Shown: positions 1 to 64,000 of the stretch, piece after piece
Position numbering within the stretch: position 1 is the first letter of the stretch
Layout: each line of letters begins with the position of its first letter
From: Alphaproteobacteria bacterium
GTDB lineage: Bacteria; Pseudomonadota; Alphaproteobacteria; Rhizobiales; Xanthobacteraceae
Reading direction: 5' to 3'
DNA length: 64,000 bases
Assembly (NCBI GenBank): GCA_016869215.1
Contig: VGEP01000025.1
Span: forward strand, 1-64,000
Position numbers and translations under genes: made by a program
The notes under the pieces: generated by a model
Told to the model about the DNA's origin: nothing
Seen by the model: only the letters and a program-made list of their open reading frames with translations
Database searches by the model: none

Positions 1-96
1 GCGGCCGCTGCGCCGCCTGCAGCGGCCCCTGCCGCTCCCGCGCCGCCACCGGCCCAGCCTGTGTCGCCGCCGGCCGAGCAGCGCCCGCAGCAATAG
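1..96 (+). CDS. C-terminal tail of an Ala/Pro-rich protein, 5' end outside the window
   Basis: Frame 1 is open from the first base to TAG at 94-96 and encodes 31 residues made almost wholly of Ala and Pro, ending Glu-Gln-Arg-Pro-Gln-Gln. Such tails are common as disordered C-termini of envelope or regulatory proteins in this order. The rest of the gene lies left of the window, so no function can be assigned. GC-rich sequence gives open frames easily, so it could also be non-coding. Confidence 0.4.
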   Translation, partial: AAAAPPAAAPAAPAPPPAQPVSPPAEQRPQQ

Positions 97-268
97 CGGC
101 GTCTTTCTCCGGACATTGCGGTTTGGTCATGCGCCCGCGCATGCGGGACGCTGGCGCACGCACAATTGATGGCCCGTGTGGATGGGCCCTGGGCCGCGGG
201 TGTTAAATCATCCAAAAACCGACATAATCGGCCCGCCACCGTGGCCGCGCCGTCACACGGAGCCTTGC
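97..268. other. Intergenic region before the yej-like operon
   Basis: This stretch holds a short perfect hairpin at 128-143 (seven-base arms around CC) without a T-run. It is probably the 3' end structure of the upstream gene. An AT-richer patch at about 203-230 may carry the promoter of the peptide transporter operon, but no convincing -35/-10 pair could be named. Confidence 0.3.
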
Positions 269-2143
269 ATGCGTTTCTCACGCCGAAGCGTTCTCAAGAG
301 CGGCGCAGCAGCGCTTGCAGCCGGGCCGTTCGGCAGGCTGGCTGTTGCGCAGCCTGCGCCCGCGCGCAACTGGAAGCACGGCCTTTCGCTGTTTGGCGCG
401 CCGAAATATGCGCCGGGCTTCAAGAATTTCGACTACGTCAACGTCAACGCGCCCAAGGCCGGCGCAGCGCGCATGATTGCCTTCGGCACCTTCGACAATT
501 TCAACATGGTGGTCGGCGGCGTGAAGGGCTCGCTCGTGGCCGGCCTCGACAACCTTTACGACGGCCTCATGGCGCCGGCACTCGACGAAGTGTCGACCGA
601 GTACGGGCTGCTTGCGGAGGCGGTCAGCCATCCGGACGATTTTTCCTCGGTCACCTACCGGCTGCGCGCCGGCGCCAGGTGGCACGACGGCAAGCCGGTG
701 ACGGTCGACGACGTCATCTATTCGCTCACGGTGTTCAAGACCCATCATCCGCAATGGTCGGCCTATTACCGCCACGTCACCAAGGCGGAGCAGACCGGCG
801 AGCGCGAAATCACGTTTACATTCGACGGGCCGGGCAACCGCGAACTGCCGCAGATCGTCGGCCAGCTCAACGTGCTGGCCAAGCACTGGTGGGAAGGCAC
901 GGACGCGTCGGGCAAAAAGCGCAGCATCGAGGCGACCACGCTCGAACCGCCGCTCGGCAGCGGCCCCTATCGGATCAAGGAGTTCGTTCCCGGACGCACA
1001 GTGATCTACGAGCGCGTGGCGAACTATTGGGCCAAGGACCTGAACGTCAACGTCGGCCGCGACAACTTCAACGAGGTCCGGTTCGAATACTTTCGCGACA
1101 GCACCGTCGCGATCGAAGCCTTCAAGGCCGATGCGATCGACTGGCGGACCGAGAACAGCGCCAAGAACTGGGCGTCGGCCTACGATTTCCCCGCGGTCAA
1201 GGACAAGCGCGTGGTGCTGGAGGAGTTTCCGATCAACTCCGTCGGCGGCATGCAGGCCTTCGCTTTCAACATTCGCCGGCCGAAGTTCGCCGACCCGCGG
1301 GTGCGGCGCGCGTTCAATTTCGCGCTGAACTTCGAAGATTTGAACAAGCAGATCTTCTTCGGCCAGTACCGCCGGGTGAACAGCTACTTCGAAGGGCTTG
1401 AGCTTGCCGCGACCGGGCTGCCGCAGGGCGCCGAGCTCGCGATCCTGGAGACCGTCAAGGACAAGGTGCCGCCGGAGGTTTTCACGACGCCCTACAGCAA
1501 TCCGGTGACCGGCAGCGCGGAAGCGATCCGCGACAACCTCCGCCAGGCCACGCGGCTCTTGCGCGAGGCGGGCTTCGAGGTTCGCAATCAGAAGTTGGTC
1601 AACACCAAGACCGGCGAGCCGCTGACGGTGGAGGTTCTGATCGATCAGCCGACCTGGGAGCGCATCGTGCTGCCGTACCGGCCGTCATTGCAGCGGCTCG
1701 GCATCGAAATGACCGTCCGCATGGTGGACGACGCGCAGTACGAGAACCGACTGCGGCAGCGTGACTTCGACATGATCATTGCGAGCTGGGGCCAGTCGCT
1801 GTCGCCCGGCAACGAGCAGCGCGGCTATTGGGGCTCGCAGGCGGCGGACCAGCCGGGCTCGCGCAATCTGGCCGGCATCAAGAATCCCGCGATCGATGCG
1901 CTGATCGATCGGGTGATCTTCGCCAAGAACCGCGACGAGCTGGTCGCCGCGACCAAAGCGCTCGATCGCGTGTTGTTGTGGAACCACTACGTCGTGCCGC
2001 AATGGACCTACGGCAAGGTCCGCACCGCGCGCTGGGACCGGTTCGGCCGGCCGGCCGAGTTGCCGAAGTACGGCGCGTCGGCGTTCCCCACCATCTGGTG
2101 GTGGGACGCCGCGAAGGCGGCGAAGGCGGGATCGCGCTCGTGA
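269..2143 (+). CDS. Extracellular solute-binding protein, YejA-like (peptide ABC transporter), copy 1
   Basis: This 624-residue protein belongs to the family 5 (SBP_bac_5) periplasmic binding proteins and captures oligopeptides for import by the permeases encoded downstream. The start at 269 is chosen because it puts a Tat-type signal at the N-terminus (Ser-Arg-Arg-Ser-Val-Leu-Lys, residues 4-10, then a hydrophobic Ala-rich stretch). An in-frame start at 176 would bury that signal. The mature part has the YejA-like 'LFGAPKYAPGFKNFDYVN' entry and runs the full family length. It overlaps the next gene by 4 bases (GTGA). A second YejA-like gene follows directly, so ligand specificities may differ. 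The exact substrate is inferred from the operon. Confidence 0.88.
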   Translation: MRFSRRSVLKSGAAALAAGPFGRLAVAQPAPARNWKHGLSLFGAPKYAPGFKNFDYVNVNAPKAGAARMIAFGTFDNFNMVVGGVKGSLVAGLDNLYDGLMAPALDEVSTEYGLLAEAVSHPDDFSSVTYRLRAGARWHDGKPVTVDDVIYSLTVFKTHHPQWSAYYRHVTKAEQTGEREITFTFDGPGNRELPQIVGQLNVLAKHWWEGTDASGKKRSIEATTLEPPLGSGPYRIKEFVPGRTVIYERVANYWAKDLNVNVGRDNFNEVRFEYFRDSTVAIEAFKADAIDWRTENSAKNWASAYDFPAVKDKRVVLEEFPINSVGGMQAFAFNIRRPKFADPRVRRAFNFALNFEDLNKQIFFGQYRRVNSYFEGLELAATGLPQGAELAILETVKDKVPPEVFTTPYSNPVTGSAEAIRDNLRQATRLLREAGFEVRNQKLVNTKTGEPLTVEVLIDQPTWERIVLPYRPSLQRLGIEMTVRMVDDAQYENRLRQRDFDMIIASWGQSLSPGNEQRGYWGSQAADQPGSRNLAGIKNPAIDALIDRVIFAKNRDELVAATKALDRVLLWNHYVVPQWTYGKVRTARWDRFGRPAELPKYGASAFPTIWWWDAAKAAKAGSRS

Positions 2144-4008
2144 GTGGATGGTCGCGCCGTGACGTCCTGGTCGTCGGCGCGGGCGCCGTTGCCGCCGGTC
2201 TCGCCGGACCCGCGCTGCGGGCCCAGCCTGCGGCCGATTCCGAACGGCACGGCATTTCCGCATTCGGCGACCTGAAGTATCCGCCGGACTTCAAGCACTT
2301 CGAATACGCCGATCCGAATGCGCCCAAGGGCGGAACGTTCTCGCAGATCGGCCCGAACAGGCTGTTCAACCAGAACTTCCTGACCTTCAATTCGCTCAAC
2401 AGCTACATCCTGAAGGGCGATGCGGCGCAGGGCATGCAGCTCACCTTCGCAAGCCTGATGGTGCGCGCCGACGACGAGCCGGACGCGATGTACGGGCTCG
2501 CCACGCGTTCGGTGCGCGTCTCGGACGACGGCCTGACCTATCGCTTTGCGCTGCGCCCCGAGGCGAAATTCCACGACGGCTCATCCCTGACCGCGCACGA
2601 CGTGGCATTCTCGCTGGCGACGCTGAAGGACAAGGGTCATCCGATCATCACGCAGCTGTTGCGCGAGTTTGCGGGCGCCGAAGCCATCGACAACCACACG
2701 GTCGTGCTCCGATTCGCGCCCAAGCGCGCGCGCGACGTGCCGCTGTTCGCGGCGTCGTTGCCGATTTTCTCGCGCGCCTACTACGGCACCCGGCCGTTCG
2801 AGGAAACCACGCTCGATATCCCGCTCGGCTGCGGGCCGTACAAAGTCGGGCGCTTCGAGCCGGGCCGCTACATCGAATACGAGCGCGTCAAGGACTGGTG
2901 GGGCGCCAACCTGCCGGTGTCGCGCGGGCAGCACAATTTCGACGCCGTCCGCTTCGAGTACTATCGGGACCGAGACGTGGCGTTCGAGGGCTTCACCGCC
3001 AAGAGCTACCTGTTCCGCGAGGAGTTCACCTCGCGCATTTGGGCCACGCGCTACGACTTCCCGGCGATCAAGGACGGCCGCGTCAAGCGCGAGGTGCTGT
3101 CCGACGAGACGCCGTCCGGCGCGCAGGGCTGGTTCATCAACACCCGCCGCGAACGATTCAAGAATCCCAAGCTGCGCGAGGCGCTGATCTGCGCTTTCGA
3201 CTTCGAATGGACCAACAAGTCCATCATGTACGGGTCCTACGAGCGCACTCATTCGGTGTTCCAGAACTCGGACATGATGGCGAAGGGCAAGCCCGGTGCG
3301 GACGAACTGGCGCTGCTCGAACCGTTCCGCGGCAAGGTGCCGGACGAGGTGTTCGGCGAGCCATACGTTCCCCCGGTGACCGACGGATCGGGCCAGGACC
3401 GCGTACTGCTGCGGCGCGGGGCGCAGCTTCTGCGCGAAGCGGGCTATGTCATTAAGGACGGCAAGCGGGTTGCGCCGAACGGCGAGCGCGTCACCATCGA
3501 GTTCCTGATCGAGGAGCCGTCGTTCCAGCCTCACCACATGCCCTACATCAAGAATCTCGCGACGCTCGGCATCGACGCAAACTTGCGCATCCTCGACGCC
3601 GCGCAGATGCAGCGTCGCCGCAACGACTTCGATTTCGATGTCGTGATCCAGCGGTTCGGGTTCTCGTCGACGCCGGGCGATTCGCTGCGCTCCTATTTCT
3701 CGTCGCAGGCCGCCGGACTGAAGGGCTCGCAGAACCTCGCCGGGATCGCTGACCCGGTGATCGACGCGTTGATCGACAAGATCATCGCGGCCGAAACCCG
3801 CGAGGCGCTGAACGTCGCGTGCCGCGCGCTCGACCGGGTGATTCGCGCCGGGCGCTACTGGATTCCGCACTGGTACAAGGCGTCGCACTGGATCGCCTAT
3901 TGGGACACGTTCGGCCGCCCGCCGCGAAAGCCGAAGTATGCCCGCGGCGTGCTGGAGACCTGGTGGGTCGATCGCGAAAAGGCGGCGAAGATCGAGCAAA
4001 GAGGGTAG
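2140..4008 (+). CDS. Extracellular solute-binding protein, YejA-like, copy 2
   Basis: A 622-residue paralogue of the preceding gene, again a family 5 periplasmic binding protein for peptides. The GTG start at 2140 overlaps the stop of copy 1, which indicates translational coupling. It gives a Tat-like N-terminus (Ser-Arg-Arg-Asp-Val-Leu, residues 5-10) followed by an Ala/Gly-rich hydrophobic core. The mature N-terminus repeats the 'FGDLKYPPDFKHFEY' pattern of copy 1 with clear divergence, so the duplication is old. No ATG lies nearby, which supports GTG. Having two binding proteins for one membrane complex suggests a widened substrate range (inference). Confidence 0.86.
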   Translation: MSGWSRRDVLVVGAGAVAAGLAGPALRAQPAADSERHGISAFGDLKYPPDFKHFEYADPNAPKGGTFSQIGPNRLFNQNFLTFNSLNSYILKGDAAQGMQLTFASLMVRADDEPDAMYGLATRSVRVSDDGLTYRFALRPEAKFHDGSSLTAHDVAFSLATLKDKGHPIITQLLREFAGAEAIDNHTVVLRFAPKRARDVPLFAASLPIFSRAYYGTRPFEETTLDIPLGCGPYKVGRFEPGRYIEYERVKDWWGANLPVSRGQHNFDAVRFEYYRDRDVAFEGFTAKSYLFREEFTSRIWATRYDFPAIKDGRVKREVLSDETPSGAQGWFINTRRERFKNPKLREALICAFDFEWTNKSIMYGSYERTHSVFQNSDMMAKGKPGADELALLEPFRGKVPDEVFGEPYVPPVTDGSGQDRVLLRRGAQLLREAGYVIKDGKRVAPNGERVTIEFLIEEPSFQPHHMPYIKNLATLGIDANLRILDAAQMQRRRNDFDFDVVIQRFGFSSTPGDSLRSYFSSQAAGLKGSQNLAGIADPVIDALIDKIIAAETREALNVACRALDRVIRAGRYWIPHWYKASHWIAYWDTFGRPPRKPKYARGVLETWWVDREKAAKIEQRG

Positions 4009-4111
4009 TGTTGACCGGTCGGCGTAATGCCCCGAATTCGCGGCATTGAGGCGCGCGGACCCCGGTCCGGCGTGACGCGGGGGCGCAAACGCGTTAGGAC
4101 AACCCGAAACC

Positions 4112-5230
4112 ATGACCGCCTACATCATCCGCCGCCTGCTGTTCATGATCCCGACCCTGCTCGGCATCATGCTGGTGTCCTTCGTGGTCGTGCAGTTTGC
4201 GCCGGGCGGACCGGTCGAGCGCGTCATCGCGCAGCTCTCCGGTGCCGACACGGGCGCGGCGTCGCGCATCCCCGGCGCCGGGCAGGGCGGCGATTTCGGC
4301 TCGCGCGGCCAGGTGCAGGGCGGCTCGCAGGTCGACGCCGTGACGTCGAAGTATCGCGGTGCGCAGGGCCTCGATCCGGAATTCATCAAGCGGCTCGAAG
4401 TGCAGTTCGGCTTCGACAAGCCGGCGCACGAGCGATTCCTGCTGATGCTGTGGAATTACACGACCTTCGATTTCGGCAGGAGCTATTTCCGCGATGTGAC
4501 GGTGATCCAGCTCGTCAAGGAGAAGCTGCCGGTCTCGATGTCGCTCGGCATCTGGATGACGCTGCTGACCTACTTGATCTCGATCCCGCTCGGTATCCGC
4601 AAGGCGGTCAACGACGGTTCGCGCTTCGACGTCTGGACCTCCGGCGTCATCATTATCGGCTACGCCGTACCTGGATTTCTGTTTGCCATCCTGCTGATCA
4701 TCCTGTTCGCCGGCGGTTCCTATTTCGACTGGTTTCCGCTGCGCGGGCTGACATCGGAGAATTGGGCCGCGCTGCCGTGGTACGGCAAGATCGCCGACTA
4801 TTTCTGGCACCTCGCGTTGCCGCTGACCGCCATGGTGCTCGGCGCCTTCGCGACCATGACGCTGCTGACCAAGAACTCGTTCCTCGACGAGATCAGGAAA
4901 CAGTATGTGCTCACCGCGCGGGCCAAGGGCTGCACGGCGCGCCAGACGCTCTACGGCCACGTGTTCCGCAACGCCATGCTGATCGTGATCGCGGGCTTCC
5001 CCGGCGCGTTCGTGGGCGCGTTCTTCTCCGGCGCGCTTCTGATCGAGACCATTTTCTCGCTCGACGGGCTCGGCCTCCTGGGCTTCGAAAGCGTTCTGAA
5101 TCGCGATTACCCGGTGGTGTTCGCCACGCTCTACATCTTTGCGCTGATCGGGCTGGTCGTGAATCTGATCTCCGACCTCACCTATACGTGGATCGATCCC
5201 CGTATCGATTTTGAGACACGGGAGGTCTGA
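4112..5230 (+). CDS. Peptide ABC transporter permease, YejB-like
   Basis: A 372-residue inner-membrane permease of the DppB/OppB type and one half of the transport channel. The first helix covers about residues 9-31. A Gly-rich periplasmic loop around residues 45-75 follows, typical of YejB rather than DppB. The C-terminal half holds the permease EAA-type loop (Ala-Arg-Ala-Lys-Gly-Cys...), which docks on the ATPase. It lies 103 bases after the second binding protein and one base before the second permease, so it is part of the operon. Length fits the family (about 360). Confidence 0.9.
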
Positions 5231-5231
5231 G

Positions 5232-6407
5232 GTGGACGCGCGCACCGATTTCAAGGATTCCACGGCCATTGCGCCGGCGGGTTCCACAGCAAAGCCGAAG
5301 CGCGGACGATTTGCACTGTCGCCGATCAATCAGCGCCGCTGGGTAAACTTCAAGCGCAACCGCCGCGGCTATTGGTCGTTCTGGATCTTTCTGGTGCTGT
5401 TCGTCGTGTCGCTGTTTGCCGAAGTGATCGCCAACGACAAGCCGTTCATGATCCGGGTCGAAGGCAAGACCTACTTTCCCGCCTTCGTGACCTATCCGGA
5501 GACCGCCTTCGGCGGCGAGTTCGAGACCGCGGCCGACTACCGCGATCCGTTTCTCCAGAAGCTGATCGCCGAGAAGGGCGGCTCGATCGCCTGGCCGCCG
5601 ATCCGCTATTCCTACGGCACGCACAATCTCGACCTGCCGACGCCTGCGCCGTCGCCGCCGACCTGGCGGCTGACCGAGGAGCAGTGCAAGGCGGTGGTCG
5701 ATAAGAAAGGTCTCAAGGGCTGCCGCGACCTCGAATACAACTGGCTCGGCACCGACGACCAGGGCCGCGACGTGGTGGCCCGGCTGATCTACGGCTTCCG
5801 CATCTCGGTGCTGTTCGGGCTGACGCTGACCATCATCTCCTCGATCGTCGGCGTCGCGGCCGGCGCCGTGCAGGGCTATTTCGGCGGCTGGACCGATCTG
5901 CTGTTTCAGCGCTTCATCGAGATCTGGACCTCGGTGCCGACGCTCTATCTGCTGTTGATCATCTCGTCGGTGCTGGTGCCGGGATTCTTCGTCCTGCTCG
6001 GTATATTGCTGCTGTTCTCCTGGGTGGCGCTCGTGGGTCTGGTGCGCGCCGAGTTCCTGCGCGGCCGCAATTTCGAATACATCCAGGCGGCGCGTGCGCT
6101 CGGCGTGTCGAACGCCACCATCATGTTCCGGCACCTCTTGCCGAACGCCATGGTCGCGACCATGACGTTTCTGCCGTTCATCCTGTCGTCGTCGGTCACG
6201 ACGCTGACCGCGCTCGACTTTCTCGGCTTCGGCCTGCCGCCCGGTTCGCCGTCGCTCGGCGAGCTGCTGTCGCAGGGCAAGGCCAACATCCAGGCGCCGT
6301 GGCTCGGGCTTGCGGGCTTCTTCTCGGTTGCGATCATGCTGTCGCTGCTGATCTTCATCGGCGAAGCGGTGCGCGACGCCTTCGACCCGCGCAAGACGTT
6401 CCGGTGA
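5232..6407 (+). CDS. Peptide ABC transporter permease, YejE-like
   Basis: A 391-residue inner-membrane permease of the DppC/OppC class that pairs with the upstream YejB-like subunit. GTG at 5232 is preferred because a GGAGGT ribosome site sits just upstream and overlaps the yejB stop. An earlier in-frame start would run into yejB. It has an N-terminal cytoplasmic segment, a first helix at about residues 45-65, a long periplasmic insertion and five more helices. The EAA loop reads Ala-Ala-Arg-Ala-Leu-Gly-Val near residue 285. It is about 50 residues longer than E. coli YejE, mostly N-terminally and in the periplasmic loop. Confidence 0.9.
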   Translation: MDARTDFKDSTAIAPAGSTAKPKRGRFALSPINQRRWVNFKRNRRGYWSFWIFLVLFVVSLFAEVIANDKPFMIRVEGKTYFPAFVTYPETAFGGEFETAADYRDPFLQKLIAEKGGSIAWPPIRYSYGTHNLDLPTPAPSPPTWRLTEEQCKAVVDKKGLKGCRDLEYNWLGTDDQGRDVVARLIYGFRISVLFGLTLTIISSIVGVAAGAVQGYFGGWTDLLFQRFIEIWTSVPTLYLLLIISSVLVPGFFVLLGILLLFSWVALVGLVRAEFLRGRNFEYIQAARALGVSNATIMFRHLLPNAMVATMTFLPFILSSSVTTLTALDFLGFGLPPGSPSLGELLSQGKANIQAPWLGLAGFFSVAIMLSLLIFIGEAVRDAFDPRKTFR

Positions 6408-6412
6408 GCGCG

Positions 6413-8041
6413 ATGAGCGAACCGCTTCTCACCGTTCAGGACCTCTCCGTCGCCTTCGGCCAGGGCGGGCGCGAGACGCTCGCCGTCGACCGCATCTCGT
6501 TCGACATCAAGAAGGGCGAGACGGTCGCGCTCGTCGGAGAGTCGGGTTCGGGCAAGTCGGTGACCGCGCTCTCGGTGATGAAGCTCCTGCCGTACCCGGC
6601 GGCGAGCCATCCATCCGGGCGGATCGCGTTCAAGGGCCGCGAACTGCTCGGGCTGCCGGAACACGAAATCCGCACCGTGCGCGGCAACGACATCACCATC
6701 ATCTTCCAGGAGCCGATGACCTCACTCAATCCGCTGCATACGATCGAGCGGCAGATCGGCGAAATCCTGCTGCTGCACCAGGGATTGACCGGCGAAGCCG
6801 CGCGCGCCCGCACGCTCGAACTGCTGACGCAGGTCGGCATTCCCGACCCGGCGGGGCGGCTTGCAAGCTATCCGCATCAGCTGTCGGGCGGCCAGCGCCA
6901 GCGCGTGATGATCGCGATGGCGCTCGCCAACGAGCCGGACCTGCTCATTGCCGACGAGCCGACGACCGCGCTCGACGTCACCGTGCAGGCGCAAATCTTG
7001 AAACTGCTCAAGGACCTGCAACAGCGCCTCGGCATGGCGATGCTGTTCATCACTCACGACCTCGGCATCGTGCGCAAGATCGCCGACCGGGTGTGCGTGA
7101 TGAGGTCGGGCAAGATCGTCGAGCAGGACACGGTCGAGCGCGTCTTTGCGTCGCCGCAGCATCCCTATACGAAGGACCTGCTTGCGGCCGAACCGAAGCC
7201 GCAGGCCGCGCCGCTCAATCCGTCGGGTGAGACCGTCGTCAAGACGGACGAGCTCAAGGTCTGGTTCCCGATCAAACGCGGGGTGCTGCGCAAGACCGTC
7301 GGCCACATCAAGGCGGTTGACGGCGTCAGCGTCGAGATCAGGAAGGGCGAGACGCTCGGCGTGGTCGGTGAATCCGGCTCCGGCAAGACCACGCTGGGGC
7401 TCGCGATCCTGCGGCTGGTGTCCTCCGACGGGACCATCGTGTTCATGGGCAAGCCGGTGCAAGGCCTGCGCTTCAAGGAGATGCGGCCGTTCCGCCGCGA
7501 CATGCAGATCGTGTTCCAGGACCCGTACGGCTCGCTGTCGCCGCGCATGTCGGTCGCCGACATCATCGAGGAGGGGCTTGGCGTCCACAGCCCCGGCATG
7601 TCCGAGGAGACACGCGAGCAGCGCGTGATTCGCGCTCTGTCGGACGTGGGCCTCGATCCGGAAACGCGCTTTCGCTATCCGCACGAGTTCTCCGGCGGCC
7701 AGCGCCAGCGAATCGCGCTGGCGCGCGCGGTGGTGCTGGAGCCGACCTTCGTGGTGCTCGACGAGCCCACGAGCGCGCTCGACATGCTGATCCAGGCGCA
7801 GATGGTGGACCTGTTGCGCGACCTGCAGAAGCGCCGGGAACTGACCTACATGTTCATCTCGCACGATCTGCGGGTCGTTGCGGCGCTGGCGAGCCGCCTG
7901 ATGGTCATGCGCGACGGCAAGGTGGTGGAGGCGGGGGCCGCCGCCGACCTGTTCAAGAGTCCGAAGAGCGCCTACACCCGCGCGCTGTTCGCGGCCGCCT
8001 TCAATCTCGACATCGCGCCCGACGGCGCGACGGCGCAATAG
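6413..8041 (+). CDS. Peptide ABC transporter double ATP-binding protein, YejF-like
   Basis: A 542-residue protein with two complete ABC ATPase domains in one chain, as in YejF, which powers peptide uptake. Domain 1 has Walker A GESGSGKS (42-49), signature LSGGQRQR and Walker B LLIADEP. Domain 2 repeats [17 protein letters not shown] and VVLDEP. Each domain ends in the oligopeptide/dipeptide-type C-terminal extension. ATG at 6413 is used, but GTG at 6404 overlaps the permease stop and is an equally plausible coupled start adding three residues. It closes the transporter operon. Confidence 0.93.
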
Positions 8042-8049
8042 GCCGTGCG

Positions 8050-8679
8050 ATGAACGCGCGCGATCTCGCTGATCGCGAAGCGGGCGCCGACCTCGACGGG
8101 CCCGAGACGCTGGGACGCGGCCGCCACGCCTACGAGCGCTACCGCGTGTCGCTTCCGGACAGCGCCGGCGAGCCGGTGGCGCGTGACGTGGTCCGGGTCG
8201 GCCGTGTGATCGTCGTATTGCCGGTCGATCTGGCGCGTGGCGAGGTGGTGCTGCTGCGGCAGTTCCGGCTCGGCGCACATCTCGCCACCGGGCGCGGCGA
8301 CCTCGTCGAGGTGCCCGCGGGCCATGTCGAGCCCGGCGAGGATTGGCAGACCGCCGCGCGCCGCGAGTGCCAGGAGGAGATCGGCGTCGTTCCGGACCGT
8401 CTTGTGCCGATGTTCCGTGTGCTGCCGTCGCCCGGCATGTTGGACGAGCATCAGATGTTCATGCTCGGACTGGTCGACGCCTCGCGCGTTCCGGAGCGCG
8501 CCGGAGCGCTGCACGAGCGCGAGGATACGCGTCCGCTTTGCGTGCCGATCGGCCGCGCGCTCGACGCCCTGGCCGCTGGCGGCATGGAGTACGGCGCGAC
8601 CGTGCTCGCCCTGCAATGGCTGGCGCTCAACAGCGGGCGTCTTCACGAGCTTGCGCGACAGGACGCTGCGGCGGGATGA
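8050..8679 (+). CDS. NUDIX hydrolase, ADP-ribose pyrophosphatase-like
   Basis: A 209-residue NUDIX protein that hydrolyses nucleoside diphosphates linked to another moiety. The NUDIX box is intact: Gly-His-Val-Glu-Pro-Gly-Glu, then Arg-Arg-Glu-Cys-Gln-Glu-Glu-Ile-Gly around residues 80-103. The N-terminal part resembles ADP-ribose/NDP-sugar pyrophosphatases, but the substrate cannot be read from sequence. It begins 8 bases after the yejF-like gene and overlaps the following reductase by 4 bases (ATGA), so it is probably cotranscribed with the transporter. Confidence 0.85.
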   Translation: MNARDLADREAGADLDGPETLGRGRHAYERYRVSLPDSAGEPVARDVVRVGRVIVVLPVDLARGEVVLLRQFRLGAHLATGRGDLVEVPAGHVEPGEDWQTAARRECQEEIGVVPDRLVPMFRVLPSPGMLDEHQMFMLGLVDASRVPERAGALHEREDTRPLCVPIGRALDALAAGGMEYGATVLALQWLALNSGRLHELARQDAAAG

Positions 8680-9632
8680 ACGATATTCTCCTGGCATTCG
8701 ACGGGCCGCAGGCGGCCGAGTGGAAATCGGCGCTGCGCTCTGCCGCGGGCAATCGCGCGGTCCACGCCTGGCCGGACGACCCCGACGATCTGAGCGACCT
8801 GGACCGTTACGCCTATGCATGCGTTTGGCTGCCGCCGCGGGGGCTATTGCCGCGGTTGCGGAATCTGAAGGCGATTCTCAATCTCGGTGCCGGGGTCGAC
8901 CGTCTGCTGGCCGATCCGTCGCTGCCGGACGTTCCGATCGCGCGGGTCGCCCACGGCGACCTGACCATGCGCGTGACCGAATACGTCGTGCTGCACGTGC
9001 TGATGCATCATCGCCGCCAGCGGCTCTACGACGCGCAGCAGCGCGCAAAGACCTGGGCGGTCCACGACCAGCCCGCGGCAAACGAAGTGTCGGTCGGCGT
9101 GATGGGTCTTGGGGTCATCGGCCGAAGCGCGGCAGAGGCGCTGGCGCGTCTCGGCTTCAAGGTGGCCGGCTGGAGCCGCACGCCGAAGTCGATTCCCGGA
9201 ATCGCATGCTGTCACGGCGCGGAGGCACTCGACGCATTCCTGGCGCGCGCGGAAATTCTCGTTTGCCTGCTGCCCCAGACGCCGGAGACCGAAGGGCTTC
9301 TCAACCTTTCGTTGCTCCGCAAGCTCAAGCGCGACGGCGCCGCCGGTGGCGCTTATCTGGTCAATGCGGCGCGCGGCCGGATCCAGTCGAACACCGGCAT
9401 TCTCGCCGCACTCGACGAGGGTGCGCTCGCGGGCGCCACGCTGGACGTTTTCCCGCAGGAGCCGCTGCCGCCGGACAACCCGCTCTGGTCCCATCCGAAA
9501 GTGACGATCACGCCGCACAACGCAGGCGATGTATCGCCGCACGTCTTCGCGCCGCTGGTGATCGAGCAGATCGAGCGGTTCGAGCGCGGCGTTCCCCTGG
9601 ATAATCCGATCGACCGAAGCCACGGATACTGA
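8676..9632 (+). CDS. Glyoxylate/hydroxypyruvate reductase A-like D-2-hydroxyacid dehydrogenase
   Basis: A 318-residue NAD(P)H-dependent D-isomer-specific 2-hydroxyacid dehydrogenase of the GhrA group, expected to reduce glyoxylate or hydroxypyruvate. The nucleotide-binding motif Gly-Leu-Gly-Val-Ile-Gly lies near residue 145. The catalytic set is visible as Asn-Ala-Ala-Arg-Gly-Arg (Arg), Pro-Gln-Glu-Pro-Leu (Glu) and Thr-Pro-His-Asn-Ala (His). The ATG at 8676 overlaps the NUDIX stop, giving the usual GhrA length; upstream in-frame starts lie inside the NUDIX gene. It is the last gene of the run starting at 269. Confidence 0.88.
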   Translation: MNDILLAFDGPQAAEWKSALRSAAGNRAVHAWPDDPDDLSDLDRYAYACVWLPPRGLLPRLRNLKAILNLGAGVDRLLADPSLPDVPIARVAHGDLTMRVTEYVVLHVLMHHRRQRLYDAQQRAKTWAVHDQPAANEVSVGVMGLGVIGRSAAEALARLGFKVAGWSRTPKSIPGIACCHGAEALDAFLARAEILVCLLPQTPETEGLLNLSLLRKLKRDGAAGGAYLVNAARGRIQSNTGILAALDEGALAGATLDVFPQEPLPPDNPLWSHPKVTITPHNAGDVSPHVFAPLVIEQIERFERGVPLDNPIDRSHGY

Positions 9633-9694
9633 TCGCGAAAAGTTCAACCGCAACCGTGTTGCCTCGGCCCGGCCGGTCATCACAATACCGGCCC

Positions 9695-10372
9695 ATGACC
9701 GCACGATTCGCGTTTACGGCCCTGCTCCTGCTGGCCGCTTCGCCCGCTCTCTCCCAGCAGTTTGGGACGGCGCAGCTCCCGATCAAGGCCGACGACGGCA
9801 AGCCGATCGCCAACCATGCGGTCACCGCCGCCCAGATGGCGAAGGTCGCGGGCCTTCCGGGTCTCGTTCCGGCCGGCAATCCCAAGGGCGACGTGACGCT
9901 CTACCAGTTCTACGACCTTAACTGCCCGTTCTGCCGCGAGGCGTCGCGCGACGTGCACGAGTTGGTCCGCACCGACCGCAACCTGCGGCTGGTGTTCGTT
10001 CCCTATCCGACGCTGTCGGTCCAGTCGGTGGAAGGCGGGCGCGTGGAGCTGGCGCTGCGCGAGATTGCGACGCCCGACCGGTTCATGGAATTCCATCGCA
10101 GGCTTTATTTCCGCCGCGGCACGATCGATGGCGCCCGCGCGCTGGAGACCGCGCGCGAAATGGGATTCGACCTCAAGAAGATCCTTGAAATCGCCAACGC
10201 GAAACACGTCACCGAGACGATGAAGCAGCACGCCCAGCTCGGCACCGAGCTCAAGCTGATTGCGACGCCGTCGTACGTGATCCAGGGCGTGGCCATTCTC
10301 GGCCACCCGGGACTGGAGCCGTTGCGCGGAATCGCACGATCCGTACGCACCTGCAAGAAGGCAGTCTGTTAA
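9695..10372 (+). CDS. Secreted DsbA-family thiol oxidoreductase
   Basis: A 225-residue periplasmic thioredoxin-fold protein. The start at 9695 yields a clean Sec signal peptide (residues 1-20, cut after Ala-Leu-Ser). The active site is Cys-Pro-Phe-Cys at 77-80, followed by a helical insertion as in DsbA/DsbG-type proteins. The cis-proline is seen in Ala-Thr-Pro-Ser-Tyr near the C-terminus. It may form, isomerise or reduce disulfides in exported proteins; which of these cannot be told. Its stop codon overlaps the stop of the convergent MmgE/PrpD gene. Confidence 0.85.
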   Translation: MTARFAFTALLLLAASPALSQQFGTAQLPIKADDGKPIANHAVTAAQMAKVAGLPGLVPAGNPKGDVTLYQFYDLNCPFCREASRDVHELVRTDRNLRLVFVPYPTLSVQSVEGGRVELALREIATPDRFMEFHRRLYFRRGTIDGARALETAREMGFDLKKILEIANAKHVTETMKQHAQLGTELKLIATPSYVIQGVAILGHPGLEPLRGIARSVRTCKKAVC

Positions 10373-11724
10373 GCGAGGAGCGCGATCAGCGCGCGGGCGT
10401 CTATCGCCTTCTCCAGCGCCCAGACCAACTCGGATGCGCGCTTGGCGCGATCCGCGCCAATGACCGGAACGGCGTTGGCGAGGAACTTGGCCTCGATCGC
10501 CGCGTCGCTCATGGGATTGTCCGCCGTACCGCTCGCGTGTGCGATATGGGCTTCGTAGCGCGCGCCGCCTGCTGTAATCGCGGCATGCGCTTCGCCCCGG
10601 CGCAGCGTCGCATCGGTGGCCGGCTTCACCTTGCGCCGCAGGGCTGCCACCGCCGGATCGGCAGCCCTGGCGTCTGAGTATTGAGCGACTCCCGCCGTGC
10701 CGTCGATCAGCGCCACCGCCGCCGATTGCGCCACGCTGAATTTCGACTGCAAGCCGGTCGACGGCTCGCGCACGCCGGTGATCGACAGCACCAGCGGATG
10801 AACCCGCAGCGAAATTTCCTCGACCGCGGCCGGGTCGACGGCATGGGCGTCGCGGACCGCAATCACAGCGTCGATCAAAGGGTGCAGCACCACGCCGCAG
10901 GCGTATGGCTTGTGGCCGTTGCTCTCGATCAGCCAGGCGCCGCCGAGGTCTGCGGTCAGGGCTTCCGGCGCCGCCACGTCGCTGTAAATGCGCGCGAAGC
11001 CCTTTTCACCCTCGACGATCTCCTGCGTCGCGTCGAAGCCGCGCTCGGCCAGCAGCGCCGCGAGCGTCCCGTTGGCCGCCGCCTTTCCGGCGTGGAACGA
11101 CTTGCCCATGGTGCCGCGGTTCTGCTGCATGCCCGCGGCCTGGGTTGCGGCGATCCCCATGGCGTAGGTCAGCCGCTGCGCGTCGAGGCCGAGAAGCCGG
11201 CCTGCGGCGACGCCGGCAGCGACGCTGCCGAGCGTGCCCGTCAGGTGCCAGCCGCCCTTGTGATGGCCGGGGGCGGTGCGGCCGGTCCGCACACCGGCTT
11301 CGAAACCCACCGCATAGGCCAGCATCAGGTCGGCGCCGGACACCGGCGTACGCTCGGCGAGCGCGAACAGGGCGGCCAGGACCGGCGAGCTTGTGTGGAG
11401 GACCACGCCGCCCATGTGGGTGTCGTCGTAGTCCAGCACGTGACCCATCGCGCCGTTGGCAAGCGGCGCTTCGAGCAGACCGAGCTTGAGGTTCCGGCCC
11501 AGCACGGTCGCCTGCGGTTTCCCGCCGGCCTCCTGCAACACTGCGATCAGCTGGGACACAGTGGGATGTCCGCTTCCGGCGAGCGCGCAGCCGATCCAGT
11601 CGAGCACGCCGCGCCGGGCCTCGTGCACGGCTTTCGCCGGCAGGTCGCCGAACTGCGCGGAGGCCAGGTGCGCGCACAGCGTCTTGGTCAGCGTTTTCGT
11701 GGAGGGGTCGAGGTTCTGCTCCAT
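10369..11724 (-). CDS. MmgE/PrpD family protein
   Basis: A 451-residue member of the MmgE/PrpD family, which includes 2-methylcitrate dehydratase and cis-aconitate decarboxylase. It shows the all-helical N-terminal domain with the conserved 'DYDDTH' substrate-site motif near residue 100 and the C-terminal swivelling domain. No methylcitrate-cycle genes are near, and many family members in this order sit beside CoA-transferases or binding proteins with unknown substrates, so the specific reaction is open. Two large palindromes lie in its upstream region. Confidence 0.85.
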   Translation of the reverse strand: MEQNLDPSTKTLTKTLCAHLASAQFGDLPAKAVHEARRGVLDWIGCALAGSGHPTVSQLIAVLQEAGGKPQATVLGRNLKLGLLEAPLANGAMGHVLDYDDTHMGGVVLHTSSPVLAALFALAERTPVSGADLMLAYAVGFEAGVRTGRTAPGHHKGGWHLTGTLGSVAAGVAAGRLLGLDAQRLTYAMGIAATQAAGMQQNRGTMGKSFHAGKAAANGTLAALLAERGFDATQEIVEGEKGFARIYSDVAAPEALTADLGGAWLIESNGHKPYACGVVLHPLIDAVIAVRDAHAVDPAAVEEISLRVHPLVLSITGVREPSTGLQSKFSVAQSAAVALIDGTAGVAQYSDARAADPAVAALRRKVKPATDATLRRGEAHAAITAGGARYEAHIAHASGTADNPMSDAAIEAKFLANAVPVIGADRAKRASELVWALEKAIDARALIALLA

Positions 11725-11732
11725 GACGGTTC

Positions 11733-11810
11733 GCTAGCGGTCCGATTCTAACATTCGCATCCCGTTCCGGTGGGCGTGTTTGCGAATGTTAGAATCAAAG
11801 GACCACTAGC
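11733..11810. repeat. Imperfect palindrome A (first of a related pair)
   Basis: The left arm at 11733-11760 and right arm at 11781-11810 form a long stem around TCTAACATTCGCA / TGCGAATGTTAGA, extended outward by near-matching GCTAGCGGTCC / GGACCACTAGC with a few unpaired bases. The loop is about 20 bases. It lies 9 bases upstream of the MmgE/PrpD start codon. A second element of the same design follows 15 bases away. Confidence 0.8.
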
Positions 11811-11824
11811 AAGTATAAAGTGCG

Positions 11825-11902
11825 GGTGGAGCTCTGGATTTGACATTCGCCTCGCGAATTTGCGGCCAAGTGGGTAGCGAATGTCAAATCCGCTCCACTA
11901 GC
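11825..11902. repeat. Imperfect palindrome B (second of a related pair)
   Basis: The left arm at about 11825-11850 and right arm at 11876-11902 pair through GGATTTGACATTCGC / GCGAATGTCAAATCC, with outer GGTGGAG / CTCCACT. The core CATTCGC/GCGAATG and the terminal CCACTAGC are shared with palindrome A, so the two are relatives. The right arm covers the stop codon (11898-11900) of the NlpC/P60 gene. It may act as a transcript end or be a remnant of a small mobile palindromic element. Confidence 0.8.
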
Positions 11903-12737
11903 CCAAACGCCGTACGCTGGTTACTTGGCTGCCGGCGGCGCCGATGCGCGCCAGGCCTTCGGCCACGGGTTCGACCGTCACGGCCATGTGGAAGGCATTG
12001 GCGTGGATCATGCTGTTGCGTCCGCGCGCGATGGCGACGTGGCCCTTCCAGAAAATCAGGTCGCCGTGCTGCAGGCCTGCGAGACTGACGGATTTGCCGA
12101 GTGCGCGTTCCTGCATGTCGCTGTCGCGCGGACAGACGATGCCGCAGGCGGTCAGTGCGACCTGGACCAAGCCGGAACAGTCGATGCCGAGGCTGGTCTT
12201 GCCGCCCCAGAGATAGGGCACGCCGGCGAAGCGTTCCGCCACTGCAACGAAGTCCGTCTCGGCCGCGGCAAGCGGCGCGAGATGGCGCGCCGGCACGTGG
12301 CCGCCCGAGGCTGTCATGGCGAAGGTGTCGTCGGTGCTCGCGACTGCAACCTGCGCGCCGAGGGGGAGCGCATCCGCCGGGGGCAGCTTGATCGAGGGTC
12401 CGGGGAATTCGAAGGTGCGCAGCGCCGCGACCTTGTGCGTCGGCTCCGGTCCGGGCGCGAGCAGCGCCGCTGCGGGCAGGTAGCCGACATAGCCGTCGGA
12501 GGCGAGCTGCCCCCAGGCCCAGCCGTTCTCGTCGCTGTCGTAGATCGTGACGCGCTCGCCGCGAAGCGCCTCGGTCAGGAGCGGCGCCTCGTGCGACGGC
12601 TCCTTGCGGACCGGCGTGGTTCCGACGATCACCTCCTGCGCGACGCCGTCGGCATACCGGCCGGCTTCGATCCTGCCGCGCAACTGCGCTGCCGCAAGGT
12701 CGGGCCGTGCAGGCGTCAGGCGGGGATCGAATGTCAT
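11898..12737 (-). CDS. NlpC/P60 family peptidoglycan hydrolase with SH3 domains
   Basis: A 279-residue cell-wall peptidase expected to cut gamma-D-glutamyl-diaminopimelate bonds in stem peptides. Bacterial SH3-like segments occupy about residues 35-160. The NlpC/P60 domain follows, with catalytic Cys187 (Asp-Cys-Ser-Gly), His233 (Gly-His-Val-Ala-Ile) and His245. No signal peptide is seen, as in related DPP-VI-like enzymes that act on imported muropeptides. The start at 12737 avoids an unlikely Arg/Ser-rich N-terminus that a frame extension would add. It lies 13 bases after the aminopeptidase gene and is likely cotranscribed, linking peptide recycling functions. Confidence 0.88.
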   Translation of the reverse strand: MTFDPRLTPARPDLAAAQLRGRIEAGRYADGVAQEVIVGTTPVRKEPSHEAPLLTEALRGERVTIYDSDENGWAWGQLASDGYVGYLPAAALLAPGPEPTHKVAALRTFEFPGPSIKLPPADALPLGAQVAVASTDDTFAMTASGGHVPARHLAPLAAAETDFVAVAERFAGVPYLWGGKTSLGIDCSGLVQVALTACGIVCPRDSDMQERALGKSVSLAGLQHGDLIFWKGHVAIARGRNSMIHANAFHMAVTVEPVAEGLARIGAAGSQVTSVRRLG

Positions 12738-12750
12738 GGCGGAAACGTCG

Positions 12751-14166
12751 CTAGCCGTATTGCTTCGAGAGCAGCGCATAGACCGCGCGCGCGGCCTGGC
12801 ATTCGCCGCCTTCGGGGCGGCCGGGCCGGGCCGAAGGCGTCCAGCCGTAAATGTCGAAGTGCAGCCATCGCGCCGGATCCGACACGAACCGCTTGAGAAA
12901 CAGCGCGCAGACGATGGAGCCCGCCATGCCGCCGGTCGCGACATTGTTCAAATCGGCGGTCTTCGAATCCAGCATGGAATCGTAGCGCTTCCACAGCGGC
13001 AGCCGCCACAGCGGGTCGTTTTCGGCGGCGGCCGACTGCGCCAGCTCGGCGGCGAGCGGCTCGTTGTCGGTGTAGAACGGCGGCAGCTCCGGTCCGAGCG
13101 CGACGCGCGCTGCGCCGGTCAGCGTGCCCATGTCGACCAGCAGGTCGGGCTTCTCCTCGCAAGCGAGCGCGAGCGCGTCGGCGAGGATCAGGCGTCCCTC
13201 GGCATCGGTGTTGCCGATCTCGACGTTGAGCCCCTTGCGGGAGGGATAGACATCAAGCGGCCGGAACGCGTCGCCCGCGACCGAATTCTCCACCGCCGGG
13301 ATCAGCACCCGCAGCGCGACCTTCAGCTTGCGGTCCATGATCATGTGCGCGAGCGCCAATACGGTTGCGGCTCCGCCCATGTCCTTCTTCATCAGCAGCA
13401 TGGCGTTCTCGGGCTTCAAATCGAGCCCGCCGGTGTCGAAGCACACGCCCTTGCCGACCAGCGTAATCTTCGGATCGGTCGCCTTGCCCCACCGCAGCTC
13501 GATCAGCCGCGGCGCGCGGCTGCCGCCGGCGGCGCGGCCGACGGCGTGGATGAGCGGGAAGTTTTCTTTCAGCAGATTATCGCCGACGATCGCCCGCACT
13601 TTCGCGCCATGGCGCTTGGCGAGCGCGCGTGCCGCGGCTTCAAGGTCCGCTGGCCCCATGTCGTTCGCCGGCGTGTTGATCAGATCGCGGGCGAGCGTCA
13701 CGCCATCGGCTATCCGGGTCAGGTCGGCGGCGTCGACACCGTCCGGAACCGCCAGACGGACGGCTCTGTCCTTGTGCTTGCGGTAGCGCGCGAAGCGGTA
13801 GGCTCCGAGCGCGAACGCGAGCGCGGCGAGCCGTGCGTCGTGCGGCGCATTGGCGAAGCGCCACGTGCCCGCGGGCAGCACGCCGGGGAGCAACCCCGGC
13901 AGGAACGGATTTCCGTCCGCCGCCGCATCCAGCGCGAACAATGCACCGCCGACGCCGTTCGCCGACGGCAGTATGAGATGCCGGCCGGCGGACGGCTCGA
14001 AGCCCGAGGCCTTGACGAATGCGCGGGTGCGCTTGTCGAGGCGCGCGACGACCTTCGCAAAGGTTGCCCGCGTCACAAACCAGATCGGCCGGGCCGCCTT
14101 GCTGCGCGGCGTTAGGATGGGGTGCATCGCATCGGCATTCGCGCGGTGCTGCGCGGACTGCACCAT
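12751..14166 (-). CDS. Leucyl aminopeptidase, M17 family
   Basis: A 471-residue two-metal cytosolic aminopeptidase that removes N-terminal residues from peptides. The family signature Asn-Thr-Asp-Ala-Glu-Gly-Arg-Leu is present, as is the metal-binding Gly-Lys-Gly-Val-Cys-Phe-Asp-Thr-Gly-Gly segment. Start choice is uncertain: 14166 has a GAGACGG-like ribosome site, while 14127 (Met-His-Pro-Ile) is also possible. It ends 13 bases before the NlpC/P60 gene and starts 11 bases after the oxygenase gene, so the genes may form one transcript. Confidence 0.9.
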   Translation of the reverse strand: MVQSAQHRANADAMHPILTPRSKAARPIWFVTRATFAKVVARLDKRTRAFVKASGFEPSAGRHLILPSANGVGGALFALDAAADGNPFLPGLLPGVLPAGTWRFANAPHDARLAALAFALGAYRFARYRKHKDRAVRLAVPDGVDAADLTRIADGVTLARDLINTPANDMGPADLEAAARALAKRHGAKVRAIVGDNLLKENFPLIHAVGRAAGGSRAPRLIELRWGKATDPKITLVGKGVCFDTGGLDLKPENAMLLMKKDMGGAATVLALAHMIMDRKLKVALRVLIPAVENSVAGDAFRPLDVYPSRKGLNVEIGNTDAEGRLILADALALACEEKPDLLVDMGTLTGAARVALGPELPPFYTDNEPLAAELAQSAAAENDPLWRLPLWKRYDSMLDSKTADLNNVATGGMAGSIVCALFLKRFVSDPARWLHFDIYGWTPSARPGRPEGGECQAARAVYALLSKQYG

Positions 14167-14177
14167 GTTGGACCGTC

Positions 14178-14951
14178 TCAAAACTTGAACTGGACGTTGG
14201 TGCCGGGAAAGGCCGCTGCCGGCGGCTGCATCGGCTGCTGGGGCAGTTGTGCATAGATGTCGAACAGCAGCAGCCAGCGCTTGGTATCCGGGTCGGTCAC
14301 TGGCTCGACGCCGTGGAACGAATTGTCGGTCTTGAAGAACACGAAAAGCGAGTTCGGCAGGAAAGGCATGGTGTGCAACCGGACGAAGTTCTCAAATCCA
14401 TAGTGCGGCCCGCCAGCACAGGTGAAATTGCCATCCTTAGGAAGGTAGATCGATGTACCAAGGTGCGACTGCGATGTGTCCTTGGGAAGATAGAACAACA
14501 TCGTGATGACTTTTCTTGTCGAGTCGGTGTGCGGTCCGAGCGAGTACTTGGTAATGTCCTCGACGAGCAGCGCCTCGTTGTAGAGCTGCGGCATCGGTGC
14601 GTTACTGAACCTCTGCTCAATCAGTGAATGAAACTTGGACAACGCAAGATTCGCGAACCGACCCGAGCAGAGCCATTGTGAGAACTCGCTCCAGAATTCC
14701 CGCTTGCCCTCAGGCAATCGCCCCTGGTGCTCAGGCTTGCCGATTTCCAGAACGAACCGCTCCTTATAACCCTTAACCGAACGCGCCTCTTCGAGCGGGA
14801 TCATCAGCGACGGATCCGGGATATTCGCCTGCAGGCGATCGTAAAAATCTGCCGGGAAGACGTCGCGAATGTAGAAGTGCGGATAGGGAAATCCCAATAC
14901 CGGCGCATTTGCGAACTTGTATGCGAGTGCAAGTTCAGCGTCGGAATACAT
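14178..14951 (-). CDS. 2-oxoglutarate/Fe(II)-dependent oxygenase-like protein
   Basis: A 257-residue protein with the iron-binding triad of 2OG-Fe(II) dioxygenases: His141-Thr-Asp143 and His213 (Phe-His-Gly-Val). An Arg about ten residues past that His would be expected for 2OG binding, and Lys/Arg residues occur there. It resembles the prolyl-hydroxylase-like group found next to FkbM methyltransferases and sugar-modifying enzymes. Its start overlaps the FkbM gene by 17 bases. Codons are less GC-rich than in the neighbours, suggesting later acquisition. Substrate unknown; a surface polysaccharide or small metabolite is a guess from context. Confidence 0.72.
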   Translation of the reverse strand: MYSDAELALAYKFANAPVLGFPYPHFYIRDVFPADFYDRLQANIPDPSLMIPLEEARSVKGYKERFVLEIGKPEHQGRLPEGKREFWSEFSQWLCSGRFANLALSKFHSLIEQRFSNAPMPQLYNEALLVEDITKYSLGPHTDSTRKVITMLFYLPKDTSQSHLGTSIYLPKDGNFTCAGGPHYGFENFVRLHTMPFLPNSLFVFFKTDNSFHGVEPVTDPDTKRWLLLFDIYAQLPQQPMQPPAAAFPGTNVQFKF

Positions 14952-15699
14952 GCTCGGCTACTCCCTTGAACGGACCGTCTTTGCGCATCGCCCGATGGAC
15001 CTGGGCAGGATCGTATTTGAAGCCGAGGTCGGTCAAGACATGAACCATCGCACGATGTTCAGGCAGGTTCGGATTGGTTTCAATCAGCAAGGATCGAAGT
15101 CCGGGATTTTTGAGTATGTCCCCCGCGCCCGCGATGACCTTTGGCTCAAAGCCGTCGACGTCGATCTTGATATGGTTGGGGACCGGGACGAACCCGTCAG
15201 CCACAAGCTCGTCCAGCCGCGCCATAATGCAGCCTTGCTGGAAGGTCGGCTTGAACGGCTGCATTTCGAAGTTGAGCGCCTCGCCCACGGCGTGGTTTGA
15301 GCCGCCGACCCGCATGTCGATCATGTTGAGTTCGGTCAGGCCCCAGCGGTCTGACAAGCCCATGCAGAATGCCTTCGTGCGGCCCTGCAGATTGTTGGCA
15401 ATGATGTTCCTGTTCAGCAGCGCATAATTCTGGGCTTCAGGCTCGAACGCGAACACGCGCGCCTTCTTGGTTGCGGCAGCCCAGATCGTATACATGCCAA
15501 CGTTGGCGCCGACATCGACCAGAATGTCATCGGCACCGAAACTGTCGATCCACTCAAGCGTGCAGGGCTCCTTGGCGTAGATCGTATCGACTCGCCCCTT
15601 GGTCATCACGCTAGGGGTTACGAACGTCATCACCGTTCCGGCGTGCACAACCTCGCAGCGTGGATTGAGGCTTTCGTATTGCTGCAGCGACAAGTTCAT
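14935..15699 (-). CDS. FkbM family methyltransferase
   Basis: A 254-residue SAM-dependent methyltransferase of the FkbM type. The SAM site reads Val-Asp-Val-Gly-Ala-Asn-Val-Gly-Met-Tyr (61-70), followed by the acidic motif Phe-Ala-Phe-Glu-Pro-Glu. The C-terminal part has the Lys-Ile-Asp-Val-Asp-Gly-Phe-Glu motif typical of the family. FkbM proteins O-methylate sugars or natural products. It overlaps the oxygenase gene, so the two probably act on one substrate. AT-richer than the surrounding housekeeping genes. Transcribed divergently from tadD. Confidence 0.85.
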   Translation of the reverse strand: MNLSLQQYESLNPRCEVVHAGTVMTFVTPSVMTKGRVDTIYAKEPCTLEWIDSFGADDILVDVGANVGMYTIWAAATKKARVFAFEPEAQNYALLNRNIIANNLQGRTKAFCMGLSDRWGLTELNMIDMRVGGSNHAVGEALNFEMQPFKPTFQQGCIMARLDELVADGFVPVPNHIKIDVDGFEPKVIAGAGDILKNPGLRSLLIETNPNLPEHRAMVHVLTDLGFKYDPAQVHRAMRKDGPFKGVAEHVFRR

Positions 15700-15943
15700 G
15701 TTTTGAGGGCGGGCGGTTGCGGACTTGTCTCGCCGTGCGCCGGCGCGTTCTTGTCGGAAATGGGAACCGACTTGTTAACAATTCTATAACACACCGCCCT
15801 AAACGTGTCTGCCAACCGGCCGGGGCGGGAGACCGTCGGAATCCGGCTTCAGGCAGGCAATTAACCTTCTATTAGCGTTAACGAATTACTTCTGGCCCGC
15901 TGCTTGGCGACCAATTCTGTCCGCATCGGAAGGGCCACGCTCG
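15700..15943. other. Divergent intergenic region between the FkbM gene and tadD
   Basis: This 244-base spacer is clearly AT-richer than its flanks. It holds a CtrA-like box at 15861-15875, and TTAAC-containing half-sites at 15775-15779 and 15878-15882. It is the expected place for the promoters of both divergent genes. Confidence 0.5.
15861..15875. promoter_or_regulatory. Candidate CtrA-binding box upstream of tadD
   Basis: TTAA at 15861-15864, seven bases, TTAG at 15872-15875: one mismatch from the CtrA consensus TTAA-N7-TTAA. It lies 69 bases before the tadD start. Similar boxes precede cpaB and the pilin gene. Confidence 0.45.
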
Positions 15944-16747
15944 ATGCAACGTCCATCCACGCGCCTTATGGCCTCTGTGGCAATTGTGGCCGCACTGGCC
16001 CTGGGCGGTTGCTCGACCAGAAACCAGTCGCCGCTGGACGCCACCGGTTCGATCAACAGCGCCGCGGGTCCTCGCACCGAGGCCGAATGGCGGCAGGAAA
16101 TGGAGGCCTACGCTCCGCGCTATCGCGCCAATCCGCGCGATCCGCAGGTGGCCATGCGCTACGCCCAGGCGCTGCGCGCCATCGGGCAACGCGCCCAGGC
16201 CGCCGCGGTGCTGGAGCAGGCGGCCATCGCCAACCCCAACAACAGCGCCGTGCTCGGCGCCTATGGGCGCGCGCTCGCAGACAACGGCAATCACAAGCAG
16301 GCGCTCGACGTTCTCAACCGCGCGCACACGCCCGATCAGCCGGACTGGCGCATCCTGTCGGTGCAGGGCGCGGTGCTCGATCAGATGGGCCGCCACCCGG
16401 AGGCGCAGCGGCACTACGCCAGCGCACTGCGCATCGTGCCCGACGAGCCTTCGGTTCTGTCCAATCTCGGCTTGTCCTACGCGCTCTCGAAAAATCTACC
16501 GAAGGCCGAATCCACCTTGCGGCAGGCCGCGGCTCGGCCCGGCGCCGACGAGAAGGTGCGGCAGAACCTGGCGCTGGTGATCGGGCTGCAAGGCCGCTTC
16601 CAGGAAGCCGAGACCATTGCACGCGGCGACCTGTCGCCGGATGAGGCGGCCGCCAACGTCGCGTACCTGCGGCAGATGCTGTCGCAGCAGAAGGACTGGT
16701 CCAAACGCAACCGGGGTTCGCCGCTGTCGCCTTCGACCGGATCGTAA
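15944..16747 (+). CDS. tadD: TadD-like tetratricopeptide lipoprotein
   Basis: A 267-residue lipoprotein: N-terminal signal with lipobox Leu-Gly-Gly-Cys (Cys23), then an Ala-rich chain of tetratricopeptide-type helices from about residue 50 to 245. TadD proteins are needed for Flp pilus assembly, probably as outer-membrane-anchored pilotins for the secretin. It stands opposite the rest of the tad genes, converging with tadC, whose stop is 23 bases away, which fits the assignment. A CtrA-like box lies upstream. Confidence 0.83.
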   Translation: MQRPSTRLMASVAIVAALALGGCSTRNQSPLDATGSINSAAGPRTEAEWRQEMEAYAPRYRANPRDPQVAMRYAQALRAIGQRAQAAAVLEQAAIANPNNSAVLGAYGRALADNGNHKQALDVLNRAHTPDQPDWRILSVQGAVLDQMGRHPEAQRHYASALRIVPDEPSVLSNLGLSYALSKNLPKAESTLRQAAARPGADEKVRQNLALVIGLQGRFQEAETIARGDLSPDEAAANVAYLRQMLSQQKDWSKRNRGSPLSPSTGS

Positions 16748-16769
16748 TGGATAGCTCGTTTGCGCTAGC

Positions 16770-17786
16770 CTAGCGCGTCCGCGTGACCGGGGTGTCGGTC
16801 GAAGTGTCCTGCGTCGCCATCACGCGGATCGCCGCAGGCCCCAGAATGACGACGAACAGCACCGGCAGGAAGAACAGGATCATCGGCACGGTGAGCTTGG
16901 GCGGCAGCGCCGCCGCCTTCTTTTCGGCTTCCGACATCCGCATATCGCGGTTTTCCTGGGCCATGACGCGCAGCGTCTGGGCGAGCGGCGTGCCGTAGCG
17001 CTCCGCCTGCTGGAGGGCCATGCAGACCGACCTTACGCCGTCGATGTCGGTCCGTTTCGCCAGGTTGTCGTAGGCTTGCCGGCGGTCCTGCAGGTAGGAC
17101 AGTTCCGCCGTGGTCAGCGTCAACTCCTCGGCCAGCGGGATCGACTGCGAACCGATCTCCTGCGAAACCTTCTTGAACGCGGCCTCGATCGACATGCCGG
17201 ATTCGACGCAGATCAGCAGCAGGTCGAGCGCGTCGGGGAACGCGCGCCGGATCGACAGCTGGCGCTTGGCGATCCGGTTCTTCAGGAACATGTACGGGAC
17301 GTGCATGCCGAGATAGGCCGCGCCGAGGCAGAGCCCGATCTTGACCGTGGCGGTCTGATCCATTTCGACCACAACGAACAGGTAGAACAGCGCAACAAGG
17401 AACAGCGCGATCGGCACGATCAAGCGGAAGAACAGGAAGGCGACATAGGGGGCCTGGCCGCGGTAGCCGGCCTGCACCAGCTTCACGCGCGCTTCCTCCT
17501 GGGCAAGCCACTTGGTCAGATTGAAGCGCTCGACCACCTGCTGCATATAGAGCTTGGGCGATTGCCGGAGCGAGATTTTCTCCTTTTCGCCGCGCGCCAG
17601 CCGTTCGCGCTCGCGCTGCCTGATCTTCTCGCGCTCCAGCGCGACCGACTTCATGCGCCTGCCGAGCGTATCCGGCGACAAGAGCGGCATGGCTAGCGTC
17701 AGCACGGTCGCGATCGCCGCGATGCCCGCGAGCATCATCGTCAGGAACTTCGTGTCGTGCATCCGGTCGATCAGAAAGTCGAGCAT
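16770..17786 (-). CDS. tadC: TadC-like type II secretion F protein
   Basis: A 338-residue polytopic inner-membrane platform protein of the Flp pilus machine. It has an N-terminal helix at about residues 12-32, a basic coiled stretch (many Glu/Arg/Lys around 45-75), a central pair of helices, the GspF/T2SSF domain and a C-terminal helix. The start at 17786 gives the usual TadC N-terminus Met-Leu-Asp-Phe-Leu; extending upstream would cross into tadB. It follows tadB by 8 bases. With the TadA/CpaF ATPase it drives pilin extraction and assembly. Confidence 0.9.
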   Translation of the reverse strand: MLDFLIDRMHDTKFLTMMLAGIAAIATVLTLAMPLLSPDTLGRRMKSVALEREKIRQRERERLARGEKEKISLRQSPKLYMQQVVERFNLTKWLAQEEARVKLVQAGYRGQAPYVAFLFFRLIVPIALFLVALFYLFVVVEMDQTATVKIGLCLGAAYLGMHVPYMFLKNRIAKRQLSIRRAFPDALDLLLICVESGMSIEAAFKKVSQEIGSQSIPLAEELTLTTAELSYLQDRRQAYDNLAKRTDIDGVRSVCMALQQAERYGTPLAQTLRVMAQENRDMRMSEAEKKAAALPPKLTVPMILFFLPVLFVVILGPAAIRVMATQDTSTDTPVTRTR

Positions 17787-17794
17787 GATGCGTC

Positions 17795-18772
17795 TCAGAA
17801 GTCGAAGTTGATCATCTGCTTCATCACGAAGACGCCGATCGACATCCACATGGCGCAGGCTGCGATCATGATCCGGCCGAGGTCCGTGGTCCAAAGCAGC
17901 GAGATGTAGTCGGGGCTCGTGAGGTAGACCAGCAGGCCCACGGCGATGGGCAGCGAGCCGATGATCGTGGCCGAGGCTTTTGCCTCCATCGACATGGCTT
18001 GAATCTTGGCCTTCATCTTCTTGCGCTCGCGGAGCACGCGCGACAGGTTGCCGAGCGCTTCGGACAGGTTGCCGCCGGCTTTTTGCTGGATTGCCACAAC
18101 GATGCCGAAGAAGTTGGCCTCGGCGAGCGGCATGCGATCGAACAGCTTGGCGCAGGCGTCTCCCAGCGGGACGCCGACGGTTTGGTTCTCGACGATGGCG
18201 CGGAACTCACTCTTGACCGGCTCTTGCGCTTCGATGGAGATGACCTTGAGGCTGTCGAGTAGCGGCAGGCCCGCCTTGATGCCGCGGACGATGATATCGA
18301 CCGCGTCGGGGAAGGTGTCGAGGAAGCGCTTTTCGCGGCGCTTCTTCAGGTACGACAGGAGCCACAGCGGGGCGCCGCAACCGGCTGCAAAGCCGACGGC
18401 CAGCGCGGCAAGCAGTCCGAGTTCGGACAGGAAGACCAGCAGGAACGCCAGCAGGCCGAGCCCCGCGGCGATGGCGATGAACTTCTGCTTCGACCAGGTC
18501 AGCCCGGCTTAAGCGATCCTGATCTGCAGGGGCGGATTTTTTGAGCTCTTCGATTTGACATCGAGCTCTTTGAGCGTTTCCTCGACCTGCTCGCGGCGGG
18601 ACTTCTGCGGCGCCCGTCCCGTGCTCCGCACTGCCGGGGCGTTTCGCGTCACGCTCGCGCGGCGCTTTTCGGCCTGCCGCTCGCCGGACAGGAGCGGGTA
18701 GAGAAAGACCCACGCGACGCCGCCGATCGCGACCGCGGTCATGAAGAACAAGGCGAGCGTCTGCATCTTCAT
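17795..18772 (-). pseudogene. tadB: tadB, inner-membrane pilus assembly protein, broken by an in-frame TAA
   Basis: Read straight through, this frame gives a 325-codon TadB: N-terminal helix, basic linker (residues 28-75), two helices near 95-135, the T2SSF domain and C-terminal helices. A single TAA at 18509-18511 replaces codon 88, within the conserved 'IRLAQAGL' context where homologues have Gln (CAA). The frame before and after is otherwise intact and continuous, with no shift, so this is one base change (C to T). No good restart codon follows closely. Either tadB is inactive here, or the stop is read through, or the base call is wrong. TadB is normally essential for Flp pili. Confidence 0.85.
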
Positions 18773-18785
18773 GGACTGCGCTCCG

Positions 18786-20294
18786 TCACCGGGCCGGCTC
18801 CGCCACGGTCTCGGCAGAGTCGAGGGCGGCCGCCAGACGCTTCTCCTCGCCGTAATAGCGCGCGCGGTCCCAGAATTTCGGCCGGCCGATACCGGTCGAG
18901 CGATGCGAGCCGATGATGTTGCCGTTGGCGTCTTCGCCGGTCATGTCGTAGACGAACAGGTCCTGGGTGATGATCACGTCGCCTTCCATACCGACCACCT
19001 CGGTGATGTGGGTGATGCGGCGCGAGCCGTCGCGCAGGCGGGCCGCCTGCACCACGACGTCGACCGATCCCACGATCATTTCGCGGATGGTGCGGGACGG
19101 CAAAGAGTAGCCGCCCATGGTGATCATCGATTCGATACGCGCGAGCGCTTCGCGCGGGCTGTTGGCGTGCAGCGTGCCCATTGAGCCGTCGTGGCCGGTG
19201 TTCATGGCCTGCAACAGGTCGAACGCCTCCGGTCCGCGAACTTCGCCGACGATGATGCGCTCCGGCCGCATGCGCAGGCAGTTCTTGACCAGGTCGCGCA
19301 TGGTGACCTGACCCTCGCCTTCGAGGTTCGGCGGGCGTGTTTCCAGGCGCACCACGTGCGGCTGCTGGAGCTGCAATTCGGCGGCGTCCTCGCAGGTGAT
19401 GACGCGCTCGTCGTCGTCGATGAATTGCGTAAGGCAGTTGAGCAGCGTGGTCTTGCCTGAGCCGGTGCCGCCAGACACGATCGTATTGATGCGGCAGCGG
19501 CCGACGACCTTGAGCACGTCGGCGCCTTCGGGCGTGATGGTGCCGAAACGGACAAGCTGGTCGAGGGTCAGCTTGTCCTTTTTGAATTTGCGGATGGTAA
19601 GGGCGGGACCGTCGAGCGCCAGCGGCGGCGCGATCACGTTGACGCGCGAACCGTCCGGCAGGCGGGCGTCGCAGATCGGCGAGGATTCGTCGACGCGGCG
19701 GCCGACCTGGCTGACGATGCGCTGGCAGATGTTCAGGACCTGCTGGTTGTCGCGGAACCGGATGCCGGTCTTCTGAATCTTGCCTTGAACTTCGATGTAG
19801 ACGGTTCCGGCGCTGTTCACCATGATGTCGGCGATGTCGTCGCGCGCGAGCAGCGGCTCCAGCGGGCCGTAGCCAAGGACGTCGTTGCAGATGTCGTCGA
19901 GCAGCTCTTCCTGCTCGGAAATCGACATCACGATGTTTTTGATCGCGATGATCTCGTTGACGATATCGCGGATTTCCTCGCGCGCCGCCTCGGCGTCGAG
20001 GCGCGCAAGCTGCGCCAGGTCGATCGCCTCGATCAGGGCGCCGAACACCGTGCCCTTGGTTTCGTAGTAGCTCTCGGAACGGCGGGTGTCGGTCGCAAGG
20101 ACGGGGGGCGGAGAGCTGATGCGCGCCGGGGCGGCCGGCGCGGAAATCAGCGGAGCGCCGAGCCCGGACGAGGGCATCGGCGCGCGGCCGGGTTCGGACT
20201 GCGCCGGCGTCTTCGGCGGCGCGGCCGGTTTCGGCGCCGCCGCGGCCGGGGCCGAAGCGGGTCGAACGTCCGTTGTGCTGCGTCTGCCGAACAC
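18786..20294 (-). CDS. cpaF: TadA/CpaF-type pilus assembly ATPase
   Basis: A 502-residue secretion ATPase of the VirB11/TadA group that powers Flp pilus extension (and probably retraction). GTG at 20294 is preceded by a GGAG site at good spacing, and gives an Ala/Pro-rich N-terminus of about 75 residues typical of CpaF. Walker A is Gly-Gly-Thr-Gly-Ser-Gly-Lys-Thr-Thr. The Asp box and His box (Thr-Gly-His-Asp-Gly-Ser...Thr-Leu-His-Ala-Asn) follow. The frame stays open far upstream, but that part is antisense-like junk over cpaE. It precedes tadB by 13 bases. Confidence 0.95.
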
Positions 20295-20326
20295 GTGCGC
20301 TACTCCAGTCCCTCTGGCCGGCCTTG

Positions 20327-21604
20327 CTACTGGCGGCTCAACAGTTTGCCGAGAAGCGGCGTCAACAGGCCGCCCTTCGACTTCTTGACCTCCGAACGTC
20401 CGGTCAGGGTCTGCGCCAGTTGCTGGAATGTCTCGGTGGTGCGGTGACTCGGTGAAATCTCCGCCACCATCTGGCCGTTGTTGGCGGCGGATCCAAAGAG
20501 CTGGGGCTCGAACGGAATGATCGCCGCCGGCTGGTCCTCCAGCGCCTTCGCAAAGTCCGCCGGCTTGATCTCCGGACGCTTGGGTACGCCGACCTGGTTG
20601 AGGCAATAGAACGGGCGGCGGTCGTTGACGCGCGCGGCCCGCAGGAAGTCGAACAGGTTCTTGGCGTTGCGCAGGTTGGCAAGGTCGGGCGCGGCCACGA
20701 TCAGGATGTCGTCGGCGCTGACCAGCGTCCGCTGTGTCCAGCCGCACCACTGATGCGGTACATCGAGGACGATGCAGGGCATGGTCGAGCGCAGCGAATC
20801 GAAGATCGCGTCGAACGATTCCGCGCCGAAGTCGTAGACGCGCTCGAGCGTCGCCGGAGCGGCGAGCAGGCTCAGGTTGTCGGTGCACTTGGACAGCAGC
20901 CGGTCGACGAAGGCGGTGTCGATCCGGTCCGGCGAAAACACCGCGTCGGCGATGCCCTGCGGCGGGTCCTGATTGTAGTCGAGACCGGCTGTGCCGAATG
21001 CAAGATCGAGATCGGTGACGACCGAATCGAGCGCAAGGTCGCGCGCCACCGACCAAGCGATGTTGTGCGCGATCGTCGAGGCGCCGACGCCGCCTTTCGC
21101 GCCGACCACGGCGATGATGCGTCCGACCGGCTTGGCGTCCGGCGCGGAGAACAGGCCGCAGATCGAGCGCACCACGTCGAGCGTCGCGACCGGCGAGATC
21201 AGGTAGTCGCTGACGCCGCGGCGGATCAGCTCGCGGTACAGCAGCACGTCGTTGTGCCGGCCCACCACGATGACGCGCGTTCCGGCGTCGCAGACTTCGG
21301 CGAGCGAGTCGAGGCCCTTGAGGATGGAATCGCCGCGGCTTTCGGACTCCAGCATGATGACGTTCGGCGTCGGCGAGCTGCGATAGGCCTCGGCGGCGGC
21401 CGTCACGCCGCCCATCTGCACCTTCAGGTGCGCCTTGCCGAGGCGGCGGTCCTCGCCGGCCGACTGGATCGCGGCGGCGGTTTCCACGGTCTCGCAGAAT
21501 GCCTGGACCGAGACGCGGGGCGCGGGAGCGATATGCTCCTCGCGCGCGACCGGTTCGGCCGGAATCTCCGCCGGTTCGGCGGTCTTCAGTGCAGTTCTGA
21601 TCAT
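20327..21604 (-). CDS. cpaE: CpaE-like pilus localisation ATPase (MinD/ParA family)
   Basis: A 425-residue protein with an N-terminal receiver-like domain (about 45-150) and a MinD/ParA-type ATPase domain. The P-loop is Gly-Ala-Lys-Gly-Gly-Val-Gly-Ala-Ser-Thr, the deviant form usual in CpaE. CpaE places the pilus machine at the pole in Caulobacter. Its ATG at 21604 overlaps the cpaD stop by 4 bases (ATGA), showing coupling, and fixes the start. Confidence 0.93.
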   Translation of the reverse strand: MIRTALKTAEPAEIPAEPVAREEHIAPAPRVSVQAFCETVETAAAIQSAGEDRRLGKAHLKVQMGGVTAAAEAYRSSPTPNVIMLESESRGDSILKGLDSLAEVCDAGTRVIVVGRHNDVLLYRELIRRGVSDYLISPVATLDVVRSICGLFSAPDAKPVGRIIAVVGAKGGVGASTIAHNIAWSVARDLALDSVVTDLDLAFGTAGLDYNQDPPQGIADAVFSPDRIDTAFVDRLLSKCTDNLSLLAAPATLERVYDFGAESFDAIFDSLRSTMPCIVLDVPHQWCGWTQRTLVSADDILIVAAPDLANLRNAKNLFDFLRAARVNDRRPFYCLNQVGVPKRPEIKPADFAKALEDQPAAIIPFEPQLFGSAANNGQMVAEISPSHRTTETFQQLAQTLTGRSEVKKSKGGLLTPLLGKLLSRQ

Positions 21605-22341
21605 TTGCCGAGATCGCTGATCGCGCCCTTCTGCGTGTCGGGGATGATCGTCGCCGGGCTTTCGCCCTTGCGCCACTTCTCGCGGGCGAACGTGCGCTTG
21701 TTGGTGTAGGCGGCGGTTTCGGCACGCGGCTGCACGAGGTCGGCCGGTTCTGCCACCATCGCGGCGAAGTTGCGCTGCGTGGAACAGCCGAAGTTGTGGT
21801 ACTGCCGGTTCTCGAAATGCCTGGCGCCGGGGCTCGGCCCGGGATCGTCCGGCCACTGGCCGCACGGACCCGCGTGAGCCGCAATCTGCGGATAGTTCAG
21901 GCGCAGCGGCGCGACCTTGCTGCCGCCCGCCTGGTAGGGGCGAATGCCGATGCCGTGATTCGGCACTCCGGACTGCACCATGATCGATAGCGCTTCCTTC
22001 AGCGTGTCATTGGCGGCGCGCTCGTTGGGCCCGCCGACGGGACGCTCGATGGTGATGCCGCCGGTTGCCTCGCGCTTCCAGCTCTGCGCGAACGCCAGAA
22101 CCTCCGCGCGCTGCACCGGCGTCAACCCGCCGCGGCCCGCGCCCACATGCACGGCCAGGGAGCGATTGCCCTCGCCGATCGAGATGGGGTGGCGCTTGCG
22201 ATAGTCGGAGTCCACGCTGCCGGTCACGTCGCCGGTGGTGTCGCAGGCGGCAAGACCGAAGGCGAGTGCCGCGAACAGGAGTCCGCGGATGCCGGCCGCC
22301 GTCATGCGGCGGCGGGCGATCGCAGGGTCGTTGGGATGCAT
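21601..22341 (-). CDS. cpaD: CpaD pilus assembly lipoprotein
   Basis: A 246-residue outer-membrane lipoprotein: signal with lipobox Leu-Ala-Ala-Cys (Cys33), followed by the CpaD domain with conserved 'NFGCSTQRNFAAM' and 'ADLVQPR' segments in the last third. It works with the CpaC secretin. The start at 22341 is the only one giving an N-terminal signal. It lies between cpaC (23 bases upstream) and cpaE (4-base overlap). Confidence 0.92.
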   Translation of the reverse strand: MHPNDPAIARRRMTAAGIRGLLFAALAFGLAACDTTGDVTGSVDSDYRKRHPISIGEGNRSLAVHVGAGRGGLTPVQRAEVLAFAQSWKREATGGITIERPVGGPNERAANDTLKEALSIMVQSGVPNHGIGIRPYQAGGSKVAPLRLNYPQIAAHAGPCGQWPDDPGPSPGARHFENRQYHNFGCSTQRNFAAMVAEPADLVQPRAETAAYTNKRTFAREKWRKGESPATIIPDTQKGAISDLGK

Positions 22342-22364
22342 CGAGCGTCTCCTGGTCGCCTGGT

Positions 22365-23816
22365 TCAATCGAGAATGAAGCCGTAGTTGCCGCGGTATTC
22401 GGGTTTGCGCGTCTCTCTGCGTCCCGGCACGCCGTAGAGCCGGTTGAAGCGGCCGAGCAGGCTGCCGGACAGGTCCGAGGCGTCGGCGAATCCGTCGTCC
22501 GGCTTCGACAAGTCCTTCTGCGCCACCGCGCGCACGATGTACGGGGTCACGAGCACCATGAGTTCGCTCTGGCGATTGATGTAGTCGCGGCTCTTGAACA
22601 GCGCGCCGAGCACCGGGAGGTTCATCAAGCCCGGCATGCCGTTGATGTGCTGCTTGGTCTGTTCGTGGATCATGCCGGCGAGCGCGAGCGCCCCGCCCGA
22701 GGGAATCTCGACGGTGGTTTCGGCGCGGCGGGTCTTGATCGACGGGATGGTCAGCGTGCGGTTCTCGTCGCCGACCGACTGCAGAATGGTCAGCGCGTTG
22801 TCGGAGGAAACCTCGGAGACTTCGGTCAGCACCTTGAGACTGATGCGGCCCTCGGACATGACGACTGGCGTGAAGTTCAGGCCGACGCCGAACTTCTTGA
22901 ACTGAATCTGCGTTTGGCAATTCCGCGTGTTGGGATCGCAGGTAAAACCCGCGGGCACCGGAAACTCGCCGCCGGCGAGAAAGTTTGCGGTCTCACCGGA
23001 GATCGCGGTGAGGTTGGGCTCGGCAAGCGTTCGAATGACGCCGGCGCGCTCCATGGCGCGCAACGACGAGCTGATCGTGCGCCACGTGGTGGTCGCGGCG
23101 TTGGAGCTGACCAGTGCCTGTCCAAGCGCCGAGAACGGATTGCCATTGTTGAAATTCAGAACGGTCTGGCCGTAGCTCAGCGTGCCGCTGAGGTCGATGC
23201 CAAGCTGCTTGATGATGTCGCGCTGGACCTCGGCGACCGTGACCCGAAGCATGACCTGGTCGCGGCCGCGCACCGCAATTCCGTTGACCACTTTGTTGCC
23301 GTCGCCGGCGAGCCGGGCCGCGAGGTCGTAGGCCTGCTGCGCTTCGGCGGGGCTAGCGACCGAGCCCGACAGCACGATGCCGTCGCCCAGCCCCTCGACG
23401 GTGATGTCGGCTTCCGGGAGCGCGCGCTTCATCGCGGCGCGGATGCCGTTCAGATCGCGGGTCACCGCGATGTCGAAGCCCATCAGCTGCCGGCCTTCGG
23501 CGTCGAAGAAAAACACGTTGGTCTGACCGACCGCGACACCGATCAGATACGCGCGGCGCGCGGTGCGCACGACTGCGTTGGCGATCTTGGGATCTGCGAC
23601 CAGGACGTCCTTGATGTCGGCCGGCAGGTCGATGACCACCGACTTGCCGATGCCGAGCGTGACGAATTGCGAGGAATGGTCGCCGTGAACCTGGACCGCG
23701 GGTCCGGCAGGCCGCCGCGCCGGTTCGGCGCCGGCCGCCGGGAGCACCGAGCCGAACAGCATCATGACGATCGGCGCCGCCAGAGCGGCGGTGCGAAGTA
23801 GCGTCGACTGCGTCAT
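22365..23816 (-). CDS. cpaC: CpaC secretin of the Flp pilus
   Basis: A 483-residue outer-membrane secretin through which the pilus leaves the cell. Sec signal peptide at residues 1-30, then the secretin N-terminal domain (about 40-110), a BON-like domain (about 115-190) and the type II/III secretin domain with the Val-Pro-Ala-Gly 'EFPVPAG' motif. ATG 23816 is preferred over 23831 because a GGGAG ribosome site lies 8 bases upstream of it. Confidence 0.94.
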   Translation of the reverse strand: MTQSTLLRTAALAAPIVMMLFGSVLPAAGAEPARRPAGPAVQVHGDHSSQFVTLGIGKSVVIDLPADIKDVLVADPKIANAVVRTARRAYLIGVAVGQTNVFFFDAEGRQLMGFDIAVTRDLNGIRAAMKRALPEADITVEGLGDGIVLSGSVASPAEAQQAYDLAARLAGDGNKVVNGIAVRGRDQVMLRVTVAEVQRDIIKQLGIDLSGTLSYGQTVLNFNNGNPFSALGQALVSSNAATTTWRTISSSLRAMERAGVIRTLAEPNLTAISGETANFLAGGEFPVPAGFTCDPNTRNCQTQIQFKKFGVGLNFTPVVMSEGRISLKVLTEVSEVSSDNALTILQSVGDENRTLTIPSIKTRRAETTVEIPSGGALALAGMIHEQTKQHINGMPGLMNLPVLGALFKSRDYINRQSELMVLVTPYIVRAVAQKDLSKPDDGFADASDLSGSLLGRFNRLYGVPGRRETRKPEYRGNYGFILD

Positions 23817-23835
23817 GAAACTGACTCCCATTTTG

Positions 23836-24618
23836 CTATCGGACGTTGCTCACGCCGAAACGAACGGTGTTGACGTCGGTCTTGCGGCCGGGCTCGTCCT
23901 CCGTCTGCGCCGTCTTGCCGGCATCCAGCAGACTGCGCAGGGCGAGCGACAGTGTTCCAAGCTGACGCGACAGCGCCAGCGTTTCGGACTGGCGGGGCGA
24001 CAGTTCGAGCGTCGCGGTCTTGCCGACGACGACGCGCTGGCCGCCCTTTTCCTCGACCGTCTGGTCGATGGCGAGCACGCGTACGTTGGTCAGGATGGTT
24101 TCGCTGTTCGGGCTAGAGCTCGCGCGATTGTCGCCTTCACGCGGCCGCCGCGTGAGAATGACGTCGACGCGGTCGTTCGGCAGGATGAAGCCGCCGGCGC
24201 CGGTCTCCGGCGAGATTTCGGTCGAGATCGCGCGCATGCCGGACGGCAGGATCGCCGCCATGAAGCCTGCGGCGCCGTTGGCCCTGATCAGCTTGGCATC
24301 GCGAATGGGTTCGCCGGCCGTGAACGGTGCGCGCGTGATCGCGCCGCTGAATTCGTCGGTGGCGTTGGGGCGGTCGTTGCGGGTGATATAGGAGCCGCCG
24401 GTGGTCGCGGCCGGCCAGGCCTGCCACTGGAAATCTTGCGCGGATACGGCCGTGCCCATGCCGATGTCGCGGCTGGCGATCAGCACATCGACGGTCTTGA
24501 GCTGGGCGACCGGGGCCGGCGCGGGCGGAGGGGCATCGTCGCCGCTGCCGACGAGAAACGCAGCGCCACCGCCGGCGACGAGGGCAACTGCAAGCACAAC
24601 GATACGCGCGGCTTTCAT
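23836..24618 (-). CDS. cpaB: CpaB pilus assembly protein
   Basis: A 260-residue periplasmic protein with an N-terminal signal anchor (residues 4-26), a SAF domain (about 45-110) and the RcpC/CpaB domain with the conserved 'LPNDRVDVILTRR' segment. It is thought to link the secretin to the inner machine. It is the first gene of the cpaBCDEF-tadBC run. A CtrA-like box lies 116 bases upstream. Confidence 0.93.
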   Translation of the reverse strand: MKAARIVVLAVALVAGGGAAFLVGSGDDAPPPAPAPVAQLKTVDVLIASRDIGMGTAVSAQDFQWQAWPAATTGGSYITRNDRPNATDEFSGAITRAPFTAGEPIRDAKLIRANGAAGFMAAILPSGMRAISTEISPETGAGGFILPNDRVDVILTRRPREGDNRASSSPNSETILTNVRVLAIDQTVEEKGGQRVVVGKTATLELSPRQSETLALSRQLGTLSLALRSLLDAGKTAQTEDEPGRKTDVNTVRFGVSNVR

Positions 24619-24853
24619 AACGCTTCACTCACTCTGTTACGGGACTGACGCGACCGGTTTGGCCGTCGACTGTTCACCTAGTGAGGCCCCGCGGCGCCGG
24701 AGCCGAACGCAGGGGGATTTCAGCAGTGAAAGGTCAATTCATGGTTAATCGTGCGTATCCAAATGCAGTTAAAAATGTATTTCCGGACAGCGTTCGGCGC
24801 CCCGGCGACGCCGGAATCGCCGCCGCCGGACGCGAATTTCGAAGGCAGCCCGG
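24619..24853. other. Intergenic region between cpaA and cpaB
   Basis: A 235-base non-coding gap on a strand that is otherwise tightly packed. It holds the candidate CtrA box at 24734-24748 and an AT-rich patch at 24736-24785, so the cpaB operon probably has its own promoter here. Confidence 0.5.
24734..24748 (-). promoter_or_regulatory. Candidate CtrA-binding box upstream of cpaB
   Basis: On the minus strand: TTAA (24748-24745), seven bases CCATGAA, TTGA (24737-24734). One mismatch from TTAA-N7-TTAA, and it includes the strong CtrA half-site TTAACCAT. The cpaB start is 116 bases downstream. Confidence 0.55.
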
Positions 24854-25354
24854 CTAGCCGAGCTGCATCCAGGTGGTGTTCGGATAAATCAGCAGCGCCG
24901 CGGCCGCGAGCGCGATGCCGTAAGGCACGCCGCCATCAAGCTTGTGCAGGCGTTTGACCCATTCCTTGTCGGCGAGGACCTGCGGCAGCGGCATCAGCCG
25001 GAAGCGGATCATGGCCAGCGTCAGAATGCCGCCGAAGATCGAGGCGTACAGCGCGTAAGTCAGCAGGTGATCGAAACCGAGCCACAACGCCGTCGCCGCG
25101 GCGAGCTTGGCGTCGCCGCCGCCGATCCAGCCGCGTGCGAAGAACACGAACGTGACCGCCAGCACCGCAAGCGCCGCGCCGACGTGGGACATCATGTCGG
25201 CTGGGCTCATGCCGCTTGCCACGGCCAGCGCGAAGAAGCCCGCGACCAGGATCAGTGCGACCCGGTTCGAGATCGTCATTGTGAAAAGATCGCTGGAGGC
25301 GGCGAACGCCATCATGGCCGGAAATAGAAACAGCCGGACGGTTTCGGTCAGCAT
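24854..25354 (-). CDS. cpaA: CpaA-type prepilin peptidase (A24 family)
   Basis: A 166-residue polytopic membrane aspartyl peptidase that trims Flp prepilins after the Gly before the hydrophobic helix. The two catalytic Asp are seen in Ser-Ser-Asp-Leu (near residue 21) and Gly-Gly-Gly-Asp-Ala-Lys (near 79). It lacks the N-terminal methylase domain, as usual for CpaA/TadV. Encoded between the pilin gene and cpaB. Confidence 0.92.
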   Translation of the reverse strand: MLTETVRLFLFPAMMAFAASSDLFTMTISNRVALILVAGFFALAVASGMSPADMMSHVGAALAVLAVTFVFFARGWIGGGDAKLAAATALWLGFDHLLTYALYASIFGGILTLAMIRFRLMPLPQVLADKEWVKRLHKLDGGVPYGIALAAAALLIYPNTTWMQLG

Positions 25355-25419
25355 GGCGGTCCCCTACACGGGGCGATGGTAGGCGCGCGCTCGTTGCGCT
25401 TTCGTTATCGGAGCCGGGA

Positions 25420-25453
25420 AAAATCAAAAGGCCCCGGGTTCGCCGGGGCCTTT
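25420..25453 (-). terminator. Intrinsic terminator of the pilin gene
   Basis: A perfect 11-base-pair stem (25427-25437 with 25443-25453, five-base loop) follows the pilin stop by 21 bases on the minus strand. It is followed by a T-rich run (TTTTGATTTTT). This would end or attenuate pilin transcripts before cpaA, so the pilin can be made in excess. Confidence 0.9.
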
Positions 25454-25474
25454 CGGAAGCATTCCGAACGCCGC

Positions 25475-25639
25475 TTAGTTCAGCGCGTTCTGGACCGACG
25501 TGAACGTGGTCTTCAGCTTCGAGCCGAGACCCTGCACGACGGCGATGATGGCGACGGAGATGCCGGCGGCGATGAGGCCGTATTCGATGGCGGTCGCGCC
25601 GGATTCGTCTTTCATGAAACGCGAAACGAGAGACTTCAT
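25475..25639 (-). CDS. pilA: Flp family type IVb pilin
   Basis: A 54-residue prepilin and the major subunit of the Flp pilus. The short basic leader ends at Gly14. The mature protein starts Ala-Thr-Ala-Ile-Glu-Tyr, carrying the Flp-typical Glu19-Tyr20, then a single hydrophobic helix. The start at 25639 has a GGAG site 7 bases upstream. CpaA cleaves it and the TadE-like proteins are co-assembly partners. A strong terminator follows. Confidence 0.96.
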   Translation of the reverse strand: MKSLVSRFMKDESGATAIEYGLIAAGISVAIIAVVQGLGSKLKTTFTSVQNALN

Positions 25640-26093
25640 GGGGTAGCTCCTTCGATCCACACGTGGCTGTCTGAGCAGGCCCGGGGCCGTTGTTACGTCC
25701 GGCCGATCCGGACCATGTGCGAAACCTAGCAATCGCCTGTTGCGGTCGAGTTAATTCGATCCCGGAAATCCTAAGACTTCGCGTGAATTAGCACCGTGGT
25801 TAATGAACAATTGAATTATTCACCCAAAGAGTTCGTGAAGCGAATTGAACGTATTGCGCATTGAATATTCGAAAATCCGGGCGCGTCATTTTTATACGAA
25901 TAGTATAGTCGCGGCTCGCGCCGGCGCTCCGGGTCCGGTTCGATCGCACAGAACGCCAGATGGCGCGGGCCGTCGCCCCGGCCGGCCGTTCGCTTTGCAC
26001 TTCATTCACCAATATGGAGTCAACTGAAACCGTGTGAGTGACCGGCCGCCGTGTATTGGGACCGGCCGGTTTGGTGAGCGTGCGGAGTGTTTC
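25640..26093. other. Divergent intergenic region between the pilin gene and the secretin-domain gene
   Basis: This 454-base region contains no convincing gene. An AT-rich core at about 25740-25910 holds the CtrA-like box at 25800-25814, plus further TTAA-containing half-sites near 25751 and 25789. The remainder towards 26093 is GC-rich with no feature I can name. It should hold promoters in both directions. Confidence 0.55.
25800..25814. promoter_or_regulatory. Candidate CtrA-binding box between pilin and secretin-domain genes
   Basis: TTAA (25800-25803), seven bases, TTGA (25811-25814): one mismatch from TTAA-N7-TTAA. It lies 161 bases from the pilin start and 280 from the divergent gene. 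Confidence 0.5.
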
Positions 26094-26612
26094 ATGTCGG
26101 CGTATCGGACGTATCGCGGTCTCCGGCCGCGCTGGTGTCTTGCCTTGGCGATCGTGACTTTGACGGCCACCGCGCCCGCGATCCTCAGATCGGCATTCGC
26201 CGACGGCATGCCCCAGGCGGCCAGCGTCGATCCGGTCGTCGTCCATCTCGACGAAGCCAAGATTCTGAAGTTGCCGGAGCGCACTGCGACCCTGGTGGTC
26301 GGCAACCCCCTGATTGCGGACGTCGCCGTCCAGCCGGGCGGGGTCATGGTGATCACCGGCAAGAGCTACGGGCTGACCAACCTGGTCGCGCTCGACCGCG
26401 GCGGTACGACCCTGGTGGAGCACGCGCTTCAGGTGCAGGGGCCGCGTGAACGCGTTGTGTTCGTCTATCGCGGCGTGGACCGGGAAAGCTACAGCTGCGC
26501 GCCGAATTGTTCGCGGCGGATCATGCTGGGCGACACGCCGACGTTCTTCGGCCCGACGCTTGAACAGACTGGAAACCTGAACACCGCGGCCCAGGGCGTG
26601 CAGCCGAAATAG
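26094..26612 (+). CDS. Stand-alone pilus assembly (secretin N-terminal domain) protein
   Basis: A 172-residue exported protein with a signal peptide at about 1-36 and a single domain at about 45-125 of the pilus/flagellum assembly N-terminal type. The pattern 'LDEAKILKLPERTATLVVGNP...ITGKSYGLTNLVALDRGG' matches the N-terminal domain of CpaC but no secretin channel follows. The start at 26094 has GGAG 8 bases upstream. The C-terminal tail has two Cys (Cys-Ala-Pro-Asn-Cys). It probably docks to the secretin or its partners. Divergent from the pilin gene. Confidence 0.78.
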   Translation: MSAYRTYRGLRPRWCLALAIVTLTATAPAILRSAFADGMPQAASVDPVVVHLDEAKILKLPERTATLVVGNPLIADVAVQPGGVMVITGKSYGLTNLVALDRGGTTLVEHALQVQGPRERVVFVYRGVDRESYSCAPNCSRRIMLGDTPTFFGPTLEQTGNLNTAAQGVQPK

Positions 26613-26746
26613 GGCGGCCGCCTTCGTTTGGTTAGCGCCCCGTCAACGCCCATGCGGTTTTGCGCAATCCGTGCGCAACCATTCAACAACGCCTGTTTGT
26701 TAGAAGCTCGGATCGAGACAAATCCGGAATTCCGGAGCGCAGGTGC

Positions 26747-27325
26747 ATGACCATGGCTGCGGGTCTGCCGAAGAGATTTGCAAGGGCGATGAGACGGGCT
26801 TTGCCCCGGTCGATCGCCCGGCGCTTTATGCACCGCGAGGACGGTGCGGCGGCGGTCGAGTTCGGCCTGGTGGCGGCGCCATTTCTGGCGCTGGTGTTCG
26901 CAATTATCGAGACCGCTATGGTCTTCTTCGCGGGCCAGGCCCTGGAAACCGCAGGGTCCGACAGCGCACGTCTGATCATGACCGGTCAGGCGCAGACGTC
27001 CGGGTTCGACCAGAAGAAATTCAAGGATGCCGTCTGCGGTCGGATTTACGGCCTGTTCAATTGCGCCGGCGGACTGCAGGTCGACGTCAAGAAGTTTCCG
27101 ACGTTCGCCAGCGTCAATCTCTCGAAACCGATCGACGCCAACGGCAACTTGAACACCGCCAACTTCGGCTACGAACCGGGAGGTCCCGGCGACATCGTCG
27201 TGGTGCGGCTGATGTATCAGTGGCCGGTTTATGTCTCTCTGCTCGGCCTGAACCTTTCCGACATGTCCGGCAACAAGCGTCTGCTGATGACCACGGTGGC
27301 GTTCCGCAACGAGCCATACCAATGA
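26747..27325 (+). CDS. TadE-like pseudopilin, copy 1
   Basis: A 192-residue TadE/TadG-like protein. After a basic N-terminus, the segment Glu-Asp-Gly-Ala-Ala-Ala-Val-Glu-Phe-Gly starts a hydrophobic helix, the hallmark of pseudopilins cut by the prepilin peptidase. The periplasmic part follows with two Cys. The start at 26747 has a GGAG site about 9 bases upstream; Met at 26753 is an alternative. It overlaps the next gene by 4 bases. Confidence 0.86.
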   Translation: MTMAAGLPKRFARAMRRALPRSIARRFMHREDGAAAVEFGLVAAPFLALVFAIIETAMVFFAGQALETAGSDSARLIMTGQAQTSGFDQKKFKDAVCGRIYGLFNCAGGLQVDVKKFPTFASVNLSKPIDANGNLNTANFGYEPGGPGDIVVVRLMYQWPVYVSLLGLNLSDMSGNKRLLMTTVAFRNEPYQ

Positions 27326-27906
27326 GACGAGCGATGGTCCGCATGCTTTCCGGTTGTGTTGGCGCGCGCCTGAAACGCCTCGCGAGCGACGAGCGCGGCG
27401 TATCCGCGGTCGAGTTCGCGATGCTGCTGCCGCTGATGCTGGCGCTCTATCTCGGAGCGGTGGAGGTGTCGCAGGGCATCGGGGCCGACCGCAAGGTGAC
27501 GCTCACTGCGCGCACCATCGCCGACCTGGTGTCGCAGGCGTCGAACATGACCAACACCGAGATGACGAATTCGCTCAATGCCGCGAAGGCCGTCATGGCG
27601 CCGATGCCCGAAAGCAACCTCAAGGTGACGGTGTCGAGCGTCAAGATCAACAGCCAGGGCCAGGCCACCATCGCCTGGAGCGATACGTACAACGGCACCA
27701 AGCGCGCCACCGGTTCGTCGGTGACGCTGCCATCCGCTCTCAAAATTCCCAATTCGTCGTTGATCTGGAGCGAGGTGCAGTACACCTACAAGCCGACCAT
27801 CGGTTACGTGGTCAGCGGCACGCTCACGCTCAAGGACCAGATTTTCATGCGTCCGCGGCTGTCCGAATGCGTTACCCGCGAAAGCGTCAACTCAAGCTGC
27901 ACCTGA
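27322..27906 (+). CDS. TadE-like pseudopilin, copy 2
   Basis: A 194-residue TadE-like protein: basic leader, then Glu-Arg-Gly-Val-Ser-Ala-Val-Glu-Phe-Ala and a hydrophobic helix, then a beta-rich periplasmic domain ending in two Cys. The ATG at 27322 overlaps the stop of copy 1 (ATGA), so they are coupled. Its 3' end overlaps the convergent Lrp-family gene by 15 bases. Together with copy 1 it may act as minor or tip pilins. Confidence 0.86.
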   Translation: MRRAMVRMLSGCVGARLKRLASDERGVSAVEFAMLLPLMLALYLGAVEVSQGIGADRKVTLTARTIADLVSQASNMTNTEMTNSLNAAKAVMAPMPESNLKVTVSSVKINSQGQATIAWSDTYNGTKRATGSSVTLPSALKIPNSSLIWSEVQYTYKPTIGYVVSGTLTLKDQIFMRPRLSECVTRESVNSSCT

Positions 27907-28362
27907 GGCGGCGGGGATCGGCAGCACGGTCGTCGACTTGATCCGCTCCATCGCGAAACGCGACGTCACGTTCTTCAGCGAAACCGTTCCGATCAGCTTC
28001 TTGTAGAACGTGTCGTAGCCCGCGATGTCGGGCACGACCACGCGCAGCATGTAGTCCACGTCGCCGGCCATCCGGTAGAACTCCATCACCTCCGGCATCG
28101 CACCGACTGTTTCCGCGAACCGCGCCAGCCAGTCTTGCGAATGGTCGCCGGTCTCGATCGAGACGAACACGGTGATGCCAAGTCCGATCTTGGCGGGATC
28201 GACCAGCGCCACGCGCCTGGTGATGACGCCGTCGGCCTCGAGCCGCTGAATCCGTTTCCAGCATGGGGTCGACGACAGCCCGACGCGGTTGCCGATTTCG
28301 GCCACCGAAAGCGAGGCGTCCTCCTGAAGCACCGCGAGGATCTTACGGTCGATGGCGTCCAT
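27892..28362 (-). CDS. Lrp/AsnC family transcriptional regulator
   Basis: A 156-residue regulator with an N-terminal winged helix-turn-helix (about 5-60: Asp-Arg-Lys-Ile-Leu...Ser-Val-Ala-Glu-Ile-Gly...Thr-Pro-Cys-Trp-Lys-Arg) and a C-terminal RAM ligand-binding domain. It is divergent from the sulfurtransferase/YeeE genes. Two like palindromes lie in the spacer, so it likely controls itself and that operon. The effector is unknown; an amino acid or a sulfur compound is plausible. Confidence 0.9.
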   Translation of the reverse strand: MDAIDRKILAVLQEDASLSVAEIGNRVGLSSTPCWKRIQRLEADGVITRRVALVDPAKIGLGITVFVSIETGDHSQDWLARFAETVGAMPEVMEFYRMAGDVDYMLRVVVPDIAGYDTFYKKLIGTVSLKNVTSRFAMERIKSTTVLPIPAASGAA

Positions 28363-28415
28363 TCTGTCGATCTCCAGGAACTTAGGTAGAATTGGTCGTC
28401 AAAATACTAAAACGA

Positions 28416-28428
28416 AGAATAATATTCT
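28416..28428. promoter_or_regulatory. Candidate operator 1 (perfect 13-base palindrome)
   Basis: AGAATAATATTCT is a perfect palindrome with a central A, in the AT-rich spacer between the Lrp-family gene and the sulfurtransferase gene. A near copy lies 41 bases downstream, about four helical turns, which fits an oligomeric Lrp-type regulator. Confidence 0.55.
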
Positions 28429-28456
28429 TTTCTATCCGCGCCTATTGTCTTTATAG

Positions 28457-28469
28457 AGAACAACATTCT
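28457..28469. promoter_or_regulatory. Candidate operator 2 (13-base palindrome)
   Basis: AGAACAACATTCT matches operator 1 in 11 of 13 positions and keeps both AGAA and TTCT arms. Centre-to-centre distance 41 bases. It lies 51 bases upstream of the sulfurtransferase start. Confidence 0.5.
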
Positions 28470-28519
28470 ATTTCAAGGAAAATCATTGGCGCGGACCGGA
28501 GGTCCGCACGGAGTGCGTC

Positions 28520-29557
28520 ATGGTCCGGATCGATCCTTCGGCGTTCCTGCGCGCGGCGGCGGCCGCAGTGCTGGCGGTGGTGCTGTCGCTGCCCGCGGCG
28601 GCCGACCCGGTGCAGCCGCTGGTGTCGCCGCAATGGCTGAAGGAACGCCTGTCGGACCCGAAGATCGTAGTGCTCGACATTCGCTCCGCGCTCGACGGCG
28701 GCGGCGTGGAGGCCTACCGCAAGGCCCATATCCCCGGCGCCATTCACAGCGACTACGATAAGGCCGGCTGGCGCGTGACGCGCGGCGACGTGCCGTTCAT
28801 GCTCCCGTCGCTGGCGCAGCTTGAGAAGCTGATCGGCGAGACGGGGATCGACGAAGACGATCACGTCGTGGTGGTGCCGGCCGGCGTTCATGCGACCGAT
28901 TTCGGCAGTGCTGCGCGAGTCTACTGGACGCTCAAGGTCGCAGGTCATCCGCGCGTGTCGATTCTCGACGGCGGGGTCGCGGCCTGGGTCGCGGCGGGCT
29001 ATGCGGTCGAGAGCGGAGCGAAGGCCCCGTCGCCCAAAATCTTCACCGCCACGCTGAACAAGACGCTGCTTGCGGCCGTCGGCGACGTAGAAACGATCAG
29101 CGGCACGTCGGCCGCTAACTCTGCCTCCCAGTCCGGTCCTTTGACCGTCGGCAGCGCGCATGCCGCCACCTTGCGTCCCGCACTCCTCGACGGAAGGCCC
29201 GCAAGCTTCTTCGCCGGCAAGGAGCGCGCGCCGTCTGCGAAGGCCTACGGGCATATTCCTGGCGCGATCAACGTCGACAGCGCGGCGTTCTACGATCCCG
29301 CGGCCAACCGCCTGCGTTCGAAGTCGGAACTCGAAGCGATCGCCAGGTCGGTTCCGGCCGGGCCGGTCGTGAGCTACTGCAACACCGGACACTGGGCCGC
29401 GACCAACTGGTTCGTGCTGTCCGAAGTGCTGGGGCGCAAGCAGGTGACGCTGTTCGACGGCTCGATGGCCGAATGGACCGCCGACGGCCGGCGCCCGGTC
29501 GCCTCCCAGCGCACGCGCTGGGACGACGTGAAGAAGGCGCTCGGCTTCGGCTCCTGA
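28520..29557 (+). CDS. Exported sulfurtransferase with two rhodanese domains
   Basis: A 345-residue protein with a Sec signal peptide (about 1-29, ending Ala-Ala-Ala-Asp) and two rhodanese folds. The first domain (about 32-160) appears to lack the catalytic Cys. The second (about 210-330) has it in Ser-Tyr-Cys-Asn-Thr-Gly-His-Trp. It should move sulfane sulfur from thiosulfate to a thiol acceptor in the periplasm. An inserted Ser/Ala/Thr-rich segment joins the domains. It is followed at 30 bases by a YeeE-type transporter, a frequent pair in sulfur uptake. Confidence 0.88.
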   Translation: MVRIDPSAFLRAAAAAVLAVVLSLPAAADPVQPLVSPQWLKERLSDPKIVVLDIRSALDGGGVEAYRKAHIPGAIHSDYDKAGWRVTRGDVPFMLPSLAQLEKLIGETGIDEDDHVVVVPAGVHATDFGSAARVYWTLKVAGHPRVSILDGGVAAWVAAGYAVESGAKAPSPKIFTATLNKTLLAAVGDVETISGTSAANSASQSGPLTVGSAHAATLRPALLDGRPASFFAGKERAPSAKAYGHIPGAINVDSAAFYDPAANRLRSKSELEAIARSVPAGPVVSYCNTGHWAATNWFVLSEVLGRKQVTLFDGSMAEWTADGRRPVASQRTRWDDVKKALGFGS

Positions 29558-29587
29558 GCCGCGCCCTTTCAATCGGAAGCCATTGAC

Positions 29588-30736
29588 ATGACCGCCGCCG
29601 TCACCGAGCCGGCCGCATCCGCCCGCCTGCCGCGCCTCGATTGGCCGTTCCTGATTGCGGCGCTGTTGGCCCTGTCGCTGCTGGTTGCGCTGGTCATGAT
29701 CGACGGCCAGCCGGCGGCGGCGGCGCTGCTTGTGTCCGGCTTCGCGCTCGGCGTCGTGTTCCTCAAGGCGGAGTTCAGCTTCACCGCGTCGTGGCGGCGG
29801 CTGATCGTGCGCGGGCAAGCCGATGGATTTCTCGGCGGCTTGCTGCTGATCGCGATCGCTGCGACCGTCATTGTTCCGGTCGCGGCGACCGTGCAGGGCT
29901 TCGGCGGCACCATCGCGCCCATCGGTCCGTCGCTCGTCATCGGCGCCTTCGTGTTCGGCATCGGCATGCAGCTCGCCAATGGCTGCGGCTCCGGCACGCT
30001 CTACACCGTTGGCGGCGGCTCGGGGCGCATGCTCGTGACGCTGGCCTTGTTCATCGCCGGCAGCGTGATTGGCAGCCTGCATCTGCCGGCGTTTCTTTCG
30101 CTTGGCGGCATCGACCCGGTCCTGGCCTCGAACCACCTCGGACCGTGGGGCGGTCTGGCCGCGACGCTTGCGAGCATCGCGGCCGTGGCTGCGGCGATCG
30201 TCGCCTACGCGCGCAAGAAAGGCGCGGCGGTGTGGCCGGCGCGCAAGATCGTCATTGGCGCGATCCTGATCGGGCTGTTGTGCATCGCCGTGTTCGCCGC
30301 CGGCCGGCACCCCTGGAGCGTGACCTTTGGATTCACGGTCTGGGGCGCGAAGCTTGCGACGCTCGCCGGCATCGACCTCACGGGCGCGGAGTTCTGGCAG
30401 TGGCCGGGACCCAAGCGCGCGCTCGGCGACTCGATCCTGAGCGACACCTCGAGCCTCACCGACATCGGCATGATTCTGGGCGCAATGGCCGCGGCGGCCG
30501 CCGCCGGTCCGTTCGCGCGCAACGCCTGGCCGCCGCTCAAATCGCTGCTCGCCGCCGCCGTCGGGGGCCTGCTGATGGGCTGGGGCGCGCGCATCGGCTT
30601 CGGCTGCAACATCGGCGCCTTCGTCGGCGGCGTCGCCTCGGGCTCGTTGCACGGCTGGGTCTGGTTTCTGGCCGTGCTGCCGGGTTGCATGATCGGCATC
30701 CGGCTTCGGCCGCTGTTCGGCCTGTCGCGCGAGTAA
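29588..30736 (+). CDS. YeeE/YedE family (TsuA-like) sulfur compound transporter
   Basis: A 382-residue polytopic membrane protein with about ten helices and the duplicated Cys motif of the family: Asn-Gly-Cys-Gly-Ser-Gly near residue 136 and Phe-Gly-Cys-Asn-Ile-Gly near 340. In TsuA these Cys relay thiosulfate through the channel. The gene follows the sulfurtransferase directly and leads into a tiny Cys-rich gene. Thiosulfate uptake is inferred from the family and the neighbour. Confidence 0.88.
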   Translation: MTAAVTEPAASARLPRLDWPFLIAALLALSLLVALVMIDGQPAAAALLVSGFALGVVFLKAEFSFTASWRRLIVRGQADGFLGGLLLIAIAATVIVPVAATVQGFGGTIAPIGPSLVIGAFVFGIGMQLANGCGSGTLYTVGGGSGRMLVTLALFIAGSVIGSLHLPAFLSLGGIDPVLASNHLGPWGGLAATLASIAAVAAAIVAYARKKGAAVWPARKIVIGAILIGLLCIAVFAAGRHPWSVTFGFTVWGAKLATLAGIDLTGAEFWQWPGPKRALGDSILSDTSSLTDIGMILGAMAAAAAAGPFARNAWPPLKSLLAAAVGGLLMGWGARIGFGCNIGAFVGGVASGSLHGWVWFLAVLPGCMIGIRLRPLFGLSRE

Positions 30737-30740
30737 ACCG

Positions 30741-30902
30741 ATGCGTATCGCGTATGCCGCAGCCTTCCTGATTGGCTTTGTCGCGCTGCTCGCGGACCAC
30801 CTGACGTCGCCGTCGAGCGGACGGCCGGTGTCGCCGGAGGACTTCGCCGGCGCCTGCGCGCCCTGCGGCGCGCCGTGCCCGTCCAGCCGCGCCGCCAAGT
30901 GA
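30741..30902 (+). CDS. Small Cys-rich membrane-anchored peptide (53 residues)
   Basis: ATG at 30741, four bases after the transporter stop, TGA at 30900-30902. One hydrophobic helix (residues 3-18) is followed by a polar tail with Cys39, Cys42 and Cys46 in the pattern C-x2-C-x3-C, each spaced by Ala/Pro/Gly. Third codon positions are strongly G/C like real genes here. Not a family I recognise. Its place suggests a sulfur-carrying or thiol accessory peptide for the transporter and sulfurtransferase. The ribosome site is weak, consistent with coupling to the transporter. Confidence 0.6.
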   Translation: MRIAYAAAFLIGFVALLADHLTSPSSGRPVSPEDFAGACAPCGAPCPSSRAAK

Positions 30903-30924
30903 GCGCCCCATTGAATAGGGGCGC
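30903..30924 (+). terminator. GC-rich hairpin after the Cys-rich peptide gene
   Basis: A perfect seven-base stem (30903-30909 with 30918-30924) and an eight-base AT-rich loop begin directly after the stop codon. There is no T-run, so it may only stabilise the 3' end or act with Rho. Confidence 0.4.
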
Positions 30925-30968
30925 GAACGCAGGAGCCGGCGCGGCAACGCAACAGGCTGCGGGATCGT

Positions 30969-31886
30969 TCAAGTCTGCTTCGCCAGGAACGCGTCGACCT
31001 CGGCGCGCTGCGGCGCGCCCATGCTGCCGCCAAAGCGCGTGCATTTGAGGCCTGCCGCAGCCGCGCCGAACCGCATGGCTGTGACCGGATCGAGTCCTTC
31101 CGCCAGCCCCACCGCAATGCCGGCGTGAAACACGTCGCCGGCTGCAAGCGTGTCGACCACATCGAGCGCGAACACCGGCATGGTCAGAACATCGCCGTTG
31201 GCGAGATAACGCACGGGGGCCGCGCCATCGCTCACAGCGGCAAATCCGCCCATTCGCGGAGCCATGCGCTTCAACCCCACCGACAGGTCGGCATCGCCGG
31301 TCGTACCGCGCAGGCACTCCGACGAAAAGATCACGTGGGTCGGAATGCCGAACAGCGGATCGTTTTCCGTCGTCGCGCGATCGGCGTCCATGACGACCGG
31401 AATGCCGCGCCGGCGCGCCGCCTCGCAGATCGGCCGTACGAATTCGGGAAAGCGGTTGTCGGCGAGCACCAGGTCCATGTCGCGAACGAGCGCATCCGGA
31501 TCGGCCGCGCGCGCGGCCTCGATGCGCTTGTCACGATAGGTCGCGATCATGCGCTCGCCGGTGCCGTCGATCATGATTCCGGACACCGGCGCGGTCGCGT
31601 TCGCGACGCGGACCACGCCGCCGGTGTCGACGCGCTCGCGCGCCATGTCGGCCATAAGCTGGTTGCTGACGCTGTCGCTCTCGCTGCCCAACGGACCGGC
31701 GTAGTACGCGCGGCCGCCGAGGCGGGCGACCGCGATGGCGGCATTCACCGCGCAGCCGCCGCAGACCACCATGAACTCGTGCGTCATGCACTTGCCGCCC
31801 GGCGCGGGAAACTGCGCCACGCGGAACACGATGTCCTGCACCGCGATGCCGGTGCAAAGGATCGCCGGCGCGTCAGAAGACGGCAC
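30969..31886 (-). CDS. PfkB family sugar kinase
   Basis: A 305-residue ribokinase-like kinase that phosphorylates a sugar or nucleoside with ATP. The N-terminal Gly-Gly motif (Val-Cys-Gly-Gly-Cys-Ala-Val-Asn) and the C-terminal anion-hole motif Asp-Thr-Leu-Ala-Ala-Gly-Asp, which supplies the catalytic Asp, are present. The usual third residue Gly is replaced by Ala. It overlaps nudC by 14 bases and follows it in the same direction. Substrate not predictable. Confidence 0.85.
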   Translation of the reverse strand: MPSSDAPAILCTGIAVQDIVFRVAQFPAPGGKCMTHEFMVVCGGCAVNAAIAVARLGGRAYYAGPLGSESDSVSNQLMADMARERVDTGGVVRVANATAPVSGIMIDGTGERMIATYRDKRIEAARAADPDALVRDMDLVLADNRFPEFVRPICEAARRRGIPVVMDADRATTENDPLFGIPTHVIFSSECLRGTTGDADLSVGLKRMAPRMGGFAAVSDGAAPVRYLANGDVLTMPVFALDVVDTLAAGDVFHAGIAVGLAEGLDPVTAMRFGAAAAGLKCTRFGGSMGAPQRAEVDAFLAKQT

Positions 31887-32865
31887 CGTCGCTCTCCACC
31901 CAGTTCCGGATGATGTGATGCGCGATGGCGACCGGCGGCGGCGTGGTCAGGCCTTCCGGGTGCTTGCGCATCAGCATGGCCGCCAGCTCGTCCTTGGAGA
32001 ACCAGCGCGCGCCGACCAGCTCGGTCTCGTCCATGACGATGTCGTCGTTCAGCGCCTCGGCGTGACAGCCGATCATCAGCGACATCGGGAACGGCCAGGG
32101 CTGGGTGAACAGGTACTTCACCCGCCCGCAGCGGATGCCGGCCTCTTCCAGCGTCTCGCGCCGGACCGCGTCCTCGACCGACTCGCCTGGCTCCACGAAG
32201 CCCGCGAGGCACGACCACATGGTCGCGGCGAAGCGTCCCGAGCGGCCGAGCAGCGCCTTGTCGCCGTGGACGGAAAGCATGATCACGACCGGATCGGTGC
32301 GCGGGAAATGCTCGCCCTTGCAGGCGCTGCAAATGCGCTTCCAGCCGCCGTCGACCATCGCGGTGGCGCTGCCGCAATTGGAGCAGAAGCGGTGACGCGC
32401 GTGCCAATGAAGCATGGCCTTGGCTTCAGCGATCGGCGGCAGGTGGTCGGCTTGGACCAGGCCCTGGATTGCGATGGAGCGAAGGTCCGTCACCACAAGA
32501 TCGTCGCGAGCCTTGAGCGCCTCGGCCTGTGCTTGCGTCATCCCGATGCCGAAGCGGGCCGCGCCGTTCAGCAGCCCGAGGAACACGGTCTCGGTGACCG
32601 GGCCGAACGCGCGGACCTCGTCCGGCGTAAACGACGGATCGTGGACCTCGCCGCCCTTCTTCAGCACCACGAGTTCGCCGCCGATGGCGTAGGCGCGGGT
32701 GCCGGCGTCGGCGAGCCGCGCCGACAGCCAGGCGCCGTCGCCGCGCTTCTCGGCCACGCGCTCGATCATGCTCTCGGTGTAGCCGAGGCGCGGCTTGGGA
32801 CCGAGATCGGGGCGAGGGGGCACGTTCGGCTGGTAATTCATCATGTCAAAGGCGCTGCCGGACAT
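31873..32865 (-). CDS. nudC: NAD(+) diphosphatase NudC
   Basis: A 330-residue NUDIX enzyme that splits NADH/NAD+ and removes NAD caps from RNA. The zinc ribbon is seen as Cys-Ser-Asn-Cys ... Cys-Ser-Ala-Cys in mid-protein. The NUDIX box reads Gly-Phe-Val-Glu-Pro-Gly-Glu ... Arg-Arg-Glu-Thr-Leu-Glu-Glu-Ala-Gly, followed by the NudC SQPWPFPxS-type motif (here Thr-Gln-Pro-Trp-Pro-Phe-Pro-Met-Ser). Full family length. Confidence 0.95.
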   Translation of the reverse strand: MSGSAFDMMNYQPNVPPRPDLGPKPRLGYTESMIERVAEKRGDGAWLSARLADAGTRAYAIGGELVVLKKGGEVHDPSFTPDEVRAFGPVTETVFLGLLNGAARFGIGMTQAQAEALKARDDLVVTDLRSIAIQGLVQADHLPPIAEAKAMLHWHARHRFCSNCGSATAMVDGGWKRICSACKGEHFPRTDPVVIMLSVHGDKALLGRSGRFAATMWSCLAGFVEPGESVEDAVRRETLEEAGIRCGRVKYLFTQPWPFPMSLMIGCHAEALNDDIVMDETELVGARWFSKDELAAMLMRKHPEGLTTPPPVAIAHHIIRNWVESDGAVF

Positions 32866-33009
32866 TGGAGCGGCGACGGAGGCCGGTCAAGTCTGAGCGG
32901 CCCGAGCGAGGGCGGCAAACGGCCTGGTCCGTGGATTTTGCGGCGGTCATGCGCTAGGCAATCGGCAGCGGCAGCCATATGCGCGGCGCGTCAAGCGAGG
33001 GAGTGAATC

Positions 33010-33984
33010 GTGGCGAGGAAGTCCAAAGCCAAGAGTGCAAGTGCCGGGAATGCCAAGGCCGCCAGACCGGCGGCGAAGCCGGCCGCCAAATCGGCCTCCA
33101 AGCCCGCACGGGCCTACGGCGACATTCTCTACGAGGTGAAGGACCAGGTCGCATGGATCACCATCAACCGCCCGCGCGTCATGAACGCGTTCCGCGAGCA
33201 GAGCCTCGACGAGATGATCCACGCGGTACAGTCGACCCGCATGGACCCGTCCATCGCCTGCATCGTGTTCACCGGCGCAGGCGACAAGGCGTTCTCCGCC
33301 GGCGGCGACTTCTACGCCATGAAGCGGCTGAACTGGATCAACGGCGCGATGTGGAACGACCGCATGCAGGGGCTCGCCATGGCGATCCGCGGCGTGCCAA
33401 TTCCGGTGATCGCCATGGTCAACGGCTGGTGCATGGGCGGCGGTCATGAGCTGGCCCTTTGGTGCGATCTCGTCATCGCCACCGAGGATGCGATGCTCGG
33501 CCAGACCGGCGCCAAGGTCGGCGCCTGCCCGACAGTGGGCGCGACGCAATATCTGCCGCGCATCATCGGCGAGCGGCTGGCGCGCGAGATGATCTTCTGC
33601 GCCCGGCGTTTTACCGGCAAGGAAGCCGAGCAGGTCGGCCTGATCAACAAGGCCGTGAAGCGGAAGGACCTGCTCGCTGAGACGCTGAAGTGGTGCGAGA
33701 CGATCAAGGGCCACAGCCCGCAGACCATCCGCATGACCAAGAAGAGCCTGAACTTCGAATCCGATAATCTCTATTCGTCGTGGCAGCACGGAATGGAGCT
33801 GCTCGCGCATGTCTGGGGTTCGGACGAGGCCAACGAGGGCATGAACGCCTTCCTCAAGGGCCGCGCGCCGAACTTCCAGAAGTTCCGCATGCGCAACAAG
33901 CGCGAGCTCGATCAATATCTCGACGGCTGCGCCCGCGATCTCAACGCGCCGCCGTCGATGCGCGGAAAGCAGGCGGCGCGATGA
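33010..33984 (+). CDS. Enoyl-CoA hydratase/isomerase family protein, BadI/MenB-like
   Basis: A 324-residue crotonase-fold enzyme. The core begins near residue 36 (Tyr-Gly-Asp-Ile-Leu-Tyr-Glu-Val) and shows the oxyanion segments Phe-Ser-Ala-Gly-Gly-Asp and Asn-Gly-Trp-Cys-Met-Gly-Gly-Gly. The 'GQTGAKVGACPTVGATQYLPRIIGE' stretch resembles BadI (2-ketocyclohexanecarboxyl-CoA hydrolase) and MenB more than plain hydratases. The GTG start has a GAGGGAG site. It creates a 35-residue Lys/Ala/Pro-rich N-terminal tail absent from homologues. Overlaps the CoA-transferase gene by 4 bases. Ring-cleaving role is inference. Confidence 0.85.
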   Translation: MARKSKAKSASAGNAKAARPAAKPAAKSASKPARAYGDILYEVKDQVAWITINRPRVMNAFREQSLDEMIHAVQSTRMDPSIACIVFTGAGDKAFSAGGDFYAMKRLNWINGAMWNDRMQGLAMAIRGVPIPVIAMVNGWCMGGGHELALWCDLVIATEDAMLGQTGAKVGACPTVGATQYLPRIIGERLAREMIFCARRFTGKEAEQVGLINKAVKRKDLLAETLKWCETIKGHSPQTIRMTKKSLNFESDNLYSSWQHGMELLAHVWGSDEANEGMNAFLKGRAPNFQKFRMRNKRELDQYLDGCARDLNAPPSMRGKQAAR

Positions 33985-35180
33985 CGGCAGGCAATACCGG
34001 GCCGATGGCCGGGACGCGGGTGATCGACCTTACCCGCATCCTGGCCGGTCCTCTGTGCACCATGATGCTCGGCGACATGGGTGCCGACGTCATCAAGATC
34101 GAGCCGCCGGGAACGGGAGACGACACCCGCACCTGGGGGCCGCCGTTCGCGGCGGGCGAGGCGGCTTATTTCCTCGGCGCCAACCGCAACAAGCGGTCGC
34201 TCACCCTCAACATGGCGGGCGCGAAGGGGCAGGAGATTCTGCGCAAGCTGGTCGCGGACGCCGACGTGCTGATCGACAACTTCAAGTTCGGCACGCTGGA
34301 GAAGTGGGGTTTCACCGACGCCTGGTTCGAGGTAAACGCGCCGCGCCTCGTGCGCTGCTCGATCACCGGCTACGGTTCCTCCGGCCCGAAGGCCGCGCTG
34401 CCGGGCTACGACTTCATCCTGCAGGCCGAGTCGGGCCTGATGAGCATCTGCGGCGAGCCGGGCGGCGGGCCGACCAAGTACGGCGTCGCCATCGTCGACG
34501 TCTGCACCGGGATGCTGGCGAGCAATGCGATTCTTGCGGCGCTCAACGCGCGTCATCGCACCGGCAAGGGCCAGAAGGTCGCGGTGTCGCTCTACGAGTC
34601 GTCGCTGTTCATGCTGGTCAACGTGGCGTCGAACGTGCTGGTGTCCGGCAAGGGCGGCGGGCGCTTCGGCAACGGCCATCCGAGCATCGTGCCCTATACG
34701 ACGTACCAGGCGAAGGACGCGATGATCGCGCTCGCGGTCGGCAACGACAACCAGTTCGCGCGCACCGCCGAGGTGCTCGGTCATCCGGAGTGGGCGGGCG
34801 ACTCTCGCTTCAAGACCAACCGCTCGCGGGTCGAAAACCGCGACGCCATCGACGGCATGATCGCCGACGCATTCGCGCGCGACAATTGCGATGCGTGGCT
34901 GACAAAGCTCAAGGCCGCCGGCGTGCCCTGCGGGCGCATCAATTCGGTGGCGGAGGCGCTGTCCGATCCGCAGACCGAGGCGCGGTCGATGGTGGAGACC
35001 GTGGATCATCCCTCTATCGGTGCGCTGAAGCTGCTCGGCATTCCGTTCAAGTTCTCGGACACTGAGCCAAGCGTCCGAATGGCGCCGCCGACGCTCGGCC
35101 AGCACACTGACGAGGTGCTGAGAGAAATCGGCATGGACGCCGCCGCGATTGCGCAGTTGCGTCAGGAGAAAGTGGTGTAG
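33981..35180 (+). CDS. CaiB/BaiF family (class III) CoA-transferase
   Basis: A 399-residue class III CoA-transferase, moving CoA between carboxylic acids. Typical features: N-terminal 'RVIDLTRILAGPLCTMMLGDMGADVIKIE', the catalytic Asp in Pro-Gly-Tyr-Asp-Phe (near 135), and the Gly-rich C-terminal region. ATG at 33981 overlaps the upstream stop, giving a normal family start. With the hydratase and epimerase-like genes it forms a small acyl-CoA metabolism operon. Confidence 0.92.
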   Translation: MTAGNTGPMAGTRVIDLTRILAGPLCTMMLGDMGADVIKIEPPGTGDDTRTWGPPFAAGEAAYFLGANRNKRSLTLNMAGAKGQEILRKLVADADVLIDNFKFGTLEKWGFTDAWFEVNAPRLVRCSITGYGSSGPKAALPGYDFILQAESGLMSICGEPGGGPTKYGVAIVDVCTGMLASNAILAALNARHRTGKGQKVAVSLYESSLFMLVNVASNVLVSGKGGGRFGNGHPSIVPYTTYQAKDAMIALAVGNDNQFARTAEVLGHPEWAGDSRFKTNRSRVENRDAIDGMIADAFARDNCDAWLTKLKAAGVPCGRINSVAEALSDPQTEARSMVETVDHPSIGALKLLGIPFKFSDTEPSVRMAPPTLGQHTDEVLREIGMDAAAIAQLRQEKVV

Positions 35181-35189
35181 GAGCGCCCG

Positions 35190-35615
35190 ATGATCATCGG
35201 CTTCAGCCATGTCTCCATCGCGGTGCCTGACCTCGAAGCCGCCGCGAAGCAGCTTGAGGCGCGCTACGGCCTCAAGGCCGGGCCTGTGATGGTCAACGCC
35301 GAGCAGGGCGTCCGGCTTGCCTACGTCGAGGTCGGTGCCGCCCGCATCGAGCTGATGCAGCCGACGCGGCCGGACACGCCGGTCGGCAAGTTCCTCGAGC
35401 GCAATCCCAAGGGCGGCATCCACCATTTCTCGCTGGCGGTGGACGACATGAACGCCGCCACCCAATCGCTGCGCGAGAACGGCGTGCGGGTGCTCGGCGA
35501 CGGCAGGCCGCAACTGAATGTCGCGGGCGAGCGCATCGCCTTCGTCCACCCAGCCGACTTTCTTGGTGCGCTGGTGGAGCTTGAGGAGCACAAGCCGCCG
35601 TCAAAGCCGCGTTAG
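35190..35615 (+). CDS. Methylmalonyl-CoA epimerase-like VOC protein
   Basis: A 141-residue vicinal-oxygen-chelate protein with two beta-alpha-beta-beta-beta halves. Metal ligands match the epimerase set: His7 (Phe-Ser-His-Val), Gln/Glu in the first half, His in Gly-Ile-His-His-Phe, and Glu in Val-Glu-Leu-Glu near the end. It interconverts (R)- and (S)-methylmalonyl-CoA in propionate breakdown. Here it follows the CoA-transferase by 9 bases. A related acyl-CoA could also be the substrate. Confidence 0.85.
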   Translation: MIIGFSHVSIAVPDLEAAAKQLEARYGLKAGPVMVNAEQGVRLAYVEVGAARIELMQPTRPDTPVGKFLERNPKGGIHHFSLAVDDMNAATQSLRENGVRVLGDGRPQLNVAGERIAFVHPADFLGALVELEEHKPPSKPR

Positions 35616-36038
35616 CTGCAACTCCTGCCGCAGCAGCGCGAGCAGCTGCTGCCGCGCGGCGTCGGAATAATCCTTCGGCGGCACCGCGCCCCACACCGGC
35701 TTGGGCCAGGCGGGATCGCTGCGCGTGCGCGCAATGACATGAACGTGCAGCTGCGGCACCACGTTGCCGAGCGCCGCGACGTTGATCTTGTCGCAGCCGG
35801 TGATGGCCTTCAGCACACGGGAGGCCTGCGAAATCTCGCCCATCAATTGCGTCCGCTCGGCCTCCGGCAGGTCGACGATTTCGACGGTCGCCGGCCGCCG
35901 CGGCACCAGCAGCAGCCAGGGATAGTTCGCGTCGTCGATCAGCAGCACGCGGCTGAGCGGCAGGTCGCCCGCGGCGTGCGTGTCGCGTTCGAGCTGGGGA
36001 TGCAGCGTCCAGCCCCGGGAGGCGGTGTCGGCGGTCAT
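35601..36038 (-). CDS. HIT domain protein
   Basis: A 145-residue histidine-triad-superfamily protein. The motif reads Gln-Leu-His-Val-His-Val-Ile: the first His of the usual His-x-His-x-His is Gln, while the second and third are kept. HIT proteins hydrolyse nucleotide conjugates; this variant is common in Alphaproteobacteria and has no assigned substrate. Its 3' end overlaps the convergent epimerase-like gene by 15 bases. Confidence 0.85.
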   Translation of the reverse strand: MTADTASRGWTLHPQLERDTHAAGDLPLSRVLLIDDANYPWLLLVPRRPATVEIVDLPEAERTQLMGEISQASRVLKAITGCDKINVAALGNVVPQLHVHVIARTRSDPAWPKPVWGAVPPKDYSDAARQQLLALLRQELQLTRL

Positions 36039-36114
36039 CGTAACGGTCTCAGATTGCAGGATTTTCCAGCTGCGAAAGAGCGAGGAAAGCTAGCACGCCG
36101 TAAGCCGTCGCGGC

Positions 36115-36143
36115 TTGCTTTCCGCTGCCGTTGGCCCGATATA
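36115..36143 (+). promoter_or_regulatory. Probable promoter of the SRP RNA gene
   Basis: TTGCTT (36115-36120) and GATATA (36138-36143) are 17 bases apart. The -10 element ends seven bases before 36150, the first base of the predicted RNA stem, so spacing and start point agree. Confidence 0.6.
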
Positions 36144-36149
36144 GAAGCC

Positions 36150-36244
36150 GGGAGGTTGGCGGTGGACGAGCCACTCGCCAACCGGGTCAGGTCCGGAAGG
36201 AAGCAGCCCTAACGAGCACGGATCGGGTCGCTCGTCAGCCTCCC
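36150..36244 (+). ncRNA. ffs: Small signal recognition particle RNA (4.5S type)
   Basis: About 95 bases containing the conserved apical core GGTCAGGTCCGGAAGGAAGC at 36185-36204, followed by AGCCCTAA, the hallmark of bacterial SRP RNA domain IV. The ends GGGAGG (36150-36155) and CCTCCC (36239-36244) pair, and the sides fold into one long hairpin. The RNA binds Ffh and targets membrane proteins. It lies upstream of dnaX, as in many Alphaproteobacteria. Confidence 0.95.
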
Positions 36245-36429
36245 ACCTACCAATGGCCTTTCGAGCAATCGCCGAGCCGCCACTCCGAGGTGCGAGCGCG
36301 GCGAGCCTCCAAGGGTGATGGCTCGGACCGTCATCCTGCGAGGCCCGGCTGCCATAGCGCGTCGAAGACGCGCGTGAACGCGCTTATGGCGGCCTCTCAC
36401 CTCAGAACGACGGTCGAACCGCCGCCCCG

Positions 36430-38301
36430 ATGAACGACACCGCCGCTCCGGAACCCACAGCCCAATCCGGCTTCGACCTCGGGCCGGAGCCGGGCGCGGG
36501 TGCGTCGTATCGCGTGCTGGCGCGGAAGTACCGGCCCTCGACCTTCGACGATCTGATCGGCCAGGACGCGATGGTGCGGACGATCTCGAATGCATTCGAG
36601 ACCGGCCGCATCCCGCACGCCTGGATCCTCACCGGCGTGCGGGGCATCGGCAAGACCACGACCGCGCGCATCCTGTCGCGCGCGCTGAACTACGAACTCC
36701 CCGACGGCTCGATCGCCGGCCCCACCATCGCGATGCCCAAGCTCGGCCTGCATTGCCAGGCGATCATGGACAGCCGCCACGTCGACGTATTGGAGATGGA
36801 CGCGGCGTCGCACCGCGGCATCGACGACATCCGCCAGATCACCGACGCTTCGCGATACTCGCCGGTCAGTGCGCGCTTCAAGGTCTACATCCTCGACGAA
36901 GTGCACATGTTGACCGATCAAGCGTTCAACGCCCTGCTCAAGACGCTCGAAGAGCCGCCGGCGCATGTGAAGTTCATCTTCGCCACCACCGAAATCCGCA
37001 AGGTTCCGGTCACGGTCCTGTCGCGCTGCCAGCGTTTCGATCTGCGCCGCATCGACGCCGCAGCGCTGGTCAAGCATCTCGGCGGCATCGCCGCCAAGGA
37101 AAGCATCGAGGCCGAGCCGGAGGCGCTTGCTTCCATCGCGCGGGCGGCGGAAGGCTCGGTGCGCGACGCGCTGTCGCTGTTCGACCAGGCCATCGCGCAC
37201 GCTGCCGGACCGGTTCGCGCGCAAGACGTGCGCGACATGCTGGGCCTTGCCGACCGCGCCCGCGTCATCGACCTGTTCGAGGCGCTGATGAAGGGCGACG
37301 TCGCCTCGGCCCTCAAGGAGCTGCGCGAGCAATACGACATCGGCGCCGATCCGGCGGTGGTGCTGGCCGATCTCGCCGAGTTCACGCATTTCGTGACCCG
37401 CGTAAAGGTGGTGCCGTCGGTCGCCGATGACATTTCGCTGGGCGAGGCCGAGCGCAAGCGTGGGCGCGACTTTGCGACCCGCCTGTCGCATCGCGTGCTG
37501 TCGCGCACCTGGCAGATGCTGCTCAAGGGTGCGTCCGAGGTGCAGGCCGCCAACCGCCCGATTGCGGCGGCCGAGATGGTGCTGGTCCGCATCGCCTATG
37601 CCGCCGACCTGCCGACGCCCGATGAGGCGCTCCGCATGCTCGACGGCAATGGCGATGGCGCGCGGCCGCAAGGCAACGGCGGCGGCACGGCGTCACCGCC
37701 GGGGCCGGCTGCGAGCGCCGCCGCCGCGCCCCGCTTCGAAGCGCCGCGCGCCGCGCCGCGTGCGATGGCCGCTCCCGCTGCCCAGCCTTCAAGCGCGCCG
37801 GTCGCGCGCACCGCCGATGCGCCGGGGATCGCAATCGCAAGCTTCGAGCAACTGGTCGCGCTCGTGGGCGACAAGCGCGACCTCCAGGCCAAGACGGCGC
37901 TGGAGCGCGACGTCCGCCTGGTGCGCTTCGAGGACGGACGGCTGGAGATCGCGCTGGAGCCGAGCGCGTCCAAGGCCCTGGTCAACGACCTATCGCGCAA
38001 GCTGCAGCAATGGACCGGCCGGCGCTGGATGGTGGTGGTGTCGGGCGAGAAGGGCGCGCCGACGCTGAGGTCGCAGGCCGACGCGCGGCAGGCGGAGCTG
38101 GAAACCGGCGTGCGCGCCGATCCGCTGGTGCGCGAGGTGCTGGAACGCTTCCCCGGCGCGGAGATTGTCGGGGTGCGGAGCCCGCGAGATGCGGCGGCCG
38201 AAGCGCCGATGCCGCATCCGGAGGACATGCCCGCCGACGGCCTGCCGCCGGACGACGACGGGTTCGGCGACAACTGGGTGCGCGACGACGGCAACGACTG
38301 A
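36430..38301 (+). CDS. dnaX: DNA polymerase III subunit gamma/tau
   Basis: A 623-residue clamp-loader ATPase. Walker A is Gly-Val-Arg-Gly-Ile-Gly-Lys-Thr-Thr (near 75), Walker B Leu-Asp-Glu-Val-His-Met, the SRC motif Leu-Ser-Arg-Cys-Gln-Arg-Phe-Asp. The four-Cys zinc knuckle normally between them is missing: only one Cys (Leu-Gly-Leu-His-Cys-Gln) remains. A Pro/Ala-rich linker at about 405-470 precedes the tau C-terminal domain. Forms an operon with ybaB and recR. Confidence 0.95.
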   Translation: MNDTAAPEPTAQSGFDLGPEPGAGASYRVLARKYRPSTFDDLIGQDAMVRTISNAFETGRIPHAWILTGVRGIGKTTTARILSRALNYELPDGSIAGPTIAMPKLGLHCQAIMDSRHVDVLEMDAASHRGIDDIRQITDASRYSPVSARFKVYILDEVHMLTDQAFNALLKTLEEPPAHVKFIFATTEIRKVPVTVLSRCQRFDLRRIDAAALVKHLGGIAAKESIEAEPEALASIARAAEGSVRDALSLFDQAIAHAAGPVRAQDVRDMLGLADRARVIDLFEALMKGDVASALKELREQYDIGADPAVVLADLAEFTHFVTRVKVVPSVADDISLGEAERKRGRDFATRLSHRVLSRTWQMLLKGASEVQAANRPIAAAEMVLVRIAYAADLPTPDEALRMLDGNGDGARPQGNGGGTASPPGPAASAAAAPRFEAPRAAPRAMAAPAAQPSSAPVARTADAPGIAIASFEQLVALVGDKRDLQAKTALERDVRLVRFEDGRLEIALEPSASKALVNDLSRKLQQWTGRRWMVVVSGEKGAPTLRSQADARQAELETGVRADPLVREVLERFPGAEIVGVRSPRDAAAEAPMPHPEDMPADGLPPDDDGFGDNWVRDDGND

Positions 38302-38326
38302 CGGGAACAAGCAGGAACAGGGTTCG

Positions 38327-38650
38327 ATGGCGGACTTTATGGGCATGATGAAGCAGGCCGCGCAGCTCCAGGCCAAGATGCAGGAGATGCAGGCCGAGCT
38401 TGATCGCACCGAGGTCGAAGGCACGGCCGGCGGCGGCATGGTGAGCGTGACGCTCACCGCCAAGGGTGAGCTAAAGGGCGTCAAGTTCGACGAGTCGCTG
38501 ATGAAGCCCGGCGAGAAGGAAATTCTGGAAGACCTGCTGGTCGCGGCCCATGCCGACGCGCGGCGCAAGGCGGAGGCCGTGATGCAGGACAAGATGAAGA
38601 GCCTCACCGGCGGGTTGCAATTGCCGCCGGGGATGAAGCTGCCGTTTTAG
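38327..38650 (+). CDS. YbaB/EbfC family nucleoid-associated protein
   Basis: A 107-residue DNA-binding protein of the YbaB/EbfC family. It begins Met-Ala-Asp-Phe-Met-Gly-Met-Met-Lys-Gln and has the long amphipathic helix with Gln/Lys/Met repeats, then a short beta-sheet. The start at 38327 is the family start; the frame is open upstream only within dnaX. It lies 25 bases after dnaX and 48 before recR, the classic dnaX-ybaB-recR order. Confidence 0.95.
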   Translation: MADFMGMMKQAAQLQAKMQEMQAELDRTEVEGTAGGGMVSVTLTAKGELKGVKFDESLMKPGEKEILEDLLVAAHADARRKAEAVMQDKMKSLTGGLQLPPGMKLPF

Positions 38651-38698
38651 TGCGCCGGTTGCCTGCCGCACGCGCCGCGAATCGGCCAGACTGACTCC

Positions 38699-39304
38699 AT
38701 GCCGCGATCCACAGCCGGACCCGAGATCGAGCGCCTGATCCAGTTGCTCGCGCGCCTGCCGGGCCTAGGTCCCCGTTCGGCGCGGCGCGCGGCGCTGCAC
38801 CTGATCAAGAAGCGCGAGCCTTTGATGGCGCCGCTCACCGCCGCGCTGCAGGCGGCCATCGACAAGATCGAGGTCTGCAAAACCTGCGGCAACATCGACT
38901 CGCAGAACCCCTGCACGGTCTGCACCGATCCGCGCCGCGACCCGTCGGTGATCGTGACGGTGGCCGACGTCGCCGACCTCTGGGCGCTGGAGCGCGCCGC
39001 CGTGCTGAATGCGCGCTACCATGTGCTCGGCGGGACGCTGTCGCCGCTCGACGGCGTCGGACCGGACGACCTGACCATCGACTCGCTCGTCTCGCGCGCA
39101 CACGATCCGGCGGTGACGGAAGTCATCCTTGCGCTCAACGCCACGGTCGACGGCCAGACCACGGCGCACTACATCACCGACCTGCTGCGCGACGCGAACG
39201 TGAGTGTGACGCGGCTCGCGCACGGCGTGCCGGTCGGCGGCGAGCTCGACTATCTCGACGAGGGCACGCTGTCGGCGGCGATCCGGAGCCGGACGCCGCT
39301 GTAG
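38699..39304 (+). CDS. recR: Recombination mediator RecR
   Basis: A 201-residue RecR that helps RecF/RecO load RecA at gaps. The helix-hairpin-helix N-terminus has Leu-Pro-Gly-Leu-Gly-Pro-Arg-Ser-Ala. The zinc finger is Cys60-x2-Cys63-x8-Cys72-x2-Cys75. The Toprim domain and a Walker-like C-terminal segment follow. Complete and of standard length. It converges with the AmpG-like gene across a hairpin repeat block. Confidence 0.96.
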
Positions 39305-39337
39305 AATCTTGCCGCGAGTTCCGGCCGACGTTGCTGT

Positions 39338-39483
39338 GCCCTCTCCCCTTGAGGGAGAGGGCCGTCGCAGCAGCTCAGCATTAAGAATGGGTGAGGGGGC
39401 AGGACCGCTCGTAAGGCCGTACCCCTCACCCATTCGAATTTGCCGGAATGTTTGAGTGGCCCTCTCCCTCAAGGGGAGAGGGC
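39338..39483. repeat. Nested inverted repeat block between recR and the AmpG-like gene
   Basis: A 25-base unit at 39338-39362, itself a hairpin (GCCCTCTCCC...GGGAGAGGGC), recurs as its exact reverse complement at 39459-39483. Inside, a 14-base perfect pair (39385-39398 with 39422-39435, GAATGGGTGAGGGG type) forms a second stem. The block fills most of the convergent gap and could end transcription from both sides. Confidence 0.85.
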
Positions 39484-39514
39484 GCATTAATGCGCGCCGC
39501 GTTCGGGGCGGCGC

Positions 39515-40891
39515 TCAATCGTCCGCTTTCACACCGGCCTTCGGCTCCAGCCCCTTGAAGTGCCCGCGCACCTGGAGCCACCACAAGAGCAGCATGCTGG
39601 GAATCGCCGCCGCCGCGCTGAACACGAAGAACAGAGCCCAGCCGGTTTCTTTTGCGAGGAAGCCCGACGTCGCCGACAGGTACGTCCGGCCGACCGCGGC
39701 GAGCGCGGTCAGCAGCGCGAACTGCGTCGCCGTGTGCAGCGGCGATTTGCAGAGCGACGACAGATAAGCAACGAAAATCACCGTGCCGATGGCGCCGGTG
39801 AAATTCTCGGCCGTGATCGACACCGCCAGCGCCCAGTGGTTCAGGCCCATATAGGCCTGCCAGGTGAACACCAGGTTCGACGACATTTGCAGGAACGCGC
39901 CGAGCCACAGGCAGGTCACGAGCGGGTAAGCGCGCGCGACGAAGCCGCCCGCGAAACCGCCGATCAAAGTGGCCGCGAGGCCCAGGCCCTTGACGATGTT
40001 GGCGTAGTCGGTGCGGGTGAAGCCCAGATCGATCACGAACGGCGCGGTCATGGTGCCCGCGAACGCGTCGCAGAACTTGTAGAGCACGACGAAGGCCAGA
40101 ACGATCACGGCCATGTCGCGGGTGAGGAACTCCGAAAACGCGCCATAGGCCGCGACCGCGACGCGCTTGACCGGATTGTCCTTGGCGTGGGCGGCATGCT
40201 CGGCGGCGGCCTCCGCCGAGCGCGCCGGCTCGCGCGCCAGCAGCGTGGTCGCCATGCCGATCAGGACCAAGCCGGCCATCGCGGCATAGCCGAACGACCA
40301 GGCCGCGTCCTTGCCGGTTCCGAGCGCCTCGAAGCCGGAGACGATGTAGAGCGCGCCCGCGGTCGAGACCAGCATGCCGATTCGGTACGCGGCCACGTAG
40401 GACGCCATCCCGGCGGCCTGTTCCGTGGTGTCGAGGCTCTCGACGCGGAAGGCGTCGATCAGGATGTCCTGCGTCGCCGATGCGATGGCGACCAGCAGCG
40501 CCGCGCCCGCGACCACCGTCAGCGGCGAGAACTTCGGGTTGCTCGCGGCGAGGATGAGAATCGCCGCCATCAGCAGGACCTGCGACAGCATCAGCCAGCC
40601 GCGGCGGCGGCCGAGCAGCCGCGTCAGCACCGGCACGTCGAGCGCGTCGACCACAGGCGCCCACAGGAACTTGATGGTGTAAGGCGTGCCGACCAGCGCG
40701 AACAGGCCGATGGTGCCGAGATCGACGCCGACCTCGCGCATCCACACCAGCAGCGTCGAACCCGACAGCGCCAGCGGCAGGCCGGACGCGAAGCCCAGGA
40801 ACAGGACGATGAGCACGCGCGGCTTGAGGTAGATCGCGAACGCCTCGCGCCAGGAGGGCGAGGCGGCGGTCGGCTCAGTGGTGACTGTCAT
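39515..40891 (-). CDS. AmpG-like muropeptide MFS permease
   Basis: A 458-residue polytopic membrane protein of the AmpG/PAT branch of the major facilitator superfamily, about 12-14 helices. The family hallmark Gly-Phe-Ala-Ser-Gly-Leu-Pro-Leu-Ala-Leu is near residue 30, followed by Asp-x-Gly-Thr-Ile-Gly and Lys-Phe-Leu-Trp-Ala-Pro. AmpG imports anhydromuropeptides for cell-wall recycling. The start at 40891 is used, because upstream in-frame sequence is translated repeat DNA. Could also be another solute transporter of the family. Confidence 0.88.
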   Translation of the reverse strand: MTVTTEPTAASPSWREAFAIYLKPRVLIVLFLGFASGLPLALSGSTLLVWMREVGVDLGTIGLFALVGTPYTIKFLWAPVVDALDVPVLTRLLGRRRGWLMLSQVLLMAAILILAASNPKFSPLTVVAGAALLVAIASATQDILIDAFRVESLDTTEQAAGMASYVAAYRIGMLVSTAGALYIVSGFEALGTGKDAAWSFGYAAMAGLVLIGMATTLLAREPARSAEAAAEHAAHAKDNPVKRVAVAAYGAFSEFLTRDMAVIVLAFVVLYKFCDAFAGTMTAPFVIDLGFTRTDYANIVKGLGLAATLIGGFAGGFVARAYPLVTCLWLGAFLQMSSNLVFTWQAYMGLNHWALAVSITAENFTGAIGTVIFVAYLSSLCKSPLHTATQFALLTALAAVGRTYLSATSGFLAKETGWALFFVFSAAAAIPSMLLLWWLQVRGHFKGLEPKAGVKADD

Positions 40892-40944
40892 TCGAGGAAA
40901 CTCTTCAAGCTCTGGTGGGAACGCAGCCGCGACTGCGGTGCGCT

Positions 40945-41076
40945 CCCTCTCCCCGCTTGCGGGGAGAGGGTTGGGGTGAGGGGGTGTTTCCAAGAGCCTG
41001 AGCGCTCGGGCTATGGCAACGCCCCCTCACCCGACGCGCTTCGCGCGTCGACCTCTCCCCGCAAGCGGGGAGAGGT
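40945..41076. repeat. Inverted hairpin repeat block upstream of the AmpG-like gene
   Basis: A 26-base hairpin (40945-40970, CCCTCTCCCCGC...) reappears inverted at 41051-41076 with only its two end bases changed. Between them lie a GTGAGGGGG/CCCCCTCAC pair (40976-40984 with 41022-41030) and a small GACGCGC hairpin at 41033-41049. Same general design as the block at 39338-39483. Confidence 0.85.
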
Positions 41077-41184
41077 GAAGACCGCGACGTGCCGCGATTC
41101 AGCCTCATCGAAAATGCTCTCCAGGGATTTCAGCTCTTTGCGTCGGCTTCGTGGTGCATCGTTTCGACGTACTCGGCAAACCGT

Positions 41185-42339
41185 TCACTCTCCCGCCTCG
41201 ATCTTCCGCAGCGGGATCGGCAACGCCTTGCCGCCGTCGTCCGCGTCACCCTCGAACTCAAGCTCTTCGATGCGGCCCGCGCGCTTTTCGATCCGCGTCG
41301 CGGAGGTGACGATGTTGTTGAGGTCGTCGCTCGCCTGCCCGAAGTGCGTCTGAAGCTTGCGCACGCGCTCGCCGAGCAGGCGCACGTCCTTCATCATCAG
41401 GCCGACCTCCTTCTGGATCTGGTCGGCGGCCTCGCGCATCTGCGTGTCCTTCTGGATCTGGCGGACCACCTGGATCGCCAGCATCAGCAACGTCGGCGAC
41501 ACCATCATCACCTGCGCGCGGTAGGCCTTCTGCACCACGTCGTCGAAATTGTCGTGCAGCTCGGCATAGACCGCCTCCGACGGCACGAACATCAGCGCCA
41601 TGTCCTGGGTCTCGCCGGGGATCAGGTATTTGTCCGCGATGTCGTTGATGTGCTTCATCACGTCGGTGCGCACGCGCGCTGCCGCGGCTTTGCGCTCGTC
41701 GTCGCTGCGGCCGTCGCGCATGGCCGTGACGGCTTCGAGCGGAAACTTGGCGTCGATCACCAGCGGCGGCTGGTTCGGCAGCAGAATGGCGCAGTCCGGG
41801 CGCTTGCCGTTCGAGAGCGTGAACTGGAATTCGTACATGCCGGACGGCAGCCCGTCCTGGACGATCGCCTCCATGCGTCCCTGGCCGAAGGCGCCGCGGG
41901 TCTGCTTGTTGGCGAGCACGTCGCGCAGCGAAGTCATCTCGCCGGCAAGCTCGGTCAGGTTCTTCTGGGCGCTGTCGATGACGGCCAGCCGCTCGTTCAG
42001 CTTCTGCAGGTTCTCGGTGGTGTCCTTCTTGCCGGCATCGAGCGTGGTCTGGAGGTTCTGCGAGACCGAGTCGAGCCGGGTTTCGAGCGTGGTCTGAAGA
42101 TTCTGTGACACCGAATCGAGCCGGGTGTTGATCGAGGTCTGGAACTGAATCTGGTGCTTTGCCAGCAACTCGCCCATTTGCTGGACGCGCGCGCCAAGTT
42201 CCACAATCCGCTGCTCGGCATCGGCCGATGCGGCGACATCGCCGTCGCCACGGCCCCGAGCGCGGGCGACGTAGATCGCCAGCGCGGCGATGGCGAGGCC
42301 GACGGCAAGGCCCAAGGCGACGAGAAGCGCGGTTTCCAT
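41185..42339 (-). CDS. rmuC: DNA recombination protein RmuC
   Basis: A 384-residue RmuC family protein: one N-terminal membrane helix (about 4-24), a coiled-coil stalk (about 35-150) and the PD-(D/E)XK-like RmuC domain (about 160-330; '[24 protein letters not shown]'). It limits rearrangements at inverted repeats in E. coli. The stalk contains a 15-residue tandem repeat ([10 protein letters not shown]...). Divergent from def. Confidence 0.92.
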
Positions 42340-42432
42340 CCGAGGCTTCTAGCGCGATTCTTGGGCGGAACGAAGGACGAACAATTGACCCGCAACAATC
42401 GACCCCTTACATCGCCGCCAAAGGTTCGAACC

Positions 42433-42963
42433 ATGGCGCTGCGGGACATCATCATTTTGCCGGACAAGCGGCTGCGGCTGGTTTCCAAGCCGGTCGCCAA
42501 GGTAGACGCGTCCGTCCGCAAGCTGATCGAGGACATGTTCGAGACCATGTACGACGCGCCGGGGATCGGGCTTGCCGCCATCCAGGTCGGCGAGCCGAAG
42601 CGGATCGTCACCGTCGACCTCGCCAAGAAGGACGAGCCGCGGGAGCCGCAGGTGTTCATCAATCCCGAGGTGATCGCGCACTCCGAGGAGAAGAAGGTCC
42701 ACGAGGAAGGCTGCCTGTCGATCCCCGAATACTACGAGGAGGTCGAGCGCCCGGCCGAGGTCACGGTCCGCTATCTCGACATCGAAGGCAAGCAACAGGA
42801 GATCGCGGCCAAGGGTCTGCTCGCGACCTGCCTCCAGCACGAGATCGACCATCTCAACGGCGTCTTGTTCATCGACCACATTTCCAAGCTCAAGCGCGAC
42901 CGGGTCGTCAAGAAGTTCGCCAAGGCCGCGAAGCTCGCATCCGAGAAACGCGCAGCGGAATAG
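42433..42963 (+). CDS. def: Peptide deformylase
   Basis: A 176-residue iron/zinc enzyme that removes the formyl group from new proteins. All three motifs are present: Gly-Ile-Gly-Leu-Ala-Ala-Ile-Gln (44-51), Glu-Gly-Cys-Leu-Ser-Ile-Pro, and Gln-His-Glu-Ile-Asp-His-Leu-Asn-Gly. The start at 42433 is the family start. It is followed by fmt, so the two enzymes of the formylation cycle are co-encoded. Confidence 0.97.
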
Positions 42964-42989
42964 CCGCGGCGGAAAGGCGGGCGGACCGA

Positions 42990-43916
42990 ATGTCGTTGCG
43001 CCTCGTTTTCATGGGCACGCCCGATTTCGCGGTGCCGACGCTGCGCGAGCTCGCCGCGCGCGGCCACGCGATCGCTGCCGTCTATACGCGCGCGCCGAAG
43101 CCCGCAGGCCGCCGCGGGCTGGAGCTGACGCCGTCGCCCGTGGAGCGCGAGGCGCGCCAGCTCGGATTCCCGGTGTTCACGCCGGCGTCGCTGCGTGGCG
43201 AGGACGTTCAGGCGCAATTCGCGGCGCACGCCGCCGATGCTGCGGTGGTGGTGGCCTACGGGCTGATCCTGCCGAAGCCGGTGCTCGATGCGCCCAGGCA
43301 CGGCTGCTTCAACCTGCACGCCTCGCTGCTGCCGCGCTGGCGCGGCGCCGCGCCCATCAATCGCGCGATCATGGCGGGCGATGCCGAGACCGGCGTTGCG
43401 GTGATGAAGATGGAGGAGGGGCTCGACACCGGTCCGACGGCGGCGGTCGTGCGCGTGCCCATCATGCCCGACATGACCGCGGGCCAGTTGCACGATGCGC
43501 TGGCGCAGCTCGGTGCGCCGCTGATGGCCGATGCCATGGCCGCACTGGAGCGCGGCGAACTGCACATCACGCCGCAGCCGGCGGAGGGCGTCACCTATGC
43601 CGCCAAGATCGACAAGGCCGAGACGCGCATCGACTGGTCGAAGCCCTGGAAAGAGGTGCACGACCGCATTCGCGGCCTGTCGCCGTTTCCGGGCGCGTGG
43701 TGCGAGCTGCCGGGTGCGGGGCGGGTCAAGCTGCTTCGCTCGACGCAAGGCGAGGGCTCGGGCGCGCCGGGCACGGCGCTCGACGGCAACCTGACGATCG
43801 CGTGCGGTGCGGGCGCGGTCCGCATCGTCGAATTGCAGAAGGCCGGCGGACGTCCGATGCGCGCAGAGGAATTCCTGCGCGGCACGCCGGTCGCGCCCGG
43901 CTTCAGGCTCGCATGA
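42990..43916 (+). CDS. fmt: Methionyl-tRNA formyltransferase
   Basis: A 308-residue enzyme that formylates initiator Met-tRNA with 10-formyl-THF. Visible: N-terminal Phe-Met-Gly-Thr-Pro-Asp-Phe-Ala, the catalytic [12 protein letters not shown] (Asn, His), and the C-terminal tRNA-binding domain from about 205. It starts 26 bases after def, and its stop overlaps an acetyltransferase start. Confidence 0.97.
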
Positions 43917-44413
43917 GCCGAGCGGGATGCCGCAAGGAACGGGACGACGACGCGGGCGCGATCCGTGCCGTGCTCGAAGCGGCCTTCGGCGGGACGACCG
44001 AGGCCGATCTGGTCGAAGCGCTGCGCGCCGACGGCGACCTCGTTCTGGGTTGGGTCTACGAGGATGCCGCGGAAGTGCTCGGCTATGTGGCCTATTCTCG
44101 CGTCGAGGTGTTTCGCGATGCGCGCACTGCCGTTGCGGCTGTGGGGCTCGCGCCGCTGGCCGTGGTCCCCGACCTTCAAGGCGAGGGGATCGGGTCGTTT
44201 CTGGTGATCAGCAGTCTCGGGCTGCTCAAGCAGGAGAACGAAAGCCTCGTGTTCGTCCTCGGCGATCCGGCCTACTACAGTCGGTTCAATTTCGCGGTGG
44301 TAGACGGCTATGTGTCGCGCTACGCCGGTCCCTATTTCCAGGCGCTCAGGCTGTCGCCGGATGCGCCGGATGCGGGCCGCGTGAAATACGCCAAGGCCTT
44401 CGACAAGCTATGA
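43913..44413 (+). CDS. GNAT family N-acetyltransferase
   Basis: A 166-residue acetyl-CoA-dependent acyltransferase of the YhbS-like group. The acetyl-CoA loop is Pro-Asp-Leu-Gln-Gly-Glu-Gly-Ile-Gly near residue 85, followed by the '[13 protein letters not shown]' segment typical of YhbS. The ATG overlaps the fmt stop (ATGA), so it is coupled to fmt. Substrate unknown. Confidence 0.85.
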
Positions 44414-44418
44414 GCCGC

Positions 44419-44931
44419 TCAGGCCGCGCGCCATCCGGCCCAGTGATGCCGCCGCGACTCGACGTATTCGGCGAGGTCGGCGTCGGTCACCCGCACCAGG
44501 TCGGTGTGTCCGAAGCCCTTGGAATAGTCGAGCACCGAGACGATCTCCGGCGTGATCCGCAGCATCGGAACCGCTTCGGGGTCGGGCGGCGGCATGACCT
44601 TGTACTCGGGGTAGCGGCGCAGCAGGATCGAAATCGCGTGGTCGCGCTCGCCCGGGTCCTCGACCAGCACCGCGCGGGCGGACATCGAGAGGCCCTTGAT
44701 CTGAAGCGGTTGCGGATAGTCATTGCCCAACGCAATCGACAGGCGCGGGTCATGCGCGATGTTGGCGAACTTCTGGCTATCGCGCGCGATGAAGCAGTAG
44801 ATGATGAGCCCGTCGTTGGCGTATCCGACGATGGTGGCCTGCGGCCATCCGTCCGGCCGGTTGGTCGCGATCGTCATGATCCGGTGCTGGTCGAGCAGCT
44901 CGACGATTTGTTTCTTGAACTCGCGCTTCAT
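44419..44931 (-). CDS. Pyridoxamine 5'-phosphate oxidase-like flavin/F420-type protein
   Basis: A 170-residue split-barrel protein of the PNPOx-like family, binding a flavin or similar cofactor. The N-terminus 'IMTIATNRPDGWPQATIVGY' is the characteristic strand pair. It lacks enough to call true PdxH. It converges with the acetyltransferase gene and is divergent from truA. Function unknown; redox or general stress protein possible. Confidence 0.8.
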   Translation of the reverse strand: MKREFKKQIVELLDQHRIMTIATNRPDGWPQATIVGYANDGLIIYCFIARDSQKFANIAHDPRLSIALGNDYPQPLQIKGLSMSARAVLVEDPGERDHAISILLRRYPEYKVMPPPDPEAVPMLRITPEIVSVLDYSKGFGHTDLVRVTDADLAEYVESRRHHWAGWRAA

Positions 44932-44998
44932 GGCGTGACCCTCTAGGTTGAAGCAAGTCTAGGGGCCCAAGCCGGCTCCGTTTTGAGGTGGATCAACC

Positions 44999-45736
44999 GT
45001 GCCGCGCTACAGGATCATCGTCGAATACGACGGCGCGCCGTTCGCCGGCTGGCAGGTGCAGGACAACGCGCCGACCGTGCAGGGCGCATTGATGGCGGCG
45101 GTCCGCGCGCTGAGCGGCGAGGCCGCGATGGTCCAGGGCGCGGGCCGCACTGACGCCGGCGTGCATGCGCTGGGGCAGGTCGCGCACTTTGACCTCTCGA
45201 AGGACTACGAAACCGACACGGTGCGCGATGCGCTCAACGCGCACTTGAGGCCGCATCCGGTTGCGGTCCTTTCCGCTGCGGTCGTGCCGCCGGACTTCGA
45301 CGCGCGCCGCTCGGCGGTCCGGCGGCACTACCTTTACCGCATCGTCAACCGCCGTCCCGATCTCGCGCTCGAACGCGGGCGGGCCTGGCGCGTGCCGCGC
45401 CCGCTCGACCATGAGGCGATGCACGCCGCCGCCCAGCGCCTCGTCGGCAAGCACGACTTCACGACGTTCCGCTCCACCGAGTGCCAGGCCAAGTCGCCGG
45501 TGAAGACCCTCGATCGACTGGACGTATCGCGCTTCGGCGACGAGGTGCAGATCGCGGCGGACGCACGCTCCTTCCTGCACAACCAGGTGCGCTCCATGGT
45601 CGGCTCGCTGGTCATGGCCGGAGAGGGCAAGTGGAGCGCCGAAGATCTCGCCCGCGCGCTTGCAGCGCGCGACCGCGCGGCCTGCGGTCCCGTCGCGCCG
45701 CCGGAGGGGCTTTATCTCGTCCGAGTTGATTATTGA
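44999..45736 (+). CDS. truA: tRNA pseudouridine(38-40) synthase TruA
   Basis: A 245-residue TruA that makes pseudouridine in the anticodon stem-loop. The catalytic Asp lies in Gly-Arg-Thr-Asp-Ala-Gly-Val-His (near 50). The N-terminus Tyr-Arg-Ile-Ile-Val-Glu-Tyr-Asp-Gly is standard. The start is GTG at 44999 with a GAGG site nine bases upstream; no ATG fits. It belongs to the def-fmt-truA neighbourhood conserved in this class. Confidence 0.95.
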
Positions 45737-45774
45737 TGGTAGAAGCGATGCCACGCCGTTCGGCCGGAGGCTCT

Positions 45775-46749
45775 ATGATTTCCCGTAGGCAGTTCGTGAT
45801 TTCGTCCTTGCTCGCAGGCGTTGCCGCGCCAGCCTTCGCGCAGGGCTTCCCGAGCGCGTTGATCCGCATCGTCGTGCCGGCCGCGCCCGGCGGCGGCACC
45901 GATATCCTGGCGCGCGCCATGAGCACGCAGCTTCAGACCGCGTGGGGACAGACGGTGATCGTGGAGAACCGCTCGGGTGCCGGCGGGCTGATTGGTACCC
46001 GTTCGGCCATTGTCGCGACGGCCGACGGTCACACGCTCCTGATGGCGGCGACCAGCGCCATCATGTCGCTCGCCATCAGCAAGGGCAGCAATCCGAATTT
46101 CGAGATCGCGGACGACCTCGCCGCGGTGACGCTGGTCTCCGCGCCGCCCTACATTCTCGTGGCGCATCCTTCGGTCCCGGCGAAGAACGCGGCCGAGCTG
46201 GTGGCCTATGCCAAGGCCAATCCCGGCAAGCTCACCTACGGCTCCTCCGGCGCGGGCGCGGCCTCGCATCTGTCGGGCGCGCTGTTCGCGCAGATGGCCG
46301 GCATCGACATGCTGCACGTGCCGTACCGCGGCATGGGGCCCGCGGTGCCCGACCTGCTCGGCGGGCGCATCCAGCTGCTGTTCGCGCCGGCGATCACGGT
46401 CACGCCGCATATCGCATCCGGCGCGCTGCGGATGATCGGCACCACTGGCGCCAGGCGCTCGTCGCTGTTCCCGGATTTCCCGACCGTCGCCGAGACCGGC
46501 CTTCCGGGCTACGATTCGCTCGGCTGGTTCGGACTGTTCGCGCCGTCCGCCGTGCCGCAGGCGACGACGGCGAAAATCGCTGCCGGCGTGCGCGCGGTGC
46601 TGCTGTCCGAGGATTTGAAGAAGCGGCTTGCGGAGCAGGGCGCCGAGCCCGCGCCGACGACGCCCGCGGAATTCAGGACGTTCGTCAACGCCGACATCCG
46701 CAAGTGGCTCGCTCTTGCCGCGAAGGCCGGCATCAAGCTCGGCGGCTGA
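45775..46749 (+). CDS. Tripartite tricarboxylate transporter (Bug) substrate-binding protein, copy 1
   Basis: A 324-residue periplasmic binding protein of the Bug/TctC family. ATG at 45775 is favoured by a strong CGGAGG site six bases upstream and gives a signal with Ser-Arg-Arg-Gln-Phe (Tat-like). Typical Bug landmarks: Ile-Val-Val-Pro-Ala-Ala-Pro-Gly-Gly-Gly-Thr-Asp, 'YGSSGAGAASHLSGALF' and 'VPYRG'. No TctA/TctB membrane partners are in the window. The ligand, a carboxylate most likely, is unknown. Follows truA by 38 bases. Confidence 0.9.
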   Translation: MISRRQFVISSLLAGVAAPAFAQGFPSALIRIVVPAAPGGGTDILARAMSTQLQTAWGQTVIVENRSGAGGLIGTRSAIVATADGHTLLMAATSAIMSLAISKGSNPNFEIADDLAAVTLVSAPPYILVAHPSVPAKNAAELVAYAKANPGKLTYGSSGAGAASHLSGALFAQMAGIDMLHVPYRGMGPAVPDLLGGRIQLLFAPAITVTPHIASGALRMIGTTGARRSSLFPDFPTVAETGLPGYDSLGWFGLFAPSAVPQATTAKIAAGVRAVLLSEDLKKRLAEQGAEPAPTTPAEFRTFVNADIRKWLALAAKAGIKLGG

Positions 46750-46811
46750 GCCGTGCATCGCCGCGCCTCTCGCCCGCAATCGCACGCATGAACCGAAATG
46801 CTGGAGGACAC

Positions 46812-47792
46812 ATGATCTCACGCCGCAGCCTGCTTCGCGCATCCGCCGCCTTGGCCGCAGCCGGTGCTGCGCATCCCGCCCTCGCGCAAGCCGCCTTTCC
46901 CGCCGGTCAGGTCCGCATGATCGTGCCGTTCCCGCCGGGCGGGGGCACCGACCTGATCGGCCGCGTCCTGACCTCCGGGCTGCAGACGCTCTGGGGCCAG
47001 ACGGTGCTGCAGGAGTACATGCCGGGCGCGTCGGGCCTGATCGGGGTACGCCGCGCGGCGACGTCGACGCCGGACGGCTACACGCTGCTCTTGTCCTCGA
47101 CCGGCGGCATTCTCGCGCTGGCGAGCTCCAATCCCGACCCGGCCTACAAGGTCACGCAAGACCTCGCGCCGGTCACGCTGATGTCGGCGCCGCCCTATAT
47201 GCTCTGCTGTCATCCCGACGTGCCGGTGAAGACCGCGGCGGAGCTGATTTCGTATGCCAAGGCCAACCCCGGCAAGCTCACCTTCGGCTCGTCCGGCACC
47301 GGCACCGCGACGCATATGTCGGGCGTGCTGTTCCAGCACATGGCCAAGGTCGAGTTCCTGCACGTGCCCTATCGCGGGCTGGGCCCCGCCACGACCGGAA
47401 TCCTCGGCAATCAGGTCAATCTGATCTTCGCGCCTGTCACCATCGTGCCGCACGTCGCCAGCGGCAAGCTGCGCGCCATCGGCATGACGACCGCCAAACG
47501 CACGCCGCTGTTCCCGGACATCCCGACCGTCGCGGAGACCGGCCTGCCGGGCTACGAATCGCTCGGCTGGTTCGGCGTGTTCGCGCCGTCCAAGACTCCG
47601 GCGGCGATCGTCGAGAAGATCAGCGCCGATGCCGGCAAGGTGCTGCGCTCGGCGGAGGCGAAAAATGCGCTGAACAAGCAGGGCGCGGAGCCGGCGCCGA
47701 ACAGCCCGCGGGAGTTCGGCACGTTCGTCGAAGCCGAGGTCAGGAAGTGGCTGGAGCTTGCGAAGATCGCAGGCGTGAAGCTCGGCGGATGA
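46812..47792 (+). CDS. Tripartite tricarboxylate transporter (Bug) substrate-binding protein, copy 2
   Basis: A 326-residue paralogue of the preceding gene in tandem. The start at 46812 has GGAGG five bases upstream and a twin-Arg signal (Ile-Ser-Arg-Arg-Ser-Leu-Leu). Bug landmarks are kept: Pro-Phe-Pro-Pro-Gly-Gly-Gly-Thr-Asp, 'FGSSGTGTATHMSGVLF' and 'VPYRGLG'. The close likeness to copy 1 points to local duplication. It abuts the convergent dapE stop with no spacing. Confidence 0.9.
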   Translation: MISRRSLLRASAALAAAGAAHPALAQAAFPAGQVRMIVPFPPGGGTDLIGRVLTSGLQTLWGQTVLQEYMPGASGLIGVRRAATSTPDGYTLLLSSTGGILALASSNPDPAYKVTQDLAPVTLMSAPPYMLCCHPDVPVKTAAELISYAKANPGKLTFGSSGTGTATHMSGVLFQHMAKVEFLHVPYRGLGPATTGILGNQVNLIFAPVTIVPHVASGKLRAIGMTTAKRTPLFPDIPTVAETGLPGYESLGWFGVFAPSKTPAAIVEKISADAGKVLRSAEAKNALNKQGAEPAPNSPREFGTFVEAEVRKWLELAKIAGVKLGG

Positions 47793-48974
47793 TCAGGCGA
47801 AATATTTTTCCAGAATCCGCCGATACACCCTTGTCAGTGCGTGCAGGTCGTCGACCGGCACGCGCTCGTCGGTGGCGTGCATGGTCGTGCCGACCAGCCC
47901 GAATTCCACCACCGGGCAATAGTCCTTGATGAAGCGCGCATCGGACGTCCCGCCCGAAGTCGAGAGCTCGGGTGTGCGGCCGGTCACGTCGGCGACCGCC
48001 TTGACCACTACTTCGGTGAACGGGCTCGGCTCGGTGTAGAACACGTCGGCGTTCGACGGCTCCCAGTCGATGCGCCACTTCACCTTGCCGCCGACCGCGG
48101 CCTTGGCCGCGCGCAGTTCGACCAGGGCTTTCAGCGATCCATAGCTGTGGCAGTCGTTAAAGCGGATGTTGAACCGCGCCCGAGCTTCGCCGGGAATGAG
48201 ATTGACCGTCGGGTTGCCGATGTCGATCGAGGTAAACTCCAGGTTCGACGGGTCGAACTTGTGGCTGCCCTTGTCAAGCGGCTCGTCCATCAGCGCAGTC
48301 ATTATCTTGACCAGCCCGCGCACCGGGTTGTCCGCGCGGTGCGGATAGGCGACGTGGCCCTGCTTGCCGGTGACGACGAGCACGCCGTTCTGCGAACCGC
48401 GGCGTCCGAGCTTGATGGTGTCGCCGAGCTCGGCGACGTTGCCGGGCTCGCCCAGCACGCAATGGTCGAACTTTTCGCCGCGCTCGGCCGCCCACTTCAG
48501 CAGCTTTGGGCTGCCGTTGATGGCGACGCCCTCTTCGTCGCCGGTGATCAGGAACGAAATCGAGCCCTTGCCGTCCTTGCGCGGCTTGCCGCCGTTGGCC
48601 GCAAGATGCGCGAGCGTGGCGGCGAGCTTGCACGCGATCGCGCCCTTCATGTCGACCGCGCCGCGGCCGTAGAGCACGCCGTTGTCGATGTCTGCCGCAA
48701 ACGGCCCATGCGACCAGGCCTTGGGATCGCCAGGCGGTACGACGTCGGTGTGGCCGGCGAACATTAGGTGCGGACCGGACACGCCGATACGCGCGTAAAG
48801 GTTCTCGACGTCGGCCGTCCCCGGCTCCGAGAACGTCATGCGGTGGACGGCAAAGCCCGCGCCTTCCAGCAACGATTGCAGGAACGTCAGCGCGCCGCCT
48901 TCGGCCGGCGTCACCGACGGGCAGCGCAGGAGATCGCGGGCGATGGCGACGGGATCGGCGGGGGATGCGGTCAT
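47793..48974 (-). CDS. dapE: Succinyl-diaminopimelate desuccinylase
   Basis: A 393-residue M20 family two-zinc hydrolase that removes succinate from N-succinyl-LL-diaminopimelate in the lysine/peptidoglycan pathway. Metal-binding motifs: Phe-Ala-Gly-His-Thr-Asp-Val-Val, Gly-Arg-Gly-Ala-Val-Asp-Met-Lys-Gly, Thr-Gly-Asp-Glu-Glu-Gly, and His in Gly-Thr-Thr-Met-His near the end. The start at 48974 gives the usual length. dapD, another step of this pathway, lies 1.1 kb away in the same direction. Confidence 0.95.
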
Positions 48975-49019
48975 GAATTGGCTGTAGCGGTGTGTCCGCC
49001 GGCTGGTCAATGGCGACGT

Positions 49020-49454
49020 CTAATGCTGCGCCGGCTTCGGCGCCACCGGATCGGGGCCATAGGGGTTGGCTTCGATCGAGCCGCGCAGCGCGCCGAGTTC
49101 GACGATGGACCAGATCAGAATGACGAAGCCTGCGATCGAAAGGGCGCTCGCGACCGTGCCGCCATCCAGCAGGCTTGCCGCCGAAAATGCCAGCAACGGG
49201 CCGAGATAGAACAGCAGCAGCCACCAGCTCGACTTGTTGCGGTCGTGCAGGCGCTTGATGCCGACGCCGATGCTGGAGATCAGGCAGGGCACGTACAACA
49301 GAAGCGCAACCACGATCATCGCCGTATAGGACGGCACGAAGTAATCGATGACGAAGACGATCGCTGCGGCGATGAAATAGATCAGGACCGCCAGCCAATA
49401 CTGCGCCCGGCCGATGCGGCCCTGAAAGCTGAACAGCAGTTGAATCGGGTCCAT
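49020..49454 (-). CDS. DUF805 membrane protein, copy 1
   Basis: A 144-residue inner-membrane protein with four helices and the DUF805 signature Gly-Ile-Lys-Arg-Leu-His-Asp-Arg-Asn-Lys-Ser-Ser-Trp-Trp in the central loop. The N-terminus (Phe-Gln-Gly-Arg-Ile-Gly-Arg-Ala-Gln-Tyr-Trp) is also typical. Function unknown. It has a close paralogue next door, same length and direction. Lies 45 bases upstream of dapE. Confidence 0.85.
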   Translation of the reverse strand: MDPIQLLFSFQGRIGRAQYWLAVLIYFIAAAIVFVIDYFVPSYTAMIVVALLLYVPCLISSIGVGIKRLHDRNKSSWWLLLFYLGPLLAFSAASLLDGGTVASALSIAGFVILIWSIVELGALRGSIEANPYGPDPVAPKPAQH

Positions 49455-49539
49455 CGCCGACCCCCGTAAATGACGGAGGCCGCGAATCTATCCCGTGCGG
49501 CGGACCCGATAAAGGGCCGCCGCCACGCCGGACCGGCGT

Positions 49540-49974
49540 TCAGGCGGCTTGGTTAAGCGGATCGGGCCCGTATTGGTTCTGCCCCGCCGTGCCGCGCAAG
49601 CAGCCAAGCTCGATGAAGCCCCAAAGGCTGATCGCAAAGCTGACAAGCGACAGCACCATGCTGCCCGACGTCACGTCCTCTTCGAGCTGATAGTTGATCC
49701 AGGCGCCCGCGGCGCCCAGAACCATCGGTACGCCGACGAACAGCGCGATCCACCAGCCCGACTTGTCTCGGTCGTGCAGCCGTTTAATGCCGACCATGAC
49801 GCCCGACACCAGCATCCCGATGTAGCCCGCGGCCGCCGCGATCCAGCCCAGAATCGGGATGAACAGCAGCATCACGATCACGACCGAAATGACGATATAG
49901 GCGAGAACGGCAAGCCAGAACTTGCCGCGATTGATACGGCCTTCGTAGGTAAACAGCAGATTGAAAATGTTCAT
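49540..49974 (-). CDS. DUF805 membrane protein, copy 2
   Basis: A 144-residue paralogue of the neighbouring DUF805 gene with the same four-helix plan and the loop motif Gly-Ile-Lys-Arg-Leu-His-Asp-Arg-Asp-Lys-Ser-Gly-Trp-Trp. Both end in a conserved Asn-x-Tyr-Gly-Pro-Asp-Pro. The pair sits between dapD and dapE. Function unknown. Confidence 0.85.
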   Translation of the reverse strand: MNIFNLLFTYEGRINRGKFWLAVLAYIVISVVIVMLLFIPILGWIAAAAGYIGMLVSGVMVGIKRLHDRDKSGWWIALFVGVPMVLGAAGAWINYQLEEDVTSGSMVLSLVSFAISLWGFIELGCLRGTAGQNQYGPDPLNQAA

Positions 49975-50091
49975 TTTTCAGTCCCCATCGGCAAACAGAG
50001 TAGATTTTATCGCGCCCGGCGACTGTGAGAAAGGCCACAGTGCAGGCGCTTCCGTCCGGACGAAACGGCGGGATCGCGCAAAGCGCAAGGC

Positions 50092-50937
50092 TCAGTCGCG
50101 CAGCAGTTCGTTGATGCTGGTCTTGGAGCGGGTCTTCTCGTCGACGCGCTTGACGATCACGGCGCAGTAGAGGTTCGGGCCGGGCTGACCGTTCGGCAGC
50201 GGCTTGCCCGGCAGCGTCCCAGACACGACCACGGAATAGGGCGGCACCTCGCCGCGCATGGTCTGGCCGGTATCGCGGTCGACGATGGTCGTGGATGCGC
50301 CGAGATAGACGCCCATGGCCAGCACCGAGCCTTCGCGCACGACCACGCCCTCGGCCACTTCCGCGCGCGCGCCGATGAAGCAATTGTCCTCGACGATCAC
50401 CGGCCCCGCCTGCAGCGGCTCCAGCACGCCGCCGATGCCCGCGCCGCCGGAGATGTGGCAGTTCTTGCCGATCTGTGCGCAGGAGCCGACGGTCGCCCAG
50501 GTGTCGACCATGGTGCCGGAATCCACATAGGCGCCGAGGTTGACGAACGACGGCATCAGAATGACGTTCGGCGCGATATAGGCCGACTTGCGCACGACGC
50601 TGCCCGGCACCGCGCGGAAGCCCGCCGCCTTGAAGCGTTCGCCGTCCCAGCCTTCGAACTTGGTCGGCACCTTGTCCCACCACGTCGAGCCGTTTGCCGC
50701 GCCCTCCATCGGGCCGTTGTCGGCGAGCCGGAACGACATCAGGACGGCCTTCTTCAACCACTGGTTCACGGTCCAAGCGCCGTTGCCGCCGCGCTCGGCG
50801 ACGCGCGCCTTGCCGCTGTCGAGCAGGTCGAGCGCGGTTTCCACCGCCTCGCGCACCGGCCCTTTGGTCGCGGGCGTGATCTCATTGCGCTTCTCGAAGG
50901 CGTCGTCGATGGTCTTTGCAAGGTCGGACTGGGACAT
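50092..50937 (-). CDS. dapD: Tetrahydrodipicolinate N-succinyltransferase
   Basis: A 281-residue trimeric acyltransferase that succinylates tetrahydrodipicolinate in lysine/diaminopimelate synthesis. The left-handed beta-helix hexapeptide repeats run from about 105 to 215 ('[20 protein letters not shown]', then '[19 protein letters not shown]'). The start at 50937 (Met-Ser-Gln-Ser-Asp-Leu) is the family start. Upstream of dapE, which acts two steps later. Confidence 0.96.
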
Positions 50938-51086
50938 TCGGCTCCCCGGGCTGTGCAATGCTGTGTTGCAAGCCGGGGGCGGCGGTGTCAACGGGGCCCG
51001 GAGCGGCCGAGAGCGCCCCGTTCATCGGGCTTGGCGTAGCCGCCGACAGGAAGCTTCATCCCGGCGCCTGACCGAGCGTGGCCGGA

Positions 51087-51809
51087 TCAACGCCCCGCAA
51101 TCACGCGGTTGAGGAACGCCGTCAGGTCGTCGGTGACGTGGTGCACATGCGGGGCCTCGCGCCCCTCCAGCTCCCAGCCCTCGCGGAACACCTCGCGCGT
51201 GGCCGGCGGCACCACCAGCACCGTGGTCATGCCGAGTGTGTGCGGCACTTCGAGGTTGCGGGCGAGGTCCTCGAACATGGCCGCGCGCCTGGGCTCGACG
51301 CCGTGCTTGTGCAGGAAGCGGTCGTAGACCTGCGGCAGCGGCTTCGGATCGAGATCGGCCGCGGCGATGTCGAACACGTCCTCGAAGCAATGGTCGATCT
51401 CGAGCCGCCGCATCACCGCTTCGGCGTGCTTGCGGGTGCCGTTGGTCAGGATCAGCTTGCGCCCCGGCAGGCGCTCGATCGCCGCGCCAAGCTCGGGGTT
51501 CGGCAGCAGCGGCGAATGGTCGATGGCGTGGACGTGTTCCAGAAAGTCGTCCGGGCTCATGCCGTGCTCGGCCATCAGCCCGCGCATCGAGGTGCCGTAG
51601 CGCTTGTAGTAGTCCTTCTGGACGCGGAACGCCTCGTCCTTCGGGATCTTCAGGAAATTCGAGATGAACTCCTTGATCTTGTCGTCGATCTGTTGCCAGA
51701 GGTTCAGGTCGTGCGGGTAGAGCGTGTTGTCGAGATCGAACACCCAGTTCTGGACATCCTGAAAACCGGGCCGGGAATTGGCGGGTAGGGGTTCGGCTTG
51801 CGCGCTCAT
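51087..51809 (-). CDS. HAD family pyrimidine 5'-nucleotidase-like phosphatase
   Basis: A 240-residue haloacid dehalogenase-type phosphatase. Motif I is Phe-Asp-Leu-Asp-Asn-Thr-Leu-Tyr-Pro (catalytic Asp pair), motif II Leu-Thr-Asn-Gly-Thr-Arg, and motif III/IV the later Lys and 'MFEDLARNL'. The alpha-helical cap with Tyr-Tyr-x-x-Tyr-Gly matches the Sdt1/Phm8 pyrimidine nucleotidase group. A start at 51821 is also possible. It precedes dapD by 149 bases. Likely substrate: UMP/CMP or a similar phosphate. Confidence 0.85.
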   Translation of the reverse strand: MSAQAEPLPANSRPGFQDVQNWVFDLDNTLYPHDLNLWQQIDDKIKEFISNFLKIPKDEAFRVQKDYYKRYGTSMRGLMAEHGMSPDDFLEHVHAIDHSPLLPNPELGAAIERLPGRKLILTNGTRKHAEAVMRRLEIDHCFEDVFDIAAADLDPKPLPQVYDRFLHKHGVEPRRAAMFEDLARNLEVPHTLGMTTVLVVPPATREVFREGWELEGREAPHVHHVTDDLTAFLNRVIAGR

Positions 51810-51863
51810 GGCACGACGCATGTGCCCCGTCGCGGCGTTTCCCGCAAGGGTGCTGCTGGAAAA

Positions 51864-52871
51864 CTATTTGAACCGGATGGTCGTTCCGGCGCGGCCGTCG
51901 AGCTCCACGCTGGCGAATCCGGCCGCATTCAGCCCGTGGCCCGCGCAGTCGCGGTGATCGTTCAGCTCGAACTTGACGTTGCGCGTGCAGAGCACGGTTT
52001 CGCCGCCCCATGCCAGCGGACGGTCGCCCTGCCGGATCGCCGAGCCCGCGGCATTGACCGCCTCGGCGAAGCTGTAGATCCGGCGCGGCTTGCCCGTGAG
52101 GTCGGGCCGCAGGCACCGTCCGGGGGCGACGCGATACCAGCCGCGGGTGGTGACCGCACCCTTATCCTCGATCCCGAGCGCCGCCATCACCGGGTGTACG
52201 GTGTCGTTGCACCAGGTGAGACCCGCGCCGCCCGGCCGCTGCGCCGCCGCGATCAGCACGTCGAAGAAGTCCGAGCGGCCCGCGGCGGTGTTCTCCAGCC
52301 GGTTGTCGGCGATGAATTGCGCGATGGCGGTGTCGGTCTTGGCGCCCCGGATGCCGTCGATCGGCGTCGCGTCGTAGCCTACGATCGTCAGCAGCCGCTG
52401 GATCGCGGCGTCGCGCGCCTGCTCGTCGGTGTATTCGGCCTCCTCGGCGAGATACGCGACCAGGCCTTTCTCGGTGACGCTCGGACGGATCGCGGTGAAG
52501 CGGGCTTGCGTCTGGCCCCGGCCGCAACGCCCGGCGTCGGCGATCACAAAGCTGTCGGCGGCGACGCAGAAATTAGCGTGGCCGCGCTGCGGCAGCGGCG
52601 AGCCGCCGTAGACCGCCAGCGCGCGGGCATGCAGATAGAGCGTTTCGCCCGGCGGATTGCCTTGCAGCACGGTCCGGCACTGGCCGGGGTCGATGCGGAA
52701 CCAGCCGCGGGTTGCGGCTGCGCCCTTGTCCTCGATGGCGATGGCCGCCTCGATGACAAAGCTCATGCGCGAGCAGATTTGCAGGTCGGCGCGGGCGGGC
52801 AGGGCGAACGTGACTGCCGCCGCCAAAAGCGCCGGTGTCAGGAGCGCAAGTCTGGTCCAGCGAATCGTCAT
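51864..52871 (-). CDS. Exported protein with two DUF1036 domains
   Basis: A 335-residue protein with a Sec signal (about 1-28) and two copies of the DUF1036 domain: about 29-105 and 220-315. Both copies contain 'IEDKGA' followed by Thr-Arg-Gly-Trp-Phe/Tyr-Arg and a Cys pair. Between them lies a helical region like a peptidoglycan-binding domain. Periplasmic or cell-surface location is expected; function unknown. A start at 52889 would add six residues. Confidence 0.78.
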   Translation of the reverse strand: MTIRWTRLALLTPALLAAAVTFALPARADLQICSRMSFVIEAAIAIEDKGAAATRGWFRIDPGQCRTVLQGNPPGETLYLHARALAVYGGSPLPQRGHANFCVAADSFVIADAGRCGRGQTQARFTAIRPSVTEKGLVAYLAEEAEYTDEQARDAAIQRLLTIVGYDATPIDGIRGAKTDTAIAQFIADNRLENTAAGRSDFFDVLIAAAQRPGGAGLTWCNDTVHPVMAALGIEDKGAVTTRGWYRVAPGRCLRPDLTGKPRRIYSFAEAVNAAGSAIRQGDRPLAWGGETVLCTRNVKFELNDHRDCAGHGLNAAGFASVELDGRAGTTIRFK

Positions 52872-52911
52872 GCGAATCCGCGGCGACATTTACCACGGAA
52901 GTGTTCTTTTT

Positions 52912-52960
52912 GAGCATGATCTTGTCCGAAAACCGGTGCCCACTTTTCGGGATCATGCTC
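52912..52960. repeat. 49-base dispersed palindromic element
   Basis: GAGCATGATC at 52912-52921 pairs with GATCATGCTC at 52951-52960, and inner CCGAAAA pairs with TTTTCGG around a 10-base loop, with a four-base bulge. Sequences of this exact type recur between genes in many Bradyrhizobium-like genomes. It lies between two divergent genes. Confidence 0.85.
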
Positions 52961-52990
52961 TAAAGTCTCACCGCAACAGGAGCCCCCTTC

Positions 52991-53479
52991 ATGTCCGCCA
53001 TCACGCTCGCCCAGGCCAATCGCATTCTCGACGCCATCGTCAAACGCGCCGCCGAGCTTCAGACCCGGCCGATCAGCGCGGTGGTGGTGGAGCCCGGCTG
53101 CGTGGTCAAAGCGTTCCAGAAGGAGGACGGCGCCTCGATGGTCCGGTTCGAGATGGCCTATGGCAAAGCCTATGCGTCGCTGGCGCTCGGCCGCGATTCG
53201 AGCCTGGTCAAAATCCGAAGCCAGGAGAAGCCGGACTTTGTGCGCTATCTGGTTACGGCGAGCGATGACAAGCTGTTCGCCGAAGGCGGCGGCAAGCTCA
53301 TCCGCGACGACAAGGGCGACGTGGTCGGTGCGGTCGGCGTGACCGGCGACACCGAGGAACGCGACGAGGAACTGGCGATCCACGGCATTCGCGCCGCGGG
53401 CCTGAAGATCGACACCGACTTCGAGGGCCAGGGCCGGCAGTTCATCATCCGCCGCACCGCCGGTTCGGACGGGCGGTGA
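52991..53479 (+). CDS. GlcG/HbpS family (DUF336) heme-binding-like protein
   Basis: A 162-residue protein of the GlcG/HbpS family: 'ITLAQANRILDAIVKRAAEL' opens the fold, and the 'AYASLALGR', 'GGGKLIRDDKGDVVGAVGVTG' and 'DEELAIHGIRAAGL' segments are the family core. Some members bind heme or degrade it; most have no known role. Soluble, no signal. Converges with the third Bug gene. Confidence 0.85.
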   Translation: MSAITLAQANRILDAIVKRAAELQTRPISAVVVEPGCVVKAFQKEDGASMVRFEMAYGKAYASLALGRDSSLVKIRSQEKPDFVRYLVTASDDKLFAEGGGKLIRDDKGDVVGAVGVTGDTEERDEELAIHGIRAAGLKIDTDFEGQGRQFIIRRTAGSDGR

Positions 53480-53498
53480 AATTAAGCGCGACCGGCGC

Positions 53499-54476
53499 TC
53501 AATCCGCGCTGAGACCGGCGGCCCGGATCGGCTTGCCCCACTTTTCGATCTCGGCGGGGATGAACTTTGCGGCAAACTCGGGCGTCCGCTCCTGCGGCGC
53601 GGCCGGCGCAAGGCCGAGGCCTTGCAGGCGCGTGCGCACCGCCGGCGTTTCAAGCGCGTCGTGCAGCGCCTGGCTGAAGCGCTTGACGATCGGGGCCGGC
53701 GTTCCTTTCGGGAAGAAAAATCCGGTCCAGCTGGTCATCGTCGCATCCGGCAGCCCCTGCTCGGCCGCGGTGGCGAGATCGGGCAGCACGGGCGTGCGCG
53801 CCGGCCCGAGGTTGACGACCGCCTTGACGTTGCCGCCGCGGACTTGCGCCAGCGCCGTCGATATCGGCTCGCAAATATAATCGATCCGTCCCGCCATCAG
53901 GTCTTGGATCGCCATGGCGGTCCCGCGATAGGGGATGTGCGTGATGCTGGCGCCGATCGCGGCGTTGAGAATCAGGCAGGCGACATGCGTGCTCGAACCC
54001 GCCCCCGCCGAGGCGTACTGCATCTTCGCGCCGTTGGCCTTTGCATAGGCGACGAATTCCGGCAGCGTGTTCGCCGGAAAATCCTTGCGTGCGATCAATA
54101 TAAAGAACGAATGCGCCGCGATTCCTGCGGCGGTGAAGTCGGTCGCGGAATTGTAGAGCGGCTTCTTGTAGAGCGACTGGTTGATCGCGTGCGTGCCGGC
54201 GCTGCCCATCATGAACGTGTATCCGTCGGGCGCGGCCTTTGCGACGCGCGCGCCGCCGATCATGCCGCCGCTGCCGCCGACGTTCTCGACCACGATCTGC
54301 TGGCCGAGCGTCTCCGCAAGACGCGGCGTGATCGAGCGCGCCGTGGTGTCGACGCCGCCGCCGGCGGCGAACGGCACGATCATCGTGAGCGGCCGGGTGG
54401 GCCAGTCCTGGGCGAATGCGCTGCCGGACATCACGGCCGCGGCGGCGACAACGCCCCATGCCAACGCTCGCCGCAT
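53499..54476 (-). CDS. Tripartite tricarboxylate transporter (Bug) substrate-binding protein, copy 3
   Basis: A 325-residue Bug/TctC-type periplasmic binding protein with signal peptide (cut after Ala-Phe-Ala). The start at 54476 has a GGGAGGAA site. Landmarks: Val-Pro-Phe-Ala-Ala-Gly-Gly-Gly-Val-Asp, 'YASAGAGSSTHVACLILN' and 'IPYRG'. It is more divergent than the tandem pair at 45.8-47.8 kb. Membrane partners not in the window. The frame upstream stays open into the DUF1194 region. Confidence 0.9.
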   Translation of the reverse strand: MRRALAWGVVAAAAVMSGSAFAQDWPTRPLTMIVPFAAGGGVDTTARSITPRLAETLGQQIVVENVGGSGGMIGGARVAKAAPDGYTFMMGSAGTHAINQSLYKKPLYNSATDFTAAGIAAHSFFILIARKDFPANTLPEFVAYAKANGAKMQYASAGAGSSTHVACLILNAAIGASITHIPYRGTAMAIQDLMAGRIDYICEPISTALAQVRGGNVKAVVNLGPARTPVLPDLATAAEQGLPDATMTSWTGFFFPKGTPAPIVKRFSQALHDALETPAVRTRLQGLGLAPAAPQERTPEFAAKFIPAEIEKWGKPIRAAGLSAD

Positions 54477-54529
54477 GGCTTCCTCCCCGTTTGGCTCGCT
54501 CTTTTGGTCCGGAACTTGTTGCCGGGATG

Positions 54530-55205
54530 CTACTTGCCCTTCCAGGCAATCTCCAGCACCAGCTTGCGCAGCACCGCGCCGGGAAACACCTGGTAGGTTT
54601 CCGCCGGGATCATGAACGAGCCCGGCCCGCCGATGACGTTGTCGAAATAATAGCGGTCGAGATAGGGCTCGAGCTCCAGGATCGGCAGGCCGTTGACGAC
54701 GACGCCCTGGCGCACCGCGTCGTCGCGCGCCTCCGTGACCGTGCGTCCGCGGTTGTTGACGCCGTCGCCGGAAATGTCGACGACGCGCTTCAGCCCCTTG
54801 AACGGCGCCGATTGGAACAGCCGCATCGAGAAGTCGATCGCGCCGCTGATCGAGGTGCCGCCCGAAAACAGTTCGCGCGGCGCCTTGTCGATGGCGTCGG
54901 CGAAGGCGTCGAGGGTCGCCGCGTCCTTCAGCAGCGTCCACGGCACGGCGCGCACCTGCAAGTGCGGGCCGGTCCATTGGAACATCGTCGCCGCGATCGA
55001 TTGCGTCATGCCCGAGCGGATCGCGTTCAGGACCTGCGGATTGCGGAACGCCGCGACGTAGCCTTTCTTCTGCAGCTCGAAGCGCGAGTGGCTGACGCTG
55101 CCCGACGTGTCGACCGCCAGCACCAGCAGCAGGTCGGTCGTGGGCTGCGCGCGCGGGCATGCCGAGCGCAAGCAGGATGGCGGCGATGGCGACGAGCATT
55201 CGCAT
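54530..55205 (-). pseudogene. DUF1194 von Willebrand A-like exported protein, frameshifted near the signal peptide
   Basis: The body (about 205 residues) is a DUF1194/vWA protein with a metal-site-like Asp-Thr-Ser-Gly-Ser-Val and 'DISGDGVNNRG'. In its own frame the N-terminus is a Pro/Ser/Arg-rich non-signal sequence. In the other frame, ATG at 55205 gives a perfect signal peptide (Met-Arg-Met-Leu-Val-Ala-Ile-Ala-Ala-Ile-Leu-Leu) ending Pro-Ala-Arg-Ala. The two frames meet at the GCGCGCGCG tract at 55147-55155. Two bases lost (or one gained) there would explain it. Either a real frameshift, a switchable tract or a base-call error. Confidence 0.75.
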
Positions 55206-55240
55206 GGCGTGGCGCTGCGCACTCCGGCCGTCCGGGAAGC

Positions 55241-56122
55241 TTAGCGCCGAAGCTGGAACGCCACCAGCGCTCCGAGCATGATCGCGCCGCCGAGTGCCTG
55301 CAGCGGCGTGACGACTTCGCCGAGCAGCGGCGCGGCGAGAACCGTGGCGAGCAGCGGCTCCAGGTTCATGATCAGCGCGGTCCGGAACGGCCCGATGCGG
55401 TGCGTCGACATGAACAGGGTCAGCACCGCAATCGTCGCCAGCGCGCCGACCAGGATCATGGCGAACCAGCCGTAGCCGGTCTGGGGCCCCTGCCAGTGCC
55501 AGGTCGCGAGCGCGATCGCGCCGAAGATCGCGGTCGACGACACCAGCGAATACCAGGTGATCAGCCGCGCATCGACGCCCTGAAGCAGCGCGCGGGTCAT
55601 CAGCAGTGTCCCCGTCCGGCAGGCTGCCGCTCCCACGGCGAACGCGATGCCGCCGAGCGCCAGCGGACCGGGCTGCGCCCCCACAATGAGCGCCAGCCCG
55701 AGGAACGCCACCGCGGCGGCGGTCATGCCGCGCCACGTCACCTTGTCGATGCCGAGGATCGCCCCGGCGATGCCGGTGAACAGCGGATAGACAAAGTAGC
55801 TGAGCACCGCGACCGGCACCTGCGTCAGTTCGATGGCCTTGAACAGGCCGTAGACCACGCCCGCGAACAGCACGCCGATCAGCAGCGCCATGTTGCGCTG
55901 ATGCGCCGTCATCGGCACCGGTGGCGGGATCAGCCGCAGCCACGCGTAGATCACCACGCCGCTGAACAGGCCGCGGAACAGCGACAGCGTCAGCACGTCG
56001 CCGCCGTCGAGCAGCACGATCTTGCTGTACACGTCGCCGACGCCGAACGACACCGCGGCCGCTATGCCGGGCCAAAGGTCCGTAACGCGGCTCGTTGCGG
56101 GAGATGGCTGCTGCGTGCTCAC
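55241..56122 (-). CDS. EamA family (DMT superfamily) transporter
   Basis: A 293-residue inner-membrane protein with ten helices in two EamA repeats (about 12-145 and 160-290). The first has 'SFGVGDVYSKIVLLDGGDVL', the second ends 'LLATVLAAPLLGEVVTPLQALGG', a standard EamA pattern. Substrates of this group are mostly metabolites such as amino acids or nucleotide precursors; here unknown. It lies ten bases after the monooxygenase gene and may share its transcript. Confidence 0.88.
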   Translation of the reverse strand: MSTQQPSPATSRVTDLWPGIAAAVSFGVGDVYSKIVLLDGGDVLTLSLFRGLFSGVVIYAWLRLIPPPVPMTAHQRNMALLIGVLFAGVVYGLFKAIELTQVPVAVLSYFVYPLFTGIAGAILGIDKVTWRGMTAAAVAFLGLALIVGAQPGPLALGGIAFAVGAAACRTGTLLMTRALLQGVDARLITWYSLVSSTAIFGAIALATWHWQGPQTGYGWFAMILVGALATIAVLTLFMSTHRIGPFRTALIMNLEPLLATVLAAPLLGEVVTPLQALGGAIMLGALVAFQLRR

Positions 56123-56131
56123 GGCGCGGTC

Positions 56132-57289
56132 CTACACCCGTTCGTCCAGCACGCGGTCGCTCGCGCCGATCCGCGCCGAGCCGTTCTGCATCAGCTCGCC
56201 GCGCGCCGCCTCCATGTCATGCGGCGTGCGCACCGACTGCTCGTCGTGCAGCCACTGGCCCGAGAAGCTGTAGACGAAGGCGCAGCGCGGATAGCGAAGT
56301 CTGGAATAGCGCATCAGCCGGTCTTCGATCGGACCTTCGCCGCCGAGCGTTTCGCGGACCAGAACGTAAGCGTCCTCGGCCGCCATCGCCGCGCCCTGCG
56401 TCAGATGCGGCGCGACCACGTGGGCGGCGTCGCCGCCGATGGCGACTCGCCCGCGGAACCACGGCCACGGCAGCAGCATCGGCTCGATCGGACTGTAGAC
56501 GATGTCGGACTCGCTGTTGAGCGAGGCAGCGATGTCTGCGACGAAGCCGCCGAACTGCTTAAGCCGCTCCCGGAACAGGCTGGCGCGGTCCTGGCCGTCG
56601 AAGTTCGCATCCGGCGCCTCTGGCCGGATGTGGAACAGGTACATGACGTTGTTCGACAGCGGCATCGCGCCGGTCTTGCAGCCGACGCCCTGCATGAACT
56701 CCATCCGGCGCACCTCGTCCGGCCGCGCCGCCTGCACGCGCCACGCGCCGTAGCCGGAGTAGCGCGGCGCGAACGCGGTGCCGACAAGATGCAGCCGGGT
56801 GGTGGAGCGGATGCCGTCGAAGCCAGCGACAAGATCGAACGCGTCGCGCATGCCGTTCGAGAACGCCACGTCCACGCGGTCGCCATCGTCGTGAAACGCG
56901 TCGGCGGTGACGCCGAGCCTGATGTCCGCGCCGGCGCGCTGCGCCGCGCCCAGCAAAATCTCATGCAGCTCCAGCCGCGACAGCGCGCAGAACGGCGGCA
57001 CCCGTTCGTCGCCCATCAGGAATTTGTGGTCGACGATGAGCCGCCGCTGCGCATCGAGGATGAACATGCGGTCGTAGCTGAAGCCGGTCGCAAGGATCTC
57101 GTCCAGCACGCCGAGTTTGTCGTAGATGCGCAGCGCGTTGGCGGGCTGGCCCAGGCCAATGCCGGGAATGTCGAACGCCGGGCGGCGTTCGATCAGGACC
57201 GTCTCGACGCCGCGCCGCGCAAAGAACGCCGCGGCGGTCAGCCCGCCGACGCCGCCACCGATCACCAGAACGCGCCGAATGTCTGGCAT
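56132..57289 (-). CDS. FAD-dependent aromatic-ring monooxygenase-like protein
   Basis: A 385-residue flavoprotein of the PHBH/UbiH-like family (class A monooxygenase). It has N-terminal Gly-Gly-Gly-Val-Gly-Gly-Leu-Thr for FAD, an Arg-Leu-Glu-Leu-His segment (the DG motif appears later as 'GFDGIRSTTR') and Gly-Gly-Asp-Ala-Ala-His for the FAD ribityl. Hydroxylates an aromatic or related compound with NAD(P)H and O2. The start at 57289 puts the FAD motif at the N-terminus. Substrate unknown. Confidence 0.87.
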   Translation of the reverse strand: MPDIRRVLVIGGGVGGLTAAAFFARRGVETVLIERRPAFDIPGIGLGQPANALRIYDKLGVLDEILATGFSYDRMFILDAQRRLIVDHKFLMGDERVPPFCALSRLELHEILLGAAQRAGADIRLGVTADAFHDDGDRVDVAFSNGMRDAFDLVAGFDGIRSTTRLHLVGTAFAPRYSGYGAWRVQAARPDEVRRMEFMQGVGCKTGAMPLSNNVMYLFHIRPEAPDANFDGQDRASLFRERLKQFGGFVADIAASLNSESDIVYSPIEPMLLPWPWFRGRVAIGGDAAHVVAPHLTQGAAMAAEDAYVLVRETLGGEGPIEDRLMRYSRLRYPRCAFVYSFSGQWLHDEQSVRTPHDMEAARGELMQNGSARIGASDRVLDERV

Positions 57290-57336
57290 GGCTACCTGTT
57301 CCGCTGTGTCAGGCCAGGGCGTGTCATTCTCGGCTC

Positions 57337-57475
57337 GTGTCCCGGATGCGGTGCAGCGCGGAGCGGTGCACCGCTGATCCGGGACCCCGGTTGCCTGCTT
57401 GAGTCCAGAAAGCGGGGTCCCGGGTCTGCAGCGCACCGCTCCACTTTGTTCCGCGCTGCGCTGCGCCCGGGACAC
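57337..57475. repeat. Inverted pair of a GTGTCCCGG-type dispersed repeat
   Basis: Copy 1 (57337-57390) runs from GTGTCCCGGATGCGGTGCAG to GATCCGGGACCCCGGTT. Copy 2 (57412-57475) is its inverse, from GGGGTCCCGGGTCTGCAGCG to GCGCCCGGGACAC. The ends pair, so the whole can fold on itself. A third copy is at 59723-59790. Fills the gap between argB and the monooxygenase gene. Confidence 0.8.
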
Positions 57476-57518
57476 AGGCGGCCAATCGCGGAGATCGTGA
57501 ATAGGTAGTTCACCGGGG

Positions 57519-58415
57519 CTACCGGTGAATCAGCGTGCCCACGCCGTGTTCGGTGAACAGCTCGAGCAGCACGGCGTGCGGCGCCTTGCCGTCGAGGATG
57601 ACCACGCCCTCGACGCCGCGCTCCAGCGCATAGAGGCAGGTCTCGACCTTGGGGATCATACCGCCGGTGATGGTGCCGTCGGCGATCAGGCGGCGCACGT
57701 CGGCGGCCGACATCTCGTCGATCAGCTTCTTGTTCTTGTCGAGCACGCCCGGCACGTCGGTCAGCAACAGGAAGCGCTTGGCCTTGAGCGCGCCGGCAAT
57801 GGCCCCGGCAAAGGTGTCGGCGTTGACGTTGTAGCTGCCGCCGCCCTCGGCTGCGCAGACCGGCGCCAGCACCGGGATCAGCTCCTTGCCGAGGATCGTA
57901 TCGAGCACCGTGGTGTCGACCTTGTCCGGCTCGCCGACGAAACCCAAGTCCACCACCTTTTCGATGTTGGAACCGGGATCGACGACTTTGCGGGTGGCCT
58001 TCTTCGCCATCACCATGTTGCCGTCCTTGCCGCAAAGCCCGATGGCCTTGCCGCCGGCGGCGTTGATGAAGCCGACGATCTGCTTGTTGATCGAGCCGGC
58101 CAGCACCATCTCGACGATTTCCAGCGTCTTCTCGTCGGTGACGCGCAAGCCCCCCGCGAACTGCGACTGCACCCCGGCGCGCTTGAGCATGGCCTCGATC
58201 TGCGGCCCGCCGCCGTGCACCACCACCGGGTTGATCGCGGTCTGCTCCAGCAGCACGATGTCGCGCGCGAACGAGCGCGCCACCTCCTCGTTGCCCATGG
58301 CGTGGCCGCCGTACTTGATGACGATGGTTTCCTCGTCGTAGCGCTGCATGTACGGCAGCGCCTCGGAAAGGATGCGGGCGGCCTCCTGCGGCGTGGTCTT
58401 GCTGGCTTCGGTCAT
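57519..58415 (-). CDS. argB: Acetylglutamate kinase
   Basis: A 298-residue kinase that phosphorylates N-acetylglutamate in arginine synthesis. Conserved segments: Ile-Lys-Tyr-Gly-Gly-His-Ala-Met (Lys), Val-His-Gly-Gly-Gly-Pro-Gln-Ile, and the later '[14 protein letters not shown]' loop. Full length. Follows engB in the same direction, with 72 bases between, as often seen in this order. Confidence 0.96.
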
Positions 58416-58487
58416 CGCTTGCGGTTCCGGCTGCTCGTCTGGCCGGACCGTTTCTACCCGACTGCGGCGCGGGCCGCGAGGGTCATC

Positions 58488-59141
58488 TCAGGCGCCGCGC
58501 TCCCGCTTCAGCCGCGCGATGGCGGCGCGCAGTTCGGGAATGCCGGAGCCGTCGCGCGTCGAGGTGGCGATGACCCGCGGGAACGCCGCCGGGCGTTCTT
58601 TCAGCGCGGTCTCGATTTCCGCGATCCGCTCCGCAAGCTCCGAGGCCTTCACCTGGTCGGCCTTGGTCAGCACGATCTGGTGGCTGACTGCGGATTCGCC
58701 CAGCAGGTCGAGCGCTGGAGCGTCGGCGTCCTTGAGCCCGTGCCGCGCGTCGATCAGCACATAGACGCGCGCCAGGTTCGCCCGCCCGCGCAGGTAGTCC
58801 TGCACCAGCTTGGTCCAGGCCTTGACCTTGTCCTTGGGTGCCGCGGCGTAGCCGTAGCCCGGCATGTCGACCAGCGTCAGCACCGCGTCGCCCGAAAAGA
58901 AGATCAGCTCCTGGGTGCGGCCGGGGGTGTGCGAGGTGCGCGCCAGCGCGTGGCGCTTGGTCAGTGCGTTGATCAGGCTCGACTTGCCCACGTTCGAGCG
59001 CCCGGCGAAGGCGATCTCGAGCCCGCGCATCTTCGGCAGCGATTCCAGCGAGCTGGCCGCGGTCGAAAACTGCCACTCCTGCGAGAACAGGAGCCGGCCG
59101 GCTTCGATTTCGCCGTGCGAGAATTCGGATGCGGGGGGCAT
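58488..59141 (-). CDS. engB: Ribosome biogenesis GTPase EngB (YihA/YsxC)
   Basis: A 217-residue GTPase needed for large-subunit ribosome assembly. G1 Gly-Arg-Ser-Asn-Val-Gly-Lys-Ser-Ser (47-55), G2 Thr in Pro-Gly-Arg-Thr, G3 Asp-Met-Pro-Gly-Tyr-Gly-Tyr, G4 Thr-Lys-Ala-Asp. The start at 59141 (Met-Pro-Pro-Ala-Ser) gives the usual N-terminal length. Divergent from the DUF1993 gene. Confidence 0.95.
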   Translation of the reverse strand: MPPASEFSHGEIEAGRLLFSQEWQFSTAASSLESLPKMRGLEIAFAGRSNVGKSSLINALTKRHALARTSHTPGRTQELIFFSGDAVLTLVDMPGYGYAAAPKDKVKAWTKLVQDYLRGRANLARVYVLIDARHGLKDADAPALDLLGESAVSHQIVLTKADQVKASELAERIAEIETALKERPAAFPRVIATSTRDGSGIPELRAAIARLKRERGA

Positions 59142-59198
59142 GAGTAATAAGCTAGGCTTGGCGCCTCGCTTTGTCACCCACGAGAAGGTGCGACTTCC

Positions 59199-59714
59199 AT
59201 GCCCGTTTCCATGTACACCGTTTCCATTCCCGTCTTCATGCAGCATCTGAACGGCCTGTCGGGCGTGCTCGACAAGGCGCAGGCCTGGGCCGCGGCCCGC
59301 AAGGTCAACGAGGCCGATCTCCTGAACATGCGGCTCTCTCCCGACATGTTCGCGCTGGTGCGTCAGGTGCGCGCCGCGACCGATCACGCCTCGAACACGG
59401 CGGCGCGGCTCTCCGGCAAGGAGCCGCCGAAGTTCGCCAACGACGAGACCACGATCGCGCAGCTCAAGGACCGCATCGGCAAGACCATCGAGTTCCTCAA
59501 GAGCGTGAAGCAGAGCGAGATCGACGGCACCGAGGGCAAGGAGATCAAGATCACCTTCCCGAACGGCAACGTGCGCGAATTCACCGGCCAGAGCCTCCTG
59601 CTCGGCAACGCGCTGCCGAACTTCTATTTCCACGCGACGACGGCCTACGACATCCTGCGCCAGATCGGCGTCGAGATCGGCAAGCGGGATTTCATGGGCA
59701 GCCCGCCGGCGTGA
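59199..59714 (+). CDS. DUF1993 family protein
   Basis: A 171-residue soluble protein of the DUF1993 (DinB-like fold) family. Helical, starting 'YTVSIPVFMQHLNGL', with the 'LSPDMFALVRQVRAATDHA' and 'LPNFYFHATTAYDILRQIGVEIGKRDFMG' segments that define the family; the His in each could bind metal. Function unknown. The final stretch matches family length. Confidence 0.85.
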   Translation: MPVSMYTVSIPVFMQHLNGLSGVLDKAQAWAAARKVNEADLLNMRLSPDMFALVRQVRAATDHASNTAARLSGKEPPKFANDETTIAQLKDRIGKTIEFLKSVKQSEIDGTEGKEIKITFPNGNVREFTGQSLLLGNALPNFYFHATTAYDILRQIGVEIGKRDFMGSPPA

Positions 59715-59722
59715 GTTAGGCT

Positions 59723-59790
59723 GTGTCCCGGACGCGGTGCAGCGTGAGCGTTGGCGAACGATGCACCGCTGATCCGGGACCCCGGTTGCG
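59723..59790. repeat. Third copy of the GTGTCCCGG-type repeat
   Basis: Direct relative of copy 1 at 57337: the outer parts GTGTCCCGGACGCGGTGCAG and ATGCACCGCTGATCCGGGAC match nearly base for base, while the central 20 bases differ. Immediately follows the DUF1993 stop. Confidence 0.75.
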
Positions 59791-59802
59791 GAAACCGACC
59801 GC

Positions 59803-60468
59803 TCACACCTCGTCCAGCGCGGCGCAGCCCAGCGTCTCGCGGTGGCGCTCCTCGATCAAAGCTTCGATCTTCCGCGCGAGCGAGCGGCGGAGTTCGTCCA
59901 TGTCGAGGGACTGGCAATCGCAGGCGGGGGCAACGACGGCGTCCTGGTGCTGGCGCAACTGCCCGTTCAACTGGCTCAACGTCCGCGTCAGCGCCGTGAG
60001 CGCGCGTGCGGCGCGCTCCATCTCGCGCGGATGCGCGGGACCGGCCGCGAGCGTTGCAAGGTTGGCCTCGATCGCGGGCAGCACGCGCGCCACCGCGCTT
60101 CGCAGCCGCGGCACGATCGCGCGGTCGTCCGGCGTGGCAAAGCCGTACGGCGGACCGCCGCCATCCGGCCCGGGCATGAAGCGTTCCGGCCCGGTGCCGT
60201 AGGGCGGAATGTCGGCGTCCAATACGATAGCGTCGCTGGTCCGCTCCGCCCGTGGCGGCGCCGGAACGGCGGGCATCGGCGGCGCGGGCGGCGGGCCGTC
60301 CTCCGGGACCGGCAGGCGCCGCCGCGTCCAGTTCCAGCGCCGCATGCGGTCGCGCAGCGTGCCGGTCGAGATGCCGTGCCCGGCGCAGATGTCGGCGACC
60401 GGCCGTTCGGTGTGTTCGTAGTCTTGGCGGATTTGCGCCCAGGCTTCGGCGCTGAGTTCCGGGGGCAT
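59803..60468 (-). CDS. Helix-turn-helix protein of unknown function
   Basis: A 221-residue protein with an N-terminal helix-turn-helix like those of transposase- or terminase-small-subunit-type proteins (about 8-45: 'IRQDYEHTERPVADICAGHG', then Thr-Leu-Arg-Asp-Arg-Met-Arg-Arg-Trp). A Pro-rich linker (about 50-95) follows, then a helical C-terminal half. Similar proteins are scattered in Hyphomicrobiales with no known role. A regulatory DNA-binding role is inferred only from the motif. Confidence 0.65.
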   Translation of the reverse strand: MPPELSAEAWAQIRQDYEHTERPVADICAGHGISTGTLRDRMRRWNWTRRRLPVPEDGPPPAPPMPAVPAPPRAERTSDAIVLDADIPPYGTGPERFMPGPDGGGPPYGFATPDDRAIVPRLRSAVARVLPAIEANLATLAAGPAHPREMERAARALTALTRTLSQLNGQLRQHQDAVVAPACDCQSLDMDELRRSLARKIEALIEERHRETLGCAALDEV

Positions 60469-60629
60469 GGCTGTCCTCGTGACGGTGCTGCACGCAGGCG
60501 CGGCGGTGCGCGCGGCCTGTGGAGGCGGGCGCGCATCGGTTCGCTGCGGATGGAAGGGTGGGAGATTGCGCGTTTGCTAGCGGAGCAGCGTCACGCTGTC
60601 AAGGAATATTTTCCGCCCGGTTTCCCGGC
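60469..60629. other. Intergenic region
   Basis: 161 bases between two minus-strand genes, with no convincing promoter, terminator or RNA. It probably contains the promoter of the helix-turn-helix gene. Confidence 0.3.
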
Positions 60630-60887
60630 TCACCCCGCCTTGCGAAGCCGGACCAGTTCGCCCTTGAACTCCGACGTCAGCGCCTCCGCCTCCTCGGCGG
60701 GCAGCGAGGCTGCGAGTTCCGGGAACAGCTTCGCCCAGCTTTCGGTTTCGCCCTCGCTCCACGGCATGATCTCGGCCTCGCGGGCGATGCGCAGCAGCCG
60801 CGCCAGGCTCTTGCGGATATAGGCGAGGTCGGGCGGGCGCTTCTCCGGTTCGGGGCGTTCGGGGCGGAACAGCGGGAGTTGACTCAT
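60630..60887 (-). CDS. Small acidic/basic helical protein (85 residues) downstream of the methylase
   Basis: An 85-residue protein starting Met-Ser-Gln-Leu-Pro-Leu-Phe-Arg, then a Pro/Glu-rich segment and two predicted helices (about 23-45, 50-82). No signal or recognised domain. The start at 60887 is used; 60899 (Met-Val-Ala-Arg) would add four residues. It starts 32 bases after the methylase stop in the same direction, so it is likely cotranscribed. A role in the methylase system is possible but unproven. Confidence 0.6.
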   Translation of the reverse strand: MSQLPLFRPERPEPEKRPPDLAYIRKSLARLLRIAREAEIMPWSEGETESWAKLFPELAASLPAEEAEALTSEFKGELVRLRKAG

Positions 60888-60919
60888 GCGCGCGACCATA
60901 GGCGGTTCGCGCACGGTCT

Positions 60920-63900
60920 TCACCCGCCCGCCAGCGCCGCGCTGCGTCGGCCCGGCTCGTTCTCCACAAGATTTCGCTCGTCGGGCGTGAGCGCGTAAAG
61001 CGCGTAGAGAATGCCGTTCAACGCCCGCTCGTCGGCCTCGATCGCCGCAACCGCGTCTGCCAGGGCGCCGACGCGCTCGACGAACTGCGCCGCGGCGGGC
61101 GCGTCGGACGGCGCGGGCGGGGTCCGCAGGTCCTTGGCGAACTGCTTGGCGTCGCGCGCTGGGCCGCTGAGCAGCAGCCAGCGCCAGTAGGCTTCGGCGA
61201 GAGCGCCGGCCACGTCGTCGAGATAGATTTTGCCCAGCACGGCCGCGCCGCTCACATAGAGCCGCAGTTCGCCGCGCTCGAAGCGCGCCTCGCGCCGGCC
61301 GCCGCGGCCGAGCGCGGCCTGCAGCGCCTCGGTGCGCGCGTCCTCCATCTCTTCGAGGCGGCCGTCCGCCCATTTGCGGCGCTCCGAAGTGTGGGTCAGG
61401 CCCTTGGGCGCCTGCCGGGTCATCTCCGGCAGGTCCGGCAGGTCGGGCCAGAGCCAGCGCGCCGGATGGCGCGCCCGCGCCAGCACGGAAAGCCGGTCGG
61501 CGGCCTGCTGCAGGAGGTCGCGGCGCTCCGTCCAGCGCTGCTGAAGCTGCCGCGCACGGGCGGCAACGTCGGCGCGCTGCGGCGGCGAGGCGTTCGGAAC
61601 GGGCAAGGGCGCGATAAATTGCTTGTTGGCCGAGCGGTAGTCGTTTTGGAACGGCTTTGAAATGATGCGGAATACGAAGTCGCATGCTGGCGCATTCAAC
61701 ACCGCCAACAAGAAAGTTGGTTCTGTTTCTTTCGCAGGCAGAATCCCGCCGACATCGACATTGTCCAGACCAAACCGACCCTCCATGTCCAAGCTGCATT
61801 TTATGTGCTGGACGAGACGTGGGACGATCAACTTTGAAATGTCTTGCTTGTCGATGCTCTGATTTCGCCCGAAGCGATACCAAGTGTCGTCATTGAAGGC
61901 GCTCGACTCGCGCTTGCGAAGCTCCTGCTCCCATCGCTGCAGATGCGCCCAGGCGCGTGGGAAACGCCGTTCCATATCGCCCGCCGGGATCAGGCGCATG
62001 GCGCCGCGCGCGTCGCGCTCGTAGGGGAACAGAAGATAGGTGTCCGTCTTCGGCTCCTCGTAACGCTTGGCTTCGGGACCGGAGACCAGCGGCTTCATGA
62101 TCGCGTCTTCGATCTCGACCTCGTAGGACACCGCACCCTTGCCCTTCGGCGTGCCCTTGTAGCGGCCGCTCCCCAGCCGTTCGAGGTGATAGATGTGGTC
62201 GGCGCTGGTGATCAGGCCTTGATAAATCGCTGTCGTGAGCGATGGATGGTCTAAGCGCTGGCAATCGCGCGAAAGCCGTTCGATCAGCGCCCGCTCCCGG
62301 CCAGTGGCCATCAGCCATTCGCCGGTCTCCGGGATGCCGTCGTAGGACACCGCAAGATCGGCGTCGGACCAGTCGATATCCGCCATCTCGCCGTTCGGAC
62401 CCGCCGCGATCCGCACCGCGTCGCGCGGCTCGCGGATGTAGAACTGCAGCGCCGTGTAGGTGATGACGTCCTCGAAAATCTGGTGCGACTTGAAGTCGAG
62501 CCAGCGGTCGAGATGCCGACCGCGGCGCACGACGCTGCGCAACCCCTCGCCGTACTCGTTCACGGTCCAGAGGCTCGGCGCGATGTAGGCCATGCGCCCG
62601 CCGGGTGCGAGCAGCCGCAGCCCCTTTTCGATGAACGGCAGATAGAGGTCGAAGTTGCCCGTTCGCGCACTCTGATAGGTGTCGCTGCCGCGCTCCGCAC
62701 CGAGATAGGCGGCGACGTCGGGATTGACCTTCATGAAGTTCTGCAGCTTCACGTAGGGCGGATTGCCGAGCACGATATCGAAGCCGCCGTCGCGGCCCGC
62801 GGGCCAGACCTGCGGGAACGCGGCGCGCCAGTCGAAGGGCCTCACGCGCTCCTCGGCATCCGCCGGCATCTCACGCCCAACCCGGAAATCGTCGCCGACC
62901 AGGCTGTTGCCGATGCGGATGGTTTGCTCCAGCGAGGACAGCGGCGACGACGCCCGCGCCGAATGCAGCCACAGCGCCAGCTTGGCGATCTCGACCGAGG
63001 CCGGGTTGATGTCGACGCCGTAGATGTTGTTGCGCAGGATTTCCGCGACGATCGGCGCTTCTTCAATGGCATGGGGTGGTCCGTCTGCCGCCCGTTGCGC
63101 GTCGCGCGCCGCCGACTGCCGCTCCGCCAGTAGCCGCCGGAACGCCGAGATGAGGAACGCGCCCGAGCCGCAGGCTGGATCGACGATACGGATGCGTTTC
63201 AGGCGGTCGATATAGGCTGCCGCCGCTGCCGGCGTCGGCGCACCTTCATCCGCGCCAGGATATCCGCAAGCCGCCTTGGCATCCGCAAACCACGGGCCGA
63301 GCGTCTGCTCGACCAGATAATTCACCACCGGCTCGGGCGTGTAATAGACGCCGTCGCGCTTGCGCTTGGAGAGTTTTGCGACAGTGTCACGGCCTTCAAG
63401 CTCGCCTTCCCGATACTCCAGTTCGGTGATCGACTGCTCGAAGATGTGGCCGAGGGTGTAAAGGCTGATGCTTTCCTTCACGTCGCCGCGCCCAGCGAAA
63501 TTGTAACGGCCGCACAGGTAAAGGAGCGTCGTCGTGTCGCTTTCAAGCGACGCCTCGTTCGCGCCCTGTCCCGCCTTGGCGAAAACATGGTTCGGAATGC
63601 TCAGCCCGTCGATGAGCGGGTCCGGCTCGAATAATCCGCCGTTGATCTCCGGCAGCGTGAGGCGGCTGAGCGTGCCGCCGCTGTTCATCAGGCCGAACAG
63701 GCGCTTGAAAAAATCCCACAGCTCCGGGCCGTTCTCATCGTAGAACGGTTCGCCGCTGCGCGTTCGCAGGAAGTCCCGGAGCATCTGCGGAGGGAACAGC
63801 ATCCTCTCGCCCATGTCCTCGCAGAAGAATGCAAAGATGAAACGATCCAGCAACCTCTGGGTCAGCCGCAGCAATTCGCCCGGTCGTCCCGGAAAATTCG

Positions 63901-64000
63901 GGTTGTTCAGCCGGATGACGTTGTAGAGGCGCTCGCGCACTTCCTTGTAGCGATCGTAGAAAGCGCCTTCGAGCTTGCGTCCGCTCGCCCATTGCCGCTC
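60920..64000 (-). CDS. Large Eco57I-like adenine-specific DNA methyltransferase, 5' end outside the window
   Basis: 1,026 residues are visible, open to the window edge. The helical N-terminal part resembles type IIG enzymes. The N6-adenine methylase domain has motif I Asp-Pro-Ala-Cys-Gly-Ser-Gly-Ala-Phe (about 63155-63182) and motif IV Asn-Pro-Pro-Tyr-Val-Lys (near 62750-62765), with 'YYTPEPVVNYLVEQTLGPWF' before it. A TaqI-like specificity domain probably follows. Any nuclease domain would be in the missing N-terminus. Could be a type IIG restriction-methylation enzyme or part of a wider defence locus. Confidence 0.88.
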   Translation of the reverse strand, partial: ERQWASGRKLEGAFYDRYKEVRERLYNVIRLNNPNFPGRPGELLRLTQRLLDRFIFAFFCEDMGERMLFPPQMLRDFLRTRSGEPFYDENGPELWDFFKRLFGLMNSGGTLSRLTLPEINGGLFEPDPLIDGLSIPNHVFAKAGQGANEASLESDTTTLLYLCGRYNFAGRGDVKESISLYTLGHIFEQSITELEYREGELEGRDTVAKLSKRKRDGVYYTPEPVVNYLVEQTLGPWFADAKAACGYPGADEGAPTPAAAAAYIDRLKRIRIVDPACGSGAFLISAFRRLLAERQSAARDAQRAADGPPHAIEEAPIVAEILRNNIYGVDINPASVEIAKLALWLHSARASSPLSSLEQTIRIGNSLVGDDFRVGREMPADAEERVRPFDWRAAFPQVWPAGRDGGFDIVLGNPPYVKLQNFMKVNPDVAAYLGAERGSDTYQSARTGNFDLYLPFIEKGLRLLAPGGRMAYIAPSLWTVNEYGEGLRSVVRRGRHLDRWLDFKSHQIFEDVITYTALQFYIREPRDAVRIAAGPNGEMADIDWSDADLAVSYDGIPETGEWLMATGRERALIERLSRDCQRLDHPSLTTAIYQGLITSADHIYHLERLGSGRYKGTPKGKGAVSYEVEIEDAIMKPLVSGPEAKRYEEPKTDTYLLFPYERDARGAMRLIPAGDMERRFPRAWAHLQRWEQELRKRESSAFNDDTWYRFGRNQSIDKQDISKLIVPRLVQHIKCSLDMEGRFGLDNVDVGGILPAKETEPTFLLAVLNAPACDFVFRIISKPFQNDYRSANKQFIAPLPVPNASPPQRADVAARARQLQQRWTERRDLLQQAADRLSVLARARHPARWLWPDLPDLPEMTRQAPKGLTHTSERRKWADGRLEEMEDARTEALQAALGRGGRREARFERGELRLYVSGAAVLGKIYLDDVAGALAEAYWRWLLLSGPARDAKQFAKDLRTPPAPSDAPAAAQFVERVGALADAVAAIEADERALNGILYALYALTPDERNLVENEPGRRSAALAGG

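Follow-up and report, generated by a model that had tools for sequence, protein, structure and literature searches.

The 64,000-nucleotide stretch of DNA that was analysed (hereafter the window) contains a Tad pilus locus with the gene order cpaF-tadB-tadC (Table 1). The tadB gene is located on the minus strand at window positions 17795-18772 and comprises 326 codons, which translate into 87 residues, an in-frame TAA, a further 237 residues, and a terminal TGA. The initial annotation had described this frame as continuous save for the TAA at 18509-18511; its coordinates were right, and the strand, which it had not named, is minus. Due to the TAA at codon 88, tadB lacks the uninterrupted frame of about 325 residues that TadB/CpaG has, and a Pfam profile search placed the T2SSF domain (PF00482) entirely 3' of this codon. 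A TadB query with X at the stop aligned over its full length to the homologue at relative locus L004 (75% identity, 325 aa, E 3e-180), and the TadB proteins of relatives matched both flanks of codon 88 in a single frame. At the sequence level, this match across the stop is far beyond chance, and it bears out the earlier reading of a normal TadB N-terminus followed by the expected continuation. Neither translation nor alignment to relatives revealed a second stop or a frameshift in tadB. The stop also falls in an 8-base palindrome (GCTTAAGC, window 18507-18514), probably by chance.

Table 1. Predicted features of the Tad pilus locus in the window, with the evidence for each.
Feature	Window position	Strand	Evidence or remark
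tadD-like gene, TPR protein	15944..16747	+	10 own-frame alignments stop-free; terminal TAA
tadC (T2SSF)	16770..17786	-	10 own-frame alignments stop-free; start from those alignments
C-terminal part of TadB, with 237 codons and a final TGA	17795..18508	-	T2SSF PF00482, E 7e-19, residues 72-194 of the part
In-frame TAA, codon 88 of tadB	18509..18511 (codon 18511-18509)	-	Plus strand reads TTA
TadB N-terminal part, 87 aa preceding the stop	18512..18772	-	No Pfam match at E 0.001
cpaF/tadA ATPase (T2SSE)	18786..20294	-	10 own-frame alignments stop-free; start from those alignments
cpaE/tadZ-like (AAA_31)	20327..21865	-	9 own-frame alignments stop-free
cpaD (PF09476)	21601..22368	-	9 own-frame alignments stop-free; stop codon from ORF list
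cpaC secretin	22365..23831	-	Open frame; secretin, pilus N-terminal, and BON domains; no own-frame alignment
cpaB/rcpC	23836..24618	-	Open frame and domains
cpaA prepilin peptidase (Peptidase_A24)	24854..25354	-	Open frame and Pfam domain
flp pilin (Flp_Fap)	25475..25732	-	Open frame and Pfam domain; terminal TAA
tadE-like pseudopilin (PF07811)	26660..27325	+	Open frame and Pfam domain

The neighbouring genes were examined by comparing the window with ORFs from 10 of 80 loci of a contig-level genome collection (L037 and L041 were skipped); matches with an identity of 45% or lower were dropped, and rows in other frames, some of which contained stops, were set aside. All 10 TadB alignments showed one stop, and the own-frame alignments of TadC, CpaF, CpaE, CpaD, and the TadD-like protein were free of stops. 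The intactness of CpaC, CpaB, CpaA, Flp, and the TadE-like protein was judged from open frames and Pfam domains only. On these two kinds of evidence, the earlier statement that the other tad/cpa genes look intact was upheld, and the predicted Tad locus looks otherwise complete. A lone protein of 192 aa with a PF13629 domain (pilus N-terminal, secretin-associated) is encoded beside the locus at window positions 26034-26612 on the plus strand, opposite to that of cpaC.

Codon 88 was compared in two partly overlapping sets of relatives. The whole-genome comparison included 61 genomes, that of the present bacterium among them, with one genome per species; 51 contained a tadB match, and among the best 29 of the 50 matching relatives, codon 88 encoded Gln in 28 and Arg in one. 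In the contig-level collection, which may omit near records, 102 loci encoded a relative, and the best 80 of them were kept; these harbored Gln (73), Arg (5), Tyr (1), or His (1), with the frame preceding codon 88 checked only as open for at least 60 codons. A stop at codon 88 was thus found in 0/29 and 0/80 loci, and the expectation that homologues carry Gln at this position agreed with the large majority of both sets. Among the titled records of the contig-level collection, the nearest relatives are mostly MAGs assigned to Rhodoplanes, Pseudorhodoplanes, Pseudolabrys, or Xanthobacteraceae, or named just by a higher group. Within the genus, tadB was detected in 10 of 11 genomes, including the present one, and the nearest relative was 79% identical at the DNA level. 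A stop common to the genus was rejected, as all nine other matching genomes contained a sense codon. The stop allele comes from one assembly, the single genome of the species in the comparison.

These comparisons bear on two explanations in which TadB would still be functional. In the first, tadB would be a functional split gene whose two halves are made separately and then assembled. The location of the whole T2SSF domain in the second part fits such an arrangement, but the 125 codons that follow the stop include no in-frame ATG, GTG, or TTG and only rarer starts such as CTG, and the first ATG, GTG, or TTG sits within the T2SSF region. The same absence of starts rules against re-initiation downstream of the stop. 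Furthermore, the gene is split at codon 88 in none of the 29 or 80 relative loci, and a functional split gene is extremely improbable. In the second, readthrough or recoding of the stop would yield some full-length TadB. Beyond the stop, the frame is conserved and runs uninterrupted to the usual terminus, which speaks for this explanation. However, the lack of a stop at codon 88 in all 29 and all 80 loci argues against a conserved recoding site, no stop-reading anticodon was present among 43 tRNA matches (an incomplete set that may miss a suppressor and, for example, contains no tRNA-Ile with a GAT anticodon), and TAA serves as the terminal stop of flp and the tadD-like gene in the same locus. 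TAA is generally the least leaky stop codon. Readthrough or recoding was therefore judged highly improbable.

An assembly, base-call, or strain-mixture error would leave tadB intact in the population, with a consensus base that is either wrong or derived from a minority strain. In favor of such an error, the lesion amounts to one base in one assembly (123 contigs, contamination value 1.91), and tadB and the compared neighbours are free of other lesions. On the other hand, the site is situated deep within a 66-kb contig and outside any homopolymer, and neither the 105 PF00005 nor the 48 PF13561 matches in this genome contained an inner stop, although a domain match does not cover the whole gene. 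For PF00005, 150 of 168 candidates were scored, and one of the 105 matches was under the cut-off. The stop-free matches argue against a generally poor consensus and are silent on one base. An error at this position is unlikely, with a chance that is still appreciable, and it is the main rival to a real and recent allele.

The age of the lesion was approached through the substitution pattern on both sides of the stop. Relative to six same-genus relatives, pN/pS was 0.297-0.358 after the stop and 0.273-0.472 before it, with values of 0.252-0.295 for tadC and 0.160-0.223 for cpaF. With all ten relatives, the corresponding ranges were 0.241-0.440 after the stop, 0.273-0.555 before it, 0.252-0.426 for tadC, and 0.160-0.311 for cpaF. 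The dS values relative to the six same-genus relatives (0.55-0.94 downstream of the stop, 0.69-1.58 upstream) indicate sequences that are too divergent for dating a recent change. A long-standing pseudogene is unsupported, since no second lesion was found and pN/pS is similar on both sides, which is a weak test with a nearest relative at 79% identity. Changes unique to the present sequence slightly outnumbered those unique to the relative in tadB after the stop in all six same-genus comparisons (7:5, 8:7, 8:6, 7:5, 8:7, and 9:8), whereas they were fewer in 6/6 comparisons for cpaE and never more numerous for cpaF. This excess runs against a complete absence of relaxation after the stop, and it faintly suggests that tadB has been changing faster here, on small counts that share one sequence. 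The stop appears to be either recent or an error, because the sequence downstream has neither a second lesion nor a clear sign of relaxed selection.

The initial annotation had left the choice between a point mutation, readthrough, and a base-call error; the point mutation is best supported by the stop-free relatives, the lack of a stop-reading anticodon among the 43 tRNA matches, and the clean domain matches. In this strain or lineage, tadB was thus probably inactivated by a recent single-nucleotide nonsense mutation. The assembly shows the stop, the loss of the domain, and a frame free of other lesions, and the compared relatives lack the stop; we infer the presence of the stop in the DNA of the cells, its recency, and the pilus phenotype. 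Translation would end at 87 residues and produce a protein without the whole T2SSF platform domain. The interrupted gene shares full-length homology, the T2SSF domain, and the place between cpaF and tadC with the TadB/CpaG platform protein of type IVc (Tad/Flp) pili, from which it differs in the in-frame TAA at codon 88 and a predicted product that lacks T2SSF. In a model outlined in a passage of PMC11300603, CpaG/TadB and CpaH/TadC engage the motor CpaF, TadB corresponding to CpaG in Caulobacter. With a truncated TadB, this Tad pilus would be expected to be absent or reduced, because TadB is one of the two inner-membrane platform proteins that are modelled to engage CpaF.

The same genome harbors a second tad-like locus outside the window (contig C8, locus L163, 3904-11583), which contains two T2SSF genes, one T2SSE gene, a 758-aa ORF with secretin domains, and a gene with weak CpaE-like domains (matches under curated cut-offs). 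The T2SSF protein of this locus that is closest to TadB shares 37% identity with it, and the locus might partly substitute for the interrupted tadB. The second locus weakens the pilus loss that had initially been proposed to an expected loss or reduction of this pilus. In the excerpted text of PMC4322843, deletion of tadB in Micrococcus luteus decreased transformation more than 100-fold and left a low level, which the authors wrote may be due to a paralogue. It is also conceivable, if very unlikely, that the stop represents an on/off allele under selection, with tadB-intact and tadB-stop variants kept under, for example, pilus-phage pressure while the second tad-like locus is retained.

Nonsense-inactivated alleles in bacterial genomes are strain-level pseudogenes. 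The present allele shares one stop, an otherwise open frame, and stop-free relatives with them, and no distinguishing feature was found. It would therefore be an ordinary nonsense allele of little significance beyond this genome. If real, it represents a natural tadB null in which the remainder of the locus is apparently intact, and it cautions that gene content alone is insufficient to call this Tad pilus functional. As far as their excerpted texts indicate, a tadB nonsense allele is not the subject of PMC12960592, PMC7885321, or PMC10300472, and a wider absence from print is not claimed.

Other candidate interruptions of tadB were noted among the compared sequences. One locus that had been flagged as an interrupted tadB (L039) was rejected, as the gene merely runs to its normal end. 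An inner TGA occurred in a weak tadB match in genome G052 (E 4.2e-4), and a Hyphomicrobiales MAG (isolate Bse_28, locus L102) contained an in-frame TAA at a different tadB codon, near positions 5001-5711.
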